This document shows, one piece after another, positions 1-64,000 of a stretch of 64,000 bases of DNA. Where the stretch lies: the NCBI RefSeq assembly GCF_946480305.1, contig NZ_CAMLJQ010000001.1, positions 186,001 through 250,000 of the forward strand. The letters are read 5' to 3'. The translations under genes were made by a program, and so were the position numbers. The notes below the pieces were generated by a model that was given only the letters and a program-made list of their open reading frames with translations, did not search any database and was not told the origin of the DNA. The stretch's first letter is position 1; each line of letters starts with the position of its first letter. The stretch comes from an uncultured Caldimonas sp. GTDB taxonomy: Bacteria; Pseudomonadota; Gammaproteobacteria; Burkholderiales; Burkholderiaceae.

Positions 1-1116
1 GTGCCATTGCAGGTATTCGTGGAACTCGATCTGTTCGACGTGCTCGGCGGCAAAGCGGCGGACCGCTTCGCCGTGCGGGTCGCGATAGGGTTCGGGCCAG
101 CACGTCCAGCCCCAGATGCTCTCGTCTTGCGTGTGCAGGTGCGCCTGCACGGCCTCCAGCAGCGCATGCTGGCGCAGGCCCTCGCCGGAGGCGGCCTGGA
201 AGCGCCGGAACGATTGTGCAAGCGGGGTGTCTGCCTTCAGATGCTCGGTGCGGAAGTGCCGGTACAGCAGCTCCAGCACCTCGCGCTTGCACGCTGCCAC
301 GCCGGGGTAGTCAACCAGCTCCACTTCGCGCAGGCGACGCAAGCGCTGCTGGAAGGCAGGCGTGGTCACGCGCTTGCGGGCGGCTTCGCACTCGGCGTAT
401 TCGGGCAGCGCTTCGACGTCGAGGTAGAGCACGTTCAACAGCCGGCGGTTGGAGGGGCTGTAGGGGCTGGCCTGGTGCGGCGCATGCAGGAACAGCGCGT
501 GCAGCGGGTTCACGCCCACGAACGCACCGCCGAGCGCGGCGGTCGTCTCGACCAGCTGCCGCAGGTCGGAGAAATCGCCCATGCCCCAGTTGCGCGACGA
601 GCGCAGCGCATAGACCTGCACGCACAGGCCCCACAGCCGCTCGCCGCCAGCGAGCTGCGGCGGCGTGTAGCAGGCGGGCGGGCAGACGATGACGCGGCAG
701 CGCGCGTCGATGCCGGCCACCCGCAGCTCGTGATAGCCGGGCGGCAGGGCAGCAGGCAGGTGGACGGCAGCGCCGCGGTCCTTCGATTCGACGAGCCCCT
801 CGATCACAGTGCCGTCTTCGCAGTGCAATGCCCAGGGGGCACCGGCCGACATGTCGGCCTGCACGCAGACATTGCATCCTGCCGCGCCGGTGACCACGAC
901 CGGCGGCAACGGGCGGCTGGCTTCGGCTTCCTGCAACTGGGCGAGGCACCGGCGCGCGGCGGCTTCGTCGTCGGCCTCGCAGCCCAGCATGGCGAGCAGG
1001 TCGCGCAGCGCCGCCTCCGGCAGTTGTTGCTCCTGGCCCCAGAAGTCGCGGTAGCCGGTAGCAAGCCCCATGCGATCGCACAGGGCCTGCAACGAGGAGT
1101 GCGCACGCATGTCCAT
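1..1116 (-). CDS. malQ: 4-alpha-glucanotransferase (amylomaltase), N-terminal part
   Basis: This is the first 372 codons of a disproportionating enzyme (GH77) that transfers maltooligosyl units between alpha-1,4-glucans; the C-terminal part lies beyond the left edge. The translation carries the family motif SPYSPSNRRLLNVLYLD, in which the bound glucan and N-terminal barrel strands meet, and follows the long bacterial MalQ type with an N-terminal extension before the GH77 barrel. The ATG overlaps the treZ stop by one base (TGATG), which indicates translational coupling. It is the last visible gene of the glgC-glgX-treZ-malQ operon. In related bacteria treY often follows, so treY may lie just outside the window (inference). 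Confidence 0.9.
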   Translation of the reverse strand, partial: MDMRAHSSLQALCDRMGLATGYRDFWGQEQQLPEAALRDLLAMLGCEADDEAAARRCLAQLQEAEASRPLPPVVVTGAAGCNVCVQADMSAGAPWALHCEDGTVIEGLVESKDRGAAVHLPAALPPGYHELRVAGIDARCRVIVCPPACYTPPQLAGGERLWGLCVQVYALRSSRNWGMGDFSDLRQLVETTAALGGAFVGVNPLHALFLHAPHQASPYSPSNRRLLNVLYLDVEALPEYAECEAARKRVTTPAFQQRLRRLREVELVDYPGVAACKREVLELLYRHFRTEHLKADTPLAQSFRRFQAASGEGLRQHALLEAVQAHLHTQDESIWGWTCWPEPYRDPHGEAVRRFAAEHVEQIEFHEYLQWH

Positions 1117-2936
1117 CACACGTTCTCCCGGCCCCAGTGCCAGTGGCCCGACCACGGCGCCATCGAACCGGCCACCACGTCGCCCGCGGCATGCAGCAGC
1201 GTTGCGCCCTGCAAGGCGGGCAGGCGTGACGTGGCGGGTACCTCGCAAGGCAGCAGGCCCAGGTTGACCAGCATCTCCAACACCTCGCCACCCTCGAAGC
1301 GCCAGCGCACGCGCAGTGCCGTCTCGCCGATGCGCTCGCTCGCGTGTTCGCCCGTCACAAGCCGCGGCAGGTGGGGGGTGAGCGCACGGGCGCGCAGCGC
1401 CAGCAGCGACGAATACAGGTTGCGCCATTCGCGGTGCGCGGCCGACTGCGCCTGCGCCCAGTCGAGTTTGCAGCGCTCGAAAGTGGCCGCGTCGCACGGG
1501 TCCGGCAGCTCGTTGCGTTCGGCCGCTTCGGCATAGCGTGGAAAGTGCGCGAATTCCTTGCGACGGCCTTCGCGCACGGCGTTGCGCAGCTCGCCCGTCC
1601 AGTCGGCGAAGTACAGAAAGGGCGTCTGTGCGCCGAACTCCTCGCCCATGAACAGCAGCGGCGGGGCGGGGCACAGCAGCAGCATCGCGGTGGCGAGCTT
1701 CAGCGCACGGTCGTCGGCGAGTTGCGCAAGCCGTTCGCCGAACGCGCGGTTGCCGATCTGGTCGTGGTTCTGCAGGAAGTTGATCGCGGTGCCGAGCGCC
1801 AGCGTGCTCTGGGCCGCCCGGCGAGGCTGGGCATGCTCGCTGTTGTGCGGGCCGCCTTCGCGCGCAAAGCCATGCGTCAGGCACCGTGCGAGCTGATCGA
1901 TGGGCTGGTCGTACTCGGCGTAGTAGCCGTCGTGCTCATCGGTCGTCAGCACATGCAGCGTGTGGTGGAAGTCGCCGTTCCACTGCCCCTCGAATCGGCC
2001 CGACGTGCCGGGCGCGGCCAGGCGCTCGGCATCGTTGCTGTCGTTCTCGAGCATGAGGTGGACGTGCCGGCGCGGAAAGGCCTCGCGCACGCGCTGCGAG
2101 ATGGCCTCCATGATGTCCGGCTGCGTGTCGTCCAGCATCGCATGCACGGCATCGAAGCGCAGGCCATCGAACCGGTACTCGCCCAGCCAGTACAGCGCGT
2201 TGTGGATGAAGAACTCGCGCACCGTCTGGCACCCCGGGCCGTCGAAGTTCATCGCGGCGCCCCACGCCGTCTTGTGGCGGTCGGTGAAGAACTGCGGGGC
2301 GTAGCGGTGCAGGTAGTTGCCATCGGGACCGAAGTGGTTGTAGACCACGTCGAGGAACACCATCAGGTTCAGCCGGTGTGCCGCCTGGATGAAGCGCTTC
2401 AGGTCGTCCGGCGTGCCGTAGGCCGGGTGCGGCGCATAGGGCAGCACACCGTCGTAGCCCCATCCGAAGCGCCCGGGAAAGTCCGCCAGCGGCATCAGCT
2501 GCACCGCGGTGATGCCCAGCTCGGCCAGCGCTGGCAGCTGGGCCTCGGCGGCCGCGTAGGTGCCGGCGGGCGTGAAGCAGCCCACGTGCAGCTCATAGAT
2601 CACCGCCTCGTGCCATGGCCGGCCGCGCCAGTCGGCATCCCAGTCGAAGCCGCGAGCGTCGATCACCTGGCTCGCGCCGTGCGGGCCTTGCGGGTTGAAG
2701 CGCGAAGCGGGGTCGGGCACCAACAGTTCGTCGTCGATGCGCCATTGGTAGGCGTCGCCGGCCCGTGCATGGGGCACGGTGGCGTGGTACCAGCCGTTGT
2801 CGCCGGCCAGGGTGCTGACTCGCTCCTGGCCGAGCACCAAGGTGACGGCCCGGGCGCCGGGTGCCCACAGGCGGAACTCGACGCCGCCTTCCGGTTTGAG
2901 GCGTGCGCCGAAGGGCATCTCGTGATGGCATTGCAT
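1116..2936 (-). CDS. treZ: Malto-oligosyltrehalose trehalohydrolase
   Basis: TreZ (GH13) releases trehalose from maltooligosyltrehalose made by TreY. The 606-residue length is normal for the family. An N-terminal CBM48-like region (about residues 10-95, FRLWAPGA) precedes the barrel. Visible catalytic motifs are LRFDAVHAM, with the nucleophile at D262, LMLENDSND with the TreZ-type acid at E297, and QNHDQIGNRAFGERL. The start lies 8 bases after the glgX stop, and the stop overlaps the malQ start. A second in-frame ATG at codon 7 is possible. No treY is present in the window, so the substrate supplier must be encoded elsewhere. Confidence 0.95.
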   Translation of the reverse strand: MQCHHEMPFGARLKPEGGVEFRLWAPGARAVTLVLGQERVSTLAGDNGWYHATVPHARAGDAYQWRIDDELLVPDPASRFNPQGPHGASQVIDARGFDWDADWRGRPWHEAVIYELHVGCFTPAGTYAAAEAQLPALAELGITAVQLMPLADFPGRFGWGYDGVLPYAPHPAYGTPDDLKRFIQAAHRLNLMVFLDVVYNHFGPDGNYLHRYAPQFFTDRHKTAWGAAMNFDGPGCQTVREFFIHNALYWLGEYRFDGLRFDAVHAMLDDTQPDIMEAISQRVREAFPRRHVHLMLENDSNDAERLAAPGTSGRFEGQWNGDFHHTLHVLTTDEHDGYYAEYDQPIDQLARCLTHGFAREGGPHNSEHAQPRRAAQSTLALGTAINFLQNHDQIGNRAFGERLAQLADDRALKLATAMLLLCPAPPLLFMGEEFGAQTPFLYFADWTGELRNAVREGRRKEFAHFPRYAEAAERNELPDPCDAATFERCKLDWAQAQSAAHREWRNLYSSLLALRARALTPHLPRLVTGEHASERIGETALRVRWRFEGGEVLEMLVNLGLLPCEVPATSRLPALQGATLLHAAGDVVAGSMAPWSGHWHWGRENV

Positions 2937-2944
2937 GGGGGGTC

Positions 2945-5137
<2,193 letters not shown>

Positions 5138-5145
5138 CGGGTCTC

Positions 5146-6411
5146 CTACGCCATCACCATCTCTCGCTCCAGCACGTCGTCGCGCCGCGGGCTGTCGTGC
5201 TTGGGGAAGTAGCACTTCGGCACCACCACGATGCCGCCTTCGCTGACGTGGAAGCGCTGCCTGTCGCGCTCCAGGTCGTAGCCGATCAGCTCACCCGGGG
5301 GGATGTGGTTGTCCTGGTCGATGATGGCGCGGCGCACGCGGGCGCCACGGCCGACCACGGTGCGCTCCATCACGATCGCATGCTCCAGCCGGGCATCGGC
5401 CTCCACCCGTACCGAGCGGCGCAGCATGGCGTGGTCGAGGTGGGCGCCGTCGATGATGCTGCCGGAGCCGATGGTGGAGTGGTTGACGTAGCCGCGTTCG
5501 ATCTGTGCCGACTCGGCCTGGTCGGGGCTGGCGTAGATCGGCCAGTGCACGTTGGTCATGCGGAACTTCGGCTCGGCGCCGAGCGTGTCGAAGTGGGCGT
5601 CGAAATACGCGTCGATGGTGCCCACGTCGCGCCAGTAGCCGGGTTCCTCGTAGGGCTGGGTGCCGGGGATCACGTTGGTGGCGAAGTCATACGCCATGAG
5701 CCGGTGCGACTGCACGGTGCGGGGCAGGATGTGCTTGCCGAAGTCGCTTTCGCCGGTTTCGTGGGCGTGTCTCAGTTCGCGCGCCAGCACCTCCGCCGAG
5801 AAGATGTAGTTGCCCATCGATGCCAGCGCGTAGCCCTCACGGCCGGGCATCGACCGGGCCGACACCGGCTTCTCCTGGAACTCGCGGATGCGGCCGCTTG
5901 CGTCGGTGTTCACGATGCCGAACGACGACGCCTGCGACAGCGGCACCGGCAGCGTGGCCACCGTGACGTCGGCATTCGTTTCCACATGGAACTGCACCAT
6001 TTGCCGCACGTCCATCCGGTAGATGTGGTCCGCACCGAACACCGCCACCAGGTCCGGCTGCAGGGTCTCCATCAGGTGCAGGTTCTGGTAGACGGCATCG
6101 GCCGTGCCCTGGAACCACTTGGGGCCGTCGCGCATCTGAGGCGGCACCACGGTCACGAAGTGCTGCGGGATGAAGCGGGTCATCGTCCACGACTGGCGCA
6201 CGTGCTCGATCAGCGACTGCGACTTGTATTGAACGAGCAGGTAGATGGAATAGATCTCGGAGTTGACGAGATTGCTGAGGACGAAGTCGACGATGCGGTG
6301 CTTGCCGTTGAACGGGACGGAAGGCTTGCACCTGTCGGCCGTGAGCGGGTGCAGGCGAGTGCCTTCGCCGCCTGCCATCACGAAGGCGAGAACGTTTTTG
6401 CCGGCGATCAT
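5146..6411 (-). CDS. glgC: Glucose-1-phosphate adenylyltransferase
   Basis: GlgC makes ADP-glucose from glucose-1-phosphate and ATP. The N-terminal nucleotidyltransferase shows [14 protein letters not shown] and the [11 protein letters not shown] region; a C-terminal left-handed beta-helix region follows ([12 protein letters not shown] and similar hexapeptide turns). From the ATG at 6411 the protein has 421 residues, typical for the family, and GGAG lies eight bases upstream. A second in-frame ATG at 6513 also has a good ribosome site (GAGGGAG) but would add 34 Arg/Ala/Pro-rich residues that I do not recognise in GlgC. It leads the leftward operon. ADP-glucose here could feed a glycogen synthase or GlgM-type enzyme, neither of which is in the window. 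Confidence 0.95.
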
Positions 6412-6678
6412 GTAGTTACTCCAGGGTGCGCGAACGATGGGGGTCGCCGGTGGACCGGCGCGTGGCGCAGCAGCCGAAGCGGCCAATGCGGGGAACGGCC
6501 TTTTCCGCCGCATGGCTTTTTCTCCCTCGCAAACCGTAAAACGCCTTGCATCGCTTCACTTGCTGCAACCGGTTGAAGCAAGGGCAACTGGCGTGCCGGG
6601 GCGGCACTCCCTCAGGAACGCACGGGTACGACCGCTGCTCGTGCTTTCAGAGCCTCATACATCTGCCTGGAGAATTGA
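6412..6678. promoter_or_regulatory. Divergent intergenic region upstream of glgC
   Basis: These 267 bases separate glgC from a rightward hypothetical gene and should contain promoters for both. If glgC starts at 6513, the first 100 bases are coding. I see no convincing -35/-10 pair. The notable element is the palindrome annotated at 6560-6581. Confidence 0.5.
6560..6581. promoter_or_regulatory. LacI/GalR-type palindromic operator candidate
   Basis: The 22-base sequence TTGCTGCAACC/GGTTGAAGCAA is an inverted repeat with one mismatched pair and the central AACCGGTT typical of LacI-family sugar-responsive repressors. It lies about 150 bases upstream of the glgC ATG at 6411 and about 100 bases upstream of the divergent gene. 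Control of the glycogen operon by a LacI-type regulator is an inference; no lacI-type gene is in the window. Confidence 0.5.
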
Positions 6679-7008
6679 ATGGACGCCCCCACCGAAGTGT
6701 TCGAGCAACTGCGCCGCATCGAGGGTCTGATCGACCGTGCGGCCGACGTGTGCGATGCCGACCCTTCCGTGCCGCTCGAAGTGAAGGAGCGCGTGCGCCA
6801 GCTCGACGACGAGACCGACGCCGCGAAGTACGAATACCTGCTGGAGAACGACCGCTACGCGATCGGCGACCACGTGGAGGCGATCGAACAGTTGCTCGAA
6901 GAGGCACGCGACGCGTGCGAACGCAGCGAACAGGTCGACGCGGCCATCGGCAACGTGCTGAGCGAGGCGACGCGCGAAGTGGGTGACTTGCGGCGCCGCC
7001 TGCACTGA
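6679..7008 (+). CDS. Hypothetical small helical protein (109 aa)
   Basis: I do not recognise this protein. It is acidic, has no signal peptide or membrane segment, and is rich in Glu, Asp, Arg and Leu in heptad-like spacing (QLRRIEGLIDRA, AIEQLLEEARDA), so it should be mainly alpha-helical and perhaps coiled-coil. GGAG sits nine bases before the ATG. It is divergent from glgC and may share its control region. The next gene runs in the opposite orientation, so it is transcribed alone. Codon use matches its neighbours, which supports a real gene. Confidence 0.7.
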   Translation: MDAPTEVFEQLRRIEGLIDRAADVCDADPSVPLEVKERVRQLDDETDAAKYEYLLENDRYAIGDHVEAIEQLLEEARDACERSEQVDAAIGNVLSEATREVGDLRRRLH

Positions 7009-7025
7009 ATGCGGCGCTCGCAGCG

Positions 7026-7739
7026 TCAGGCCGCGAGCTTCAGGATCGACTGGCTGAGCGCATCGGGTTGCGAAAAATAGGCCGAATGGCTGGCGGCCAG
7101 GCTCTCGACCCGGTCGACCGGGGTTTCCGCCAGCAGCCGGTCCTGCAGCGCCAGCGAAACCGCCCGGTCCTGCGTCAACCGGATGTAGGCGCGCGGCACG
7201 CGGCCATAGCGCTGCGCGGTCAGCTTCAGCCGCGCCAGCGCGGGCCGCACGGGCTCGGGCACCAGCAGGTTGCGGCACAGCGCAAGGTCGTCGTCGCTGC
7301 AGTCGGCGTACAGCGCTTCGCGGTACACCGCGGGGTCCAGCCAGTCGGTCAGGCGCCACCGGTCGATGCGCACGTTGCGCGGCATCAGCGAGTCGCGGTC
7401 GGGCAGGTAGTCGAGCACGCGCCGTCCGCTGGGCAGCATGAACGACGCGAGGTAGATGGTCCGCGCGATCCGGTCGGGTGCCCGTTCGGCAAGGGCCGAG
7501 GCGACGATGCCGTTGCGGCTGTGGACGACCACGACGGTCGGCTCGCCCGGCGCCAGGGCCGCCTCGGCGGCGGCGACCATGCGATCGAGACTGACGAAGC
7601 CGGGTGTCGCCGGGGAACGGCCGCGACCAGGAAGGTCGATCGCAACGGCGCGGTGGCCGGCGGCCTGGATGCGCGGAACGATCTTGTGCCAGCACCAGGC
7701 GCCATGCCAGCTGCCGTGCAGAAAAAGAAAGGAAGACAT
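7026..7739 (-). CDS. Alpha/beta hydrolase (esterase/MES-like)
   Basis: This 237-residue protein resembles plant methylesterase/hydroxynitrile-lyase-type alpha/beta hydrolases found in bacteria. It opens with FLFLHGSWHGAWCWHK, which holds the oxyanion-hole HG motif, and has a nucleophile elbow VVHSRNG and a C-terminal SHSAYFSQPDAL with the catalytic His. I chose the ATG at 7739 because it places the HG motif near the N-terminus, as is usual. The frame continues upstream to 7967, but that part looks non-coding and overlaps the divergent hemerythrin gene. No strong ribosome site is visible. The substrate is unknown. Confidence 0.85.
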   Translation of the reverse strand: MSSFLFLHGSWHGAWCWHKIVPRIQAAGHRAVAIDLPGRGRSPATPGFVSLDRMVAAAEAALAPGEPTVVVVHSRNGIVASALAERAPDRIARTIYLASFMLPSGRRVLDYLPDRDSLMPRNVRIDRWRLTDWLDPAVYREALYADCSDDDLALCRNLLVPEPVRPALARLKLTAQRYGRVPRAYIRLTQDRAVSLALQDRLLAETPVDRVESLAASHSAYFSQPDALSQSILKLAA

Positions 7740-7914
7740 GTGCTTGTGTTTGCCCGGTGTGGTCGACGGCCCGCATCTTCGGCGTACCGCCCGGCGGCGG
7801 CTCGCTGCTTTCGGACATGTCGCCGCCACCGGCAGACCCTGCTCGCCACGCCCCGCCGGGGAACGCGGCTTGCTGCAATGACGGTTCCACGACCGATCAA
7901 CAGAAGGACCGCCG

Positions 7915-8499
7915 ATGAACACCGTTGTCGACAAGCTCTCGCCGCGCGCGACCAAGATGATCCGCATGGATCACACCCACGTGATGAGCAACTTCCACAA
8001 GTACGAGGCGGACGCGTCACCCGAGAAGAAGCGGGCCATCGTGAACGTGATCTGCCTCGGCCTGGAGATACACGCCCAGCTGGAGGAGGAGATCTTCTAT
8101 CCGGCGCTGGCCGAGGTGACGACCGATGACGAGGTGCTCGCCAGGGCTAAGCCCGAGCACGACGAGATGCGGCGCTTGATCGACGAACTGCGCTCGATGG
8201 AGCCGACCGACGAGGACTACGACAGCAAGGTCTACGAACTGATGCGCGACGTGATCCACCACGTGGCCGACGAAGAAACCATGTTGCTGCCGGCCGCCGA
8301 GCTGCTGCTGAAGGACCGGCTGGCGGAACTGGGGGCGCAGATGACCAGGCGGCGCATGGAACTGGCCGGGCCTCGGGCCGGCGAGATCGCGCTGAACCAG
8401 GCGCGTGCGATGCCGGCAGCAACGATGCTGATGGCTGCTGGCGGGCTGCTCGCGGGCGGCTATCTGCTCAAGCAGGCGCTGGGAACCCGGCATCACTGA
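7915..8499 (+). CDS. Hemerythrin HHE-domain protein with C-terminal membrane segment
   Basis: The first 150 residues form a hemerythrin-type four-helix domain with metal-ligand candidates in MDHTHVMSNFH (H20/H22), LEIHAQLEEEIFYP, KPEHDEM and VIHHVADEETMLLP. This HHE type often binds a di-iron centre and is linked to oxygen or nitrosative stress. A glycine/alanine-rich hydrophobic stretch near the C-terminus (about residues 165-187) could anchor it in the membrane or serve as a glycine-zipper-like tail. The gene's last 32 bases overlap the end of the convergent Mut7-C gene. Its function is inferred from the fold family only. Confidence 0.85.
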   Translation: MNTVVDKLSPRATKMIRMDHTHVMSNFHKYEADASPEKKRAIVNVICLGLEIHAQLEEEIFYPALAEVTTDDEVLARAKPEHDEMRRLIDELRSMEPTDEDYDSKVYELMRDVIHHVADEETMLLPAAELLLKDRLAELGAQMTRRRMELAGPRAGEIALNQARAMPAATMLMAAGGLLAGGYLLKQALGTRHH

Positions 8500-9190
8500 G
8501 CGCCTGCCGCATGCGGCGCCAGTGCGAGCCGCGCCAGTAGACGCGTTCGCAGCTCGGGCATTGCCAAAAGCGGTCGAACGCCGCCTGCACGGCTGGCGGC
8601 AGGCGGGCTGCGACGCGGTTCTTGTGCACCGGCAGCAATGGGGTGTTGCACAGCAGGCACCGCGGCGCGGTGCCGGTGTGCCTGTGCAGCCCATAGCGGC
8701 TCGCCACCACAGCCAGTTGCCGCAGCGGGTCGCCGCTGCGCACGTGGCAGCCTCGCTCCACCGTGCGGTGCATCAGCAGGGCCTTGTCGCGGCTCAGCAC
8801 GATGCGCTGCTCCTGCGCGGCGGTGGCGGCCAGCGCCGCATCGGGCCAGGCGTCGCGGTGCAGCGTGTCGTAGCCGGCGAAACGCAGGTAACGGGCCAGC
8901 CGTGCCAGATGCACGTCGGCAATGAAGCGCGGCGGCTCGCCGTGCGGCCAGGGCGGCGAGGGCGGCACGGCGTGCACCTCGATCACGTCGGTGGCGCCGC
9001 CGCCGTGCCGCTCGAGCGATACAGGCAGCCCGTTGCAGGTCACGCGGCCGATCTCGGTGTGCGGCACGCCCAGCGCCTCGATGGCGTGCTTCAGCGTTTC
9101 GTGGGAGGCAAGCGCGTGTTCGATTTCGCTGGCCCGGTGCCCGGGCGCCAGCAGCGGCCGCAAAGTCTCGTCGAAACGGAAGATGCTCAT
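8468..9190 (-). CDS. Mut7-C ubiquitin-like/RNase domain protein
   Basis: This 240-residue protein combines two modules. Residues 1-80 resemble the MoaD/ThiS-like ubiquitin fold that often precedes Mut7-C domains. Residues from about 90 onwards match the Mut7-C PIN-like RNase domain, with acidic motifs RFIADVHLARLARYLR and SRDKALL and a C-terminal zinc-ribbon with CLLC and CPSC pairs. The start at 9190 is set by the conserved N-terminus; no good ribosome site is seen. It overlaps the convergent hemerythrin gene by 32 bases at the 3' end. It is probably an RNA-cleaving or tRNA-processing enzyme; the substrate is unknown. Confidence 0.85.
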   Translation of the reverse strand: MSIFRFDETLRPLLAPGHRASEIEHALASHETLKHAIEALGVPHTEIGRVTCNGLPVSLERHGGGATDVIEVHAVPPSPPWPHGEPPRFIADVHLARLARYLRFAGYDTLHRDAWPDAALAATAAQEQRIVLSRDKALLMHRTVERGCHVRSGDPLRQLAVVASRYGLHRHTGTAPRCLLCNTPLLPVHKNRVAARLPPAVQAAFDRFWQCPSCERVYWRGSHWRRMRQALSDAGFPAPA

Positions 9191-9275
9191 CGAAGAGCGT
9201 CGGGCAATTGGCGTGCTCTGTGAGGCGGGTGCCAGGGAACGGCTCTTGCTCGGATCCCTGCAACAGGAGCACATC

Positions 9276-9485
9276 ATGAGCACAGCAGAAAACGCAGCAC
9301 AAGACCCGCGTTCCGAAACGGAGATCCAGGTGGGCGACAAGGCCTCGATCGACCGCTGGAGCCACGCGCTGGGCGTGACCGACGCCGCGTTGATGAAGGC
9401 GGTGCAGGAAGTCGGCCCGCGCATCGACAAGATCAAAGATTACCTGGGAGCCGGCGGCATGGCAGGCGACCAGGCAGACGCCTGA
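9276..9485 (+). CDS. DUF3606-family small protein
   Basis: This 69-residue protein fits DUF3606, small proteins of proteobacteria with a helix-turn-helix-like region and no known function. The features are an N-terminal polar tail, then VGDKASIDRWSHALGVT and LMKAVQEVGPRIDKIKDYLG. The ATG follows AGGAG with six bases between. It lies between the divergent Mut7-C gene and the convergent P450 gene and is transcribed alone. Such proteins often sit among general-stress genes, which agrees with the surroundings. Confidence 0.8.
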   Translation: MSTAENAAQDPRSETEIQVGDKASIDRWSHALGVTDAALMKAVQEVGPRIDKIKDYLGAGGMAGDQADA

Positions 9486-9498
9486 TCGCCGCGTACCG

Positions 9499-10749
9499 TC
9501 AGCTCACCATGCGCACGCCCGCCACGACGAAACCGTCTCTCGGCAAAGCCGGCAGCCGCGCCATGTCCAGCATAAGGTCCTGCGGCGGCACGTCGTAGCC
9601 GATCTCCAGCGCCAGGAACTCTGCTGCCGCCTTCATCAGCTCCACGGCGATCGCCTCGCCGGGGCAGCGGTGCTGGTGGTGCGGTTCGGCGCCGCCCTGC
9701 GGCACGAACTCGAACCGCCCCGGCTCGCGCTCGCGGAACCGACCCGGCTCGAAAGCCAGCGGCTCGCGCCAGGCGCGGGGGTCGTGGTTGGTGCCGTACA
9801 GGTCGAGCATCACGCGGCGGCCCGCGGGAAAGGGGTAGCCGCGCCACTCGAAGTCCTGCTTCACCCGGGCCACGACTGCGGGGAAGAAGGGGTAGTGCCG
9901 TCGCACCTCCTGCACGAAGCAGGTCACGTAGCCGGGTTCGCGTTGCAGCAGCGCCAGCCGGCATTCCGGGTGCAGGTGCAGCGCATGGGCCACGAACACG
10001 ATGAACACCGACACCGCGACCGTGGGCCGCAGGATGTTGAGCAGCTCGACCGCGGCCACATGGCGGGGCAGCAGTTGGTTGGCAGCGTCACGATGGTTGG
10101 CGACGAGCTCGAGTGCCGTGCCCGGCGGCGGGCGCAGGCGGCCGTCGCGCACGGCGTCGACCAGGTCGCCCGCCCACGCCTCGGCGCGTCTGCGCGCGGC
10201 GCGCGCCCGCAGGTGGCCCATGCCCTTGGCGGCAGCGCGATCGAACAGCGCCACGAGGTCGCGCGTGCGCCGGTGCACGTCGGCCTCCGGCAGAGGCACG
10301 CCGGCCCAGGCGCACACCGCCTTGGCGAGCGGCTCGTGCAGTGCCTCGTATAGCGCGACGGACGGCTGGCGTTCCCATGCAAGGGCCGCAAGGCGCCATT
10401 CCTCGGTGCACCGCCGCGTCAGCGCGTCCACCGAGTCATCGGTCATCAGCGACATGAACATCGCCTTGCGGTGCCGGTGCGTCTGGCCGTCGAGCGTCTG
10501 CACGCCATCGTTGCCGAACAGCGTGGCGCGCAAGGGCTCGGGCGCGGCCCCGGCGCGCTGGAAACGGGCGGCGTCGTAGAACAGCTCGGCCGACTTGGGA
10601 CCGGTCATGCAGATGGTCCGCTTCAACAACAGCCGGGCCTCGAACAGATCGGTGCCGAGCTCGACGCATCGTTTGCCGATGAAGCCGTACGGATCGGCGA
10701 GCAGCGCGAGGCTGCTGTCGAGACGGGAATCGCGGGGAATCTGGGGCAA
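9499..10749 (-). CDS. Cytochrome P450, CYP152-type fatty-acid peroxygenase
   Basis: This P450 belongs with the peroxygenases P450-BSbeta and P450-SPalpha, which use H2O2 to hydroxylate fatty acids without a reductase. The heme-binding loop FVPQGGAEPHHQHRCPGE carries the Cys ligand, and the I-helix reads NILRPTVAVS, with the Arg-Pro pair that replaces the usual acid-alcohol pair in CYP152. EVRRHYPF and LYGTNHDPRAW also match. I chose a TTG start at 10749, since GGAGG lies upstream and the resulting N-terminus LPQIPRDSRLDSSLALL parallels the known family start. An in-frame GTG at 10773 is the alternative. The protein then has 416 residues, as in the family. Confidence 0.9.
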   Translation of the reverse strand: MPQIPRDSRLDSSLALLADPYGFIGKRCVELGTDLFEARLLLKRTICMTGPKSAELFYDAARFQRAGAAPEPLRATLFGNDGVQTLDGQTHRHRKAMFMSLMTDDSVDALTRRCTEEWRLAALAWERQPSVALYEALHEPLAKAVCAWAGVPLPEADVHRRTRDLVALFDRAAAKGMGHLRARAARRRAEAWAGDLVDAVRDGRLRPPPGTALELVANHRDAANQLLPRHVAAVELLNILRPTVAVSVFIVFVAHALHLHPECRLALLQREPGYVTCFVQEVRRHYPFFPAVVARVKQDFEWRGYPFPAGRRVMLDLYGTNHDPRAWREPLAFEPGRFREREPGRFEFVPQGGAEPHHQHRCPGEAIAVELMKAAAEFLALEIGYDVPPQDLMLDMARLPALPRDGFVVAGVRMVS

Positions 10750-10827
10750 CGGTGCCTCCCTCGGTGGTGCCACCAGGGAGCTTCGGCAACCGCCGTGCCG
10801 TCGAGCGCCGTCCCGGAACTGTGCGCG

Positions 10828-11187
10828 CTACCGTTGTTCTTCGGCGACCACGTGAAGCCTGACGCGCACCGCGCCCTTGACCGAGCCGATCGCCGTGACG
10901 CGCAGCGGCACGCCGGCCGGCACGGTGCGACGGAAGCTCACGTCCAGGCTGTCCTGGCCACCCGGGTGGGTGGGCACCTCGCGTGACCACTGGTGGCGGC
11001 CGTCGACCAGCACGCGCAGCCCGTGCGTGGGCTCGTCCGCGCCGCGGTGGGCCACGACGAAGGTGCACGACACCTCGAAGTCGCGATCGCGGTGGGCGTC
11101 GGCCGGAATGTCGAGGTGCGCGACGTCACCGGTGCCGGCATCGGCTTCCCATCGTTCTGGGCGGGGTTCGGCGGAGGCTGAGGGCAT
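10828..11187 (-). CDS. Hypothetical protein (119 aa), predicted beta-rich
   Basis: I do not recognise this protein. After a polar N-terminus it alternates hydrophobic and polar residues in several strand-like segments ([49 protein letters not shown]), which suggests a small beta-sandwich. It has no signal peptide, Cys pairs or membrane segment. It is divergent from glgB, with about 190 bases between. The frame remains open far upstream on the opposite strand of glgB, so the start is uncertain; I took the ATG at 11187, which clears the glgB coding region. Confidence 0.6.
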
Positions 11188-11373
11188 TTCGTGAGGCACG
11201 GAAAAGGCGCAGATGTTAGGCCAGGCATGCGTGCCATTGATGTGCGGCGGCGGTATCCCCGGCGGGCACATGGATTGCCGCCTCTGGCTGGAGCACCGAC
11301 GGCCGGCGGTCCAGCTCGTCTGGTTGCCGCACATGGCCCCGTCCACCCGAGAAAAACAGCGCAAGGAATGCCG

Positions 11374-13300
<1,927 letters not shown>

Positions 13301-13308
<8 letters not shown>

Positions 13309-15346
13309 GATGCGCACCACTCCCCCCACCGATGCCCCCCTGCGCCCCGATGGCCGCGCCCGCGCCGTGATCGATGCGGTGCGCCCGTCGGTCGACGGAG
13401 GGCGCTTTGCGGTCAAGCGCGTGGCCGGCGAGCCGGTGCAGGTGCAGGCGCATTGCTTCACCGACGGCCACGACGTGCTGCGCGTGCTGCTGCGCTGGAA
13501 GGGCGAAGCCGACGCGTCGTGGCACGAAGTGGAGATGAAGCACGACGTGAACGACGAGTGGCGTGCGAGCTTCACGCCGCCGGTGCCCGGTCGCTACCTC
13601 TACACGGTGGTCGCCTGGGTGGATCACTTCCATTCCTGGCACCACGAACTCGAACGCCGCGTCGACCCGGAAGACATCCGCATCGCCGCGCTGGTGGGCG
13701 CGGTCATGCTCGAAGAGACGGCCGCACGGGCGAAGGGCGCCGACCAGGCCAGCCTGAAGGACTGGGCCGCACGGCTGCGACGCGGGGCAGGGGAGCTGCG
13801 CCAGGCCACCGATGCCGAGAACCTGAAGTCGCTCGCGCTCGACCCGTTGCTGGCGGAGCTGGCCGATCGCTACCCCGACCGATCGCTCGCGGTGACGCAC
13901 CCGGTCGAGCTGCCGCTGATCGCCGATCGCGAGCGGGCCCGCTACAGCACCTGGTACGAACTGTTCCCACGCTCCACGGCCCCCGAGCCGGGTCGCCACG
14001 GCACCTTTCGTGATGTGGAGGCGCGCCTGCCCTACGTCGCGGAGATGGGCTTCGACGTGCTGTATTTCCCTCCCATCCACCCTGTGGGGCGGGTCAAGCG
14101 CAAGGGCAAGAACAACGCGCTCGCCGCCGAGCCGGACGACGTGGGCAGCCCGTGGGCGATCGGCGCGGCCGAGGGCGGCCACAAGGCCATCCACCCGGCG
14201 CTCGGCACGCTGGAGGACTTCCGCCGGCTGGTGGGCAAGGCCAACGCGCTCGGCATCGAGATCGCGCTGGACATCGCCTTCCAGTGCGCGCCGGACCACC
14301 CGTACGTGAAGGAGCACCCGCAGTGGTTCCGCTGGCGGCCCGACGGCACGGTGCAGTACGCCGAGAACCCGCCCAAGAAGTACCAGGACATCTACCCCTT
14401 CAACTTCGAGACCGAAGACTGGAAGGCGTTGTGGACCGAGCTGAAGAGCGTGTTCGAGTACTGGATCGCGCAGGGCGTCAAGATCTTCCGCGTCGACAAC
14501 CCGCACACCAAGTCGTTCGCGTTCTGGGAGTGGTGCATCGACTCGCTCAAGCGCGACCACCCGGAGCTGATCTTCCTGTCCGAGGCGTTCACGAGGCCGA
14601 AGGTGATGCACCGCCTCGCCAAGCTCGGCTACACGCAGTCCTACACCTACTTCACGTGGCGCAACAACCGGCAGGAGTTGACCGAGTACTTCACCGAGCT
14701 GTCGCAAGGGCCCGGGCGCGAGTACTTCCGGCCGAACGCCTGGCCCAACACGCCCGACATCCTGCACGAGACGCTGCAGTCCGGCATGCGCTCAACCTTC
14801 ATGGCGCGCCTGGTCCTGGCTGCCACGCTCGCGGCCAACTACGGCATCTACGGGCCGGCCTATGAGCTGATGGAAAGTGCCCCGCGCCATCACGGCAGCG
14901 AGGAATACCTCAACTCCGAGAAATACCAGCTGCGCCATTGGGACCTCGACCGCGGCGACAGCCTGCGCCATTTCATCGCGCTGGTGAACCGCATCCGCCG
15001 CGAGAACCGTGCGCTGCAGTCGGACTGGAGCCTGCGCTTCTACCCCACCGACAACGACCAGCTGATCGCCTATGCGAAGAGCACGCCGGAAGGCGACAAC
15101 GTGATCCTCACGGTGGTCAACCTCGATCCGTACCACGCGCAATCCGGCTGGCTGGAGTTCGACGCCCACGTCGTCGGCATCGAGTCGGACAAGCCGTTCC
15201 AGGTACATGACTTGCTGAGCAATCAACGCTTCGTGTGGCAGGGCAACCGGCACTTCATCCTGCTCGATCCCAACCACACGCCGGCACATGTCTTCCGGCT
15301 GCGGCGCCGGGTGCGCAGCGAGCAGGACTTCGACTACTTCCTGTAA
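13301..15346 (+). CDS. glgE: Alpha-1,4-glucan:maltose-1-phosphate maltosyltransferase
   Basis: GlgE (GH13_3) extends alpha-glucan with maltose units from maltose-1-phosphate. The 681-residue protein has the N-terminal dimerisation and helical-insert regions (to about residue 230) and the barrel with [18 protein letters not shown], a GlgE signature, [14 protein letters not shown] (nucleophile D399) and [11 protein letters not shown] (acid E428). These positions agree with the well-studied Streptomyces enzyme (D394/E423). It overlaps the glgB end by eight bases and is followed after 12 bases by treS-mak, which supplies its substrate. A start at codon 4 is possible. Confidence 0.96.
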
Positions 15347-15358
15347 GGCACGTCACGT

Positions 15359-18300
15359 ATGAATGCACCGCGCACGCCCAACCTGGAGCAACCGGACGCC
15401 GGCTTCATCCTTCCTGGCGAGGATGCATCGCTCTGGTACAAGGACGCGGTCATCTACCAGCTCAACGTCAAGGCGTTCTTCGATTCGAACGACGACGGCG
15501 TGGGCGACTTCCGCGGCGTCGCCTCCAAGCTCGACTACGTGAAGGACCTCGGCGTCAACACGCTGTGGTTGATGCCGTTCTACCCGTCGCCGTTGAAGGA
15601 CGACGGCTACGACATCGCCCGCTACGAAGACGTGCACCCGCAGTACGGAACGCTCGACGACTTCAAGCTGATGCTCGACGAGGCGCACAAGCGCGACCTG
15701 CGGGTGATCACCGAGCTGGTGATCAACCACACGTCCGACCAGCACCCGTGGTTCCAGCGCGCGCGCCGCGCGCCCGCCGGCTCGCCGGAGCGCGACTTCT
15801 ACGTCTGGAGCGACACCGACCAGAAGTACCGCGGCACGCGCATCATCTTCACCGACACCGAGACCTCCAACTGGGCCTGGGACCCGGTCGCCAAGGCCTA
15901 CTACTGGCACCGCTTCTTCAGCCACCAGCCGGACCTCAATTTCGACAACCCGCTGGTACTCGAAGCGGTGTTCAAGGTGATGCGCTTCTGGCTCGACATG
16001 GGCGTGGATGGCTTCCGCCTGGACGCCATTCCGTACCTCGTTGAGCGTGACGGCACCAACAACGAGAACCTGCCCGAGACGCATTCGGTGATCAAGCAGC
16101 TGCGTGCGGCCATCGACGCGAGCTACCCCAACCGTTTCCTGCTCGCCGAGGCCAACCAGTGGCCCGAGGACGTTCGCGACTATTTCGGCGAGGGCGACGA
16201 GTGCCACGCGGCCTATCACTTCCCGCTGATGCCGCGCATCTACATGGCGATCGCGCATGAGGACCGCTTCCCCGTCGTGGAGATCATGCAGCAGACGCCG
16301 GAGATACCGCCCACCTGCCAATGGGCGATCTTCCTGCGCAACCACGACGAGCTGACGCTGGAGATGGTGACCAGCAAGGAACGCGACTACATGTACAACA
16401 TGTACGCGGCCGACCCGCGCGCGCGCATCAACCTCGGCATCCGGCGCCGGCTCGCGCCGCTGATGGACAACGACATCGACCGCATCAAGCTGATGAACAG
16501 CCTGCTGCTGTCGATGCCGGGCTCGCCCATCATCTATTACGGCGACGAGCTGGGCATGGGCGACAACGTGTTCATCGGCGACCGCAACGGCGTGCGCACA
16601 CCGATGCAATGGAGCCCCGACCGCAACGCCGGCTTCAGCCGCGCCGACCCGCAACGGCTGTACCTGCCGCCGATCATGGACGCGGTCTACGGGTATGAAG
16701 CCGTGAACGTGGAAGCGCAGATGCGCGACCCGTCGTCGCTGCTGAACTGGATGCGCCGCATGCTCGCGGTGCGCCAGACCAGCCACGCCTTCGGCCGCGG
16801 TTCGCTGACCTTCCTGCGGCCGGGCAACCGCAAGATCCTGGCCTACCTGCGCGAGTACGGCGACGACGTGATCCTGTGCGTGGCCAACCTGTCGCGCTCG
16901 GCGCAGCCGGTGGAGCTGAACCTGGCGCGCTACAAGTCCCGCGTGCCGGTGGAACTGCTCGGCCGCACCACCTTCCCGCCGATCGGCGACCTGCCCTACC
17001 TGCTGACGCTCCCGGCGCACGGCTTCTACTGGTTCCGCCTGGCTGCCGACGCGCCGGCACCCGCCTGGCACGAGGAGGTGCTCCCCACCGAAGACCGGCC
17101 TGTGCTGGTGCTGTTCGATGGCTGGAACAGCCTGTTCCGCGACCATGTGGTGCCGTGGCGCATCGGCCTGGCGTTGAAGCTGCGCGAGCAGTTCGAGTCC
17201 GACACGCTGCCGCGCTTCATCGAGGCGCAGCGCTGGTACGCCTCCAAGGGCACTTCGATCGAACGCGTGCGGCTGCTCGACCACGCGGTGTGGGAGGCCG
17301 GCGGGCAGAACTGGCTGCTGCCCATCACCGAACTGGAGGGGCCGCAGGACAAGCCACGCTACTTCGTGCCGCTGGCGATGGGGTGGGAAGAGCAGGACGA
17401 GGAGCGCATGCGCAGCATCGCGCTCAACACCGCGGCGCGCGTGCGGCAACAGGCCAACGTCGGCGTGATGGGCGATGCCTTCATGGACGACGTGTTCGCC
17501 CACATGCTGGTGACCGCGATCAGCGAGCGGCGCGAGCTCCCCACCGAGAAGGGCCTGATCCGCTTCAAGCCGACCAGCGCCTTCCCCGAGATTGCCGGCG
17601 ACGACCACGCCACCTTGCCGGTCGGCAAGCCGCAGGGCCAGAGCAGCAACACCCTGGTGACGCTGGACGAACGGCTGTTCGTGAAGGGCTACCGCCGCCT
17701 GCGGGAAGGCACCAACCCGGAGTACGAGATCGGCTGCTTCCTCACCGAGACGGCCAGGTTCGAGCACTGCGTGCCGGTGGCCGGCGTCGTCGAGTACGAA
17801 GGCAAGGACGGCACGCAGATCACGCTCGGCATCGTGCAGGCCTACGTGCCCAACCAGGGCGACGGCTGGGACTACACGCTCGACTACCTGGAGCGCTACT
17901 TGGAGCTGCGCCGCGCCAGCACCGAGCCGGTGCCGCCCGACGTGCATGGTGCCTACCTCGCGCTCGTCGAGACGCTGGGCCGGCGCACCGCGCAATTGCA
18001 CATGGCATTCGCGCAGGCGCGCGGCTCGCAGGCCTTCGAACCCGAGCGGCTCACGCCGGAAGACCTCGCCGCGTACCGCACGCAGGTCACGAGCGAGGCC
18101 CGGGCCACGCTCGGGGCGCTCGAATCCGCGCTGCTCACGCTGCCGGAGTCGGCGCTCGACCTTGCCCGCAGCGTACTGGAGCGGCGCGAGTCGATCCTGC
18201 AACGCATCGAGCAGTTCACGATGCCGCCGCAGTACGGCCTGAAGACCCGCTACCACGGCGACTACCACCTCGCGCAGGTGCTGCTGGCGCGCAACGACTT

Positions 18301-18685
18301 CGTCATCACCGACTTCGAGGGCGAGCCGGGCCGCAGCTTCGAGAAGCGCCGCGAGAAGCACTCGCCGCTGAAGGACGTGGCGGGCATGCTGCGCTCGTTC
18401 AGCTATGCACGCGCCGGGGCCTTGCGCAACGTGGCGCAGAACGCCGACGAGATGCAGGCGCTGGCCCCGCATGCAGCGGAGTGGGAAGCGCAGGTTCGGC
18501 AGGCCTTCCTGGGCAGCTACCACGCCACGGCACGCGCGGCGGAGCTGTACGAGTCGCTGGAGCCGGGGCGCGGGTTGCTCGGCCTGTTCGAGCTGGAGAA
18601 GGCCTTGTACGAATTGCGCTACGAGTTGAACAACCGCCCGGACTGGGTGGACATCCCGCTGCACGGCATTTCCACGCTCGCGTGA
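15359..18685 (+). CDS. treS: Trehalose synthase / maltokinase fusion
   Basis: This 1,108-residue protein fuses TreS with a maltokinase. Residues 1-550 are the GH13 isomerase that interconverts trehalose and maltose ([26 protein letters not shown] with nucleophile D222, [12 protein letters not shown] with E264, [12 protein letters not shown]). Residues from about 600 to the end form the Pep2/Mak kinase that makes maltose-1-phosphate, with [27 protein letters not shown] (about 965, catalytic loop) and ITDFEGEP (metal-binding Asp). Fusion of the two steps is known in proteobacteria and channels maltose to GlgE, encoded just upstream. Gaps to the neighbouring genes are 12 and 15 bases, so one operon is likely. 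Confidence 0.95.
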
Positions 18686-18700
18686 GCGAGAAAGGTTCTC

Positions 18701-19390
18701 ATGGAACGAGTTGATGTTCTGCTCGACCCCGCGCGGGCCTTCCTGTTCCAGATCGCGGCCTTCCTGCCCCGGCTGGCACTCGCCGCACTGGTGTTGCTGG
18801 CGGGCTTCCTGATCGCCAAGGCGCTGCGGTTTGCACTCGTGAAGGGCCTGCGCGCCATCAACTTCCACATCGTCACGCAGCGCTCCGGGATGGACGGCTT
18901 CCTGCAGCGGGGTGGCACCGAGATCGACACCGTCGACCTGTTCGGCCGGCTGCTGTACTGGGTGGTCATCCTGGCGGCGCTGATCGTGGCGTTCAACAGC
19001 CTGGGCCTGGCCTACGTGACCGAGCTGCTGGGCCGTGTGATGCTGTTCGTGCCACGGGTGATCGTGGGGCTGCTGATCCTTGCGTTCGGCACCTACTTCG
19101 CGCGCTTCGTCGGCAATGCCGTCACCACCTACACGCATGGCATCGGCATCCGCGACGCGGCCTCGCTCGGCAAGCTGGCGCAATACGCGATCACGGTGTT
19201 CGTCGTGATCATCGCGCTCGACCAGCTGGACATCGGCGGCGTCATCGTGCGGCATGCCTTCCTGATCCTGCTCGGCGGTCTGGTGTTTGCCATCGCGCTC
19301 GCCTTCGGGCTGGGCGGCAAGGACTGGGCTGCGGCACGCCTCGAGCAATGGTGGCCCTCACCACCGAAGGACAACAAGAAGGATCTGTGA
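18701..19390 (+). CDS. MscS-type transmembrane protein without a clear MscS core
   Basis: This 229-residue membrane protein has about five hydrophobic segments (roughly residues 18-40, 85-105, 112-140, 155-180 and 187-210), in the pattern of the 'conserved TM helix' region that occurs in small mechanosensitive-channel relatives. The sequence GRLLYWVVILAALIVAFNSLGL and the glycine-rich last helix (LILLGGLVFAIALAFGLGGKD) fit that family. A C-terminal cytoplasmic beta-domain of MscS is missing, so channel activity is not certain. It starts 15 bases after treS-mak, so co-transcription with trehalose genes is likely, and a role in osmotic adjustment is an inference. Confidence 0.75.
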   Translation: MERVDVLLDPARAFLFQIAAFLPRLALAALVLLAGFLIAKALRFALVKGLRAINFHIVTQRSGMDGFLQRGGTEIDTVDLFGRLLYWVVILAALIVAFNSLGLAYVTELLGRVMLFVPRVIVGLLILAFGTYFARFVGNAVTTYTHGIGIRDAASLGKLAQYAITVFVVIIALDQLDIGGVIVRHAFLILLGGLVFAIALAFGLGGKDWAAARLEQWWPSPPKDNKKDL

Positions 19391-19479
19391 CGGCAGTCAC
19401 GTCTCGCAGCCGCCCTTACTGATCGTATCTGCGTTGAATGCGCACCACAGGCATCGTGGCGCGCAGGAACGTCATCGAC

Positions 19480-21642
<2,163 letters not shown>

Positions 21643-21839
21643 GCGCGTATCGAACGAAAAGCAGGGTGTTTCGGGAGGGTGCAACGCGCACGCGGGGCGT
21701 GACATCCCACCGTTGAATGCGTCACACCCCTTTCGGGGGCGCTCGAACGGGTGATTCCAGCGCGGGCTGCGCTTCGTAAACTGGCCTGCAGTCCCTGTCC
21801 CTCGGTGCGACGCATCGAGGGCGTACTGCAAGGAAGACG

Positions 21840-23120
21840 ATGAACCCCGTGTCCGATACCGCCCGCGCTGCGCCGGTCCCCTCGTTGCAGGCACTCGATG
21901 CCGAGGCCGCCGCGCTTGCCACCGTCCACCGCCACGCCGCGTTCGCCGGTTCCCCCGACCTCGCCGACCGTTGCGCGGCCGAGTCGCTGCGGCTGCTCGA
22001 AGCCAACCTCACGCCCCAGGGCATTCTTGCGGCCAGCCGCACCGAAGCGGCCGAGGCGCGCAGCTACACCCGCATCTTCGGCCGCGACGCGGCGATCTGC
22101 GTGCTGGCCATGGCCGGCAGCGGCGCCGAACCGCTGGAGCGCGGTGCCGTGGCAAGCCTCGATTCGCTCGCCAACGCGCAGGCCCCGAACGGCCAGATCC
22201 CGAAGTACGTGGATCCCGAAGGCCAGGACGCCGACTTCTGGTACCTGGGCTGCATCGACGCCACGCTGTGGTGGCTGATCGCCGTGGACCACGTGCGCCG
22301 CTGCAGCCCGCTGCCCGAGGCACAGGGCCGCTGGGAACCGCAGATCCGCCGCGCCATCGACTGGCTGCTGGCGCAGGAGCACCAGCGCTTCTTCCTGCTG
22401 CAGCAGAACGAGGCGAGCGATTGGGCCGACATCATGCCCCGCTCGGGCTTTGTGCTCTACACCAATGCGCTGTGGTATCGCGTCAAGCGCCTGTATTGCC
22501 TGGCGAATCAGGAAGAGACGCACTACCACTTCAACCACCTGTTCCATCCGTTCAAGCGCGACCTGCCCGAATACCGCCGCAGCCGGCTGCTCGGCCACTA
22601 CGCCCGGCGCGGCCAGCGCAACCCCGAGCTCTACCTCAGCTTCGTGAACCTTTCGTTCGCGGGCAACGAAGGCGACGTGTTCGGCAACGTGCTTGCCATG
22701 CTTTACGGGCTGGCCGGCGACTCGATGGCCGAGGGCATGGTCAAGGCGCTGGGCAACGCGCGCGTGGCGGACCCGTACCCTGTGCGGGTGGTGGTCGATC
22801 CGCTGTCCACCCGCGACCAGCTCTGGCGCGCCTACATGGGCCGCCACAAGCAGAACCACCCGTTCCAGTACCACAACGGCGGCATCTGGCCCTTCGTCGG
22901 TGGCTTCTGGACGATGGCGCTCGCGCAGCTCGGCAAGCGCGACGAGGCCCGGGCCGAGCTCGACAAGCTGGCCCATGCGCTGAGCCTGGACGATTGGCGC
23001 TTCACCGAGTGGTTCCACGGCAAGACGCTTGAGCCGAACGGCATGCCCGGCCAGAGCTGGAACGCGGCGGGCTTCCTGATCGCACGCCAGGCCATCGAGA
23101 CCGGGCGCTACGCGATGTAG
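21840..23120 (+). CDS. Alpha/alpha-barrel glycosidase (glucan debranching/GH100-like)
   Basis: This 426-residue cytoplasmic protein looks like an (alpha/alpha)6-barrel glycoside hydrolase of the amylo-alpha-1,6-glucosidase or GH100 invertase-like group. Repeated helix-plus-loop segments carry TRIFGRDAAICVLAM, NGQIPKYVDP, YLGCIDATLWWLIAVDH, NEASDWADIMP, FQYHNGGIWPFVGGFW and MPGQSWNAAGF. Acidic residues in the DWADIMP and GRDA loops are the best catalytic candidates, but I cannot assign them. AAGGA sits well before the ATG. Position after glgX suggests action on alpha-glucan or trehalose-related sugars; sucrose hydrolysis is the main alternative. Confidence 0.75.
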   Translation: MNPVSDTARAAPVPSLQALDAEAAALATVHRHAAFAGSPDLADRCAAESLRLLEANLTPQGILAASRTEAAEARSYTRIFGRDAAICVLAMAGSGAEPLERGAVASLDSLANAQAPNGQIPKYVDPEGQDADFWYLGCIDATLWWLIAVDHVRRCSPLPEAQGRWEPQIRRAIDWLLAQEHQRFFLLQQNEASDWADIMPRSGFVLYTNALWYRVKRLYCLANQEETHYHFNHLFHPFKRDLPEYRRSRLLGHYARRGQRNPELYLSFVNLSFAGNEGDVFGNVLAMLYGLAGDSMAEGMVKALGNARVADPYPVRVVVDPLSTRDQLWRAYMGRHKQNHPFQYHNGGIWPFVGGFWTMALAQLGKRDEARAELDKLAHALSLDDWRFTEWFHGKTLEPNGMPGQSWNAAGFLIARQAIETGRYAM

Positions 23121-23231
23121 CGCTGCGCTGCGCGGCACCCCTCAACCGGGTGGCCCCCGGTGCGCCCGAGGCGCCCCGAACCGCCTTACATTCCAGCCCC
23201 AGCGAACAGGCGCACGCAAGGGGAGGAGCCG

Positions 23232-23720
23232 ATGCTGGAAGATGTGGGGTGGCTGCAGGCAGCCTACGGGCACATCCTGGGATTTCTTGGCGAGACGACG
23301 GCCGAAAGACAGGCGCGCGCGGTGGCTGCGGTGATCGGCCTGTTCATCACCTGGTGGTGCGTGCGCCGCCTGCCCGGCATGACACAAGGCGAGAAGAAGC
23401 TGCTGATCGTGGCCTTCGGCGCGGCCGCCGCGTTCGTTTCATGGTCGCCGTTCTTCGAGCGCGATGCATACACCCGCGCAGCACGGGCCCTGGCGTGGCT
23501 GTGCGTGCTGTGGGCGGTGTTCTGCCTGCTGTTCTTTCGCGCCTCGCCGCGCCGCCGGGACTACAGCCACTACCGCCCGGGGCGGCACCGCCGTCGGCGC
23601 AGCGACGATTCCCTGCCGTTCCCGGACTCGCGCCCCTGGAACCACAGCGGCCCCGGCGACGGCGGCTCGCTCGACGATGCCATCGCCGACTTCGCGGGCG
23701 GCGACACCTCGGACCCCTGA
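23232..23720 (+). CDS. Hypothetical membrane protein (162 aa)
   Basis: I do not recognise the family. Three hydrophobic segments are visible at about residues 29-46 (AAVIGLFITWWCV), 57-75 (LLIVAFGAAAAFVSW) and 85-103 (ALAWLCVLWAVFCLLFF). A strongly basic tail, YSHYRPGRHRRRRS, follows and then an acidic C-terminus, so the tail probably faces the cytoplasm. The start is fixed by AGGGGAGGAG a few bases upstream of the ATG, one of the strongest ribosome sites in the window. It lies between the glycosidase and the L,D-transpeptidase genes, all rightward. Confidence 0.75.
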   Translation: MLEDVGWLQAAYGHILGFLGETTAERQARAVAAVIGLFITWWCVRRLPGMTQGEKKLLIVAFGAAAAFVSWSPFFERDAYTRAARALAWLCVLWAVFCLLFFRASPRRRDYSHYRPGRHRRRRSDDSLPFPDSRPWNHSGPGDGGSLDDAIADFAGGDTSDP

Positions 23721-23803
23721 GCAGGAGCGGAGCCGCCTTGCAGGAGCAGGCACCCGGATTGCTGCTCGCCTGCATCAGGTGATCCGTGCAGGAGTGATTG
23801 AGC

Positions 23804-24436
23804 ATGAAACGAGCGGGCAGGCTGCGCGCGTTGGGGTTGATCGCGCTGCTGGCGACCGGCGGCTGGCGCGTGGCGAGCGCTGCAGCTGATTTCGGTGAAC
23901 TGCGGCCGGCCGACGACGTTCGGCAGGTGGCCAACTGGGCGGCCGATTCGAACGATCCTCAAGGCTTGCCGTTCGCGATCATCGACAAGCGCCGGGCCAC
24001 GCTTTACGTGTTCGAGCCCGGTGGCCGGCTGCAAGGCGCCGCACCGGTGTTGCTCGGGCTGGCCAAGGGCGACCATTCGGTGCCCGGCATCGGTGAGCGC
24101 AAGATCGCCGACATCCGGCCGCACGAGCGCACCACGCCGGCCGGGCGTTTTGTCGCCGAGCACGGCCGCAACCACAAGGGTGAAGACATCGTCTGGATCG
24201 ACTACGACGCGGCCGTGTCGATGCACCGGGTGCGGCCGGTCGACCCGAAAGAGCGGCGGCTGCAGCGGCTGGCATCGGCGACGCCCGCCGACAACCGGAT
24301 CTCGTACGGGTGCGTCAATGTACCCGCGGCCTTCTACGACAACGTGCTGAAGCGCACCTTTTCCACGCGCCGCGCCATCGTCTACGTGTTGCCGGACACG
24401 CGGCCGCTGCACGAGGTGTTTCGTTTCACCCCCTGA
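23804..24436 (+). CDS. L,D-transpeptidase (YkuD-type), exported
   Basis: A signal peptide (about residues 1-28, ending near VASAAA) leads a 210-residue protein with an L,D-transpeptidase domain, which forms 3-3 peptidoglycan cross-links or attaches proteins to the wall. The catalytic motif is ISYGCVNV with Cys at about residue 170. This is a variant of the usual SHGCxR/N signature: Tyr replaces the His next to the active-site Cys, while the upstream MHRV may hold the other His. GCAGGAG lies nine bases before the ATG. It converges on the receiver gene downstream. The missing motif His makes full activity less certain. Confidence 0.82.
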   Translation: MKRAGRLRALGLIALLATGGWRVASAAADFGELRPADDVRQVANWAADSNDPQGLPFAIIDKRRATLYVFEPGGRLQGAAPVLLGLAKGDHSVPGIGERKIADIRPHERTTPAGRFVAEHGRNHKGEDIVWIDYDAAVSMHRVRPVDPKERRLQRLASATPADNRISYGCVNVPAAFYDNVLKRTFSTRRAIVYVLPDTRPLHEVFRFTP

Positions 24437-24492
24437 ATCGGCGCCGATGCCGCCGCGAAGTCTGCGGCCTTGCCTGGCTGCCGCGCGGGCGC

Positions 24493-24924
24493 TCAGCCCG
24501 CATCGCTCGTGAGCAGCACGGCGCCGCTGCTCGCCTCGAAGACCCGCAGCAGGTCAATGATGCGAGCCGCACTGTAGGGTTTCACGACGAACCCCCCCGC
24601 GCCCCAGGCCATCGCCTGCTTGACGTTCTGCAGCGAACTGGTGGCGCTCACGATTACCACGAAGGCGTCCTTCGCCTCCGAGCGGATCTCGCGCAGCACG
24701 GCCAGCCCGTCCAGCTCGGGCATGTCGATGTCCAGGAAGCTGATGCAGGGGGCGTGGCAGCGGAACTCGTCCAGCGCGTGCGGTCCGGTGCGGGCCTCCA
24801 CCACTTCGGCTTGGCAGCAGGTCTGCAGCACCCGGCACAGCAGCTGCCGGCTGTCGCCGTTGTCATCGGCCACCAGGATCCTGGGGCGTTTGCGCAAAAC
24901 GGGATCGGACGGCCCGGTGCTCAT
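24493..24924 (-). CDS. Stand-alone response regulator receiver
   Basis: This 143-residue protein is a single receiver domain with no output domain, like CheY or phosphorelay intermediates. Acidic residues D20/D21 (LVADDNGDS), phosphoacceptor D65 (FLDIDMPELDG), and VVKPYS with the conserved Lys are all present. The ATG overlaps the stop of the Hpt gene (ATGA), and AGGAG lies upstream, so the two are translationally coupled. It probably receives phosphate from, or passes it to, the Hpt protein and the divergent hybrid kinase. Confidence 0.9.
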   Translation of the reverse strand: MSTGPSDPVLRKRPRILVADDNGDSRQLLCRVLQTCCQAEVVEARTGPHALDEFRCHAPCISFLDIDMPELDGLAVLREIRSEAKDAFVVIVSATSSLQNVKQAMAWGAGGFVVKPYSAARIIDLLRVFEASSGAVLLTSDAG

Positions 24925-25628
24925 CGCTTGTACGGCTCCTCTGCAGACAGGCCATGGTGTGCCAGCTCCATGGCCTGCGCCACGCGACCTTGTTCGATGT
25001 GCTGCTCGATCTCCCCACACACACGGGTGAGATCGGGCCGCCCGAAGGCGCCGGCACTGCCTTTGAGCGAGTGCGCGAGGGCGCGCGTTCGCGCCACGTC
25101 GCCCTGCGCGGCCGCGGCTCTCAGCGCGGCCAGATGATCCGGCAGACCGGCCAGGAACTGCGCCTGCAGGTCACTGATATCCGGCGCCACGCGGCTCAGC
25201 CGCTGCGTATGCAGCGAGTGGCGGCGCGCAGCGTCCATCATGGCGTCGATTTCCTGCGTGCGCACCGGCAGGTGGAGCAGGTCATCGAACAGGCGAAGTT
25301 CGTCACCACACCACGCGGGTGCTGTGTCGTCGTGCAATACGGCGATGCGGCAGCCCACTCCTGCCCGCCGTAGGATGTCCGCGGCGACAGCAGCCCCGAC
25401 GCCCGGTAGCGCGCTGTGCAGCACCACACCGTCGGGGCCGTCGGCGAGCGCTCGTTCGACCGCCGTTTCAGCGCACGAGGTGATGAACAGTCTCGCGGGG
25501 CGGGCCGCGAGTGCCGCGATCCAACGGCTCGTTGCATCGCCCTCGACAACCGCGAGCACGAACCGGGGCGGGCGGTCGGGGTACGGTGTCTCGCCCGCAG
25601 GAAGCGACAGGTTCTGGCGCGTGGACAT
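24921..25628 (-). CDS. Pseudo-receiver/Hpt phosphotransfer protein
   Basis: The C-terminal half (about residues 145-230) is an Hpt domain with phospho-acceptor His at AHSLKGSAGAFG (H186). The N-terminal half (about 22-125) has the layout of a receiver, but the position of the phosphoacceptor Asp reads VVLHSALPG, with His71 in its place, and the conserved Lys is not present. It is therefore probably a degenerate, non-phosphorylated receiver. The gene ends four bases into the single-domain receiver gene and is divergent from the hybrid kinase gene, so the set can form a complete His-Asp-His-Asp relay. Confidence 0.87.
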   Translation of the reverse strand: MSTRQNLSLPAGETPYPDRPPRFVLAVVEGDATSRWIAALAARPARLFITSCAETAVERALADGPDGVVLHSALPGVGAAVAADILRRAGVGCRIAVLHDDTAPAWCGDELRLFDDLLHLPVRTQEIDAMMDAARRHSLHTQRLSRVAPDISDLQAQFLAGLPDHLAALRAAAAQGDVARTRALAHSLKGSAGAFGRPDLTRVCGEIEQHIEQGRVAQAMELAHHGLSAEEPYKR

Positions 25629-25751
25629 GCGTGGGTATCGGCACCTGCCACCGAAACTTGACGGCCGCAGCGGTACGGCTCAAGTCCCGGGTTCCCTTGC
25701 CGATATGCGAAAGGGTGCCCTGCGCGATCGCGCGCGAGGGGTGCCGGCCGT

Positions 25752-25772
25752 GCCCTGGCCTGCTGCCAGGGC
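25752..25772. promoter_or_regulatory. Hairpin just upstream of the hybrid kinase start
   Basis: GCCCTGGC and GCCAGGGC form an eight-base perfect stem with a five-base loop, ending 11 bases before the ATG. No ribosome site is visible between the hairpin and the ATG, so it could affect initiation in the mRNA or serve as a dyad operator. Function is not known. Confidence 0.35.
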
Positions 25773-25783
25773 GACTGCATTTC

Positions 25784-28700
25784 ATGAACACCCTTCGCTT
25801 GTCTGCCATCGTCAAGACGCCACTCGCCGGCAACGCGCTGCTGGCCCTGCTGTACTTCGGGGCCGCACAGGCGGGCCTGTGGCTGGCGTTCTCGGGGAGC
25901 AATGCGTCGCCGGTGTGGCCAGCCTCCGGCCTGGCGTTTGCCGCGATGTACCGTTGGGGCCCCGCCATGGGTCCCGGGGTCTGGCTCGGCGCATTTGCGG
26001 CCAACCTGACGACCTTCACCATGTCAGGCCAGCTGCCGGCCGGCAGCATCTGGCCGGCGTCGGCACTGATCGCCGCCGGCAACCTGGCCGAGGCGTGGCT
26101 CGCTTCGGCCCTATGCCGCCGACATGCCCCCGAGCGGCTGTTCGGGACGACCCAGGGCGCTTACCTCTTTACGGCCGCCGCGTTGCTGGGAGCCGCCGCT
26201 TCGGCGAGTTGCGGGGCAGGGGCCTTGCTGGCGTTCGGTATCGTGGACGGTCCGCTCGGCTCGATCGTGCTGGCCACCTGGTGGCTCGGCGACGTGGTCG
26301 GCCTGCTCGTCGTCGCTCCGCTCCTGCTGATCGGGGCGCCTGGGCGGCACGGCGTTGTCTCCTGGGGGCGCATGCTCCCGACGGCCGCGCTGTTCACCGT
26401 CTCAGGGCTGCTGGTGTTCGGCGGCCTGCTGTCCGCGGGGCACGCCGACCGGCTGGCGTCGGTCCTGCTGCTGGTCGTGGTGGCGTGCAGCGCGGTGCGG
26501 CACGGCAGCACGGGGGCCGTGACAGCGACCTTCGGTGTCGCGCTCTGGGCAGTGGTCGCGACACTGCTGGGACTGGGCCCTTTTGCCAAGGCCACCGTCA
26601 ACGATTCGCTGATCTCGCTGGACGTGTTTCTTGCGCTGTGTGCCGTCACCGGCATGATGGTGGCCGCCTCCGTGCCGGGCCGCACACAGGCCGACCGGGG
26701 CGAGCGCGCCTGGCGCCTGCCCGTTGCGATGCTGCTCGCGGGGCTGGCCGGGACCATCGGCGCATGGCACCTCGTGGCCCGCAACACCGAGCGGGAGGCG
26801 GTGCAGAAACTGGATGTCCTCGCGAGCCTTCAGCGCGCTCGCATACTCGAGCGCCTGCGACTGTACGAGCAGGCATTGCGCGGCGCGCGGGGCCTGTTCG
26901 ATGCATCCAGCGAGGTCGACGGCTTCGAATGGCACCGCTACATCGAATCGCTCGACCTCGAAGACAGCTACCCCGGCGTGCAGGCCCTGGGCTTCGCCGA
27001 ACGGTTGACGCCGGTGGCATCGGCGGAGCGCACCCGCATCGTCTACACCGAGCCGCTGAATGACCGCAACCGCAGGGCACTCGGATTCGACATGGCGTCC
27101 GAACCGGTGCGTCGCCTCGCCATGGAGCTTGCTCGCGACAACGGGCGCACCGCGCTTTCCGGGCGTGTGACGCTGCGGCAGGAAGACGGACACGACATGC
27201 AGCACGGCGTGTTGATGTACCTGCCGGTGTACCGCAGTGGCATGCCGGTCTCGACGGAGCAGGAGCGCCGCGATGCGCTGCATGGCTGGGTCTACGGGGC
27301 CTTCCGGATGGGCGACCTCATGCATGCGATCCTCGGGCCGGGCGATCTGGACATGGTGAGGCTGACCCTCTACGACGGCGACGCAGTCGATGCCGACCGT
27401 GTGCTGTTCGACAGCGCCGCAGGGCGAAGCCGGAGCGCCTATGCGCACCAGCGAACCGCGACCCGCGAACTCGCGCTCGGGGAGCATCGCTGGCTGGCGG
27501 CATGGACGACGACCCCCCGGTTCGACGCCAGCGTGGACACCACCAAGGCGCAGACCGTCTTGGTGGCGGGTGCCCTGATCAGCTTGTTGCTGTTCACGAT
27601 GGTCCGGTCGCTGTCGAACATGCGGCAACAGGCGCTTGCCCTCGCCGAGCGCATGCGCGCGGCCCATGCCGAGGCGGAGGACCGCTTTCGCTCGCTGGCC
27701 GAGTCGGCCAACGCCGCGATGCTCGTGATCGACGACCGTGGCGTGGTGGAGTTCTGCAACGGCGCCAGCACCCGGTTGTTCGGCCGCCCTGCCCACGTGC
27801 TGCAGGGCGTGCGACTCGACGAACTGCTGGGCAGCAACGGGGCGCTCTCGGTGGCGCAGGACCAGCTCGCCATCGGTCATGCACCGCCGGCCTTCGAGGC
27901 CGTGGCAATGCGGCCCGACTCGGAGACGCCGGTCGAGATATCGCTGGGCAGCTGGATGCGCGACGGGCGGCGCTACTTCAGTGCCATCGTGCTCGACATT
28001 TCCGCGCGCCGACGTGCCGAACTGCAGGTTCGTCGTTCGAGGGCGGACCTGCGCGCCATCCTGGACAACATGCCGGCGATGGTCGGATCGTGGGATGCCG
28101 AGCAGTGCAACCGCTTCTGCAACAAGGAGTACTACGACTGGTTCGGCACCGATCCCGAGCACGCGCAGGGCCACCCCATCCGGGAAGTGATCGGCGAACG
28201 CCTGTACCACGAGGAGCTGCTTCACATCGAGAAGGTGCTCAAGGGGGGGCACGTCAGCTTCGAGCGCCTGATCACCAACCCTGCCGGGCGCACGCGGCAC
28301 GTGCAGACGCACTACATTCCGGATCTGCGCGACGGGGTGGTGCAGGGCTTCTTCGTGCTCATGTTCGACATGACGCGGCACAAGGAAGTGGAGCAGGCCC
28401 TCGAGTACGGGCTGCGCCTGCATGACGTCATCTTCACGCACGCCGGCGTGGGCATCGCCTGCACACGGGAGCGGCGTTTCGAACGGGTGAGCCGGCGCTT
28501 CACCGAACTGCTGGGCTACGAGCAAGGCGAGCTGGACGGCGCTCCCGCCGCGAGCATCTTCACCGACGAGGCCTCGTACGCCGAGGTCGGCGCGCTCGCC
28601 CGCGAACTGATGCCGAGCGGCCAGACCCTGGATCACGAGCTGTTCCTCAAGCGCAAGGATGGCGCGACCTTGTGGTGCCGCTTGATGGGCCGGGCGGTGG

Positions 28701-30715
28701 AGCCCGGTGACGCAAGCCAGGGAACGATCTGGATCGTCGACGACTTCAGCGACCGCAAGCAGCGCGAAATGCTGCTGGAGACGGCGCGGGAGTCGGCGGA
28801 GAGTGCGGCGCGTCTCAAGGCGCAGTTCCTGGCCAACATGAGTCATGAGATCCGGACGCCGATGAACGCGATCATCGGCATGACGCGACTGACGCTCGAT
28901 TCGCCGCTCGACCCGATGCAGCGCGACAACCTGCAGAACGTGTACGACTCTGCCGCCTCGCTGCTGCGTCTGCTCAACGACATCCTCGACTTCTCGAAGA
29001 TGGAAGCCGGCAAGATGGAACTCGTCGAGGAGGAATTCGACCTGCGCGAGAGGTTGGCGGTGACGTTGCAGAGCTTTGCCCCTGCGGCCGCCGAGAAGGG
29101 GCTGGACCTCGTGCTCGACGTGACACCCGACGCGGCGGTGCTGTGGCGCGGCGACGGGGGACGACTGATGCAGGTGGTGACCAACCTGCTGAGCAATGCG
29201 GTGAAGTTCACCAGAGTAGGCCACGTTGCGTGCCGCGTCGAGATCGAACGCCGGCAGAACGAGGCGTGCGGATTGCTGTTCACGATTGCCGACACCGGTG
29301 TGGGCATTCCCTCGGAGCAATGCCAGCGTGTGTTCGACTCCTTCGTGCAGGCCGACAGCTCCATCACCCGCCAGTACGGCGGGACCGGGCTGGGGCTCGC
29401 CATCTGCGCCCAGATCGTGGGCTTGATGCAGGGGCGCATCTGGCTCGACAGCGAACCTGGTGTCGGCTCCACCTTCCACTTCACGGTCATGCTGCAGCCT
29501 TCCTCGAGTCCGCCCGAACTGCCCGCTGCACAGCGGGCCGCGCTGAAGGACCGGGCGGTGCTGCTGGCGATCGGCAACCACGCAAGCCGGGCGGCGACGG
29601 CCCGCCTGCTGCGCGCCTGGTCGATGCGCGTGGTCGAGTGCCAGGCGGCTGCAGCCCTGTTGTCCGCTGCAAGGCTCGGTGCGCACCACGGGGCGGCGTA
29701 CGCCGCAGCGATCGTGGATGCTCCCACCTGGGAGGCACTGCAACGCATTGATCCCTCGCAGTTCCCGGCCGGCCTCGAGGTGATCCGGTTGAATGGCCCC
29801 GGTGAGGGAAATGGCCTGCGGCAACCGCTGCGGCACGAGGAGCTGAGCAGCGCGCTGCTGCGTGCCGTGGGGGCGCGGCCTGCGAACGACGCGGACCTCG
29901 CCTTGCCCGGCCCGACGACGACGCCAGGCAAGCCGGCGGGCGCGCCGCTGCGCATCCTGGCTGCGGAAGATCACCCGGTGAACCAGAAACTGGTGGAACG
30001 CATCCTTTCCCTTCATGGCCACCACGTCACCGTGGTGGGCGACGGCAAGCAGGCGGTGGAGGCTGCTCGACACGCGCGCTTCGACGTGATCCTGATGGAC
30101 ATGCAGATGCCGGAGATGGACGGCATTGCCGCGACTCGGGCCATCCGGGAATTCGAGCAGGCCGAAGGGCGTCGCACACCCGTGATTGCGGTGACCGCGC
30201 ATGCCATGCATGGAGAACGCGAGCGGCTGCTGGCCGCGGGGCTGGACGACTACCTCTCCAAGCCGTTCGTGCCGGAGCACCTCTGTTCGGTCGTGGCGCG
30301 CTGGGCACCCGACGCTGCATGGGCCCCACCGGCCGCCGCCTCGACTGCGGCCGCGGCAGTACCAGGGGAGGCCGTCTGCGACCTGCACAAGGCACTCGAA
30401 GGCGCCCTCGGCGACGAGGCCCTGTTGCACGAAATGGTGGGCATGCTGTTGGCCGAGCTGCCCGGCTTGCTGGAAGACGTTCGCACCAGCCTGGAGGCCG
30501 GCGATCTGCAAAAGACCGCGCGGGCCGCTCACAGGCTCAGGGGTGCAGCGGGGAACTTCCACGCGCAGGCCACGATGGCGGCGGCACACGCACTTGAAGA
30601 GGCGTGCACGTCGGCGGACAGGGCTTCGACGTCCGCCTGCATGGGCCGCCTCGAGCGCGAGACGGCCCGGCTCGCACAGGTCTTCGGTCAATGGATCGCG
30701 AAGGAGCAGGCATGA
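25784..30715 (+). CDS. MASE1-CHASE-PAS hybrid sensor histidine kinase
   Basis: This 1,643-residue inner-membrane kinase has, in order, MASE1 (about 10-300, multiple membrane helices), a further membrane segment near 310-328, a periplasmic CHASE-like domain (about 330-560), a membrane helix near 590-610, three PAS domains (about 632-745, 755-870 and 882-1000), HisKA with FLANMSHEIRTPMN (H1021), HATPase with NLLSNAVKFT and YGGTGLGLAIC, a degenerate receiver (about 1255-1370), a full receiver with D1439 (LMDMQMPEMDG) and an Hpt domain with H1583 (AHRLRGAAGNFH). The ligand is unknown. Its stop overlaps the diguanylate cyclase start (ATGA). The frame is open upstream of 25784, but MASE1 begins at this ATG. 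Confidence 0.94.
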   Translation: MNTLRLSAIVKTPLAGNALLALLYFGAAQAGLWLAFSGSNASPVWPASGLAFAAMYRWGPAMGPGVWLGAFAANLTTFTMSGQLPAGSIWPASALIAAGNLAEAWLASALCRRHAPERLFGTTQGAYLFTAAALLGAAASASCGAGALLAFGIVDGPLGSIVLATWWLGDVVGLLVVAPLLLIGAPGRHGVVSWGRMLPTAALFTVSGLLVFGGLLSAGHADRLASVLLLVVVACSAVRHGSTGAVTATFGVALWAVVATLLGLGPFAKATVNDSLISLDVFLALCAVTGMMVAASVPGRTQADRGERAWRLPVAMLLAGLAGTIGAWHLVARNTEREAVQKLDVLASLQRARILERLRLYEQALRGARGLFDASSEVDGFEWHRYIESLDLEDSYPGVQALGFAERLTPVASAERTRIVYTEPLNDRNRRALGFDMASEPVRRLAMELARDNGRTALSGRVTLRQEDGHDMQHGVLMYLPVYRSGMPVSTEQERRDALHGWVYGAFRMGDLMHAILGPGDLDMVRLTLYDGDAVDADRVLFDSAAGRSRSAYAHQRTATRELALGEHRWLAAWTTTPRFDASVDTTKAQTVLVAGALISLLLFTMVRSLSNMRQQALALAERMRAAHAEAEDRFRSLAESANAAMLVIDDRGVVEFCNGASTRLFGRPAHVLQGVRLDELLGSNGALSVAQDQLAIGHAPPAFEAVAMRPDSETPVEISLGSWMRDGRRYFSAIVLDISARRRAELQVRRSRADLRAILDNMPAMVGSWDAEQCNRFCNKEYYDWFGTDPEHAQGHPIREVIGERLYHEELLHIEKVLKGGHVSFERLITNPAGRTRHVQTHYIPDLRDGVVQGFFVLMFDMTRHKEVEQALEYGLRLHDVIFTHAGVGIACTRERRFERVSRRFTELLGYEQGELDGAPAASIFTDEASYAEVGALARELMPSGQTLDHELFLKRKDGATLWCRLMGRAVEPGDASQGTIWIVDDFSDRKQREMLLETARESAESAARLKAQFLANMSHEIRTPMNAIIGMTRLTLDSPLDPMQRDNLQNVYDSAASLLRLLNDILDFSKMEAGKMELVEEEFDLRERLAVTLQSFAPAAAEKGLDLVLDVTPDAAVLWRGDGGRLMQVVTNLLSNAVKFTRVGHVACRVEIERRQNEACGLLFTIADTGVGIPSEQCQRVFDSFVQADSSITRQYGGTGLGLAICAQIVGLMQGRIWLDSEPGVGSTFHFTVMLQPSSSPPELPAAQRAALKDRAVLLAIGNHASRAATARLLRAWSMRVVECQAAAALLSAARLGAHHGAAYAAAIVDAPTWEALQRIDPSQFPAGLEVIRLNGPGEGNGLRQPLRHEELSSALLRAVGARPANDADLALPGPTTTPGKPAGAPLRILAAEDHPVNQKLVERILSLHGHHVTVVGDGKQAVEAARHARFDVILMDMQMPEMDGIAATRAIREFEQAEGRRTPVIAVTAHAMHGERERLLAAGLDDYLSKPFVPEHLCSVVARWAPDAAWAPPAAASTAAAAVPGEAVCDLHKALEGALGDEALLHEMVGMLLAELPGLLEDVRTSLEAGDLQKTARAAHRLRGAAGNFHAQATMAAAHALEEACTSADRASTSACMGRLERETARLAQVFGQWIAKEQA

Positions 30716-31614
30716 GAGTCCTGGTGGTCGATGACGAGCCGATTTCGCGCCTGCGGCTGACCCACGCGCTGGAACAGTGGGGTTACGAGGTCACCGCGGC
30801 GGCGAGCGGCGAAGCCGCATGGCAGGAAGTGGAGCAGGCCGAGTCCCCGCTGCTGCTCGTGCTCGACTGGATGATGCCCGGCATGGACGGCGTGGAGCTG
30901 TGCCGGCAATTGCGGGCAGATGACGGCAAGCGCTTTCACTACGTCATCGTGCTCACGTCACGGTCTTCCACCGAGGACATCGTCACGGCACTCGAAGCAG
31001 GGGCGGACGACTTCGTTGTCAAGCCTTACCACCCCGACGAAATGAAAGTTCGCGTACGGGCGGGCATGCGCATCCTGCAGTTGCAGCAGGAACTCCAGGT
31101 CAAGGCGAGCCACGACGTGGGCACCGGCCTGTTCAACCGCCGCATGACGCTCGAGTTGCTCGACCGGGAAGTGACGCGCCTGTCGCGGGGGGGATTCCCG
31201 TTCTCGGTGGTGATGCTGGACATCGACCACTTCAAGGCGGTGAACGACACGCACGGTCATGCAGTCGGCGACGACGTGCTGCGCCAGACCGCGGAAAGAA
31301 TGTCGACCGCCTTGCGTGGCGGCGACGTGCTGGGACGCCACGGCGGCGAGGAGTTCCTGATCATCCTGCCGCACTGCGAGCAGGCGGATGCGCTCGACGC
31401 CGTGCAACGGGTGATGGCGGCCGTGAGGGCGACGCCGATGGTCGTCGGCGCGCTGTCGATTCCCGTGACGCTCAGCGCAGGGCTCGCGACGGCGCGGCCG
31501 ACGGGGGCGATGCTTTCCGGAGACGCACTGATGCGGGCTGCGGACGATGCGCTCTACCGGGCAAAGCGTGCCGGGCGGGACCGTGTGGAGGTGGCCGATC
31601 CGGCACCCGGCTGA
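30712..31614 (+). CDS. Receiver-GGDEF diguanylate cyclase
   Basis: The 300-residue protein joins an N-terminal receiver (phosphoacceptor D52 in VLDWMMPGMDG, Lys in VVKPYHP) to a GGDEF domain that makes cyclic-di-GMP. The active-site motif is GGEEF (211-215), and RGGD at 202-205, five residues earlier, matches the inhibitory I-site RxxD. DIDHFKAVNDTHGHAVGD also fits an active cyclase. Its ATG lies in the last four bases of the hybrid kinase gene, with AAGGAG upstream, so phosphorylation by that relay is the likely trigger of cyclic-di-GMP synthesis. Confidence 0.94.
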   Translation: MRVLVVDDEPISRLRLTHALEQWGYEVTAAASGEAAWQEVEQAESPLLLVLDWMMPGMDGVELCRQLRADDGKRFHYVIVLTSRSSTEDIVTALEAGADDFVVKPYHPDEMKVRVRAGMRILQLQQELQVKASHDVGTGLFNRRMTLELLDREVTRLSRGGFPFSVVMLDIDHFKAVNDTHGHAVGDDVLRQTAERMSTALRGGDVLGRHGGEEFLIILPHCEQADALDAVQRVMAAVRATPMVVGALSIPVTLSAGLATARPTGAMLSGDALMRAADDALYRAKRAGRDRVEVADPAPG

Positions 31615-31689
31615 GCGCCTCCAAGCGACGCCCGGCCCTTGAGGCCTTGCGCGCCCCGAAGCCCCACCGGGCTCAACCGGCGCGCTCGA

Positions 31690-32037
31690 TCAATTGCGGT
31701 CGGCCCGGGCCGCGCGGTCGTCAGCAGCGCCCTGATCGGCCTGGCTGCCGGCGTCCATCGTTCCGCTCTGGGTGGTGGCGCCGCTCTGCGATGCAGTTCC
31801 GCTCTGGGTCGCCGTGCCGCTATCGGTCGCCGTTCCCGTCGTGCCGCTTTGCGTGCCGGCGCTGCCCGGCGTCATCGTGCCGGTCGTCCCGCCCGGTGTG
31901 GTGGTGGACGGGCCGCTGTTCTGCATCCCGCTGTTGCCTTGCGCCGAGCCCGGCGTGCCGCCGGATTGCGCGTATGCCACCCCAAGTGCCGCGGCCAGGG
32001 CGACGGCGGCGGCAACGGTCTTGCTCAATGACTTCAT
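31690..32037 (-). CDS. Secreted Ser/Thr/Gly-rich low-complexity protein (115 aa)
   Basis: A clear signal peptide (about 1-23, ending AYA) precedes about 90 residues of low-complexity sequence made mostly of G, T, S, Q and A in short repeats such as TGTATDSGTATQSG. No domain is recognised. AGGAG sits six bases before the ATG, which supports translation. It could be an exported surface or wall-associated protein, or an intrinsically disordered polypeptide. It is convergent with the cyclase gene. The repeat is encoded with varied codons, so it is not a simple nucleotide slippage tract. Confidence 0.65.
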   Translation of the reverse strand: MKSLSKTVAAAVALAAALGVAYAQSGGTPGSAQGNSGMQNSGPSTTTPGGTTGTMTPGSAGTQSGTTGTATDSGTATQSGTASQSGATTQSGTMDAGSQADQGAADDRAARADRN

Positions 32038-32179
32038 GGATCAGCTCCTAAGACGGATTGATGAAAGACGAGCCACCCCGGCAGGCGCCCGCGAGCGGGG
32101 TCGCCATGCCATCGGAGTCTCGGCTTTGCAGTGCGGCAACCGCCGTGCCCAGGCTGACCCGGGGCGTGTGTCGCCTGTG

Positions 32180-33433
32180 TCAGTCCGTTGCCGGCCGTGC
32201 GACAACCGGTGGCGTGAGGGCTGAATTGACCTGCAAATTGACCTGCAGGCGGCCCACCCACCACAGCATCACCAGGGTCACGGCCGTCGAGACCCATCCG
32301 TTGTGGGCATAGCCGACCACATGCCCCGCCGCATCGCGCGAGATCAGCGTGCCGCCGACCAGCGCCGCCACCCCCATGGCGGCCGACTGCACGCACCCGT
32401 TCAGGCTCATGAAGGTGCCCCGCAGTTGCGGTGCCGTGGCTGCGGTGATCAAGGCCATGGCAGGCACCATGCGTCCTGACACGAGCACGAAGAACAGCGT
32501 CGTGACGATGAGCACCACCCACAGCGGCACCGGCGGCAACGAGGTGACCACCAGCAGCGGCACGATGGAGCCGGCCGCTGCCAGCCTGAACGCCTGCACC
32601 TTGCCCCAACGGTCTGCCAGCGCGCCGATCGCTCGCGCGGTGAAGAGCGTCGCGACGCCGCCGGCGAGATAGATCATCGGCACGTCGGCGGTCGTCACGC
32701 CGACGTTGGCGGTCATGTAGATCGTGAGGTACGGGATGGTCACGAAGCCGGCCGACATGACCATCGCGCTCAGCCCGAACGCCCGCCAATGGTTGGGCTC
32801 GCGCAGCACGGCACCCAGTGCCTGCCAGCGTGAGCCGGCGCGGGCGTGCTGCAGGTGGGCATCGACACGTGGCAGCGTGCGCAGGCCCACGCCGGCGATG
32901 GCAAAGCTGACAAGCGCGATCGCGATGAAGGTGCCATGCCAGCCGAACGCCTGGGCCAGCCACAGCGAGGCCGGCACGCCCGCCACCGTGGCCAGCGAAA
33001 ACGAGGCCATCACCACGCCCATGGCGCGGCCGCGCCGCTCGAACGGAATCGCGTCGCCGACGATGGTCTGCACCAGGGTGCCGATCAGTCCGCCGAACAG
33101 GCCGGCTGCAATGCGTGCGGCCATCAGCACCGCATAGGTGTCGGCGAGCCCGCACGCCAACGTCGCGATGCCGAACGCCAGGTAGGCCCACAGCAGCAGG
33201 GTTTTGCGTTCGAAGCGGTCGATGAAACCGGTGGCGCCGAGGCCGGCAACGCCGGCGGCCAGCGTGTAGGCCGACACCAGCACGCCGAACTCGGTGTCGC
33301 TGATACCGAACAGGCGGGTGAACTGCGGGCCGAGCGGCATCATCACCATGAAGTCGACGATGTGCGTGAACTGGATGCCGGCCAGCGTGAGCAACAGCGT
33401 GCGTTCCCTGGCGGTGGAGGTGGAAGGGTTCAT
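32180..33433 (-). CDS. MFS transporter, DHA1-like efflux type
   Basis: This 417-residue inner-membrane protein has the 12-helix MFS layout. GFIDRFERKTLLLW and the following helices match the loop 2-3 signature, and GDAIPFERRGRAMGVVMASFSLATVAGVPA matches motif C-like sequence typical of drug/proton antiporters and sugar-efflux relatives. The substrate is not known. It has a candidate promoter with a 19-base spacer (33473-33503), discussed there. A C/T-rich leader without a ribosome site precedes the ATG. It is divergent from the thioredoxin gene. Confidence 0.87.
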   Translation of the reverse strand: MNPSTSTARERTLLLTLAGIQFTHIVDFMVMMPLGPQFTRLFGISDTEFGVLVSAYTLAAGVAGLGATGFIDRFERKTLLLWAYLAFGIATLACGLADTYAVLMAARIAAGLFGGLIGTLVQTIVGDAIPFERRGRAMGVVMASFSLATVAGVPASLWLAQAFGWHGTFIAIALVSFAIAGVGLRTLPRVDAHLQHARAGSRWQALGAVLREPNHWRAFGLSAMVMSAGFVTIPYLTIYMTANVGVTTADVPMIYLAGGVATLFTARAIGALADRWGKVQAFRLAAAGSIVPLLVVTSLPPVPLWVVLIVTTLFFVLVSGRMVPAMALITAATAPQLRGTFMSLNGCVQSAAMGVAALVGGTLISRDAAGHVVGYAHNGWVSTAVTLVMLWWVGRLQVNLQVNSALTPPVVARPATD

Positions 33434-33472
33434 GTTGATGGAAGGAGGAGAGGGTGCTGAAGAAGTCGTGCG

Positions 33473-33503
33473 AGGCTAGAAGCTGAAGTTAGGTTGAAGT
33501 CAA
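33473..33503 (-). promoter_or_regulatory. MerR/SoxR-like promoter for the MFS gene
   Basis: On the minus strand TTGACT (-35) and TAGCCT (-10) are 19 bases apart, the elongated spacing used by MerR-family activators. The spacer region CTTCAACCTAACTTCAGC matches 13 of 18 positions of the SoxR box CCTCAAGTTAACTTGAGG. It ends about 40 bases before the transporter start. No merR or soxR gene is in the window, so control by such a regulator is an inference. Confidence 0.4.
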
Positions 33504-33586
33504 GCATCCCGCAGGCAGGTGTTGCAGGGAGCGCAAATTGCTCGCCCGGCAAAATGAACCGGACACCGTGACGGAGAGAACTGACC

Positions 33587-33913
33587 ATGCCGATGACATC
33601 CGCATTTGAGCCGATCGAGCCCACCCGTGCAGAGATCGATGCGACGCGCGGCGCGCTCGTGCTCGAGTTCGGCGCGCCCTGGTGCGGGTACTGCCAGGCC
33701 GCGCAACCGCTGATCCAGCGGGCGTTCGAGTCGCACGAGCGCGTGAGCCACCTGAAGATCGAGGACGGTCGAGGCCGCCCGCTCGGGCGTTCGTACCGCG
33801 TCAAGCTGTGGCCGACGCTCGTGTTCCTGCGCGACGGTATCGAGGCCGCGCGCCTCGTGCGGCCTGCCGATGCGAAGGCGATCGAGCAGGCGCTGGCTCA
33901 GATCGACGCCTGA
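33587..33913 (+). CDS. Thioredoxin-like protein
   Basis: The 108-residue protein is a single thioredoxin fold with active site WCGYC (C33/C36) after LVLEFGAPW, and the cis-Pro loop LWPTLVFL. Gly-Tyr between the cysteines differs from the Gly-Pro of classical thioredoxin, so its redox potential or partner may differ. It lacks a signal peptide and acts in the cytoplasm. GGAG is ten bases before the ATG. The 3' end overlaps the convergent dehydratase gene by 16 bases. Confidence 0.88.
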   Translation: MPMTSAFEPIEPTRAEIDATRGALVLEFGAPWCGYCQAAQPLIQRAFESHERVSHLKIEDGRGRPLGRSYRVKLWPTLVFLRDGIEAARLVRPADAKAIEQALAQIDA

Positions 33914-34929
33914 ACGCCGCTGCCCCGCTTCAGCAGTTCGGCGAAGCGCGCGGGATCGATGTTGGAGCCACAGACGATGAGGCCCACCCGGCGCCCTTCG
34001 AGCCGCTGCCGCAACGGGCCCAGCAGCGCGGCCGTCGCGCTGGCAGCGGCCGGCTCGGCGACGAGCTTCATGTCGCGGAACAGATGGTGCATCGCGCGGC
34101 ACAACTCGTCGTCGCTGACGCGCACGAGGTCGTCGACGAAGCGCCGGCATACGCCGTAGCTGTAGGGCAGGGCGTAGGGCGCGCCCAGGCTGTCGGCCAC
34201 GGTGTCCACCTGCTCCAGCCGCACCGGCTCGCCGGCCGCGAAGCTGCGGTACATCGCGTCGGCGCCGTAGGGCTCGACGCCGTACACCTCGCAGGAGGGA
34301 CGCAACTGCTTCACCGCCGCGGCGATGCCTGCGCACAGGCCACCGCCGCCGACCGGCACCACCACCGCTTCCAGATCGGGCACCTGCTGCATCAACTCCA
34401 GCCCCACGGTGGCGGTGCCCTCGGCCGTGCGCGGCCCGTCGAACGGATGGATCATCGTGCGGCCCTCCTGCTCGACGAACTGCTGCGCCAGCGCGAACGC
34501 CTCGTGCACGGTGTCCGTGAGCATCACCTGCGCGCCGTCGGCCCGGCACGCCGCGATGCGCGCCGGGCTGGCATGGCGCGGCATGCACACCACTGCGTGC
34601 GCCCCCACGGAGCGGGCCGCGTAGGCCACCGTCATCGCGTGGTTGCCGGCACTCGCCGCCACCACGCCGCGTTTCAGCGCATCGGGCTCCAGCGAGGCCA
34701 GCACGTTGAGTGCGCCGCGCAGCTTGAAGCTGCCGGTGCGCTGGAACAGCTCCAGCTTGAGCCACACCTCGGTGGCCGGCGCGAGCTGTTCGCGCACCAC
34801 ACCCGTCTGCCAGCGCCAGACAGGGGTTTCGAGCACCCGGCCCGCGAGGCGCGCGGCCGTCTGCCACACATCGTGCAAAGAGGGGTAGGAGGAAGTGGAC
34901 GCAGGTGCGTCCAGCAAGGCGGTCGTCAT
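33898..34929 (-). CDS. Threonine/serine dehydratase-like PLP enzyme
   Basis: This 343-residue enzyme belongs to the fold-type II PLP family with threonine dehydratase and serine racemase. The PLP lysine lies in RTGSFKLRGALN (K69), the phosphate loop is VPVGGGGLCAG, and SAGNHAMTVAYAAR is also typical. The ACT regulatory domain of IlvA is absent, so it is probably catabolic or a racemase. The start at 34929 has GGAG seven bases upstream; the frame is open further up but without conservation. The end overlaps the thioredoxin gene by 16 bases. Confidence 0.9.
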   Translation of the reverse strand: MTTALLDAPASTSSYPSLHDVWQTAARLAGRVLETPVWRWQTGVVREQLAPATEVWLKLELFQRTGSFKLRGALNVLASLEPDALKRGVVAASAGNHAMTVAYAARSVGAHAVVCMPRHASPARIAACRADGAQVMLTDTVHEAFALAQQFVEQEGRTMIHPFDGPRTAEGTATVGLELMQQVPDLEAVVVPVGGGGLCAGIAAAVKQLRPSCEVYGVEPYGADAMYRSFAAGEPVRLEQVDTVADSLGAPYALPYSYGVCRRFVDDLVRVSDDELCRAMHHLFRDMKLVAEPAAASATAALLGPLRQRLEGRRVGLIVCGSNIDPARFAELLKRGSGVQASI

Positions 34930-35232
34930 GAGGTTCTCCGGTCGGACATTCGGTTCAAGGGGAGCGCCGTTGCGGCGCACGCGAAAACGGGCGGGACCGC
35001 CGAGCACCGGCCGAAGCCGCAGCTCAACGATCCCGGCGAATTCGAATGGAGCGAATGCAGGCCGGGAGCGAGCAGGCCCGAATGATCGAGCCGGCAGGGG
35101 CGACGCCGCGCGCAGCCGCCGCACCGTGCACGAACGCCGCGCGGCCCGGAAGGGCCGCGGTGTCGGTGGGGGCGAGGGTGGTGGGCATCACGCCGGCGAT
35201 GATGGCACAGGCCGGGGTCTGTGCGCAAACCG
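34930..35232. other. Intergenic region between dehydratase and gspB
   Basis: These 303 bases hold no gene I can support. Both neighbours run leftwards, so it should contain the end of the gspB transcript and the dehydratase promoter. A hairpin is annotated at 35140-35159. A 100-residue reading frame on the minus strand has Arg/His-rich composition typical of shadow frames. Confidence 0.5.
35140..35159 (-). terminator. GC-rich hairpin downstream of gspB
   Basis: CGCGGCCC and GGGCCGCG form an eight-base stem with a four-base loop, about 75 bases past the gspB stop. No run of T follows, so it is at best a weak or Rho-assisted terminator. Confidence 0.3.
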
Positions 35233-35910
35233 TCAGTAGTTGATGGTGTAGCGGTGGTTGCGATAGCGCAGCACCGCGCTCTTGAGGCGGATCTCTTCCA
35301 GCGTGACCTCGGGTGCCGGCATCTCGCCCTCCTGGAATGGCCGGCCGTTCAGGATGAGCAGGCGGTCGCGCGGGTTCGACGAGTACACCGAGCCGCCGAC
35401 CTGCAGTGCCGGCAGGCTGCGGCGTACGTCATCTGGCAGTTCGTGTTGCGCATGGATGCGGGCGCCGGCGGGCGCTGCCGGCGTTGCCGCCGTTGGAGCG
35501 GCGACCGGTGCCGGTGCCGGCGCCGCGGCAGGCGCCGGCGGCGCGACGGGCGGCGGAGGCGGCGCGACCGGCTGCTCGAAGATCGGTGCGGGAGCCGGCT
35601 CCACCACGGGTGCCGGGGGCGGTGCCGGCACCGCGGCGGCAGGCGCGGTGGGCGCCATCGCGACGGCAGGCGGCGGCGCGACGGCCGGGGCAGCCGGAGC
35701 GCGAGGCTCGTCGCGCCCCAGGGCCAGCCATGCCAGCGGGATCATCAACCCGAGCGACACTCCGGTGACGATCCAGGGCCAGGGGCGTGCGGCGGGCGCG
35801 GGGCGCGCATCCGGCGAGACCGGCGGCATCTGCTGCGAGTGCAGGCCGGGCACCGAGCCGCGCTCGCGTTCGGAATCGGCACGCCTCAGGGCGTCGAGGA
35901 TGTAGGACAT
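35233..35910 (-). CDS. gspB: GspB/PulB-like secretion accessory protein
   Basis: The 225-residue protein starts MSYILDALRRADSERERG, the typical cytoplasmic N-terminus of GspB-like proteins. One membrane helix follows (about 43-64, PWPWIVTGVSLGLMIPLAWLAL), then a long Pro/Ala-rich periplasmic linker (about 70-150), and a C-terminal domain with LPALQVGGSVYSSNPRDRLLILNGRPFQEGE and a closing VLRYRNHRYTINY. With GspA it helps place the type II secretion secretin in the outer membrane. The ATG overlaps the stop of the upstream ATPase gene by one base (TGATG). No other gsp genes are in the window. Confidence 0.9.
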   Translation of the reverse strand: MSYILDALRRADSERERGSVPGLHSQQMPPVSPDARPAPAARPWPWIVTGVSLGLMIPLAWLALGRDEPRAPAAPAVAPPPAVAMAPTAPAAAVPAPPPAPVVEPAPAPIFEQPVAPPPPPVAPPAPAAAPAPAPVAAPTAATPAAPAGARIHAQHELPDDVRRSLPALQVGGSVYSSNPRDRLLILNGRPFQEGEMPAPEVTLEEIRLKSAVLRYRNHRYTINY

Positions 35911-37568
35911 CAGTTCGCTCCCAACAGGCGCGGTTCGTCCACGCCGGCGGCGCGGTTGAGCTGCATGAAGGTCACCGGGCCGGCGACGCCGTCAGCCTCC
36001 AGGCCATGCGACAGCTGGAAGGCATGGATGCGCGAGCGCAGCGGCGCGTCGCTCGCGAGGCCCGGCAGCTTGGCGAGTTGCTCGGCCAGCCACTTGGCGG
36101 TCGGCCCGCTGTCGGTGCCGGCGCGCGTCTCGTAGCCGGGTGGCGCGCGCCAGTAGGTCGAGAAGTCGCCGCGCCACACCTGCGCCAGCGACGCCAGCGG
36201 CACGGTGCGGGCCTCGTCGCCGACCTGCAGCACGGCGCTGTCGGCCGTGAGGCCGGTGAGCAGCGCGCGCCCGCCGGTGGGGCTGCCGTCGTTCAGCGTC
36301 AGGATGCCGGGCCGCGCGAGCTGGCGGATCTGCGTCAGGCTGCTGCGGCTGCTCTTGAAGCAATGAACCTGCCGGCGCTGCGCCTGCTGGCAGGGGTCGC
36401 CGCTTTCCGGCAGGCCCAGCTTCCATTCGGCGGCAAGCTGCCGCCAGGCCTCGCGCTCGTCGGCGATCAGCGTCTTGAACGTGCCGGGCGGCGGCAGAGG
36501 ATCGTCGACCTCGTCGGCGGCGAGACTGGCCGCCGATGCGGGCAGCGCCGCCGCCTGTGCCGATGCCGCGCTCGATGCCGCCGGCGCCACGATACCGGCC
36601 GATATGGGCGCCGTGCTGGCGACTCGCGCGGTGGTGTCCCTCATCGACATCACACCCGCACCGACGAGGGCCGCGCCCACGAGCAGGCCGGCCGCGGCAC
36701 CCGCCAGCGCGATGCGGCGACGCGCGTGCGGCGCGGGCGGCAGCTCGCCGGGGTCGAACACCTCTCGGGCGGCCTTCTCGACGATTTCCTCGTCCACGCG
36801 GTTCTTGCCGCTCGCATAGGCGCCGAGCATCGAGCGGTCGCACAACAGGTTGATGCGCCGGGGCACGCCGCGCGACAGCTGGTGGATGCGCTTGAGGGCC
36901 TGCCGCTCGAACGGCACGCTGCGCGTCATGCCGCCCACGGCCAGCCGGTGGCGGATGTACTGCTCGGTCTCGTCCTCGGACAGCGCTTCGAGGTGGAAGC
37001 GCGCGATCACGCGCTGCGCCAGCTGCTCCAGCTCGGGGCGCGCGAGCATGGTGCGCAGCTCGGGCTGGCCGATCAGGATGATCTGCAGCAGCTTGCGCTC
37101 GCTGGTCTCCAGGTTGGTCAGCAGGCGCAACTGCTCGAGCACGTCGGGCGACAGGTTCTGCGCCTCGTCGATGATCAGCACGTTGTTCTGCCCCACCGCG
37201 TGCGTGCGCAGCAGGAACTCGTTCAACGCGTCGACGTAGTCCTTGACCGTGGGCGCGCCGTGGCCGCGGTCCAGCGGCGGGATGCGGAACTCCTCGCACA
37301 CCGCCTGCAGCAGCTCCTCCACCGTGAGCTTCGGGTTGAAGATGTAGGCGACGTTGCAGCGCTTGGGGATCTTTTCGAGAAAGCAGCGGCAGACGGTCGT
37401 CTTGCCGGCGCCGATCTCGCCGCTGAGCAGCACGAAGCCGCCGCCTCCGCGCACGCCGTACAGCAGGTGGGCGAGCGCCTCCCGGTGGCGCTCGCTCATG
37501 AAGAGATAGCGCGGATCGGGGGCGATCGAGAAAGGCTCTTGCCTCAGGCCGAAGAACTTCGCGTACAT
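35910..37568 (-). CDS. GspA/ExeA-like AAA ATPase with peptidoglycan-binding domain
   Basis: The 552-residue protein has a cytoplasmic AAA domain (MYAKFFGLRQEPFSIAPDPRYLF start, Walker A GEIGAGKTT at about 50-58, Walker B VLIIDEAQNL), a membrane helix (about 270-290, IALAGAAAGLLVGAALVG), then a periplasmic Ala/Pro/Ser-rich stretch and a C-terminal peptidoglycan-binding domain (FQLSHGLEADGVAGPVTFMQL). This matches ExeA/GspA, which works with GspB to insert secretin through the cell wall. The start has no clear ribosome site but fits the conserved N-terminus. The frame continues upstream to 37667. Confidence 0.9.
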   Translation of the reverse strand: MYAKFFGLRQEPFSIAPDPRYLFMSERHREALAHLLYGVRGGGGFVLLSGEIGAGKTTVCRCFLEKIPKRCNVAYIFNPKLTVEELLQAVCEEFRIPPLDRGHGAPTVKDYVDALNEFLLRTHAVGQNNVLIIDEAQNLSPDVLEQLRLLTNLETSERKLLQIILIGQPELRTMLARPELEQLAQRVIARFHLEALSEDETEQYIRHRLAVGGMTRSVPFERQALKRIHQLSRGVPRRINLLCDRSMLGAYASGKNRVDEEIVEKAAREVFDPGELPPAPHARRRIALAGAAAGLLVGAALVGAGVMSMRDTTARVASTAPISAGIVAPAASSAASAQAAALPASAASLAADEVDDPLPPPGTFKTLIADEREAWRQLAAEWKLGLPESGDPCQQAQRRQVHCFKSSRSSLTQIRQLARPGILTLNDGSPTGGRALLTGLTADSAVLQVGDEARTVPLASLAQVWRGDFSTYWRAPPGYETRAGTDSGPTAKWLAEQLAKLPGLASDAPLRSRIHAFQLSHGLEADGVAGPVTFMQLNRAAGVDEPRLLGAN

Positions 37569-37684
37569 GGCAACTGGATGGGAACACCCCGGGCGGCGGC
37601 GCCGAACGGAAACAGCTCCGCAGTCTAGTCGACCGCCTGGAAAAACCGGCGCGCGGGCCAGCAGCAACTGGGCGAAGCGCGCCG

Positions 37685-37707
37685 GGGCACTGATTTTTTC
37701 GGTGCCC
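37685..37707. promoter_or_regulatory. T-loop hairpin in front of the araC-type gene
   Basis: GGGCACTGA and TCGGTGCCC form a nine-base stem with one G-T pair around a five-T loop, in the divergent region between the ATPase and AraC-family genes, 60 bases before the latter. It could be an operator dyad. No T tail follows on either strand. Confidence 0.3.
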
Positions 37708-37766
37708 GAGCACGAGCTTGCGGGCGCAGCTGTCTACCATACGCCCGGCACGCCGAGACACAGCCC

Positions 37767-38777
37767 ATGACCTACGCATTGAGCGACAACCCCCTTCACG
37801 ACCTGAGCTCCTCGCAAGAAAGGAGAAAGGCCGCAGCCCAAACGTTGTTGGCAGCGGTGCGCGGGTTGGCGCGGGAGGACGGGTGCCATCCCCTCGGCGC
37901 CGGCGGCATGCGGCTGTACCGGTACTCCCGGCCGATGAAGTTCGTCAAGACGCAGCTCCTGGTCCCGGGACTCGTCCTGGTGCTGCAGGGCCGCAAATCG
38001 GCGTGGATCGACCGGCGCGAATGGCAGTACGAGCCGTTCAATCACCTCGTCATGCTCAGGGAAGCGGTCTGCCGCGCCGCGGTGGTCGAGGCGACGCCGA
38101 GCGAACCCTACCTGGCCATCGCCGTCGATCTGCCGGTCGAGGCGTTGTTGAAGGCCGCCATTGCCGTGCGTGAAGTCGGCGCGGGTCCCGCAGGCTCGGA
38201 AGCGGGCCGTCCTGCCACCACGGTTGCGCACACCGATGCCGAGACCTTCGACACCGTGACCCGCCTTGTCCGCACAGTGGTGGGTCCTGGCGGGTGGGAG
38301 GCTGCGCTTCGCCCGTTGATCCTCGAAGAACTGTGCGTTCGCCTGCTCTCGTCATGCTCGGCTGCGGCGCTCCTTGGTGCCCTCGCAGAGCCGCGGGAGG
38401 CCCGGCGCATCCTCGAAGTCATGCGGTCGATGCGCCTGAGATCGGCCGAGAAGCTCGGCGTCGCGGACTGGGCGCGCGAAACGTCGATGAGCCCGGCGCA
38501 TTTCTCGCGACGCTTCCGTGCCGTTGCCGGCGTAGCACCCATGCGATACGTGCGGCGGTGTCGGCTCGAGGCTGCCTTGCTGCTGATGGTGGAAAAACAC
38601 CTGAGCGCAAGCGAAGCGGGCTACCAGGTCGGCTATGAAAGCCAGGCGCATTTCAGCCGCGAGTTCAAGTCCGCCTACGGTGCGCCACCGGCTCAGTACG
38701 TGGCGGCCCTGGCATTGCACGGGCGCGTGGCTCCACCCGAGCACGATCAGGCAAGACAAGCGCAGGCCAAGGCATAG
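37767..38777 (+). CDS. AraC-family transcriptional regulator
   Basis: The 336-residue regulator has an N-terminal AraC_N-type sensor region (about 40-180, with LVPGLVLVLQGRKS) and a C-terminal double helix-turn-helix (about 225-320, LGVADWARETSMSPAHFSRRFRAVAGVAPMRYVRRCRLE and VGYESQAHFSREFKSAYGAPPAQY). AraC_N proteins often sense small aromatic or aldehyde-like compounds, but the ligand here is unknown. It may act on the adjacent monooxygenase-like gene, 54 bases downstream in the same direction. Confidence 0.92.
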   Translation: MTYALSDNPLHDLSSSQERRKAAAQTLLAAVRGLAREDGCHPLGAGGMRLYRYSRPMKFVKTQLLVPGLVLVLQGRKSAWIDRREWQYEPFNHLVMLREAVCRAAVVEATPSEPYLAIAVDLPVEALLKAAIAVREVGAGPAGSEAGRPATTVAHTDAETFDTVTRLVRTVVGPGGWEAALRPLILEELCVRLLSSCSAAALLGALAEPREARRILEVMRSMRLRSAEKLGVADWARETSMSPAHFSRRFRAVAGVAPMRYVRRCRLEAALLLMVEKHLSASEAGYQVGYESQAHFSREFKSAYGAPPAQYVAALALHGRVAPPEHDQARQAQAKA

Positions 38778-38831
38778 CGGCGCTTGCGCCACGCTCCTAG
38801 CATCGTGACCTCCTGTTGAATCGAGGTTTCG

Positions 38832-39137
38832 ATGAGTTCTCACCTTCTCGTGTGTTTCGTTGCTGCGGCGGAAAGCGCCGACGATCTTGAGCGTCAGTTG
38901 CGCGGCGCGACGTCGCGGCTGCCAACGGTGCCGGGCTGCCGGGGCGCCACGTTGTATCGCGACAAGTCGGTTCCTGAAAAACTGGTGCTGCTGGAGGAAT
39001 GGGTGGACCAAGCAGCGCACGCCGCGCACCTGAGCCGCTACGTCGAAGGGCAGGAATGGAAGTCCATTGCGGCCAAGCTCGCGCAACAGCCAGAAGCGCG
39101 ATGGCTGCACGCGGTCGACTGTTCAGCTGTCGTCTGA
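38832..39137 (+). CDS. Antibiotic-biosynthesis-monooxygenase-like (ABM) protein
   Basis: The 101-residue protein is a ferredoxin-like single domain of the ABM family: LLVCFVAAAESADDLERQL, PGCRGATLYRDKSVPEKLVLLEEWVDQAAHAAHL. Such proteins oxidise quinols or act on reactive compounds without cofactor, or bind heme. GAGG lies five bases before the ATG. It follows the AraC-family gene closely, so it is a likely target or partner. The substrate is unknown. Confidence 0.82.
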   Translation: MSSHLLVCFVAAAESADDLERQLRGATSRLPTVPGCRGATLYRDKSVPEKLVLLEEWVDQAAHAAHLSRYVEGQEWKSIAAKLAQQPEARWLHAVDCSAVV

Positions 39138-39314
39138 CGCGGAGCATCGGACGCTCCGGTGGATGGCGGACCAGCTCGGAGCACGGGCGCCGCCCGGCGT
39201 TGAACCCGGAGTGCTCGCTCAAGCAGTGCGGGTTTCGGCCGATATCGATGCAGGACGGCCCCCGCGGGGCCGCCGACCAACCCACGCGCGACCCTGTCGC
39301 GACGACTGACGGGC

Positions 39315-40991
39315 ATGAAACCGCTGGACAAGAGCATCGCGAACTCCAAGGCGCTGGTGATCGACAGCAATCCCACCTCGCGCGGCATGCTGGTGGCGAT
39401 GGTGCGGGACTTCGGCTTCGGTTCGGTCGCCCAGGCCAGCCGGGTCGAAGACGCGCGCCGCATGCTGGAAAACCACGTCTACGACCTGGTGCTGTGCGAC
39501 TACCACTTCGACGGCCAGAGCTATTCCGGCCAGGACCTGCTCGACGACCTGCGCCGCGCGCAGCTGCTGCCGTTGTCCACCGTTTTCATCATGGTCACCG
39601 GCGAGGCGTCGTACGCCAAGGTGGCCGAGGCGGCGGAGTCGGCCCTCGACGGCTACCTGCTCAAGCCTCACAGCGCCGCCACGCTGGCCGAGCGGATCAC
39701 ACAGGCCCGGCACCGCAAGCGCGTGCTGCAAGACGTCCTGTCCGCCATGGAGGAGTCGGATTTCGAGACGGCCGCCCGCTTGTGTCTCGCGCGCTTTCAC
39801 GCGCGCGGGCAGTACTGGCTGTATGCGGCGCGGCTGGGCGCCGAGTTGCTGTTGCGGCTGGGCCGGCATGACGACGCCCGGGAACTGCTGGAGGCCGTCA
39901 TCGAGGCACAGGCACTGCCCTGGGCCAGGCTGGGCATTGCCCGCGCGCACCTGGAATCGAAGCAACTGCCGCAGGCCCGCCGCACGCTCGAAAGCCTGAT
40001 GGCCGAGCAACCCACCTACGTGGACGCCTTCGACGTGATGGGCCGCGTGCAGGTGGAGCAGGGGGAGCTGACGCAGGCGCTCGAAACCTACCGCAAGGCG
40101 GCCCAACTGACGCCGTCCTCCATCTCGCGGCTGCAGAAGCAGGGCATGCTGGCCTTCTACTCGGGCGAGCGCGACGAGGCGACGCAGGCGCTCGAACGTG
40201 CGACCGGGCTGGGCATCGGCTCGAAGATGTTCGATTTCCAGTCGCTGTTGATGCTGGCGCTGCTGCGCTTCGATGCACGCGACAGCAAGGGCCTGCAGCG
40301 CTGCATCGACAACCTGCAGCATGCACTGGAGAAGGTGCCCAACAGCACGCGGCTGCAGCGGTTCGTACGCATCGCCCTCGTGTTCAAGCTGATGCTGGAG
40401 AAGCAGGTGGCCCGCGTCATCAGCGAGGTGAAGGTCCTGGCGCAGGAAGCCCAGCGCGACGATTTCGACTTCGAGGCCGCATGCAACCTGCTGGCGGTCA
40501 TTGCCCGGCTGAGCGCGGCCGAGCTGCAACTGCCCGATGCCGAGCTGTGGCTGCGCGACGTGTCGCAGCGGTTCAGCGTCTCGAAGGCCTCGAGCGAGTT
40601 GCTCGCGCAGGCCGCGCTGTGCCACGAGCCGTCGGCCGAAGCGGTGCGTGCCGGCCACCATGCCGTCACGCAGCAGGCCGAGCAGGCGATGACCCACAAC
40701 CTGGCGGGCAACCACCGGTCGGCCGTGAAGGCCTTGCTCAACTTCGGCGCGCAGACGCGCAACCTCAAGCTGATCGAGATGGCCGGCCTCGCACTGCAGC
40801 GCTACCGTGACAAGGTGCCGGAGGCCGACGCCTTGCAGGCGCAGATCGACGACCTGAAGCGCCGCTACGGCGCCTTGGGGCACCAGACCCAGCTCGGCAA
40901 GGCCAGCGTGCGCCCTGAGGGCGGCATGGTGCTGAAAGGCGAGGTGGCGACGGCGGACGACGCCGTCGCAGCGCCTCCCGCCGGCCCCTGA
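39315..40991 (+). CDS. Response regulator with TPR-like repeats
   Basis: Residues 1-135 form a receiver (D17 in VIDSNPTS, phosphoacceptor D62 in LVLCDYHFDG, Lys in YLLKPHS). The remaining 420 residues are helical repeats with the TPR pattern, for example ARLGIARAHLESKQLPQARRTLESLM and AFDVMGRVQVEQGELTQALETYRKAAQ. It has no DNA-binding or enzyme domain, so output is probably by protein contact. The 558-residue layout is known in gammaproteobacterial and betaproteobacterial receiver-TPR proteins of undefined role. It is 177 bases after the ABM gene and probably has its own promoter. Confidence 0.88.
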   Translation: MKPLDKSIANSKALVIDSNPTSRGMLVAMVRDFGFGSVAQASRVEDARRMLENHVYDLVLCDYHFDGQSYSGQDLLDDLRRAQLLPLSTVFIMVTGEASYAKVAEAAESALDGYLLKPHSAATLAERITQARHRKRVLQDVLSAMEESDFETAARLCLARFHARGQYWLYAARLGAELLLRLGRHDDARELLEAVIEAQALPWARLGIARAHLESKQLPQARRTLESLMAEQPTYVDAFDVMGRVQVEQGELTQALETYRKAAQLTPSSISRLQKQGMLAFYSGERDEATQALERATGLGIGSKMFDFQSLLMLALLRFDARDSKGLQRCIDNLQHALEKVPNSTRLQRFVRIALVFKLMLEKQVARVISEVKVLAQEAQRDDFDFEAACNLLAVIARLSAAELQLPDAELWLRDVSQRFSVSKASSELLAQAALCHEPSAEAVRAGHHAVTQQAEQAMTHNLAGNHRSAVKALLNFGAQTRNLKLIEMAGLALQRYRDKVPEADALQAQIDDLKRRYGALGHQTQLGKASVRPEGGMVLKGEVATADDAVAAPPAGP

Positions 40992-41095
40992 TTCCGGGGG
41001 CGGCAAGGCCGCCCGAGCTGGCCTACGATGCGCTCCGGGGAAGAGGGGCGCCGCGGCAGCGGCGCCCTCAAGAATCAACACAACCGGAGTCCCTC

Positions 41096-42067
41096 ATGCC
41101 CTTCCTGCTTCTGCCGGCGCCTGTGCGCGCCGGTACCCGTGCCTCTGTTTCCCGTGGCGCCTTGCTTCGAGCCTTGCTGCAGTGCGCAGCGGGCGCGGCG
41201 GCCCTCGTTGCGCTGTTCGCGGCGCTGCCCACCCATGCCCAGCCCGCCTCCGAGGAAGCGCGCCGCGCCGAACTCGAAGCCGCCAGCCAGGCCGCGCAGG
41301 CGGCCCAGGTGGCAGGCCCGGCCGAGGTCAAGCTGCGCGAGCAAGGCGTCATCAAGCTGCCCGAAGGGTATGTGTGGATCCCGGAGCAGGCGGCAGCCGG
41401 GCTGATGCGGGCCATGGGCAACACGGTCGATTCGCGCCTGCTGGGCCTGGTGTTTCCGGCCGGCGAGGGCGACTGGATGATGGTGGCCGAGTACGAGCCC
41501 TCCGGCTACGTGAAGGACGACGACGCCCGCGACTGGAACGTCGACGACCTGTTCCAGAGCCTGAAGGACGGCACCGACGAGGCCAACAAGGAGCGCCGCG
41601 AGCGCGGTTTCCCCGAGCTCGAGATCACCGGCTGGGCCGAACGCCCCAACTACGACGCTGCCACCCACCGGCTGATCTGGTCGCTGTCGGCCAAGCACAA
41701 GGGCGCGTCCGACGAGGGCCCGCAGACCATCAACTACAACACGTATGCGCTCGGGCGCGAGGGCTACGTGTCACTGAACCTGATCACCGACTCGCAGGCC
41801 GTCGGGCAGGACAAGCGCCACGCGCAGGCGATGCTGACGGCGCTGGACTTCAACGAAGGCAAGCGCTATGCGGACTTCGACGCCTCGACCGACCGGGTGG
41901 CCGAATACGGTCTGGCGGCACTGGTGGGTGGCATCGCAGCCAAGAAACTGGGCTTTTTTGCCGTGCTGGCGGCGTTCTTCGCGAAGTTCGCCAAGGTGAT
42001 CCTGCTCGGCGGCGCCGCCGTGATCGGCCTCGCGGTCAAGCTGTTCAATCGCAACTCCAGCAACTGA
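41096..42067 (+). CDS. DUF2167 membrane-anchored periplasmic protein
   Basis: The 323-residue protein has an N-terminal signal-anchor (about 20-50), the DUF2167 region (about 70-270, with LPEGYVWIPEQAA, GDWMMVAEYEPSGYVKDDDARDW, GWAERPNYDAATHRLIWSL) and C-terminal hydrophobic segments near 275-318 ending KLFNRNSSN. DUF2167 proteins are membrane proteins of unknown function, sometimes in stress loci. A start at 41096 gives a normal family length. It is transcribed alone or with the receiver-TPR gene about 100 bases upstream. Confidence 0.87.
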   Translation: MPFLLLPAPVRAGTRASVSRGALLRALLQCAAGAAALVALFAALPTHAQPASEEARRAELEAASQAAQAAQVAGPAEVKLREQGVIKLPEGYVWIPEQAAAGLMRAMGNTVDSRLLGLVFPAGEGDWMMVAEYEPSGYVKDDDARDWNVDDLFQSLKDGTDEANKERRERGFPELEITGWAERPNYDAATHRLIWSLSAKHKGASDEGPQTINYNTYALGREGYVSLNLITDSQAVGQDKRHAQAMLTALDFNEGKRYADFDASTDRVAEYGLAALVGGIAAKKLGFFAVLAAFFAKFAKVILLGGAAVIGLAVKLFNRNSSN

Positions 42068-42112
42068 GGCGACGAGCGGCGCCCCGCGCAGCGCTGCGGT
42101 GTGCTCGCGGCG

Positions 42113-43057
42113 TCAGGGCGCACCGCGTCGGTCTGCAGACGCCACGCCCGGGCGCCGCGCTTCGGCCTCGATCCACTGCACCAGCGCCGATACGCCGGCG
42201 CTCCACGGCTGCGGCGGCGTGAGCAGCCAATAGGCATGGCCGCGTTCGCCGCTGCGCTCCGAAGGCGCCAGCACGACGAGGCGGCCGTCGGCAATCATCG
42301 GATCGAGCAGCTCGAGGCGGCCGAGCGCGATGCCCTGGCCCGCGATGGCGGCGTGAATGATCTGGTCGTACTGGTTGAAGCGCAGCACGCCGCGTGGGCG
42401 CACCTTGCCCCAGCCGCGGGCAGCGATCCAGTCGTCCCAATGCAGCCACGGGCGTTGCGGCGGCGGATCGTCAAGTTCCAGCAGCACCTGTTGCGACAGG
42501 ACGTCCGGGGTGTCGATCGATCGCAAGCCCAGGGACGGGTGGGCCACCGGCGCGCGCCACTGACCGAACAGGCGGATGGCACCATCGGGCACGGCGGCCT
42601 GGCGGGTGTACCGGATCGCGAGGTCCACGCCCTCGGCCTGCATGTCGACCACCCGGTTGCTGGCAGCCACCCGCACGTCGACGTCCGGATGCAGTTGCTG
42701 GAACCGGCCCAGCCGCGGCAACAGCCACAGGCCGGTGACACCGATGCTGGCCGACAACGTGATCGGACGCCGCTCGTCTCTGGGGGTGAGCGTGCCCATC
42801 ACGTCCTGCAGTTGCTGCACGGCGCCGTCCGCGCTGCGGAACAGGCGCTCGCCCTCGGGCGTGAACATCAGCGAGCGGTGCCCGCGCACCAGCAGCTTCA
42901 CGCCCAGCCGCTCTTCCAGTGCATGGATCTGCCGGCTCACGGCGGACTGGGTCAGGCACAGGTCATGTGCCGCGAGTGTGATGCTCATGCGACGACCCAC
43001 CGCCACGAAGCCACGGATCAGATCAAGCGAGGCGAGTTGGGCAAGCGGCGTTGACAT
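42113..43057 (-). CDS. LysR-family transcriptional regulator
   Basis: The 314-residue regulator is of the GcvA-like type. The N-terminal winged helix-turn-helix (about 10-68) reads LTQSAVSRQIHALEERLGVKLLVRGHRSLMFTPEGERL, and an effector-binding domain follows (about 95-300). It is divergent from the MFS transporter gene with 128 bases between, and LysR regulators usually control the adjacent divergent gene. The inducer is unknown. Confidence 0.94.
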   Translation of the reverse strand: MSTPLAQLASLDLIRGFVAVGRRMSITLAAHDLCLTQSAVSRQIHALEERLGVKLLVRGHRSLMFTPEGERLFRSADGAVQQLQDVMGTLTPRDERRPITLSASIGVTGLWLLPRLGRFQQLHPDVDVRVAASNRVVDMQAEGVDLAIRYTRQAAVPDGAIRLFGQWRAPVAHPSLGLRSIDTPDVLSQQVLLELDDPPPQRPWLHWDDWIAARGWGKVRPRGVLRFNQYDQIIHAAIAGQGIALGRLELLDPMIADGRLVVLAPSERSGERGHAYWLLTPPQPWSAGVSALVQWIEAEARRPGVASADRRGAP

Positions 43058-43185
43058 TCCTTCAGCTCATGTGATGCGTACCAAAAGATCGTTTGATCGA
43101 GGCGGCGCAAGCCAGTGTAATGGCCGCGAGCGGTCGGGTGGCTTCACTTGACCAAGGCGAATGTGAATCACGGCAGGAGCATGCG

Positions 43186-44403
43186 ATGCGTGGCGAGCGT
43201 TGGTGGACGCACCCTTGGGTGCTGGTGGTGGCCGGTGGCCTGATCATGGGCATGGCGCTCGGCATCCGGCACGTGCAGGGCCTGTTCCTGATGCCGGTGA
43301 CGATGGACCGCGGCTGGACGCGCGAGACCTTTGCTTTCGCGATCGCGGTGCAGAACCTCGTGTGGGGGCTGGCCCAGCCCTTCACGGGCATGGTGGCCGA
43401 CCGCTACGGCTCGCTGCGGGTGATCGCGGCCGGCGTGCTGCTCTACGCGCTGGGCTTGGTGCTGATGTCCCAGTCGCACACCCCCGTGCAGTTCACGCTG
43501 AGCGCCGGGCTGTGCATCGGCGTCGCGCTGTCGGGCACGTCGTTCGGGGCGATTTACGGCGCGCTGAGCCGCATCGTCTCGCCGGAGCGTCGCAGCTGGG
43601 CCCTGGCAACGGCGGGGGCGGTGGGCGGCTTCGGCCAGTTCGCGATGGTGCCGGCCACGCAAGGGTTGCTCGAATCGATGGGGTGGGCGGCCACGCTGAT
43701 GGCCATGGCCGTGGTCGTGGCGATGCTGCTGCCGCTGGCGCTGCCCTTGAACGACCGTGCACCCGGGAGCGGTGCGGGCACTGAGATGTCGCTGTCCGCC
43801 GCGCTGCGGCAGGCGTTCGGGCACGGCGGGTTCTGGCTGCTGAACTTCGGCTTCCTCGCCTGCGGCTTCCAGCTGGCGTTCATCGCGTCGCACATGCCGG
43901 CCTACCTGCTCGACAAGGGACTGACACCGCAGCATGGCGTGGTGGCGCTGGCCCTGATCGCCGTGACCAACGTGCTCGGCACCTATGCCTGCGGCCCGCT
44001 GGGCGCGGTGTACCGCCGCAAGCGGCTGCTGGCGATGATCTACCTGCTGCGCACCGCGGCGATCGCGCTGTTCGTGATGCTGCCGCTCAGCGCGGCCACG
44101 CTGTACGGCTTTTCCATTGCGATGGGTCTGCTGTGGCTCGGTACGGCACCGCTGACCAACGGGCTCGTGTCGCAGATCTTTGGCGTGCGTTACGTGGCCA
44201 CGCTGTTCGGCTTCGTGTTCTTCAGCCACCAGCTCGGCTCCTTCCTGGGCGTGTGGCTGGGCGGCCGGCTGTTCGAGACCACCGGCTCCTATGACGTGGT
44301 GTGGCTCGGCGCGATGGGCCTCGGGCTGCTGGCGGCCGTGTTGCACTGGCTGGTCGACGATCGCGAACTGGCGCGCATGCCGGTGCCGGCCACCGCTGCG
44401 TGA
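43186..44403 (+). CDS. MFS transporter, monocarboxylate/OFA-like
   Basis: This 405-residue protein has 12 membrane helices in the MFS pattern, starting WVLVVAGGLIMGMALGIRHVQGLFLMPV and including DRYGSLRVIAAGVLLYALGLVLMS. The layout resembles monocarboxylate or oxalate/formate-type transporters. I use the ATG at 43186, six bases after AGGAG; the frame is open to 43093. A LysR gene is divergent, so uptake of an organic acid under LysR control is a reasonable inference. Confidence 0.86.
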   Translation: MRGERWWTHPWVLVVAGGLIMGMALGIRHVQGLFLMPVTMDRGWTRETFAFAIAVQNLVWGLAQPFTGMVADRYGSLRVIAAGVLLYALGLVLMSQSHTPVQFTLSAGLCIGVALSGTSFGAIYGALSRIVSPERRSWALATAGAVGGFGQFAMVPATQGLLESMGWAATLMAMAVVVAMLLPLALPLNDRAPGSGAGTEMSLSAALRQAFGHGGFWLLNFGFLACGFQLAFIASHMPAYLLDKGLTPQHGVVALALIAVTNVLGTYACGPLGAVYRRKRLLAMIYLLRTAAIALFVMLPLSAATLYGFSIAMGLLWLGTAPLTNGLVSQIFGVRYVATLFGFVFFSHQLGSFLGVWLGGRLFETTGSYDVVWLGAMGLGLLAAVLHWLVDDRELARMPVPATAA

Positions 44404-44437
44404 GGCTCACGAGCCCGCGGCGCGGAGCCGCAGGGCG

Positions 44438-46150
44438 TCAGAACGTTTCCCAGTCGTCGGCGCCGGCTGCCACCAGCTCGGCCTTGGGCGGACGCACCGG
44501 CACGGCAGGCGAGGGGGCCGGTCGTGCGGCGCCCGGTTTCGGCGCCGCCGGGGCCGCAGCAGCGGTTGGGGTCGGGGCTGGTTTGGCCGTCGCGTGCGCA
44601 AGCTTGAACACGGCCACCGCCTCCACCAGTTGTTGCGCCTGCTGGCGCAGGCTCTCGGCTGCGGCCGCGCCTTGCTCCACCAGCGCGGCGTTCTGCTGCG
44701 TCGCCTGGTCCATCCGCATGACGGCCTCGCTCACCTGCGCCACGCCGGCACTCTGCTCCGTGCTGGCGGAACTGATCTCGCCCATGATGTCGGTGACCCG
44801 CTGGATCGCGCTCACGATGTCGCGCATCGTGGCGCCGGCCTGGTCGACCAGCGCGGTGCCTTGCTCCACGCGCTCGACGCTGGTGGTGATCAGGGTCTTG
44901 ATTTCCTTTGCCGCTTCGGCGCTGCGCTGCGCCAGGCTGCGCACCTCGCCCGCCACCACCGAGAAGCCACGTCCCTGTTCGCCGGCACGCGCTGCCTCGA
45001 CGGCAGCATTGAGCGCCAGGATGTTGGTCTGGAAGGCGATGCCGTCGATCACCGCGATGATCTCGGAGATCTTGCGCGAGCTCTCGTTGATGCCTTGCAT
45101 CGTCTCCACCACGCGGCCGACGACCTCGCCGCCTTTCACGGCCACGCTGCTCGCGCCCTGAGCCAGTTGATTGGCCTGCCGCGCGTTGTCGGCGTTCTGG
45201 TTCACCGTGGCGCCGAGTTGCTCCATCGAGGCGGCCGTTTCCTCCAGTGTGGAAGCCTGGTCCTCGGTGCGCGAGGACAGGTCGCGGTTGCCTTGCGCAA
45301 TCTGCGCGCTGGCGGTCGCCACGCTGTCGGCATTGCCGCGCACCGAAGCGACGATGCGGGTGAGCGAGGTCTGCATCGACCCCATCGCGGCCAGCAACGG
45401 ACTGAACTCGTCGCGCGCGGTGTCGACGACGGCTTGCGTGAGGTCGCCGTCGCGCACCCGCTCGGCCACGGCCTGCGAGGCGGCGATGCGGCGCTTGAGC
45501 AGCCGCTCGATGTAGACCGCAAAGCTCAGCAAGCCCAATGCAATGGCGGCCACCATGCCGACCAGTTCGTTGCGCGCCAGCCGGGCTTCACGGCGCACGT
45601 ACGCCAGCTCCCGCTCGAGCGCGGCAGCCTGCCCGGCCCTGGCCGCGGCAAGCTGCTTCAGCAGCTCGTCGAGCGCTGGAATGGTGCGGGCCTGAAGCAT
45701 CTTGAAAGCCTCCTCCTTCTGCGCGTTCTCGACCAGCTGGATGTTGCCGGAGGCGGCTTGCCAGAACTCGGTGGTGAGCGGGGCGAACTTCTCGAACAGT
45801 TCGCGCTCGGCCGGCGTGCTCATGCCGCGCTCGAACTCCGCGAACCGGGCCTCCACGTGCTTGCGCGTGGTGTCCAGCTCCGCGAGCGTGGCGTCGAGCT
45901 GCTCGGGTGTTTGCACCAGCATCGCATGGCGCACCTGCAAGGAGGCACGCGTGATGTTCAGCTCGATGTCGGCAATGCGCTGCAACTGCGGCACACGCGC
46001 CTCGCCCGCGGCCTGGGTCAACGTGTCGGCCTGGGTCATCTGCAACCAGACCAGCACCGCCAACGCCGCCAGGCCGCCGATCAGCAGCAGGCAGACCGCA
46101 TACAGCCGCTTGGCAATGCCGAGGGCTCCGGAGAGTTGTCGCACGCGCAT
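44438..46150 (-). CDS. Methyl-accepting chemotaxis protein with WETF tail
   Basis: The 570-residue chemoreceptor has a membrane helix near 13-36, a helical periplasmic four-helix-bundle ligand region (about 40-185), a second helix near 190-208, HAMP (about 210-265) and the signalling coiled-coil with [34 protein letters not shown] as the hairpin tip. The tail is Pro/Ala-rich and ends DDWETF, which matches the NWE(T/S)F docking pentapeptide for CheR/CheB of Tar and Tsr except for Asp in place of Asn. GGAG is six bases before the ATG. The ligand is unknown. Confidence 0.95.
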
Positions 46151-46226
46151 CGAGGGCTCCGCAAATGTGGATTCCTCCGATATCGGCGCGAAATTCGCAC
46201 ACTTGACCCCGGCCCGACCGCCGGCT

Positions 46227-46691
46227 TCAAGCTGGCGACGACAGCGACCGCACGACCGGCTTCGGCGGCGACGAGGACAACACCACCGAGGTGACCACGG
46301 CACCGTAGCGCGCCAGGTCGTCCACCACCTGCTGCAACTGCGCGGCCTTGCCGACCAGCACCTTCAGCACGAAGCAGTCTTCACCGGTGACGCGGTGGGT
46401 TTCGAGCACGTGGTCCATGCGGTCGAAGGCTTCGAGGCAGCTGCGCATCTGGGCATGCGTGGTGCGCAGCCGGATCAGCGCCATCAACTCCAGCCCCAGC
46501 GCGTGGGGGTCCACGCGCACCCCCCAGCCCTGGATGACGCCGCTGTCTTCAAGCGCGCGCACCCGTTCCGTGACCGCGGGCGCCGACAGACCCACCTGCC
46601 GCCCGAGGTCGGCCCAGGTGATGCGGCCGTCTTTTTGCAGGATCTCCAGGATGCGCCAGTCCTTGGCATCCAGCCCGGGCTTCGATTCCAT
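46227..46691 (-). CDS. Lrp/AsnC-family transcriptional regulator
   Basis: This 154-residue protein has the Lrp winged helix at residues 5-65 ([42 protein letters not shown]) and a C-terminal RAM ligand-binding domain (about 70-150). It probably responds to an amino acid. GGAG nine bases upstream fixes the ATG at 46691; the frame is open above. It is divergent from the RBBP9-like hydrolase gene, a possible target. Confidence 0.93.
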
Positions 46692-46822
46692 CGTCAGCGG
46701 CTCCGTATTGCTTCGATTCGTTGGTGGCGTGGCGCATGTTCCTTCGGTGCGTCCTGTACCGCCCGGCGGCCGCTGCCTAGACTGCAACGCATTCGCCAAG
46801 ACACACCAGGAAAGGAAAAAGC

Positions 46823-47371
46823 GTGCGAAGCGTACTGATCGTGCCGGGAATCGGCAACTCCGGGCCAGGGCATTGGCAAACGCAGTGGGAGCGGCAGGAG
46901 TCCGGGCGCTTCAAGCGCATCGAGCAGGCGGACTGGGAACGGCCTCATGAGCCGACGTGGAGAGACACGTTCGTGCGTGCCGTCGAGCGCGAGCCGGAGC
47001 CGGTCGTGATCGTGGCCCACAGCCTGGGCACGCTGCTCTCGGTGCTGGCCGTGCCTGCCTGCGAGCACAAGGTCGCCGCGGCCCTGCTCGTGTCGGTGCC
47101 GGACCCCGCGGGGGCCGCCTTTCCGCGGGCCGAGGCAACCGGCTTCGATACGGTGCCGCGCCGCCGGCTGGGCTTTCCGTCGCTCGTCGTGATGAGCAGC
47201 AACGACCCTTATGGCAGCGTCGAACACGCCCGGGAACTGGCGCAGTGCTGGGGCAGCGAGTTCACCTGCATCGGGGAAGCAGGGCACATCAATGCGAGCA
47301 GCGGGCTCGGCGACTGGGCGCAGGGGCGGGCATTGCTGGACAGGCTGATCGATCGGGTCGCGACCGTTTGA
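46823..47371 (+). CDS. RBBP9/YdeN-family serine hydrolase
   Basis: The 182-residue alpha/beta hydrolase begins at a GTG after AGGAAAGGAAAAAGC. It shows VPGIGNSGPGHWQTQWE at the N-terminus, the nucleophile elbow VVIVAHSLGT (catalytic Ser), VMSSNDPYGS (Asp), and EAGHINASSGLG (His), all diagnostic of the RBBP9 family. The family cleaves esters or peptides with unknown natural substrate in bacteria. It is divergent from an Lrp-type gene, and a separate unit begins downstream. Confidence 0.92.
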   Translation: MRSVLIVPGIGNSGPGHWQTQWERQESGRFKRIEQADWERPHEPTWRDTFVRAVEREPEPVVIVAHSLGTLLSVLAVPACEHKVAAALLVSVPDPAGAAFPRAEATGFDTVPRRRLGFPSLVVMSSNDPYGSVEHARELAQCWGSEFTCIGEAGHINASSGLGDWAQGRALLDRLIDRVATV

Positions 47372-47440
47372 GAGCAACGCCTTGCCAGTCCGACTGCAGC
47401 CCCCGCGATAGTTGACAGCTCGTGTCTTCCCGCACCTGGC

Positions 47441-47469
47441 TTGTTCAAGCCGGTTGCGGCAACTATGGT
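47441..47469 (+). promoter_or_regulatory. Promoter candidate for the small-protein/radical SAM unit
   Basis: TTGTTC and TATGGT are 17 bases apart, the usual spacing for a housekeeping promoter. The spacer contains the perfect palindrome GTTGC-G-GCAAC (47453-47463), which may be an operator. The ATG of the small gene follows 26 bases after the -10 region, with AGGAGG before it. Confidence 0.4.
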
Positions 47470-47495
47470 CGTTCTTACATGCTCAGGAGGACACC

Positions 47496-47906
47496 ATGGA
47501 CACCCAGGACTTGCGGCCGGGCGACCCGGTCAACCCGTGTCACGACGATCCCACGTTGCGGGTGCGCGCTGCCGGCAGCGGCGGCGCTCCGGCGGATCTG
47601 GTGCGGTCCACCGGCTACACCAGCCGCGGCTACGTGCAGCACTTCCTGCCCGACCGGGAGGTGAACCTCGCGCAATTGAACAAGGCCCTGGCCGACGTGT
47701 TCGGGGAACCGGCGCTGCGCATGCTCGACATGAAGCTGACCATCGACCCCGAGTACTGGATGCAGCTGTGCGGCAATCCCTGGAGCGGCAACGTGTACCA
47801 GTACCGGTTCTTCGCGCCCAGGCAGAACGAACTGGACGAGGTGGCGCGGCTGAGCGCGGAAGTGCAGCGCCTGTCCGCCGAGGTGCAGGCCTTGAGGCAG
47901 GGCTGA
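47496..47906 (+). CDS. Unrecognised small protein coupled to radical SAM enzyme (136 aa)
   Basis: I do not recognise a family. The start is fixed by a near-perfect AGGAGG five bases before the ATG. The N-terminal part is polar with a Gly/Ser stretch (AAGSGGAPADL). The middle is aromatic-rich (STGYTSRGYVQHF, then PEYWMQLCGNPWSGNVYQYRFF) and has two Cys. The end is a short coiled-coil (LSAEVQRLSAEVQALRQ). No signal peptide or membrane segment is present. The stop is directly followed by the GTG of the radical SAM/SPASM gene, so the two are translated together; it is the best candidate for a substrate or partner of that enzyme. Confidence 0.7.
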   Translation: MDTQDLRPGDPVNPCHDDPTLRVRAAGSGGAPADLVRSTGYTSRGYVQHFLPDREVNLAQLNKALADVFGEPALRMLDMKLTIDPEYWMQLCGNPWSGNVYQYRFFAPRQNELDEVARLSAEVQRLSAEVQALRQG

Positions 47907-49154
47907 GTGCTTGGCGAGCCTGTCATGCAGTTCGTCAACATCGTCAAGCCCACGCACATCTGCAACCTCGACTGCACGTACTGCTACAACGACGATGTGC
48001 GCGACCCGGTGATGCGTGCCGGGACGCTGCACCGCACGATCGAGCAGACCTTTGCCTATGTGCGCGCCACCCCCTCGATGCGCGGGGCCGAGTTCATCTG
48101 GCACGGAGGCGAGCCCACCGTGGCGGGCCTGCCGTTCTTCGAGCAGGTGGTGGCACTGCAGCGCGAACTGGCCGATGGCATCGGCTGGCAGAACTCGCTG
48201 CAGACCAACGGCGTGCTGCTCGACGACCGGTGGATCGACTTCCTCGTGCGCGAGCAGTTCTCGTTGAGCATCTCGCTCGACGGACCGGCCCACATCAACG
48301 ACCGCTACCGCGTGACGCACCGGGGGGACGGCAGCTTCGAGCGGGTGTTCAGGGCCGTAGAGCGCGCCCGGGAGGCGGGCCTGCCGTTCGGCGTGTGCAT
48401 GGTGCTGAGCGAAGCCACCGCGCCGCACGTGGACGAGATCTACGACTTCTTCTCCAGTCACGGCCTGCCGTTCAATGTAATTCCGATGACCCGTTCGGGC
48501 GCCGCTCGCGACCGCTTCGACGACATCGGCCTCGACGCCGACGGCTACGCCCGCGCCTGGACGCGCATGTACGACCGCTGGCTCGACTCGGGCGACGAGG
48601 GCGGTTACGTCTATGTGCAGGACTTCGCACTGAAGACCCGCGCGATTGCCTCGGGCAAGGCGGCCGATTGCATCGGGCTGTCCAACTGCTCGCACTTCAA
48701 CGTCTCGACCGATCCGGTGGGTGACGTCTACCCCTGCGCGTCGCTGTCGGGCAACTCGGCCATGTGCTACGGCAACCTCACCACGCACAGCCTGGCGGAG
48801 TTGCTCGACACGCCGCTGGCGCGCTCGCTCAAGCACCGCACGGTCGATCCGCAGTGCGCACAGTGCAAGTGGCAGCATGTGTGCCACGGCGGTTGCGCCG
48901 CCCGCGCGTACAAGTTCCATGGCGATCCGCACCAGCGGGACCGCTACTGCCCGGGGCTGTTCCAGATCTACGAGCACATCGAGCGGCGGCTGCGCGAGCG
49001 AGGCCTGCCGACCGGGCTGCGGCACCCGCTGCACATGTCGGACGGGATAGACGCCGTAACCTACGATGCGCTCGCGGGCCCCATGCCGGCGTCCGGGAGC
49101 ACGCCTCACCGCGTCATCCCGGTGCGCACGCTGGCCGCGACCGACGGGCGCTGA
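47907..49154 (+). CDS. Radical SAM/SPASM peptide-modifying-type enzyme
   Basis: The 415-residue enzyme has the radical SAM core with CNLDCTYCYND (C19, C23, C26, CX3CX2C), EFIWHGGEPTV, LQTNGVLLDD and LSISLDGPAHINDRYR. The C-terminal SPASM domain is Cys-rich (VYPCASL, SAMCYG, PQCAQCKWQHVCHGGCAAR, RYCPG) and can bind auxiliary Fe-S clusters. This class matures ribosomal peptides and sulfatases. The GTG at 47907 follows directly on the stop of the small protein gene, with AGGCAGGG upstream; an ATG at 47925 is the alternative. No known RiPP precursor motif or exporter is nearby, so the target is undefined. Confidence 0.9.
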   Translation: MLGEPVMQFVNIVKPTHICNLDCTYCYNDDVRDPVMRAGTLHRTIEQTFAYVRATPSMRGAEFIWHGGEPTVAGLPFFEQVVALQRELADGIGWQNSLQTNGVLLDDRWIDFLVREQFSLSISLDGPAHINDRYRVTHRGDGSFERVFRAVERAREAGLPFGVCMVLSEATAPHVDEIYDFFSSHGLPFNVIPMTRSGAARDRFDDIGLDADGYARAWTRMYDRWLDSGDEGGYVYVQDFALKTRAIASGKAADCIGLSNCSHFNVSTDPVGDVYPCASLSGNSAMCYGNLTTHSLAELLDTPLARSLKHRTVDPQCAQCKWQHVCHGGCAARAYKFHGDPHQRDRYCPGLFQIYEHIERRLRERGLPTGLRHPLHMSDGIDAVTYDALAGPMPASGSTPHRVIPVRTLAATDGR

Positions 49155-49170
49155 TTCCGCGCGCACCCCT

Positions 49171-49205
49171 AACAAGCAGGGTGTCGAGCCTGCTGTTGCT
49201 TTGTT
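49171..49205 (+). terminator. Probable Rho-independent terminator after the radical SAM gene
   Basis: AACAAGCAGG and CCTGCTGTT pair as a nine-base stem with one bulged A and an eight-base loop, followed by GCTTTGTT. The stem is modest and the T tract is mixed, so I rate it as a candidate. It separates the radical SAM unit from the acetyltransferase gene. Confidence 0.45.
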
Positions 49206-49277
49206 ACGGTGCCTCCCACGCTCCGTGGCTCGCACAGCGGTGCCTGCGACCCCCTTGCTTCTTTTCGTCCATTGCTG

Positions 49278-49775
49278 ATGTCGCCTTCGTCTGATCAAAG
49301 CCCGTCCAATCCCGCCATCTCCGTCAAGCTGCTCGGCCTGCCCCACCTCGCAGAGATGCGTGGCCTGCTTGCCATGTTCGGCCAGGCCTTCGAGGACGTA
49401 CCCACGTACACCTCGCACCAGCCTGACGATGGATACCTCAAAACGCTGTTGACGAGCGATACCTTCGTCGCGCTGGCAGCGCTGGAGGGCGACGCGGTGG
49501 TGGGCGGGCTGGCCGCCTACGTGCTGCCGAAGTTCGAGCAGGCGCGTTCGGAGATGTACATCTACGACCTGGCCGTCGCCGAGACGCACCGCCGCCAAGG
49601 CATTGCCACAGCCTTGATCGAGGCGTTGAAGCGGATCGCGGCTGCGAGAAACGTCTACGTGATCTTCGTGCAGGCCGACCACGGAGACGATCCGGCGATC
49701 GCTCTCTACACCAAGCTCGGCGTGCGGGAAGACGTGCTGCATTTCGATATCGACCCGGCAAACGCGCATCGATGA
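49278..49775 (+). CDS. GNAT acetyltransferase related to AAC(3)-I
   Basis: This 165-residue GNAT protein closely follows the sequence of aminoglycoside 3-N-acetyltransferase type I (AAC(3)-I) from memory: [70 protein letters not shown], and [24 protein letters not shown]. The CoA-binding loop RRQGIATA is intact. Family knowledge suggests acetyl-CoA-dependent acetylation of gentamicin-type aminoglycosides; whether this chromosomal relative does so, or has another amine substrate, is not shown. No integron integrase is in the window. The start at 49278 is the first in-frame ATG near the conserved region. Confidence 0.85.
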
Positions 49776-49799
49776 CGGTGCAGCGTTGCTGCGGGCAGA

Positions 49800-51221
49800 T
49801 CACGCGGCGAGCTGCCGCAAGTCGTCGAGCCATTGCGCATAAGCGGCCTCACGCTCTGACCCGGGCAAGCGCAGCAGCGCGGCCGGATGCCACGTCACGA
49901 GCACGGGCGTGCCGTCGGCCCGCGGCAGCCACTGGCCACGGTATTCGGCAATGGACACGCGCCGGCCGAGCAACGCCGCCGCCGCCGTGGCTCCCAGCGC
50001 CACCACGCGCGCGGGCGCCACGCTGCGCAGTTCGTGTTCGAGCCATTGCGCACAGGCCTGCACCTCCTGCTGGCCGGGCGTTTTGTGCAGCCGCCGTTTG
50101 CCTCGCCATTCGAACCGGAAGTGTTTCACCGCGTTGGTGAGATAGAACTGCTCTCGCGCGAGGCCGAGTTCTGCGAGCGCCCGGTCGAGCAACTGCCCCG
50201 CGGGGCCGACGAAGGGGCGGCCTTGCAAGTCTTCGACGTCGCCGGGTTGCTCGCCGACGAGCATGGTCGGCGCGTGGGCAGGGCCTTCGCCCCAAACGGT
50301 CTGCGTGGCATGTCGTGCATGAGGGCAGGCAAGGCAGCCCGAAGCAGCCGCTTTCGCCTCGTCGGTCGTGGCCGCCGCCGGCACCTGCCACGCCGGCAGC
50401 TTGCGCAGCGGCACACTGGGCGGCTGCTCGACCATCGCCTCAGCACGAGCCGCCGCGGCAGCAGCCAGCGGCGCGATCAGGCGCGCTTCGGGCAGGTTGT
50501 GCCAGTACTTGCGGGGCATCTCGCTGCACATCGCATCGAGCTTGAGCCGCGCGGGGTTGAAGATGCTCTCGTAATAGGTCAGCCAGAGCTGCTCGTGGGC
50601 GTCGCCCTGGCGCACGATGTCGCCGCGCCGCGCACCGGGGCCGATGTGCAGTTCGCGCTGACGCCAATGCAGGCTGCGACGCGGCGTGAAGATCGACCAC
50701 TGCATGCCGGCGAAGCGGCGGGCGAAGAAGGGTGCCACTTCCTCTTCGATGTAGTGCTCGGGCTCGAACCAGGCCACGTAGTGCGAGCCGTGCGGTGAAG
50801 CGCGCTCGGTGAAGCGCACGAAGGCTTTCATCTTGTGCAGGTCGCGGCGCACGCTCTGGGCCAGGGCTCGCAGGCGCAGGCGGTCCGCGTCGAGCGGGTC
50901 ATGGCGCAGCTCGGGTGTTGCGATCAGGCGCGTGAGCAGACGGTAGGCCAGCGCAAAACGTTGCGGGTCGCTGTGCAGCAGCGCGTGCTGCGTCAGTTCG
51001 ATGAAGGCCGCAGGCACCCGTGGCGCTGGGGTCGCGGCCGGATCGGTGGTCGGCTGCGCGGCGGAGATCGACTCGAACAGCGCCGAGGTCGGATCGTCTT
51101 CGTCGGGCACCAGCCAGCTGACGTCCTGCGCGGCCACACGCTGCGCCAGCAAGCCGCGCGCGGCTCTGCGCCAGCCGCTCACGTCGGCGGGGTGCGCAAG
51201 CAGAACATGATGCGCCGCCAT
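49800..51221 (-). CDS. UdgX-type uracil-DNA glycosylase fused to a TIGR03915-type domain
   Basis: The 473-residue protein joins an N-terminal DUF4130/TIGR03915-like domain (about 1-250, LSWLVPDEDD, HKMKAFVRFTE, HYVAWFEPEHYIEEEVAPFFARRF) to a C-terminal UdgX glycosylase (about 290-470). The latter has VGEQPGDVEDLQGRPFVGPAGQLLD and the UdgX loop GKRRLHKTP with His379, the residue that in UdgX forms a covalent bond to uracil-containing DNA. TWHPAALLR closes the fold. The ATG lies ten bases after the stop of the radical SAM gene, so the pair forms an operon. The fused architecture is known, but its biological role is not settled. Confidence 0.9.
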   Translation of the reverse strand: MAAHHVLLAHPADVSGWRRAARGLLAQRVAAQDVSWLVPDEDDPTSALFESISAAQPTTDPAATPAPRVPAAFIELTQHALLHSDPQRFALAYRLLTRLIATPELRHDPLDADRLRLRALAQSVRRDLHKMKAFVRFTERASPHGSHYVAWFEPEHYIEEEVAPFFARRFAGMQWSIFTPRRSLHWRQRELHIGPGARRGDIVRQGDAHEQLWLTYYESIFNPARLKLDAMCSEMPRKYWHNLPEARLIAPLAAAAAARAEAMVEQPPSVPLRKLPAWQVPAAATTDEAKAAASGCLACPHARHATQTVWGEGPAHAPTMLVGEQPGDVEDLQGRPFVGPAGQLLDRALAELGLAREQFYLTNAVKHFRFEWRGKRRLHKTPGQQEVQACAQWLEHELRSVAPARVVALGATAAAALLGRRVSIAEYRGQWLPRADGTPVLVTWHPAALLRLPGSEREAAYAQWLDDLRQLAA

Positions 51222-51231
51222 GGCCGCGACG

Positions 51232-52488
51232 TCAGAACAGCGAAGCCTGTCGGGCGGCGGGGCGCAGGCTCGCGGCGAGGGCTGCGGCATCCGGCTCGCC
51301 GCGCGGACGGTGGTCGCTCAACTCGACGAAAGGCAGCACCTTGCGCACCGGCACGCGCAGGCGCTTGAGGTCGTCGGTGCGCAGGCGCCGCACCCGCCGG
51401 CTGGCGAGCAGCCGTTCGACCGCCTTGACGCCCAGGCCTGGCACGCGCAGCAACAGCTCGCGCGGGGCGCGGTTCAGATCGACCGGGAAGCGCTCGCGGT
51501 GGCGCAGCGCCCATGCCAGCTTGGGATCGATGTCGAGATCGAGCATGCCGTCAGGTGCCCCGGCGATCTCGGTGGCATCGAACCCGTAGAAGCGCATCAG
51601 CCAGTCGGCCTGGTAGAGCCGGTGTTCGCGCTCCAGCGGCGGTGCCTGCAGCGGCAGCGCGCGCGAGGCATCGGGAATGGGACTGAACGCCGAGTAGTAC
51701 ACGCGCCCGAGCCGGTAAGAGGCGTACATGGCGCCGCTGGTCTCGAGGATGGTGCGGTCGTCGGCTTCATCGGCCCCCACGATGATCTGGGTGCTCTGGC
51801 TGCGGGCGAAAGCGGGAGCAACCGCGGGGGCAGGGGGCAGGCCAGCCCCGGCCCGTGGGGCGGCAGGGCGCTGCTGCTCGCGGGCGTCGTCGATCAGCAG
51901 CTTCAGCCGAGCCATCGAGCGGCGGATGCCGGTCGCGTTTTTCTCGGGCGCGAGGGTGGCCAGCGCCTGCGGCGTGGGCAGTTCGAGGTTGATGCTGAGC
52001 CGGTCGGCATGACGACCGGCTCGCGCCAGCAGCTCCGGACTAGCGTCTGGAATGGTCTTCAGATGGATGTAGCCCCGAAAGTCGTGCTCCTCGCGCAGCA
52101 CCCGCGCCACCTCGACCAATTGCTCCATCGTGTAGTCGGCGCTGCGGATGATGCCGGAGCTGAGGAACAGGCCTTCGATGTAGTTGCGGCGGTAGAAGTC
52201 GAGCGTGAGCTGCACCACCTCGTCGACGGAGAAACGCGCGCGCGGCACGTTGCTGCTGACACGGTTGACGCAATACAGGCAGTCGTAGAGGCAGAAGTTC
52301 GTCAGCAGCACCTTGAGCAGCGAGATGCAGCGGCCATCGGGTGCATAGCTGTGGCAGATGCCCATGCCTTCCGTCGAGCCGATGCCGGTACCGGAAAGCG
52401 AGTCGCGGGGCGCGGCGTTGCTGGATGCACAAGAGGCGTCGTACTTGGCGGCGTCGGCCAGGATGGCGAGCTTTTGGCGGAGATCCAT
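51232..52488 (-). CDS. DNA modification/repair-type radical SAM protein (TIGR03916-like)
   Basis: The 418-residue protein has a radical SAM core with NFCLYDCLYC (C66, C70, C73, CX3CX2C). Earlier conserved Cys lie at about 20 and 45, YAPDGRCISLLKVLLTN leads into the motif, and FLSSGIIRSADYTMEQLVEVARVLR follows. The C-terminal region has a helix-hairpin-helix (LLLRVPGLGVKAVERLLASRR), which binds DNA. These are features of the TIGR03916 'putative DNA modification/repair' family that travels with UDG-fused partners. It is preceded by a LexA-type box. The ATG at 52488 has no strong ribosome site; the frame is open to 52656. Confidence 0.88.
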   Translation of the reverse strand: MDLRQKLAILADAAKYDASCASSNAAPRDSLSGTGIGSTEGMGICHSYAPDGRCISLLKVLLTNFCLYDCLYCVNRVSSNVPRARFSVDEVVQLTLDFYRRNYIEGLFLSSGIIRSADYTMEQLVEVARVLREEHDFRGYIHLKTIPDASPELLARAGRHADRLSINLELPTPQALATLAPEKNATGIRRSMARLKLLIDDAREQQRPAAPRAGAGLPPAPAVAPAFARSQSTQIIVGADEADDRTILETSGAMYASYRLGRVYYSAFSPIPDASRALPLQAPPLEREHRLYQADWLMRFYGFDATEIAGAPDGMLDLDIDPKLAWALRHRERFPVDLNRAPRELLLRVPGLGVKAVERLLASRRVRRLRTDDLKRLRVPVRKVLPFVELSDHRPRGEPDAAALAASLRPAARQASLF

Positions 52489-52558
52489 GGTGTGCTTGGG
52501 CAGGCGGGGTGGCAGCACGATGGAAAGCCGGGTCGCCATGTACTGCGTGATGAAAATA

Positions 52559-52574
52559 CTGGATGAATATACAG
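52559..52574 (-). promoter_or_regulatory. LexA (SOS) box candidate
   Basis: CTGGATGAATATACAG has CTG and CAG separated by ten bases, and matches seven of eight specific positions of CTGT-N8-ACAG. It lies 70 bases upstream of the radical SAM start and 164 bases upstream of the divergent exonuclease III gene. LexA repression of the radical SAM-UdgX pair is the likely meaning. Confidence 0.65.
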
Positions 52575-52738
52575 CTCCATCTCCGCCGGATGGCGTGAAA
52601 ACTGTCGCGCGTTCGTGGTCTTGAATGACCGCCCATTTCTTCAACCAATACTTCATGAATCATCCACAAGTCGTTGCCATATAACGATTGCTGTCAAATC
52701 GCTTCGCCACGCGGCATGCCGACTGCCAAGCGATCCGC

Positions 52739-53518
52739 ATGAAGATCGCAACCTTCAACGTCAACGGCATCAACGGGCGGCTGCCTCGGCTGCTGGAATG
52801 GCTGCAGGCGTCGCAGCCCGATGTCGCCTGCCTGCAGGAACTCAAGGCGGCGGACGACAACTTCCCCGTCGAGGCCGTCCGCGCAGCAGGCTACGGCGCG
52901 ATCTGGCTGGGCCAGAAAGGCTTCAATGGGGTCGCGATCCTGTCGCGCGGCGTGCAACCGGTGGAAGTGCGCCGAGGGTTGCCCGGTGATGCGTCGGACA
53001 CGCAAAGCCGCTACCTGGAAGCTGCTGTCAACGGCGTCGTCGTGGGCTGCCTTTACCTGCCCAACGGCAACCCGCAACCGGGCCCGAAGTTCGACTACAA
53101 GCTCGCCTGGTTCGAACGCCTGATCCAGCATGCACTGACGCTGCGTGACTGCGGCGCCCCGGCCGTACTCGCAGGCGACTACAACGTGGTGCCGACCGAT
53201 GAGGCGCGCGACATCTACTCGACCCGATCGTGGAAGAAGGACGCGCTGTTGCAGCCAGAACCACGCGCGGCCTTCCGCCGCCTGCTCGCCCAGGGCTGGA
53301 CGGACGCGCTGCGCCACCTGCACCCGGATGCGCCGCTCTACACGTTCTGGGACTACTTCCGCAACCGCTGGGAGCGCAACGCCGGGCTGCGCATAGACCA
53401 CCTGCTGCTCAACCCTCTGGCGGCCGAGCGATTGAAGGAAGCCGGCGTCGACCGCGAGCAGCGGGGCAAGGAGAAAGCGAGCGACCATGCTCCGGCCTGG
53501 GTGCGCCTCGAGCATTGA
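52739..53518 (+). CDS. xth: Exodeoxyribonuclease III (AP endonuclease)
   Basis: The 259-residue enzyme cleaves abasic-site DNA and removes 3' blocks. It shows MKIATFNVNGINGRLPRLLEWL, CLQELKA (metal-binding Glu), LVLAGDYNVVPTD-type loop (APAVLAGDYNVVP), TFWDYFRNRWERNAGLRIDHLLL and the catalytic SDHAPAW at the C-terminus. The start is fixed by MKIATFNVNG. The divergent radical SAM-UdgX operon lies 250 bases away, so abasic sites made by UdgX-type glycosylase would be substrates. A TATAAC box lies near 52680. Confidence 0.95.
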   Translation: MKIATFNVNGINGRLPRLLEWLQASQPDVACLQELKAADDNFPVEAVRAAGYGAIWLGQKGFNGVAILSRGVQPVEVRRGLPGDASDTQSRYLEAAVNGVVVGCLYLPNGNPQPGPKFDYKLAWFERLIQHALTLRDCGAPAVLAGDYNVVPTDEARDIYSTRSWKKDALLQPEPRAAFRRLLAQGWTDALRHLHPDAPLYTFWDYFRNRWERNAGLRIDHLLLNPLAAERLKEAGVDREQRGKEKASDHAPAWVRLEH

Positions 53519-53570
53519 AGTGGCCGGCTCTGCGTCTGGAGACGCTTCGATGCCTCCCCAGGGGCACGGT

Positions 53571-53608
53571 TTGAACCGAATTTGCCGCTCAATCTAATGA
53601 TCGTTAGA
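53571..53608 (+). promoter_or_regulatory. Promoter and overlapping ArsR-type operator
   Basis: TTGAAC (53571) and TCTAAT (53593) are 16 bases apart, a good -35/-10 pair. The -10 hexamer is part of TCTAATGATCGTTAGA (53593-53608), a 14-of-16 palindrome. Binding of the ArsR-type regulator encoded 28 bases downstream would block the polymerase; autoregulation is an inference. Confidence 0.6.
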
Positions 53609-53635
53609 CTATTGGAAATTTCAACACAGCAACGG

Positions 53636-54298
53636 ATGATGACCGCGCGCGCAACCAAAGATCACCTCTACGAGCATGTGGCCCGCATCGGCAAGGCCGT
53701 CGCAAGCCCGAAGCGGCTCGAATTGATCGAGCTGCTGTGCCAGGGCGAAAAGACGGTGGAGGCACTGGCGTCGCAGGCCGACATCAGCCTCAAGCTCGCC
53801 AGCGCGCATCTTCGTGAGCTGCGCCTCGCCCGGCTGGTGGACACACGCCGCGAAGGCAAATACGTGCTCTATCGCCTCGCCAGTCCGAGCGTTGCCGACC
53901 TCTGGGTGACCCTGCGAGCCGAAGCACAAGCGCGTCTGGTCGAGCTGCAGGTGGCGGTGGCGGCGATGGTGGAGAACGGCAGCGAACTGCAGGGCGTGTC
54001 CCGCACGGCGATCCTCGAGAAGGCGCGTGCAGGCGAGGTGGTCGTGCTTGATGTGCGGCCGACCGAGGAGTTCGAGGCGGCCCACCTCCCGCATGCGCGC
54101 TCGCTGCCGCTCGACGAACTCAAGAAGCGCCTGGCCGAACTGCCCAAGGACTTGCCGGTGGTCGCGTACTGCAGGGGGCCGTTCTGCCTGATGGCCAAGG
54201 ATGCAGTGGCGTTGTTGCGCAAACAGGGTTACCGGGCCTTTCATCTGGCCGACGGCGTGGCGGAATGGCGCGCGCAAGGGCTGCCGCTCGAGGCATGA
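53636..54298 (+). CDS. ArsR-family regulator fused to rhodanese domain
   Basis: The 220-residue protein has an N-terminal ArsR winged helix (about 15-95, LELIELLCQGEKTVEALASQADISLKLASAHLRELRLARLVDTRREGKYVLYRL) with Cys35 at the position of a sulfide-sensing Cys in BigR/SqrR relatives. A rhodanese domain follows (about 120-215) with active-site loop YCRGPFCLMA (C179/C184). The second ArsR Cys of SqrR is not seen; the rhodanese Cys may carry the persulfide instead (inference). An ATG three bases later is equally possible. It heads the sulfur operon. Confidence 0.9.
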   Translation: MMTARATKDHLYEHVARIGKAVASPKRLELIELLCQGEKTVEALASQADISLKLASAHLRELRLARLVDTRREGKYVLYRLASPSVADLWVTLRAEAQARLVELQVAVAAMVENGSELQGVSRTAILEKARAGEVVVLDVRPTEEFEAAHLPHARSLPLDELKKRLAELPKDLPVVAYCRGPFCLMAKDAVALLRKQGYRAFHLADGVAEWRAQGLPLEA

Positions 54299-54309
54299 AC
54301 AGGGAGTCC

Positions 54310-55044
54310 ATGATGTTTTTCAAGCAATACGCAACACGCGACTCGACCCTGTCGTACTTCTTCGGTTGCGGCGGTCACGGAAAGGCCGTCGCGGTCGATG
54401 TGGTTGCCGGCGACGAGCCGTGGTTTCTCGAGGCTGCCCAGCAGGCCGGGGTGCGCATCGAGTATGTGATCGACACGCACGTGCACGCCGATCACATGTC
54501 CGGCGGTCGCAGGCTGGCCGAGCTGTCCGGGGCTCGCTACGCGCTGCACGAGAGCAATCGCGGTCAGGTGGCCTTCGAATTCACGGCGTTGCATGACGGC
54601 GACGTGCTCGACCTCGGCAACGTGAAGGTGCGCGTGCTCCATACGCCCGGCCACACCGCCGACAGCGTCTGCCTGCTGGTGACGGACCTGCGTCGCGGCG
54701 AAGCTCCCTGGTTCGTCGTCACGGGCGACACCCTGTTCGTCGGCGCCGTGGGGCGGCCCGACCTGGCGGGCCGGGAACGCGAGATGGCCGGCCAGCTCCA
54801 CGACAGCCTGCAGCAGCGGCTGCTGAGGCTGCCGGACGAACTGGAGATCTTCCCCGGGCACCAGGCCGGCAGCGCGTGCGGTGCGGGGTTGTCCGGCAAA
54901 CCTTCGTCGACGATCGGGTTCGAGAAGCGCTGGAACGCAGCGCTGACCATGCCCCGCGAAACGTTCATCGCGACGGTCACGGCCGACATCCCCCCACCGC
55001 CCGCGGACATGGCCTCCATCCTCGCGTCGAATCGGGCGGCGTGA
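54310..55044 (+). CDS. Persulfide dioxygenase-like metallo-beta-lactamase fold protein
   Basis: The 244-residue protein has the MBL motif DTHVHADHMSGG (H57, H59, D61, H62), LHTPGHTADSVCLL, VTGDTLFVGAVGRPDL and IFPGHQAGSACG, the pattern of ETHE1/Blh-type enzymes that oxidise glutathione persulfide to sulfite. AGGGAG is five bases before the ATG. It starts 11 bases after the regulator gene, and its stop overlaps the next gene's ATG. A hydroxyacylglutathione hydrolase role is less likely because of the GRPD region and context. Confidence 0.87.
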   Translation: MMFFKQYATRDSTLSYFFGCGGHGKAVAVDVVAGDEPWFLEAAQQAGVRIEYVIDTHVHADHMSGGRRLAELSGARYALHESNRGQVAFEFTALHDGDVLDLGNVKVRVLHTPGHTADSVCLLVTDLRRGEAPWFVVTGDTLFVGAVGRPDLAGREREMAGQLHDSLQQRLLRLPDELEIFPGHQAGSACGAGLSGKPSSTIGFEKRWNAALTMPRETFIATVTADIPPPPADMASILASNRAA

Positions 55045-56333
55045 TGGTGCGTCGCCTCGGCATCGGCCCCAACCGGGGGCAGTTCCTGCACCAGTTGCTG
55101 CAGGTGCTGCTCGTCGGCTCGACGATCGGCATGATGCGCACCGTGGTGCCGGCGCTGGCCGAAGCAGAGTTCGGCGTGCAGCGCCATTCCTTCCTGATGC
55201 TCACCACCTTCGTGGTGGCTTTCGGCGTCGTGAAGGGCGCGCTCAACTTCCTGGCGGGCAGTTGGTCGGAGCGCATCGGGCGCAAGAAGGTGTTGCTGGC
55301 CGGTTGGCTTGCCGCCGTGCCCATCCCTGGTCTGGTCTACGCCGCCCAAGGGTGGACGTGGATCGTCGTCGCCACCTTGCTGCTCGGCGTGAACCAGGGG
55401 CTCACGTGGTCGATGACGCAGACCTCGAAGCTCGACATCACGCGAGCCGATCAGCGCGGCCTGACCATCGGCCTCAACGAGTTCGCGGGCTACGTGGGTC
55501 TCGCACTGGCGGGCGTGCTGACCGGTTATCTGGCTGCGGCCCTGGGCACGCGGCTCGGCCTGCTCGTGTTCGGCATGGCGGTGATCGGCATCGCACTGGT
55601 GGCGAGCATCCTGTTTGTCGTCGACACCTTGCCCTGGGCCACACAGCAGGCCGGCCCGGCAGCGTTTGCCGCCACCACCCCGCGACCGCGCCACGTGCAG
55701 GCGTCCAGCGAGCACCCCGGCACCTGGGAGGTGTTCGCTCTCATGTCGTGGCGCGAACGCCGGCTGGCAGCCGTCTGCCAGGCCGGCCTGGTGGAAAAGT
55801 TCGTCGATGCGCTGGTGTGGGCGCTGTACCCCGTTTACCTGTACCAACGGGGCCTCGAGTTGCCGACCGTCGGCTGGGTGATCGGCGTTTATGGTTTCGT
55901 CTGGGGCGGCGCGCAGCTTTTCACCGGGAAGCTGTCCGACCGCATCGGCCGCCATCGCCTCAACGTGTGGGGCATGGTGATCTGCGGTGTAGGCGTCCTG
56001 ATGGTGCCGCTGCTCGATGGTGTGCGCTGGTGGTCGGCATCGGCGGCGGTGTCCGGTATCGGCATGGCGATGCTGTATCCCAATCTCTCGGCAGCGGTTG
56101 CAGACCTTGCGCCGGCGGGCTGGCGGGGCACGGCGATCGGCATCTACCGCTTCTGGCGCGACCTCGGCTATGCGGTGGGCGCCCTGGGCATCGGCCTCGC
56201 CGCGCAGTGGTCCGGTCGGATCGAAGCAGCGTTCTGGTTCGTCGGTGCGGCCATGCTCGCTTCGGCCACGCTGCTTGCATGGTGGGGCGGCGAGTCTCAC
56301 CCCCGGTGGAACACCCTGACAACCACTTCCTGA
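55044..56333 (+). CDS. MFS transporter in the sulfur operon
   Basis: The 429-residue membrane protein has the 12-helix MFS layout, including NFLAGSWSERIGRKKVLLAGWL after helix 2 and GKLSDRIGRHRLNVWGMVICGVGV after helix 8 (the conserved DR/SER-GR loops). Its ATG overlaps the stop of the persulfide dioxygenase-like gene by one base. Export of sulfite or thiosulfate, or uptake of a sulfur compound, is a guess from position. No N-terminal signal peptide beyond the first helix is present. Confidence 0.85.
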   Translation: MVRRLGIGPNRGQFLHQLLQVLLVGSTIGMMRTVVPALAEAEFGVQRHSFLMLTTFVVAFGVVKGALNFLAGSWSERIGRKKVLLAGWLAAVPIPGLVYAAQGWTWIVVATLLLGVNQGLTWSMTQTSKLDITRADQRGLTIGLNEFAGYVGLALAGVLTGYLAAALGTRLGLLVFGMAVIGIALVASILFVVDTLPWATQQAGPAAFAATTPRPRHVQASSEHPGTWEVFALMSWRERRLAAVCQAGLVEKFVDALVWALYPVYLYQRGLELPTVGWVIGVYGFVWGGAQLFTGKLSDRIGRHRLNVWGMVICGVGVLMVPLLDGVRWWSASAAVSGIGMAMLYPNLSAAVADLAPAGWRGTAIGIYRFWRDLGYAVGALGIGLAAQWSGRIEAAFWFVGAAMLASATLLAWWGGESHPRWNTLTTTS

Positions 56334-56342
56334 GTACCGCGA

Positions 56343-57482
56343 GTGAACTTCATTTACCTTGATCACAACGCCACCACGCCGGTTGCCGCGTCCGCACGGG
56401 CCGAGGCACAGCGCTTTCTCGAAACAGAGTACGGCAACCCGTCGTCCGGCCACGCAAAGGGAAGGGTGGCGAAAGGCGCCGTCGACGCGGCGCGGCAGGC
56501 GGTGGCGCAGCTGCTGCGCGCCGACCCGGGGGAGATCGTCTTCACGGGCAGCGCCACGGAAGCGAACAACCTTGCATTGCTGGGGGCCGCCGCCGCAATG
56601 CCGGCGGAAAGGCGTCATCTGATCGTCAGCGCGGTAGAACACCCAGCCGTGATGGAGCCCGCCCTGGCGCTGCAGCGACGAGGCTGGGAGCTTTCCGTCG
56701 TGCGTGTCGACCGGCACGGCGTGGTCGACGTGCAGGAACTCGAGGCAATGCTTCGCCCCGACACTGCCATCGTGAGCGTGATGCACGCCAACAACGAACT
56801 CGGCACGCTACAGCCGCTGCAGCTCATTGCGCCGCTCGTGAAGCGCGTGGGCGCGCTGATGCATGTCGACGCGGCCCAAAGCGTCGGCAAACTTCCCGTC
56901 GATGTCGACACCTTGGGGGCCGACCTCCTGACGCTGGCGGGCCACAAGATGTACGCGCCGAAGGGCATCGGTGCACTCTACGTTCGTACGGGTACTCCCA
57001 TGCAAAGCGTGATGTATGGTGCGGGACAGGAACACGGGCTGCGCCCGGGCACCGAGAACGTGCCCTACATCGCCGCATTGGGCGCCGCCGCGCTCGAGGT
57101 GAGCCGCCTGATGCCGCAGAAAGGCGTGCAGATGGCGCAGCTGCGCGACCTGTTGCAGGCCCGCCTGTCGACGGTGATCGACGGCCTGCTCATCAACGGC
57201 CACCCGGAGCGGCGGCTGCCGAACACGCTGCACGTCTCGCTTCCAGGAGGCGATGCGCGGAAGCTGGTGGCACGGCTCGCCGAGAGAATCGCGCTCTCCG
57301 CAGGTGCGGCGTGTCACTCGCGCGATGGTGCAGAGGAGGTGTCCGGGGTCATGCGAGCGATAGGCGCCACACGCGAGCAGGCGCGCGGGGCGCTGAGGAT
57401 CTCCCTGGGTTACGGCACCACGGCCAGGGAGGTCGAACAGGCGGCGGCGTGGATCGCGGCGGAGTACAAGTCCATGCGTTGA
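56343..57482 (+). CDS. Cysteine desulfurase (NifS/IscS-like)
   Basis: The 379-residue PLP enzyme removes sulfur from cysteine to form an enzyme persulfide. It shows YLDHNATTPV, FTGSATEANNLAL, HVDAAQSVGKLPVDV, AGHKMYAPKGIGALY with the PLP lysine at K202 and GAACHSRDG with the active-site Cys324. The start is a GTG after the MFS gene stop. Its place in the sulfur operon suggests a source or sink of persulfide rather than Fe-S assembly, since no IscU or IscR is nearby. Confidence 0.92.
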   Translation: MNFIYLDHNATTPVAASARAEAQRFLETEYGNPSSGHAKGRVAKGAVDAARQAVAQLLRADPGEIVFTGSATEANNLALLGAAAAMPAERRHLIVSAVEHPAVMEPALALQRRGWELSVVRVDRHGVVDVQELEAMLRPDTAIVSVMHANNELGTLQPLQLIAPLVKRVGALMHVDAAQSVGKLPVDVDTLGADLLTLAGHKMYAPKGIGALYVRTGTPMQSVMYGAGQEHGLRPGTENVPYIAALGAAALEVSRLMPQKGVQMAQLRDLLQARLSTVIDGLLINGHPERRLPNTLHVSLPGGDARKLVARLAERIALSAGAACHSRDGAEEVSGVMRAIGATREQARGALRISLGYGTTAREVEQAAAWIAAEYKSMR

Positions 57483-57497
57483 CCGCGGGGCGACGGC

Positions 57498-59483
57498 CTA
57501 CCGGGCGGCCGCCTGCCGCACGTACCACTCGATGCATTGCGGGTTGGCCATCGCGTCGCGGTTGACCACCTTGTCCACCGGATGCCCCAGGAACAGCTTC
57601 TTCACCGGCACCTCCTGCTTCTTGCCCGAAAGCGTGCGCGGGATCTCCGGTGCCTGCACGATCTCGTCCGGCAGGAAGCGCGGCGACAGTGCCGTCTTGA
57701 TCGCCTCTCTCAACCGGGCTTGCAGCGCGTCGTCGAGCGCATGGCCGGCACGCAGCGCCACGAACAGGATCAGCCGGCTCTCGCGGCCCAGGTATTCGAG
57801 GTCGATCACGAGCGAGTCGAGCACCTCGGGCAGGGCTTCCACGGCGGCATAGATCTCGCTGGTGCCCATGCGCAGACCATGGCGGTTGATGGTGGCGTCG
57901 CTGCGGCCGTAGATGATGCAGCTGCCGTCGGGCAGGATCTTCAGCCAATCGCCATGGCGCCACGCGCCCGGAAAGACATCGAAGTAGCTCGACAGGTAGC
58001 GGGCATTGCCCTCATCGCCCCAGAAGTAGAGCGGCATCGAGGGCAGGGGCCGCGTGCACACCAGTTCGCCCACCTCGTCGATGACCGGTTCACCCGCTTC
58101 GTTCCACGCTTCGACCGCGCTGCCCAACTGACGGCATTGCAGCCGGCCCGGCACCTGCGGCAACTCGCGATGGCCGGTGACGAAGGCACCCACGAAATCG
58201 GTGCCGCCGGAGATGTTGCACCACCAGATGCCGGGCGTACCAAGCTGCTCGAACTGCTGCGTGCCCCAGCGCTGCACGTCCTCGGCGAGTGGAGAGCCGG
58301 TGGAGCCGAGTGCGCGGATGCGGGAGAGATCGCCACAGCCGGCCAGCTGCAACCCGGCTTTCATGCAGTTGGCGTAGAAGGCCGCGCCGGCACCGAAGTA
58401 TGTGAGTCGGTGCCGCGCCGCGAAGCGCCACAGCACGCCCCAATCCGGCGCGTCTTTGGGGCCGCTCGGGCTGCCGTCGTAGAGGCAGATCGTCGCGCCC
58501 TCGCACAAGCCGCCCACCTGGCAGTTCCACATCACCCAGCCGGTGCTGCTGTACCAGTGGAAGCGTTCTCCGAAGCTGTTGGGCGAATAGCTCGGCCCCA
58601 GGTCGATGTGCTTGTTGCCGGCCGCAGCCATCAGCAGCACGCCACCATGCCCGTGCACGATGGGCTTGGGCAGGCCGGTGGTGCCGCTGGAATAGACGAT
58701 CCACAGCGGTTGCTCGAAAGGCAACCACTCGGGTTGAAAGGCGGCAGTGGCGGCGTCGTCGCGCGCAACGGCTTCGGCGAAGCGCAGGTCGGCCGCCACG
58801 CGCTGTTCTGCACTGGGCGTTTCCAGCACCACGAGGGTTTGCACGCTCGGCAATTCGGCGCGCAGGGATTCGATCGTCGCCGAGCGATCAAGTGGCTTGC
58901 CGCCGTAGTGCACGCCGTCGACCGCGATCAGCACGCGCGGCTCGATCTGGCGAAAGCGATCGACCACCGCACGCGTACCCATGTCGGGCGCGCAGACGCT
59001 CCAGATCGCGCCGATGCTTGCGCACGCGAGAAAGGCGACCACCGCCTCCGGCACGTTGGGCAGGTAGGCCGCCACCCGGTCGCCGCGCCCCACACCGTGC
59101 GCCCGCAGGGCCAGCGCGAGCGACGCGACTTGCCGCTTCAGTTCCGGCCAGGACAGCTCGCGCACTTCGCCGAGCTCGTTGTCACTGACGATGGCCGGGA
59201 CGCCGGCCGCATGGGCCGCCTCCACATGCCGGAACACCCGCTGCGCGTAGTTGACCTGGGCGCCAGGAAACCAGCGCGCGCCCGGCATGCGCTCGTCCTG
59301 GAGCACGGCCGTGAAGGGCGTGGGCGACTCGAACCGGTCGTATTCCCACAGGCTGCGCCAGAAGCCGCCGTAGTCGGTCACCGACCAGCGTCTCAGCGCC
59401 TCGTAGTCCGCGAACGTGAGGCCACGGTGCTCGCGCAGCCATTCCTGATAGAGCCGGATCTGGGGAACGTAGGGCGCTGTCAT
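57498..59483 (-). CDS. Acetoacetyl-CoA synthetase
   Basis: The 661-residue adenylate-forming enzyme matches acetoacetate-CoA ligase. It starts with YVPQIRLYQEWLREHRGLTFADYEAL, has the ATP loop YSSGTTGLPKPIVHGHGG, GRSDATINRHGLRMGTSEIY and the catalytic lysine in RTLSGKKQEVPVKK near the C-terminus. It activates acetoacetate for lipid or polyhydroxyalkanoate-type metabolism. The ATG at 59483 is chosen by family start; no ribosome site is seen. It converges with the cysteine desulfurase gene and is preceded by a DUF1330 gene in the same direction. Confidence 0.93.
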   Translation of the reverse strand: MTAPYVPQIRLYQEWLREHRGLTFADYEALRRWSVTDYGGFWRSLWEYDRFESPTPFTAVLQDERMPGARWFPGAQVNYAQRVFRHVEAAHAAGVPAIVSDNELGEVRELSWPELKRQVASLALALRAHGVGRGDRVAAYLPNVPEAVVAFLACASIGAIWSVCAPDMGTRAVVDRFRQIEPRVLIAVDGVHYGGKPLDRSATIESLRAELPSVQTLVVLETPSAEQRVAADLRFAEAVARDDAATAAFQPEWLPFEQPLWIVYSSGTTGLPKPIVHGHGGVLLMAAAGNKHIDLGPSYSPNSFGERFHWYSSTGWVMWNCQVGGLCEGATICLYDGSPSGPKDAPDWGVLWRFAARHRLTYFGAGAAFYANCMKAGLQLAGCGDLSRIRALGSTGSPLAEDVQRWGTQQFEQLGTPGIWWCNISGGTDFVGAFVTGHRELPQVPGRLQCRQLGSAVEAWNEAGEPVIDEVGELVCTRPLPSMPLYFWGDEGNARYLSSYFDVFPGAWRHGDWLKILPDGSCIIYGRSDATINRHGLRMGTSEIYAAVEALPEVLDSLVIDLEYLGRESRLILFVALRAGHALDDALQARLREAIKTALSPRFLPDEIVQAPEIPRTLSGKKQEVPVKKLFLGHPVDKVVNRDAMANPQCIEWYVRQAAAR

Positions 59484-59580
59484 GCGGTACGAGCGTACGG
59501 GCAACGCGTCGGCGTCGCTTCAGGGTTTGTACTTCGCCGCGTTCACCCTTCGCACATATATGCCCGTGCGGCCATTGCGC

Positions 59581-59868
59581 TCAGCAGCCTTCGATGACCA
59601 GCAGGTCCATGTCTGCGGCGCCTGCCCGCAGCTTGCAGGCCTCTTGATATTCCGCGGACCGCCAGCACGCCAGCGCCGCCTCGTACGAAGGGAACTCGAC
59701 GATGGTGTTGCGCTGCCGGTGCGAGCCCTCGACGCACGTGAACGCACCGCCACGTACCAGGAAACGCGCCCCGTGCCGCTGCTGGACGTCCTTGATGGCA
59801 TTCGCGTACTGAGCAAACTTTTCAGCGTCGTGCACGTCGACACGCACGATCCAGTAGCCCTTGGGCAT
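59581..59868 (-). CDS. DUF1330 protein
   Basis: The 95-residue protein is a ferredoxin-like single domain of DUF1330, with KGYWIVRVDVHDAEKFAQYA, RFLVRGGAFTCVEGS and NTIVEFPSYEAALACWRSAEYQEA. The family's role is unknown. AGGAGG five bases upstream picks the ATG at 59868 rather than the GTG two codons earlier. It is divergent from the Crp/Fnr gene and lies 100 bases upstream of the acetoacetyl-CoA synthetase gene in the same direction. Confidence 0.88.
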   Translation of the reverse strand: MPKGYWIVRVDVHDAEKFAQYANAIKDVQQRHGARFLVRGGAFTCVEGSHRQRNTIVEFPSYEAALACWRSAEYQEACKLRAGAADMDLLVIEGC

Positions 59869-59926
59869 GTCCACCTCCTATGATCTGCGGTACCGATGAA
59901 CTGTCCGATCGATCGACGCCGGTGAA

Positions 59927-59942
59927 CATGATCAGGATCATG
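59927..59942. promoter_or_regulatory. FNR/Crp-type palindrome in front of the crp-family gene
   Basis: CATGATC-AG-GATCATG is a perfect 16-base palindrome, four bases before the ATG of the Crp/Fnr-type regulator. It fits the FNR/DNR pattern TTGAT-N4-ATCAA except for the outermost base on each side. It sits between that gene and the DUF1330 gene, so autorepression or control of both is likely. Confidence 0.55.
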
Positions 59943-59946
59943 CGAC

Positions 59947-60585
59947 ATGAGCCACAGCACTGAGGGCCTGCAGGGGCCGGATCTGATGCGGCGGCTGCTG
60001 GACAGGGAAGGACATCGGCGTCTCCAGCCTGTTCTCAGGAAGCAAGGCACGACCTTGTTCACCGTCGGCGCCAGACCCACCGGGCTCTACTATCTGTTGT
60101 GGGGAGAGGTGCGCCTGGAGCGTCCGACGCGGCAGGGACACACCGCCATCCTGCAGCGGCTGACGAGCGGTTTTGTGGCCGAGCCCAGCTTGACCGCCGG
60201 GCAGTACGTCTGCGACGGTGTGTGCCACACCGACAGCGAGCTGTACTGCTTCCCGTTGACCGCGATTCGACAAGCCATCGACCAGGACACCGCGTTCCGC
60301 TGGGCATGGATCGCATTGCTCGGGGAGCAGGCCCGACGGCAAAAGGCGAGAGCCGAGCGCATGTCGCTGAAGACCGTGCGCGCCAAGCTGTGCCATCTCA
60401 TTGCAACCGAGGGAGACGGCGACGGCCGCTACCGGCTCACGGGCACGCAAGCCGAACTGGCTTCGGACCTCGGCATCACATCAGAAGCCCTGTACAGGAC
60501 CTTGAGCCGGCTGCAGGACGAGAAGCTGTTGAAGGTCAACGGCGCCATCCTGCAGCTTGTTGGCAGCCCCGACGCCCTGGACTGA
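59947..60585 (+). CDS. Crp/Fnr-family transcriptional regulator
   Basis: The 212-residue regulator has a cyclic-nucleotide-like sensor domain (about 20-125) and a Crp-type helix-turn-helix (about 150-205, YRLTGTQAELASDLGITSEALYRTLSRLQDEKLLKVNG). It lacks the four-Cys FNR cluster but has Cys at 89, 93 and 101 in the beta-barrel, so a heme, redox or metal signal is possible. A palindrome just before the start (59927-59942) suggests autoregulation. Typical cAMP-binding residues of Crp are not clear. Confidence 0.9.
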   Translation: MSHSTEGLQGPDLMRRLLDREGHRRLQPVLRKQGTTLFTVGARPTGLYYLLWGEVRLERPTRQGHTAILQRLTSGFVAEPSLTAGQYVCDGVCHTDSELYCFPLTAIRQAIDQDTAFRWAWIALLGEQARRQKARAERMSLKTVRAKLCHLIATEGDGDGRYRLTGTQAELASDLGITSEALYRTLSRLQDEKLLKVNGAILQLVGSPDALD

Positions 60586-60661
60586 GTCGTGCCGCCCGCA
60601 GCGCTCGCTGCCTGCCGCCCGGGGCCGTACCGCCGCTGCCGCCGTTCGTGGGCAACGCGTG

Positions 60662-60979
60662 TCAGTCCGTCGCTGCGTGCGGGTCGTCCCAGCCAAGCAC
60701 TTCGGCCACCCGGCGGATCACCCAGCGCGCCTCGGCTTCGTCCACGCCCACCTCGCCGCACAACAGCCCGCGGTGCACGCGCTCGAGCACGTCGGCTTCC
60801 GTGATCTGCAGCTGCCAGAGCTTGTCGCGGGCGGTCTCGCTGAGCATCTGTGCCAAGTCTTCGCAGAACTCATAGCGCAGCGCGATGTGCTCGCGGCTTT
60901 CGCGCGGCTTGATGCGCCCCGGCTCGACGAACAGCTCGATGAAGGAGGGCGGGACGATGAACTGGTTTTCTTCGGACAC
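60662..60979 (-). CDS. Hypothetical protein (105 aa)
   Basis: I do not recognise a family with certainty. The protein begins VSEENQFIVPPSFIELFVEPGRIKPRESREHIALRYE, which looks like a conserved N-terminus, and continues with helices EFCEDLAQMLSETARDKLWQLQ and VDEAEARWVIRRVAEVLGWDDP. I chose the GTG at 60979 because the residues before it look non-coding. It is soluble, with no signal peptide. It is convergent with the Crp/Fnr gene and lies 23 bases downstream of the CcdA-thioredoxin gene in the same direction. Confidence 0.65.
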   Translation of the reverse strand: MSEENQFIVPPSFIELFVEPGRIKPRESREHIALRYEFCEDLAQMLSETARDKLWQLQITEADVLERVHRGLLCGEVGVDEAEARWVIRRVAEVLGWDDPHAATD

Positions 60980-61002
60980 GGCCGGATTGTCACACCGTGC
61001 CG

Positions 61003-62178
61003 TCAACCCGGGCTGCCACGCCGCAGCAAGACCCGCACGCGCTGCTCGATCTCCCGTTCGCCACCTTCGCCGAAGTAGCGGAAGACGACGCGCCCGTCGC
61101 GGTCGATCAGGTACTGCGCGGGCCAGTAGCGGTTGCGATAGGCCGACCACGTGCGGTAGGTGTTGTCCTGCGCGACCGGGTAGGTGAGGCCCTGGCGGCG
61201 CACCGCCTCCTGCACGGCGGGCAGTGGGCGCTCGAAGCCGAACTCCGGCGTGTGCACACCGACGACGACCAGGCCCTGGCCGGCATACAGGCGGTGCAGG
61301 CGCTCGATGTGCGGCACGCTGCGCACGCAGTTCACGCAGCCGAAGGTCCAGAAGTCGACCAGAACGACCTTGCCGCGCAGGCCGGCCATCGTGAGCGGCG
61401 GGCTGTTGATCCAGGCGTCGACGCCGGCGAACTCGGGGGCGGCTTCACCCGCCGCCGCCGGCACGTCGGCCCCGCCGCTGGTGGGCGACCACAAGCTGGT
61501 GAGCCAGGCCGTCGCCTGCGCGTCCCAGCGCCCGAGCATCGCGATGCCTGCGACGATCACCAGGGCGCCGAACACACGGCGGACGGCCGCCGCGTGCTTT
61601 GCGAGCCCGCGCCATCGGGTGCTCACCGACTGCCCGCCATACGCGATAAGAAGCATCGGAAAGCCGGCTCCCAGCGCATAGGCAGCCAGCAGCGGGGCGG
61701 TCTCTGCGGGGGAGCCTGCCTGGGCCACCAGCGCCAGGATGGAGGCGAGCACCGGGCCGGCGCATGGCGTCCAGACGGCTCCGAGGCTTGCGCCGAGCAA
61801 CAGCGCGCCTGCCGCACCGCCACCGCCCCGGCTGGCCCAACGCTCGCCCAGCCCCGCAACAGGCGACAGCCGCAGCATCAGCCGATCGGCTGCGGCTGGC
61901 CACAGCATCAGCACGCCCGCTGCGACGAGCAGTGCCGCCGCGGCGGTGCGCACGGCCGCATGCGAAACGCCGAACGCCTGGGCGGCCGCCCCGAACAGCC
62001 ATGCCACGGCAACGAACGCGAGCACAAAGCCGCTGACGATGTAGAAGGGGCGCAGCCGCTCGGTGCGCCCGACCGATGCGCCGAGCAGCATCGGCAACAC
62101 CGGCAGCACGCACGGGCTGGCCACCGTGGCAACGCCGGCCAGCGCGGCCAGGGTCCACTGCAGCATCGGCGCTTCCAT
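61003..62178 (-). CDS. CcdA-type membrane protein fused to thioredoxin domain (DipZ-like)
   Basis: The 391-residue protein has an N-terminal CcdA region with membrane helices (about 5-230, ASPCVLPVLPMLL and VWTPCAGPVLASILA carrying the redox Cys pair) and a C-terminal periplasmic thioredoxin-like domain (about 255-385) with FWTFGCVNCVRSVP. Such proteins pass electrons from the cytoplasm to periplasmic thiols. The ATG overlaps the DUF2147 stop by one base (TGATG). A start four codons later is possible. The CVNC motif resembles that of DipZ. Confidence 0.9.
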   Translation of the reverse strand: MEAPMLQWTLAALAGVATVASPCVLPVLPMLLGASVGRTERLRPFYIVSGFVLAFVAVAWLFGAAAQAFGVSHAAVRTAAAALLVAAGVLMLWPAAADRLMLRLSPVAGLGERWASRGGGGAAGALLLGASLGAVWTPCAGPVLASILALVAQAGSPAETAPLLAAYALGAGFPMLLIAYGGQSVSTRWRGLAKHAAAVRRVFGALVIVAGIAMLGRWDAQATAWLTSLWSPTSGGADVPAAAGEAAPEFAGVDAWINSPPLTMAGLRGKVVLVDFWTFGCVNCVRSVPHIERLHRLYAGQGLVVVGVHTPEFGFERPLPAVQEAVRRQGLTYPVAQDNTYRTWSAYRNRYWPAQYLIDRDGRVVFRYFGEGGEREIEQRVRVLLRRGSPG

Positions 62179-62645
62179 CAGGGTTGCCCGGTGCCGACGC
62201 GTTGCCACGTCTGCGTGCTGCCGAACAGCGGCAGGCCCACATACCCGCGCAGCACGAGGTTGCCTGTGGCATCGATGGACATCAGGCAGCGGTAGGTCTT
62301 GCCGTTCTCGCGGTTGTAGATCTGGCCGCGCCACTCGACGGGCACCGGTGCAGTCCCCGGCTCGACCACCTCCGTTTCGCTGGGCACGAAGTCGAACAGG
62401 AGCTTCATGCCAAGGGCAGGGCGGTCGTCGGCCGCGGCCATCTGCTCGCCCGGCCGGCTCATGGAGCGGTTGGCGATGACGCGGGTGACAGTGCCGCACA
62501 AGGCCTGCTCGCAGGGGGCGATGTCGACCTCGAGGTTGCCGCTTGCGGTGAGCCAACGGCCGCGTGGGTCGGGTCCGGCGGCGGAGGCCAGCGTGGGCAG
62601 CAAGGCGATGCAGAAGGCCAGAGTGGCCAGAGGGCGGTATGACAT
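62178..62645 (-). CDS. DUF2147 exported protein
   Basis: The 155-residue protein has a signal peptide (about 1-22, ending LASA) and a DUF2147 domain with GRWLTASGNLEVDIAPC, LCGTVTRVIANRSM and GQIYNRENGKTYRCLMSIDATGNLVLRGYVGLPLFG. DUF2147 proteins are small beta-barrel-like exported proteins of unknown role. The start may instead be the ATG at 62660, five codons earlier. It is coupled to the CcdA-thioredoxin gene, which could help form its disulfide (two Cys in the early domain). Confidence 0.87.
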   Translation of the reverse strand: MSYRPLATLAFCIALLPTLASAAGPDPRGRWLTASGNLEVDIAPCEQALCGTVTRVIANRSMSRPGEQMAAADDRPALGMKLLFDFVPSETEVVEPGTAPVPVEWRGQIYNRENGKTYRCLMSIDATGNLVLRGYVGLPLFGSTQTWQRVGTGQP

Positions 62646-62820
62646 GGGTGCGGCTCGCATGGAGTGGTGAGAACGGGTCCCATTGCATCCGGCGGCCGTA
62701 TCCGGTGTTTGTCCGAGAGGGGGCGTTTTTGCATCGGCGCGTGTCGCAGCGGTTGCCAGACAAAGTGCGATACAAAGGCGCCCACGCTCGGCCCTCATGC
62801 CGCCGCTAACGTAGCGACCG

Positions 62821-63561
62821 ATGTCCATGACCGATCACCTGCTGCTCGTCGATGACGACCGACAACTGCTTGCACTGCTGCGCGAGTACCTCCAGGCCGC
62901 CGGCTACCGTGTCAGCACGGCGGGGCACGCACGCGAGATGCGCCAGGTGCTGCAACAGGGCGGCGTCGACCTGATCGTGCTCGACGTGATGCTGCCCGGC
63001 GAAGACGGCCTCGCGCTGTGCCGCGAGTTGCGCGCACGCGATGCGCCGCATCTGCCCATCCTGATGCTCACGGCTCGAGGCGAAGAGGCGGACCGCGTAC
63101 TCGGGCTCGAAATGGGGGCCGACGACTACCTGACCAAGCCCTTCGCCACGCGGGAGCTGCTTGCGCGCATCAAGGCCGTGCTCCGGCGCACGCGCATGCT
63201 CCCGCCCAACCTGCGCCCGCTGCGGCAGCCCCGTGTGCTGATGTTCGACGGCTGGCAGCTGGACACCACAGCGCGCCACCTGATCGACGCCCAGGGCGCC
63301 ATGGTGTCGCTCACGGGCGGCGAGTACAGGCTGTTGTGCGTGCTGCTTGAACATGCACAGCGGGTGTTGAGCCGCGACCAACTGCTCACGTTGACCCAGG
63401 GGCGCGAAGCCGACCCGTTCGACCGCTCGGTGGACCTGCTGATCAGCCGACTGCGCCAACGCCTGCGAGACGATGCGCGCGAGCCGCGCTACATCAAGAC
63501 CGTGCGCAGCGAGGGCTACGTGTTCTGCGCCGCGGTGACGAGCCAGGGAGACGGCGCATGA
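62821..63561 (+). CDS. OmpR-family response regulator
   Basis: The 246-residue regulator has a receiver (DDD at 11-13, phosphoacceptor D55 in LIVLDVMLPGEDG, Lys in YLTKPFATREL) and an OmpR/PhoB winged helix (about 145-238, LTGGEYRLLCVLLEHAQRVLSRDQLL, PFDRSVDLLISRLRQRL, YIKTVRSEGYVF). The stop overlaps the sensor kinase start (ATGA). It is divergent from the DUF2147-CcdA pair. The stimulus is unknown. Confidence 0.95.
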   Translation: MSMTDHLLLVDDDRQLLALLREYLQAAGYRVSTAGHAREMRQVLQQGGVDLIVLDVMLPGEDGLALCRELRARDAPHLPILMLTARGEEADRVLGLEMGADDYLTKPFATRELLARIKAVLRRTRMLPPNLRPLRQPRVLMFDGWQLDTTARHLIDAQGAMVSLTGGEYRLLCVLLEHAQRVLSRDQLLTLTQGREADPFDRSVDLLISRLRQRLRDDAREPRYIKTVRSEGYVFCAAVTSQGDGA

Positions 63562-64000
63562 GGCCGTGGCCTCGCAGCCTGGTCGGCCGAGTGGCCGCCA
63601 TCCTGCTGGCCGGCCTGGCCATCGCATACGGCCTGGCCTATTGGGCGGTGATGCAGGAACGCGGCCGACTCGTCGACTCGATGATGGCCAGCTATCTGGG
63701 GCGCGACGTGGTGTCGTCCCTGGCGATCCTTGACCGGTTGCCCGCAGCGGAGCGGCGAGGGTGGCTGGAGCGCCTGGCCCGGCCGAACTACACCTGGTCG
63801 CTCGATGAGGTGCGCCCCACGGGCGTAGCCGCGCAGGCGCAAACCGTGGCGCACGGCCTCGATGCCTGGCTCGGCAGCGGGCGCGTGCAGGCCTCCGGCA
63901 TTTCCGGTCAGGGGTTGTGGCTCGTGTCGCTGAGGCTGCAGGACGGCACACCGGTGGGCCTGCACCTGCGCCCCCCCGCGCGCGGCGTGACGCTGGAGAC
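63558..64000 (+). CDS. Sensor histidine kinase, N-terminal part
   Basis: Only the first 147 codons are in the window. They give a cytoplasmic tip, a membrane helix (about 9-32, LVGRVAAILLAGLAIAYGLAYWAV) and the start of a periplasmic sensor region. The HisKA and ATPase domains would lie to the right. It overlaps the OmpR-type regulator by four bases, so it is its likely cognate kinase. Confidence 0.82.
   Translation, partial: MRPWPRSLVGRVAAILLAGLAIAYGLAYWAVMQERGRLVDSMMASYLGRDVVSSLAILDRLPAAERRGWLERLARPNYTWSLDEVRPTGVAAQAQTVAHGLDAWLGSGRVQASGISGQGLWLVSLRLQDGTPVGLHLRPPARGVTLE

Follow-up and report, generated by a model that had tools for sequence, protein, structure and literature searches.

The operon and its predicted operator

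What is the task of an operon that joins a radical SAM gene to a uracil-DNA-glycosylase-type fusion gene behind an SOS-type box, and does LexA control it? The operon lies in a 64-kb stretch of DNA, very probably betaproteobacterial, referred to here as the window, and all coordinates are those of the window (Table 1). An earlier note on this DNA had described a LexA box, a TIGR03916-like radical SAM protein with a helix-hairpin-helix, a UdgX-type glycosylase fused to a TIGR03915-like domain and a divergent exonuclease III, and had called the function of the operon unsettled.

Table 1. Features of the operon and its surroundings, in window coordinates
Feature	Position	Strand	Basis
LexA-type operator (predicted)	52559..52574	.	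CTGTATATTCATCCAG on the gene's strand, 70 bases ahead of the ATG at 52488
TIGR03916 radical SAM protein, 418 aa	51232..52488	-	527.2 bits, cut-off 343.5; orthologue alignment
Possible N-terminal extension, 17 aa (start at 52539)	52489..52539	-	database protein P0001 has 435 aa
CX3CX2C cluster motif (C66, C70, C73)	52270..52293	-	invariant in 37 of 37 aligned sequences
Helix-hairpin-helix-like segment, about residues 343-367	51388..51462	-	sequence; weak profile match to ComEA/RuvA chains
TIGR03915(DUF4130)-UdgX fusion protein, 473 aa	49800..51221	-	starts ten bases past the radical SAM stop
TIGR03915/DUF4130 region	50484..51191	-	202.6 bits, cut-off 112.25; PF13566
UdgX domain (TIGR03914), optional in relatives	49812..50480	-	274.6 bits, cut-off 189.95
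KRRLH loop	50085..50099	-	sequence
Exonuclease III, divergent neighbour	52739..53518	+	TIGR00195 238.3 bits, cut-off 182.55

The predicted operator reads CTGGATGAATATACAG on the forward strand. No other 16-mer of the window differs from CTGTATATATATACAG at three positions or fewer, and at that distance 0.00 matches are expected from 100 dinucleotide-preserving shuffles of the window. The bare form CTG-N10-CAG is not rare (21 in the window, 29.9 expected), and it is therefore the A+T-rich centre that makes this site special. According to the accessible part of PMC6595937, the betaproteobacterial SOS box is CTGT-N8-ACAG. The box in the window resembles it in sequence and in its position before a gene that is likely to act on DNA, and differs from it in one of the eight core letters (CTGT...CCAG). 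Variants with CCAG also occur ahead of orthologues and ahead of lexA in relatives. No sigma-70-type promoter was found close to the box. The proposal of a LexA box in front of the radical SAM gene is upheld by this match, which is beyond chance in the window.

The radical SAM protein is well above the TIGR03916 cut-off, and the family bears the NCBI name 'putative DNA modification/repair'. The nearest named relatives of the protein, at 86% in Eleftheria terrae and 85% in Caldimonas brevitalea, make a betaproteobacterial origin of the window very probable. The N-terminal extension that would begin at 52539 is absent in the aligned orthologues, and the alignment favours the start at 52488. Besides the cysteines of the cluster motif, C20, C45 and C54 are likewise invariant in the 37 aligned sequences. 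The family assignment of the earlier note stands; its helix-hairpin-helix can be seen in the sequence, with weak profile matches to ComEA and RuvA chains (E 0.03-0.12). Membership of the SplB/spore photoproduct lyase group found no support in the sequence, with no match to TIGR04070 and TIGR03916 as the only NCBIfam match at E up to 0.001. This differs from the 'SplB-like radical SAM' in the accessible text of PMC3765255. Among the matches listed, the structures nearest to a model of the protein were viperin, MiaB, lipoyl synthase, HydG and HydE. These are generic radical SAM structures and the model is poor at residues 17-50; as far as the model goes, they do not settle the substrate.

The second gene was described correctly in the earlier note, with the TIGR03915 and TIGR03914 models both matched over their cut-offs. 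The UdgX part has the motifs GEQPGD, KRRLH and HPAALLR. In characterised UdgX the histidine of the KRRLH loop cross-links to DNA (PMC10359453, accessible part). Compared with UdgX of Mycobacterium smegmatis (PDB 6ajo and others), the UdgX of the window is fused behind DUF4130, has HPAALLR as motif B, and is encoded in an operon with a LexA-type box. When the fold of DUF4130 was sought, the structure matches listed were filled by UDG.

Operators ahead of orthologous operons

The first set of orthologous loci comprised the best 80 of 484 confirmed genome-contig loci and six plasmid loci, and was scanned for motifs between -150 and +60 relative to the start of the radical SAM gene. Loci L007 (36% identity), L008 (a contig deposited as phage) and L023 (too little upstream DNA) were kept outside the motif counts. 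The betaproteobacterial criterion was CTG-N10-CAG with at most five mismatches to the consensus, a threshold that was fixed after the first set had been viewed. Such a box was found in 22 of 23 betaproteobacterial loci, the window included, in none of the shuffles and in 2 of 1809 other windows. The motif GTTC-N7-GTTC was found in 42 of 46 alphaproteobacterial loci, in 0.4% of the shuffles and in 15 of 3435 other windows; many of these loci are from Bradyrhizobium or Brevundimonas, and the alphaproteobacterial rows are therefore not independent. In the accessible text of PMC8565304, GTTC-N7-GTTC is the alphaproteobacterial LexA motif. Within the first set the betaproteobacterial motif was not found in the alphaproteobacterial loci, nor the alphaproteobacterial motif in the betaproteobacterial loci.

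Two of four loci from other gammaproteobacteria have a betaproteobacterial-type box. The loci of the first set without a motif match number 4 of 46 in the alphaproteobacteria, 1 of 23 in the betaproteobacteria, 2 of 4 in the other gammaproteobacteria and 2 of 10 in the Xanthomonadales. None of the three motifs tried was found in the single Verrucomicrobia locus or the single Eubacterium locus. The single Bacteroides locus gave one betaproteobacterial-type match at +18, which we take for chance because it is inside the coding region. It should be noted that the betaproteobacterial criterion is accordingly not free of false matches.

In Burkholderiales loci L011, L012, L015, L016, L018, L020, L025, L032, L039 and L076 the box is at -15 and its last base is the G of what looks like a GTG start codon of the radical SAM gene, so that a bound repressor would cover the start itself.

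Because the betaproteobacterial threshold had been set on loci already seen, it was applied unchanged to new draws. One bacterial family was sampled with 200 genomes, and 38 of them have the gene. Beside this draw, Caulobacter vibrioides, which we take to be the same species as Caulobacter crescentus, was one of three control genomes with a match to the gene. Thirty held-out loci were read, and 23 remained after seven repeats were set aside; L136, which is among the 23, shares 91% identity across 300 bases with a locus of the first set. The earlier note had named the lack of a conserved box ahead of orthologous operons as an outcome that would speak against it. A box was found in 21 of the 23 held-out loci, which belong to one betaproteobacterial family, and in 0 of 798 control windows. 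Further loci from the same 200-genome draw had the box in seven of eight cases, and a second draw yielded 12 loci, of which eight were new and all eight had the box. Misses among the further betaproteobacterial loci amount to 3 of 39.

The lexA promoters of related genomes have the same types of box, in 9 of 9 betaproteobacterial and 5 of 5 alphaproteobacterial cases, with up to six mismatches allowed (three to five in the best) and in a count made without control windows. In the Burkholderiales and Alphaproteobacteria, the clade's own type of operator has been retained ahead of most of the orthologous operons that were read. The damage control suggested in the earlier note gains support from operators that are kept ahead of orthologues and are of the type found ahead of lexA in related genomes. 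On these sequence comparisons, LexA very probably controls the operon.

Gram-positive-type boxes were sought with a weak test, in which 36 of 393 control windows match. A CGAAC-N4-GTTCG-like match (at most two mismatches, -200 to +40) was found in five of six Eubacterium or gut-contig copies, and in L006, L008 and L246 such boxes are paired near the start. The same test found none in Bacteroides L005 and L244, Acinetobacter L249 or Gemmatirosa L007.

The Xanthomonadales operons carry a different palindrome. GTCTCA-N5-TGAGAC, with at most one mismatch, was found in 8 of 10, always at -39, and in 0 of 799 other windows. Exact sites occur in 41 of the 60 genomes scanned from the family of G001, and a reversed control occurs in none. 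The neighbours of 50 exact sites (30 + 20) were read. Fifteen of the sites are by a gene for a TIGR03817-like helicase, assigned at 73-90% identity to a partial protein that scores 490 bits (cut-off 874.1). Seven sites precede mraZ, six precede the radical SAM operon, two precede dnaB, and one is 44 bases ahead of recA (Pfam RecA 455.9 bits). Three are near other helicases (26-28%). Another three lie close to rmuC or within it, of which one was assigned by Pfam and a second at 25% identity, and the third falls within the coding sequence. The remaining 13 are without an assigned gene. Elsewhere the palindrome precedes a PA0069-type radical SAM gene and, in three Stenotrophomonas genomes, uvrA. 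A form with one mismatch is found ahead of rmuC in Pseudoxanthomonas and of a TIGR00498 LexA gene in Rhodanobacter.

The lexA1-type and lexA2-type promoters carry boxes of their own, TTAGTAGTAATACTACTAA and TGTACAAATGTACA or near forms. The palindrome, at one mismatch or fewer, was not found at these promoters save at the TIGR00498 gene of Rhodanobacter. The loci with palindrome sites are L089-L095, L099, L102, L107-L119, L195-L224 and L250-L269. In L260, at about position 1501, a site is less than 100 bases ahead of a gene that resembles Cas9 by eye; this may be chance.

Partners of the radical SAM protein and the proposed role

In tblastn searches, 83 of 86 loci show DUF4130 behind the radical SAM gene. 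For the other three, Pfam shows DUF4130 adjoining the radical SAM gene in two (L005 and L006), and in the third the contig stops 262 bases past the radical SAM gene. UdgX is present in 70 of the 83 operons and was not found in 13. Among the 70, GEQPGD is present in 69. A loop pattern in which the histidine is obligatory is matched by 68, of which 33 read KRR[ILM]H. In the loci read it is DUF4130, and not UdgX, that constantly accompanies the radical SAM protein. Copies are also present in contigs deposited as phage; one of these, a gut contig (L008:3983-8475), carries a DinG/XPD-type helicase gene downstream of the radical SAM and DUF4130 genes. No Clostridia-type copies were confirmed in two scans of viral contigs.

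We take COG4277 to be the TIGR03916 group. A two-gene COG1573-COG4277 operon belongs to SOS/LexA-type networks of Bacteroidetes in the work of Erill and co-workers, the accessible text of which also cites an SOS-controlled system based on uracil-DNA glycosylase in Verrucomicrobia and Alphaproteobacteria (PMC8565304). The operon in the window resembles the one described there in encoding a uracil-DNA glycosylase-family protein and COG4277, probably under LexA-type control. It differs in being betaproteobacterial with a CTGT-N8-ACAG-type box, and the constant partner in the loci that we read is DUF4130, not UDG. According to the accessible part of a 2013 paper in Biol Direct (PMC3765255), DUF4130 is linked to radical SAM proteins and uracil DNA glycosylases and is predicted to be a mutagenesis-related enzyme. 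The accessible text of PMC6595937 mentions, as data not shown, that radical SAM and DNA modification/repair genes of Acidovorax citrulli are preceded by SOS boxes. Since the SOS control of the COG1573-COG4277 operon and the Acidovorax citrulli boxes are already published, the regulatory part of this work is an extension and not a discovery. The earlier note was fair in calling the function unsettled, but SOS control of such an operon was already in print, as the accessible text of PMC8565304 shows. The dispensability of UdgX and the extent of the betaproteobacterial conservation were not met with in the accessible parts of PMC8565304, PMC3765255 and PMC6595937.

Based on these observations, we suggest that the operon most likely encodes a LexA-repressed, damage-induced DNA-repair pair made up of the radical SAM protein and DUF4130, and that UdgX serves as a trap that the pair can do without. 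LexA would cover the promoter until RecA-driven cleavage frees it, and the radical SAM protein and its DUF4130 partner would then be made together. DNA repair or lesion processing is the probable job of the pair. The helix-hairpin-helix end of the radical SAM protein may hold the DNA, while radical chemistry at the radical SAM centre would be directed at a damaged nucleotide, the same lesion that DUF4130 would recognise or process. Where UdgX is fused to DUF4130, it could add a uracil-capturing step, and the abasic site that results would be shielded by the covalent capture. For mycobacterial UdgX, the capture of uracil sites by a covalent bond is on record in the accessible part of PMC10359453. 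That the pair reverses a lesion directly by chemistry, rather than supporting excision or modifying bases, is possible, but we lean against it.

A radical SAM family that NCBI names only 'putative DNA modification/repair' is hereby tied to the SOS response by conserved operators. With the partner narrowed to DUF4130, the question of the substrate can be tested by comparing UdgX-less and UdgX-bearing operons for lesion specificity.

We speculate further, in a reading that is rather doubtful as a whole, that the radical SAM protein and DUF4130 form an undescribed direct-reversal or lesion-processing enzyme, whose place in the damage response is so central that SOS control of it has been rebuilt on the operator of each clade. 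UdgX would be a later add-on that traps uracil-type intermediates. In the Xanthomonadaceae, GTCTCA-N5-TGAGAC would mark a further damage regulon under a regulator other than LexA1 or LexA2, which would include the TIGR03817-like helicase. In individual genomes or genera the regulon would extend to uvrA, recA, rmuC and the PA0069-type radical SAM gene.

The operon could also be a uracil-centred base-excision module, in which UdgX is the working part and is served by the radical SAM protein and DUF4130, which might for example release or process the UdgX-DNA cross-link. The presence of UdgX in most operons is in line with this; the accessible text of PMC8565304 reads the operon as uracil-DNA-glycosylase-based repair, and that of PMC10359453 proposes RecA-dependent pathways or proteases for resolving UdgX-DNA complexes. 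We nevertheless consider it unlikely in view of the 13 operons without UdgX. Eleven of their 13 genomes have no TIGR03914 match over the cut-off, the best match being below 34 bits in eight and 135-152 bits in three, although some of these genomes are incomplete. Paucibacter is an example of a genome without UdgX. Furthermore, the box is found in 9 of 10 UdgX-less betaproteobacterial operons, as in 12 of 12 others (the window uncounted), and no UDG domain is encoded by the DUF4130 gene that adjoins the radical SAM gene in Bacteroides L005, in Eubacterium L006 and in the gut contig L008. The same evidence disfavours UdgX as the core of the operon, and the earlier note's use of it as an essential element was not borne out.

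An improbable alternative is a writer of DNA base modifications, used for self-marking or defence, that is under SOS control only incidentally. It would suit the NCBI family name and the copies in contigs deposited as phage. SOS-type operators are, however, kept across distant clades with different motifs, and for this reason repair fits better than constitutive marking.

Neighbouring genes

The earlier note was right that a gene for exonuclease III diverges from the operon on the other side of the box, with a TIGR00195 match over the cut-off. Its further suggestion, that exonuclease III is a working part of the module, failed when relatives were read. The two genes are divergent with the box in between, as would suit one co-regulated module that shares the box, but exonuclease III adjoins the operon in none of the three sets read, of 88, 30 and 20 loci. 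In the set of 88, four loci have less than 500 bp upstream, and the closest relatives, Eleftheria and Caldimonas, were not recognised in the sets. We therefore regard a shared module as very improbable and rejected it for the relatives read; judged by gene order, exonuclease III is an ordinary neighbour of the repair pair. Finally, that the box is a functionless chance match is scarcely credible, since none is expected at three mismatches in the shuffles and the box is conserved in held-out orthologues, frequent as CTG-N10-CAG alone may be.

Two genes beyond the 3' end of the operon should also be mentioned. A radical SAM/SPASM gene at 47412-49154 scores 579 bits against the NCBIfam model of the dynobactin maturase, which has a cut-off of 450. 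It is preceded by an ORF containing NPWSGNVYQYRFF, which to our eye resembles a dynobactin core. Between the radical SAM/SPASM gene and the operon, at 49209-49775, is an acetyltransferase gene over the cut-off for AAC(3)-I aminoglycoside N-acetyltransferase (227.4 bits, cut-off 200).
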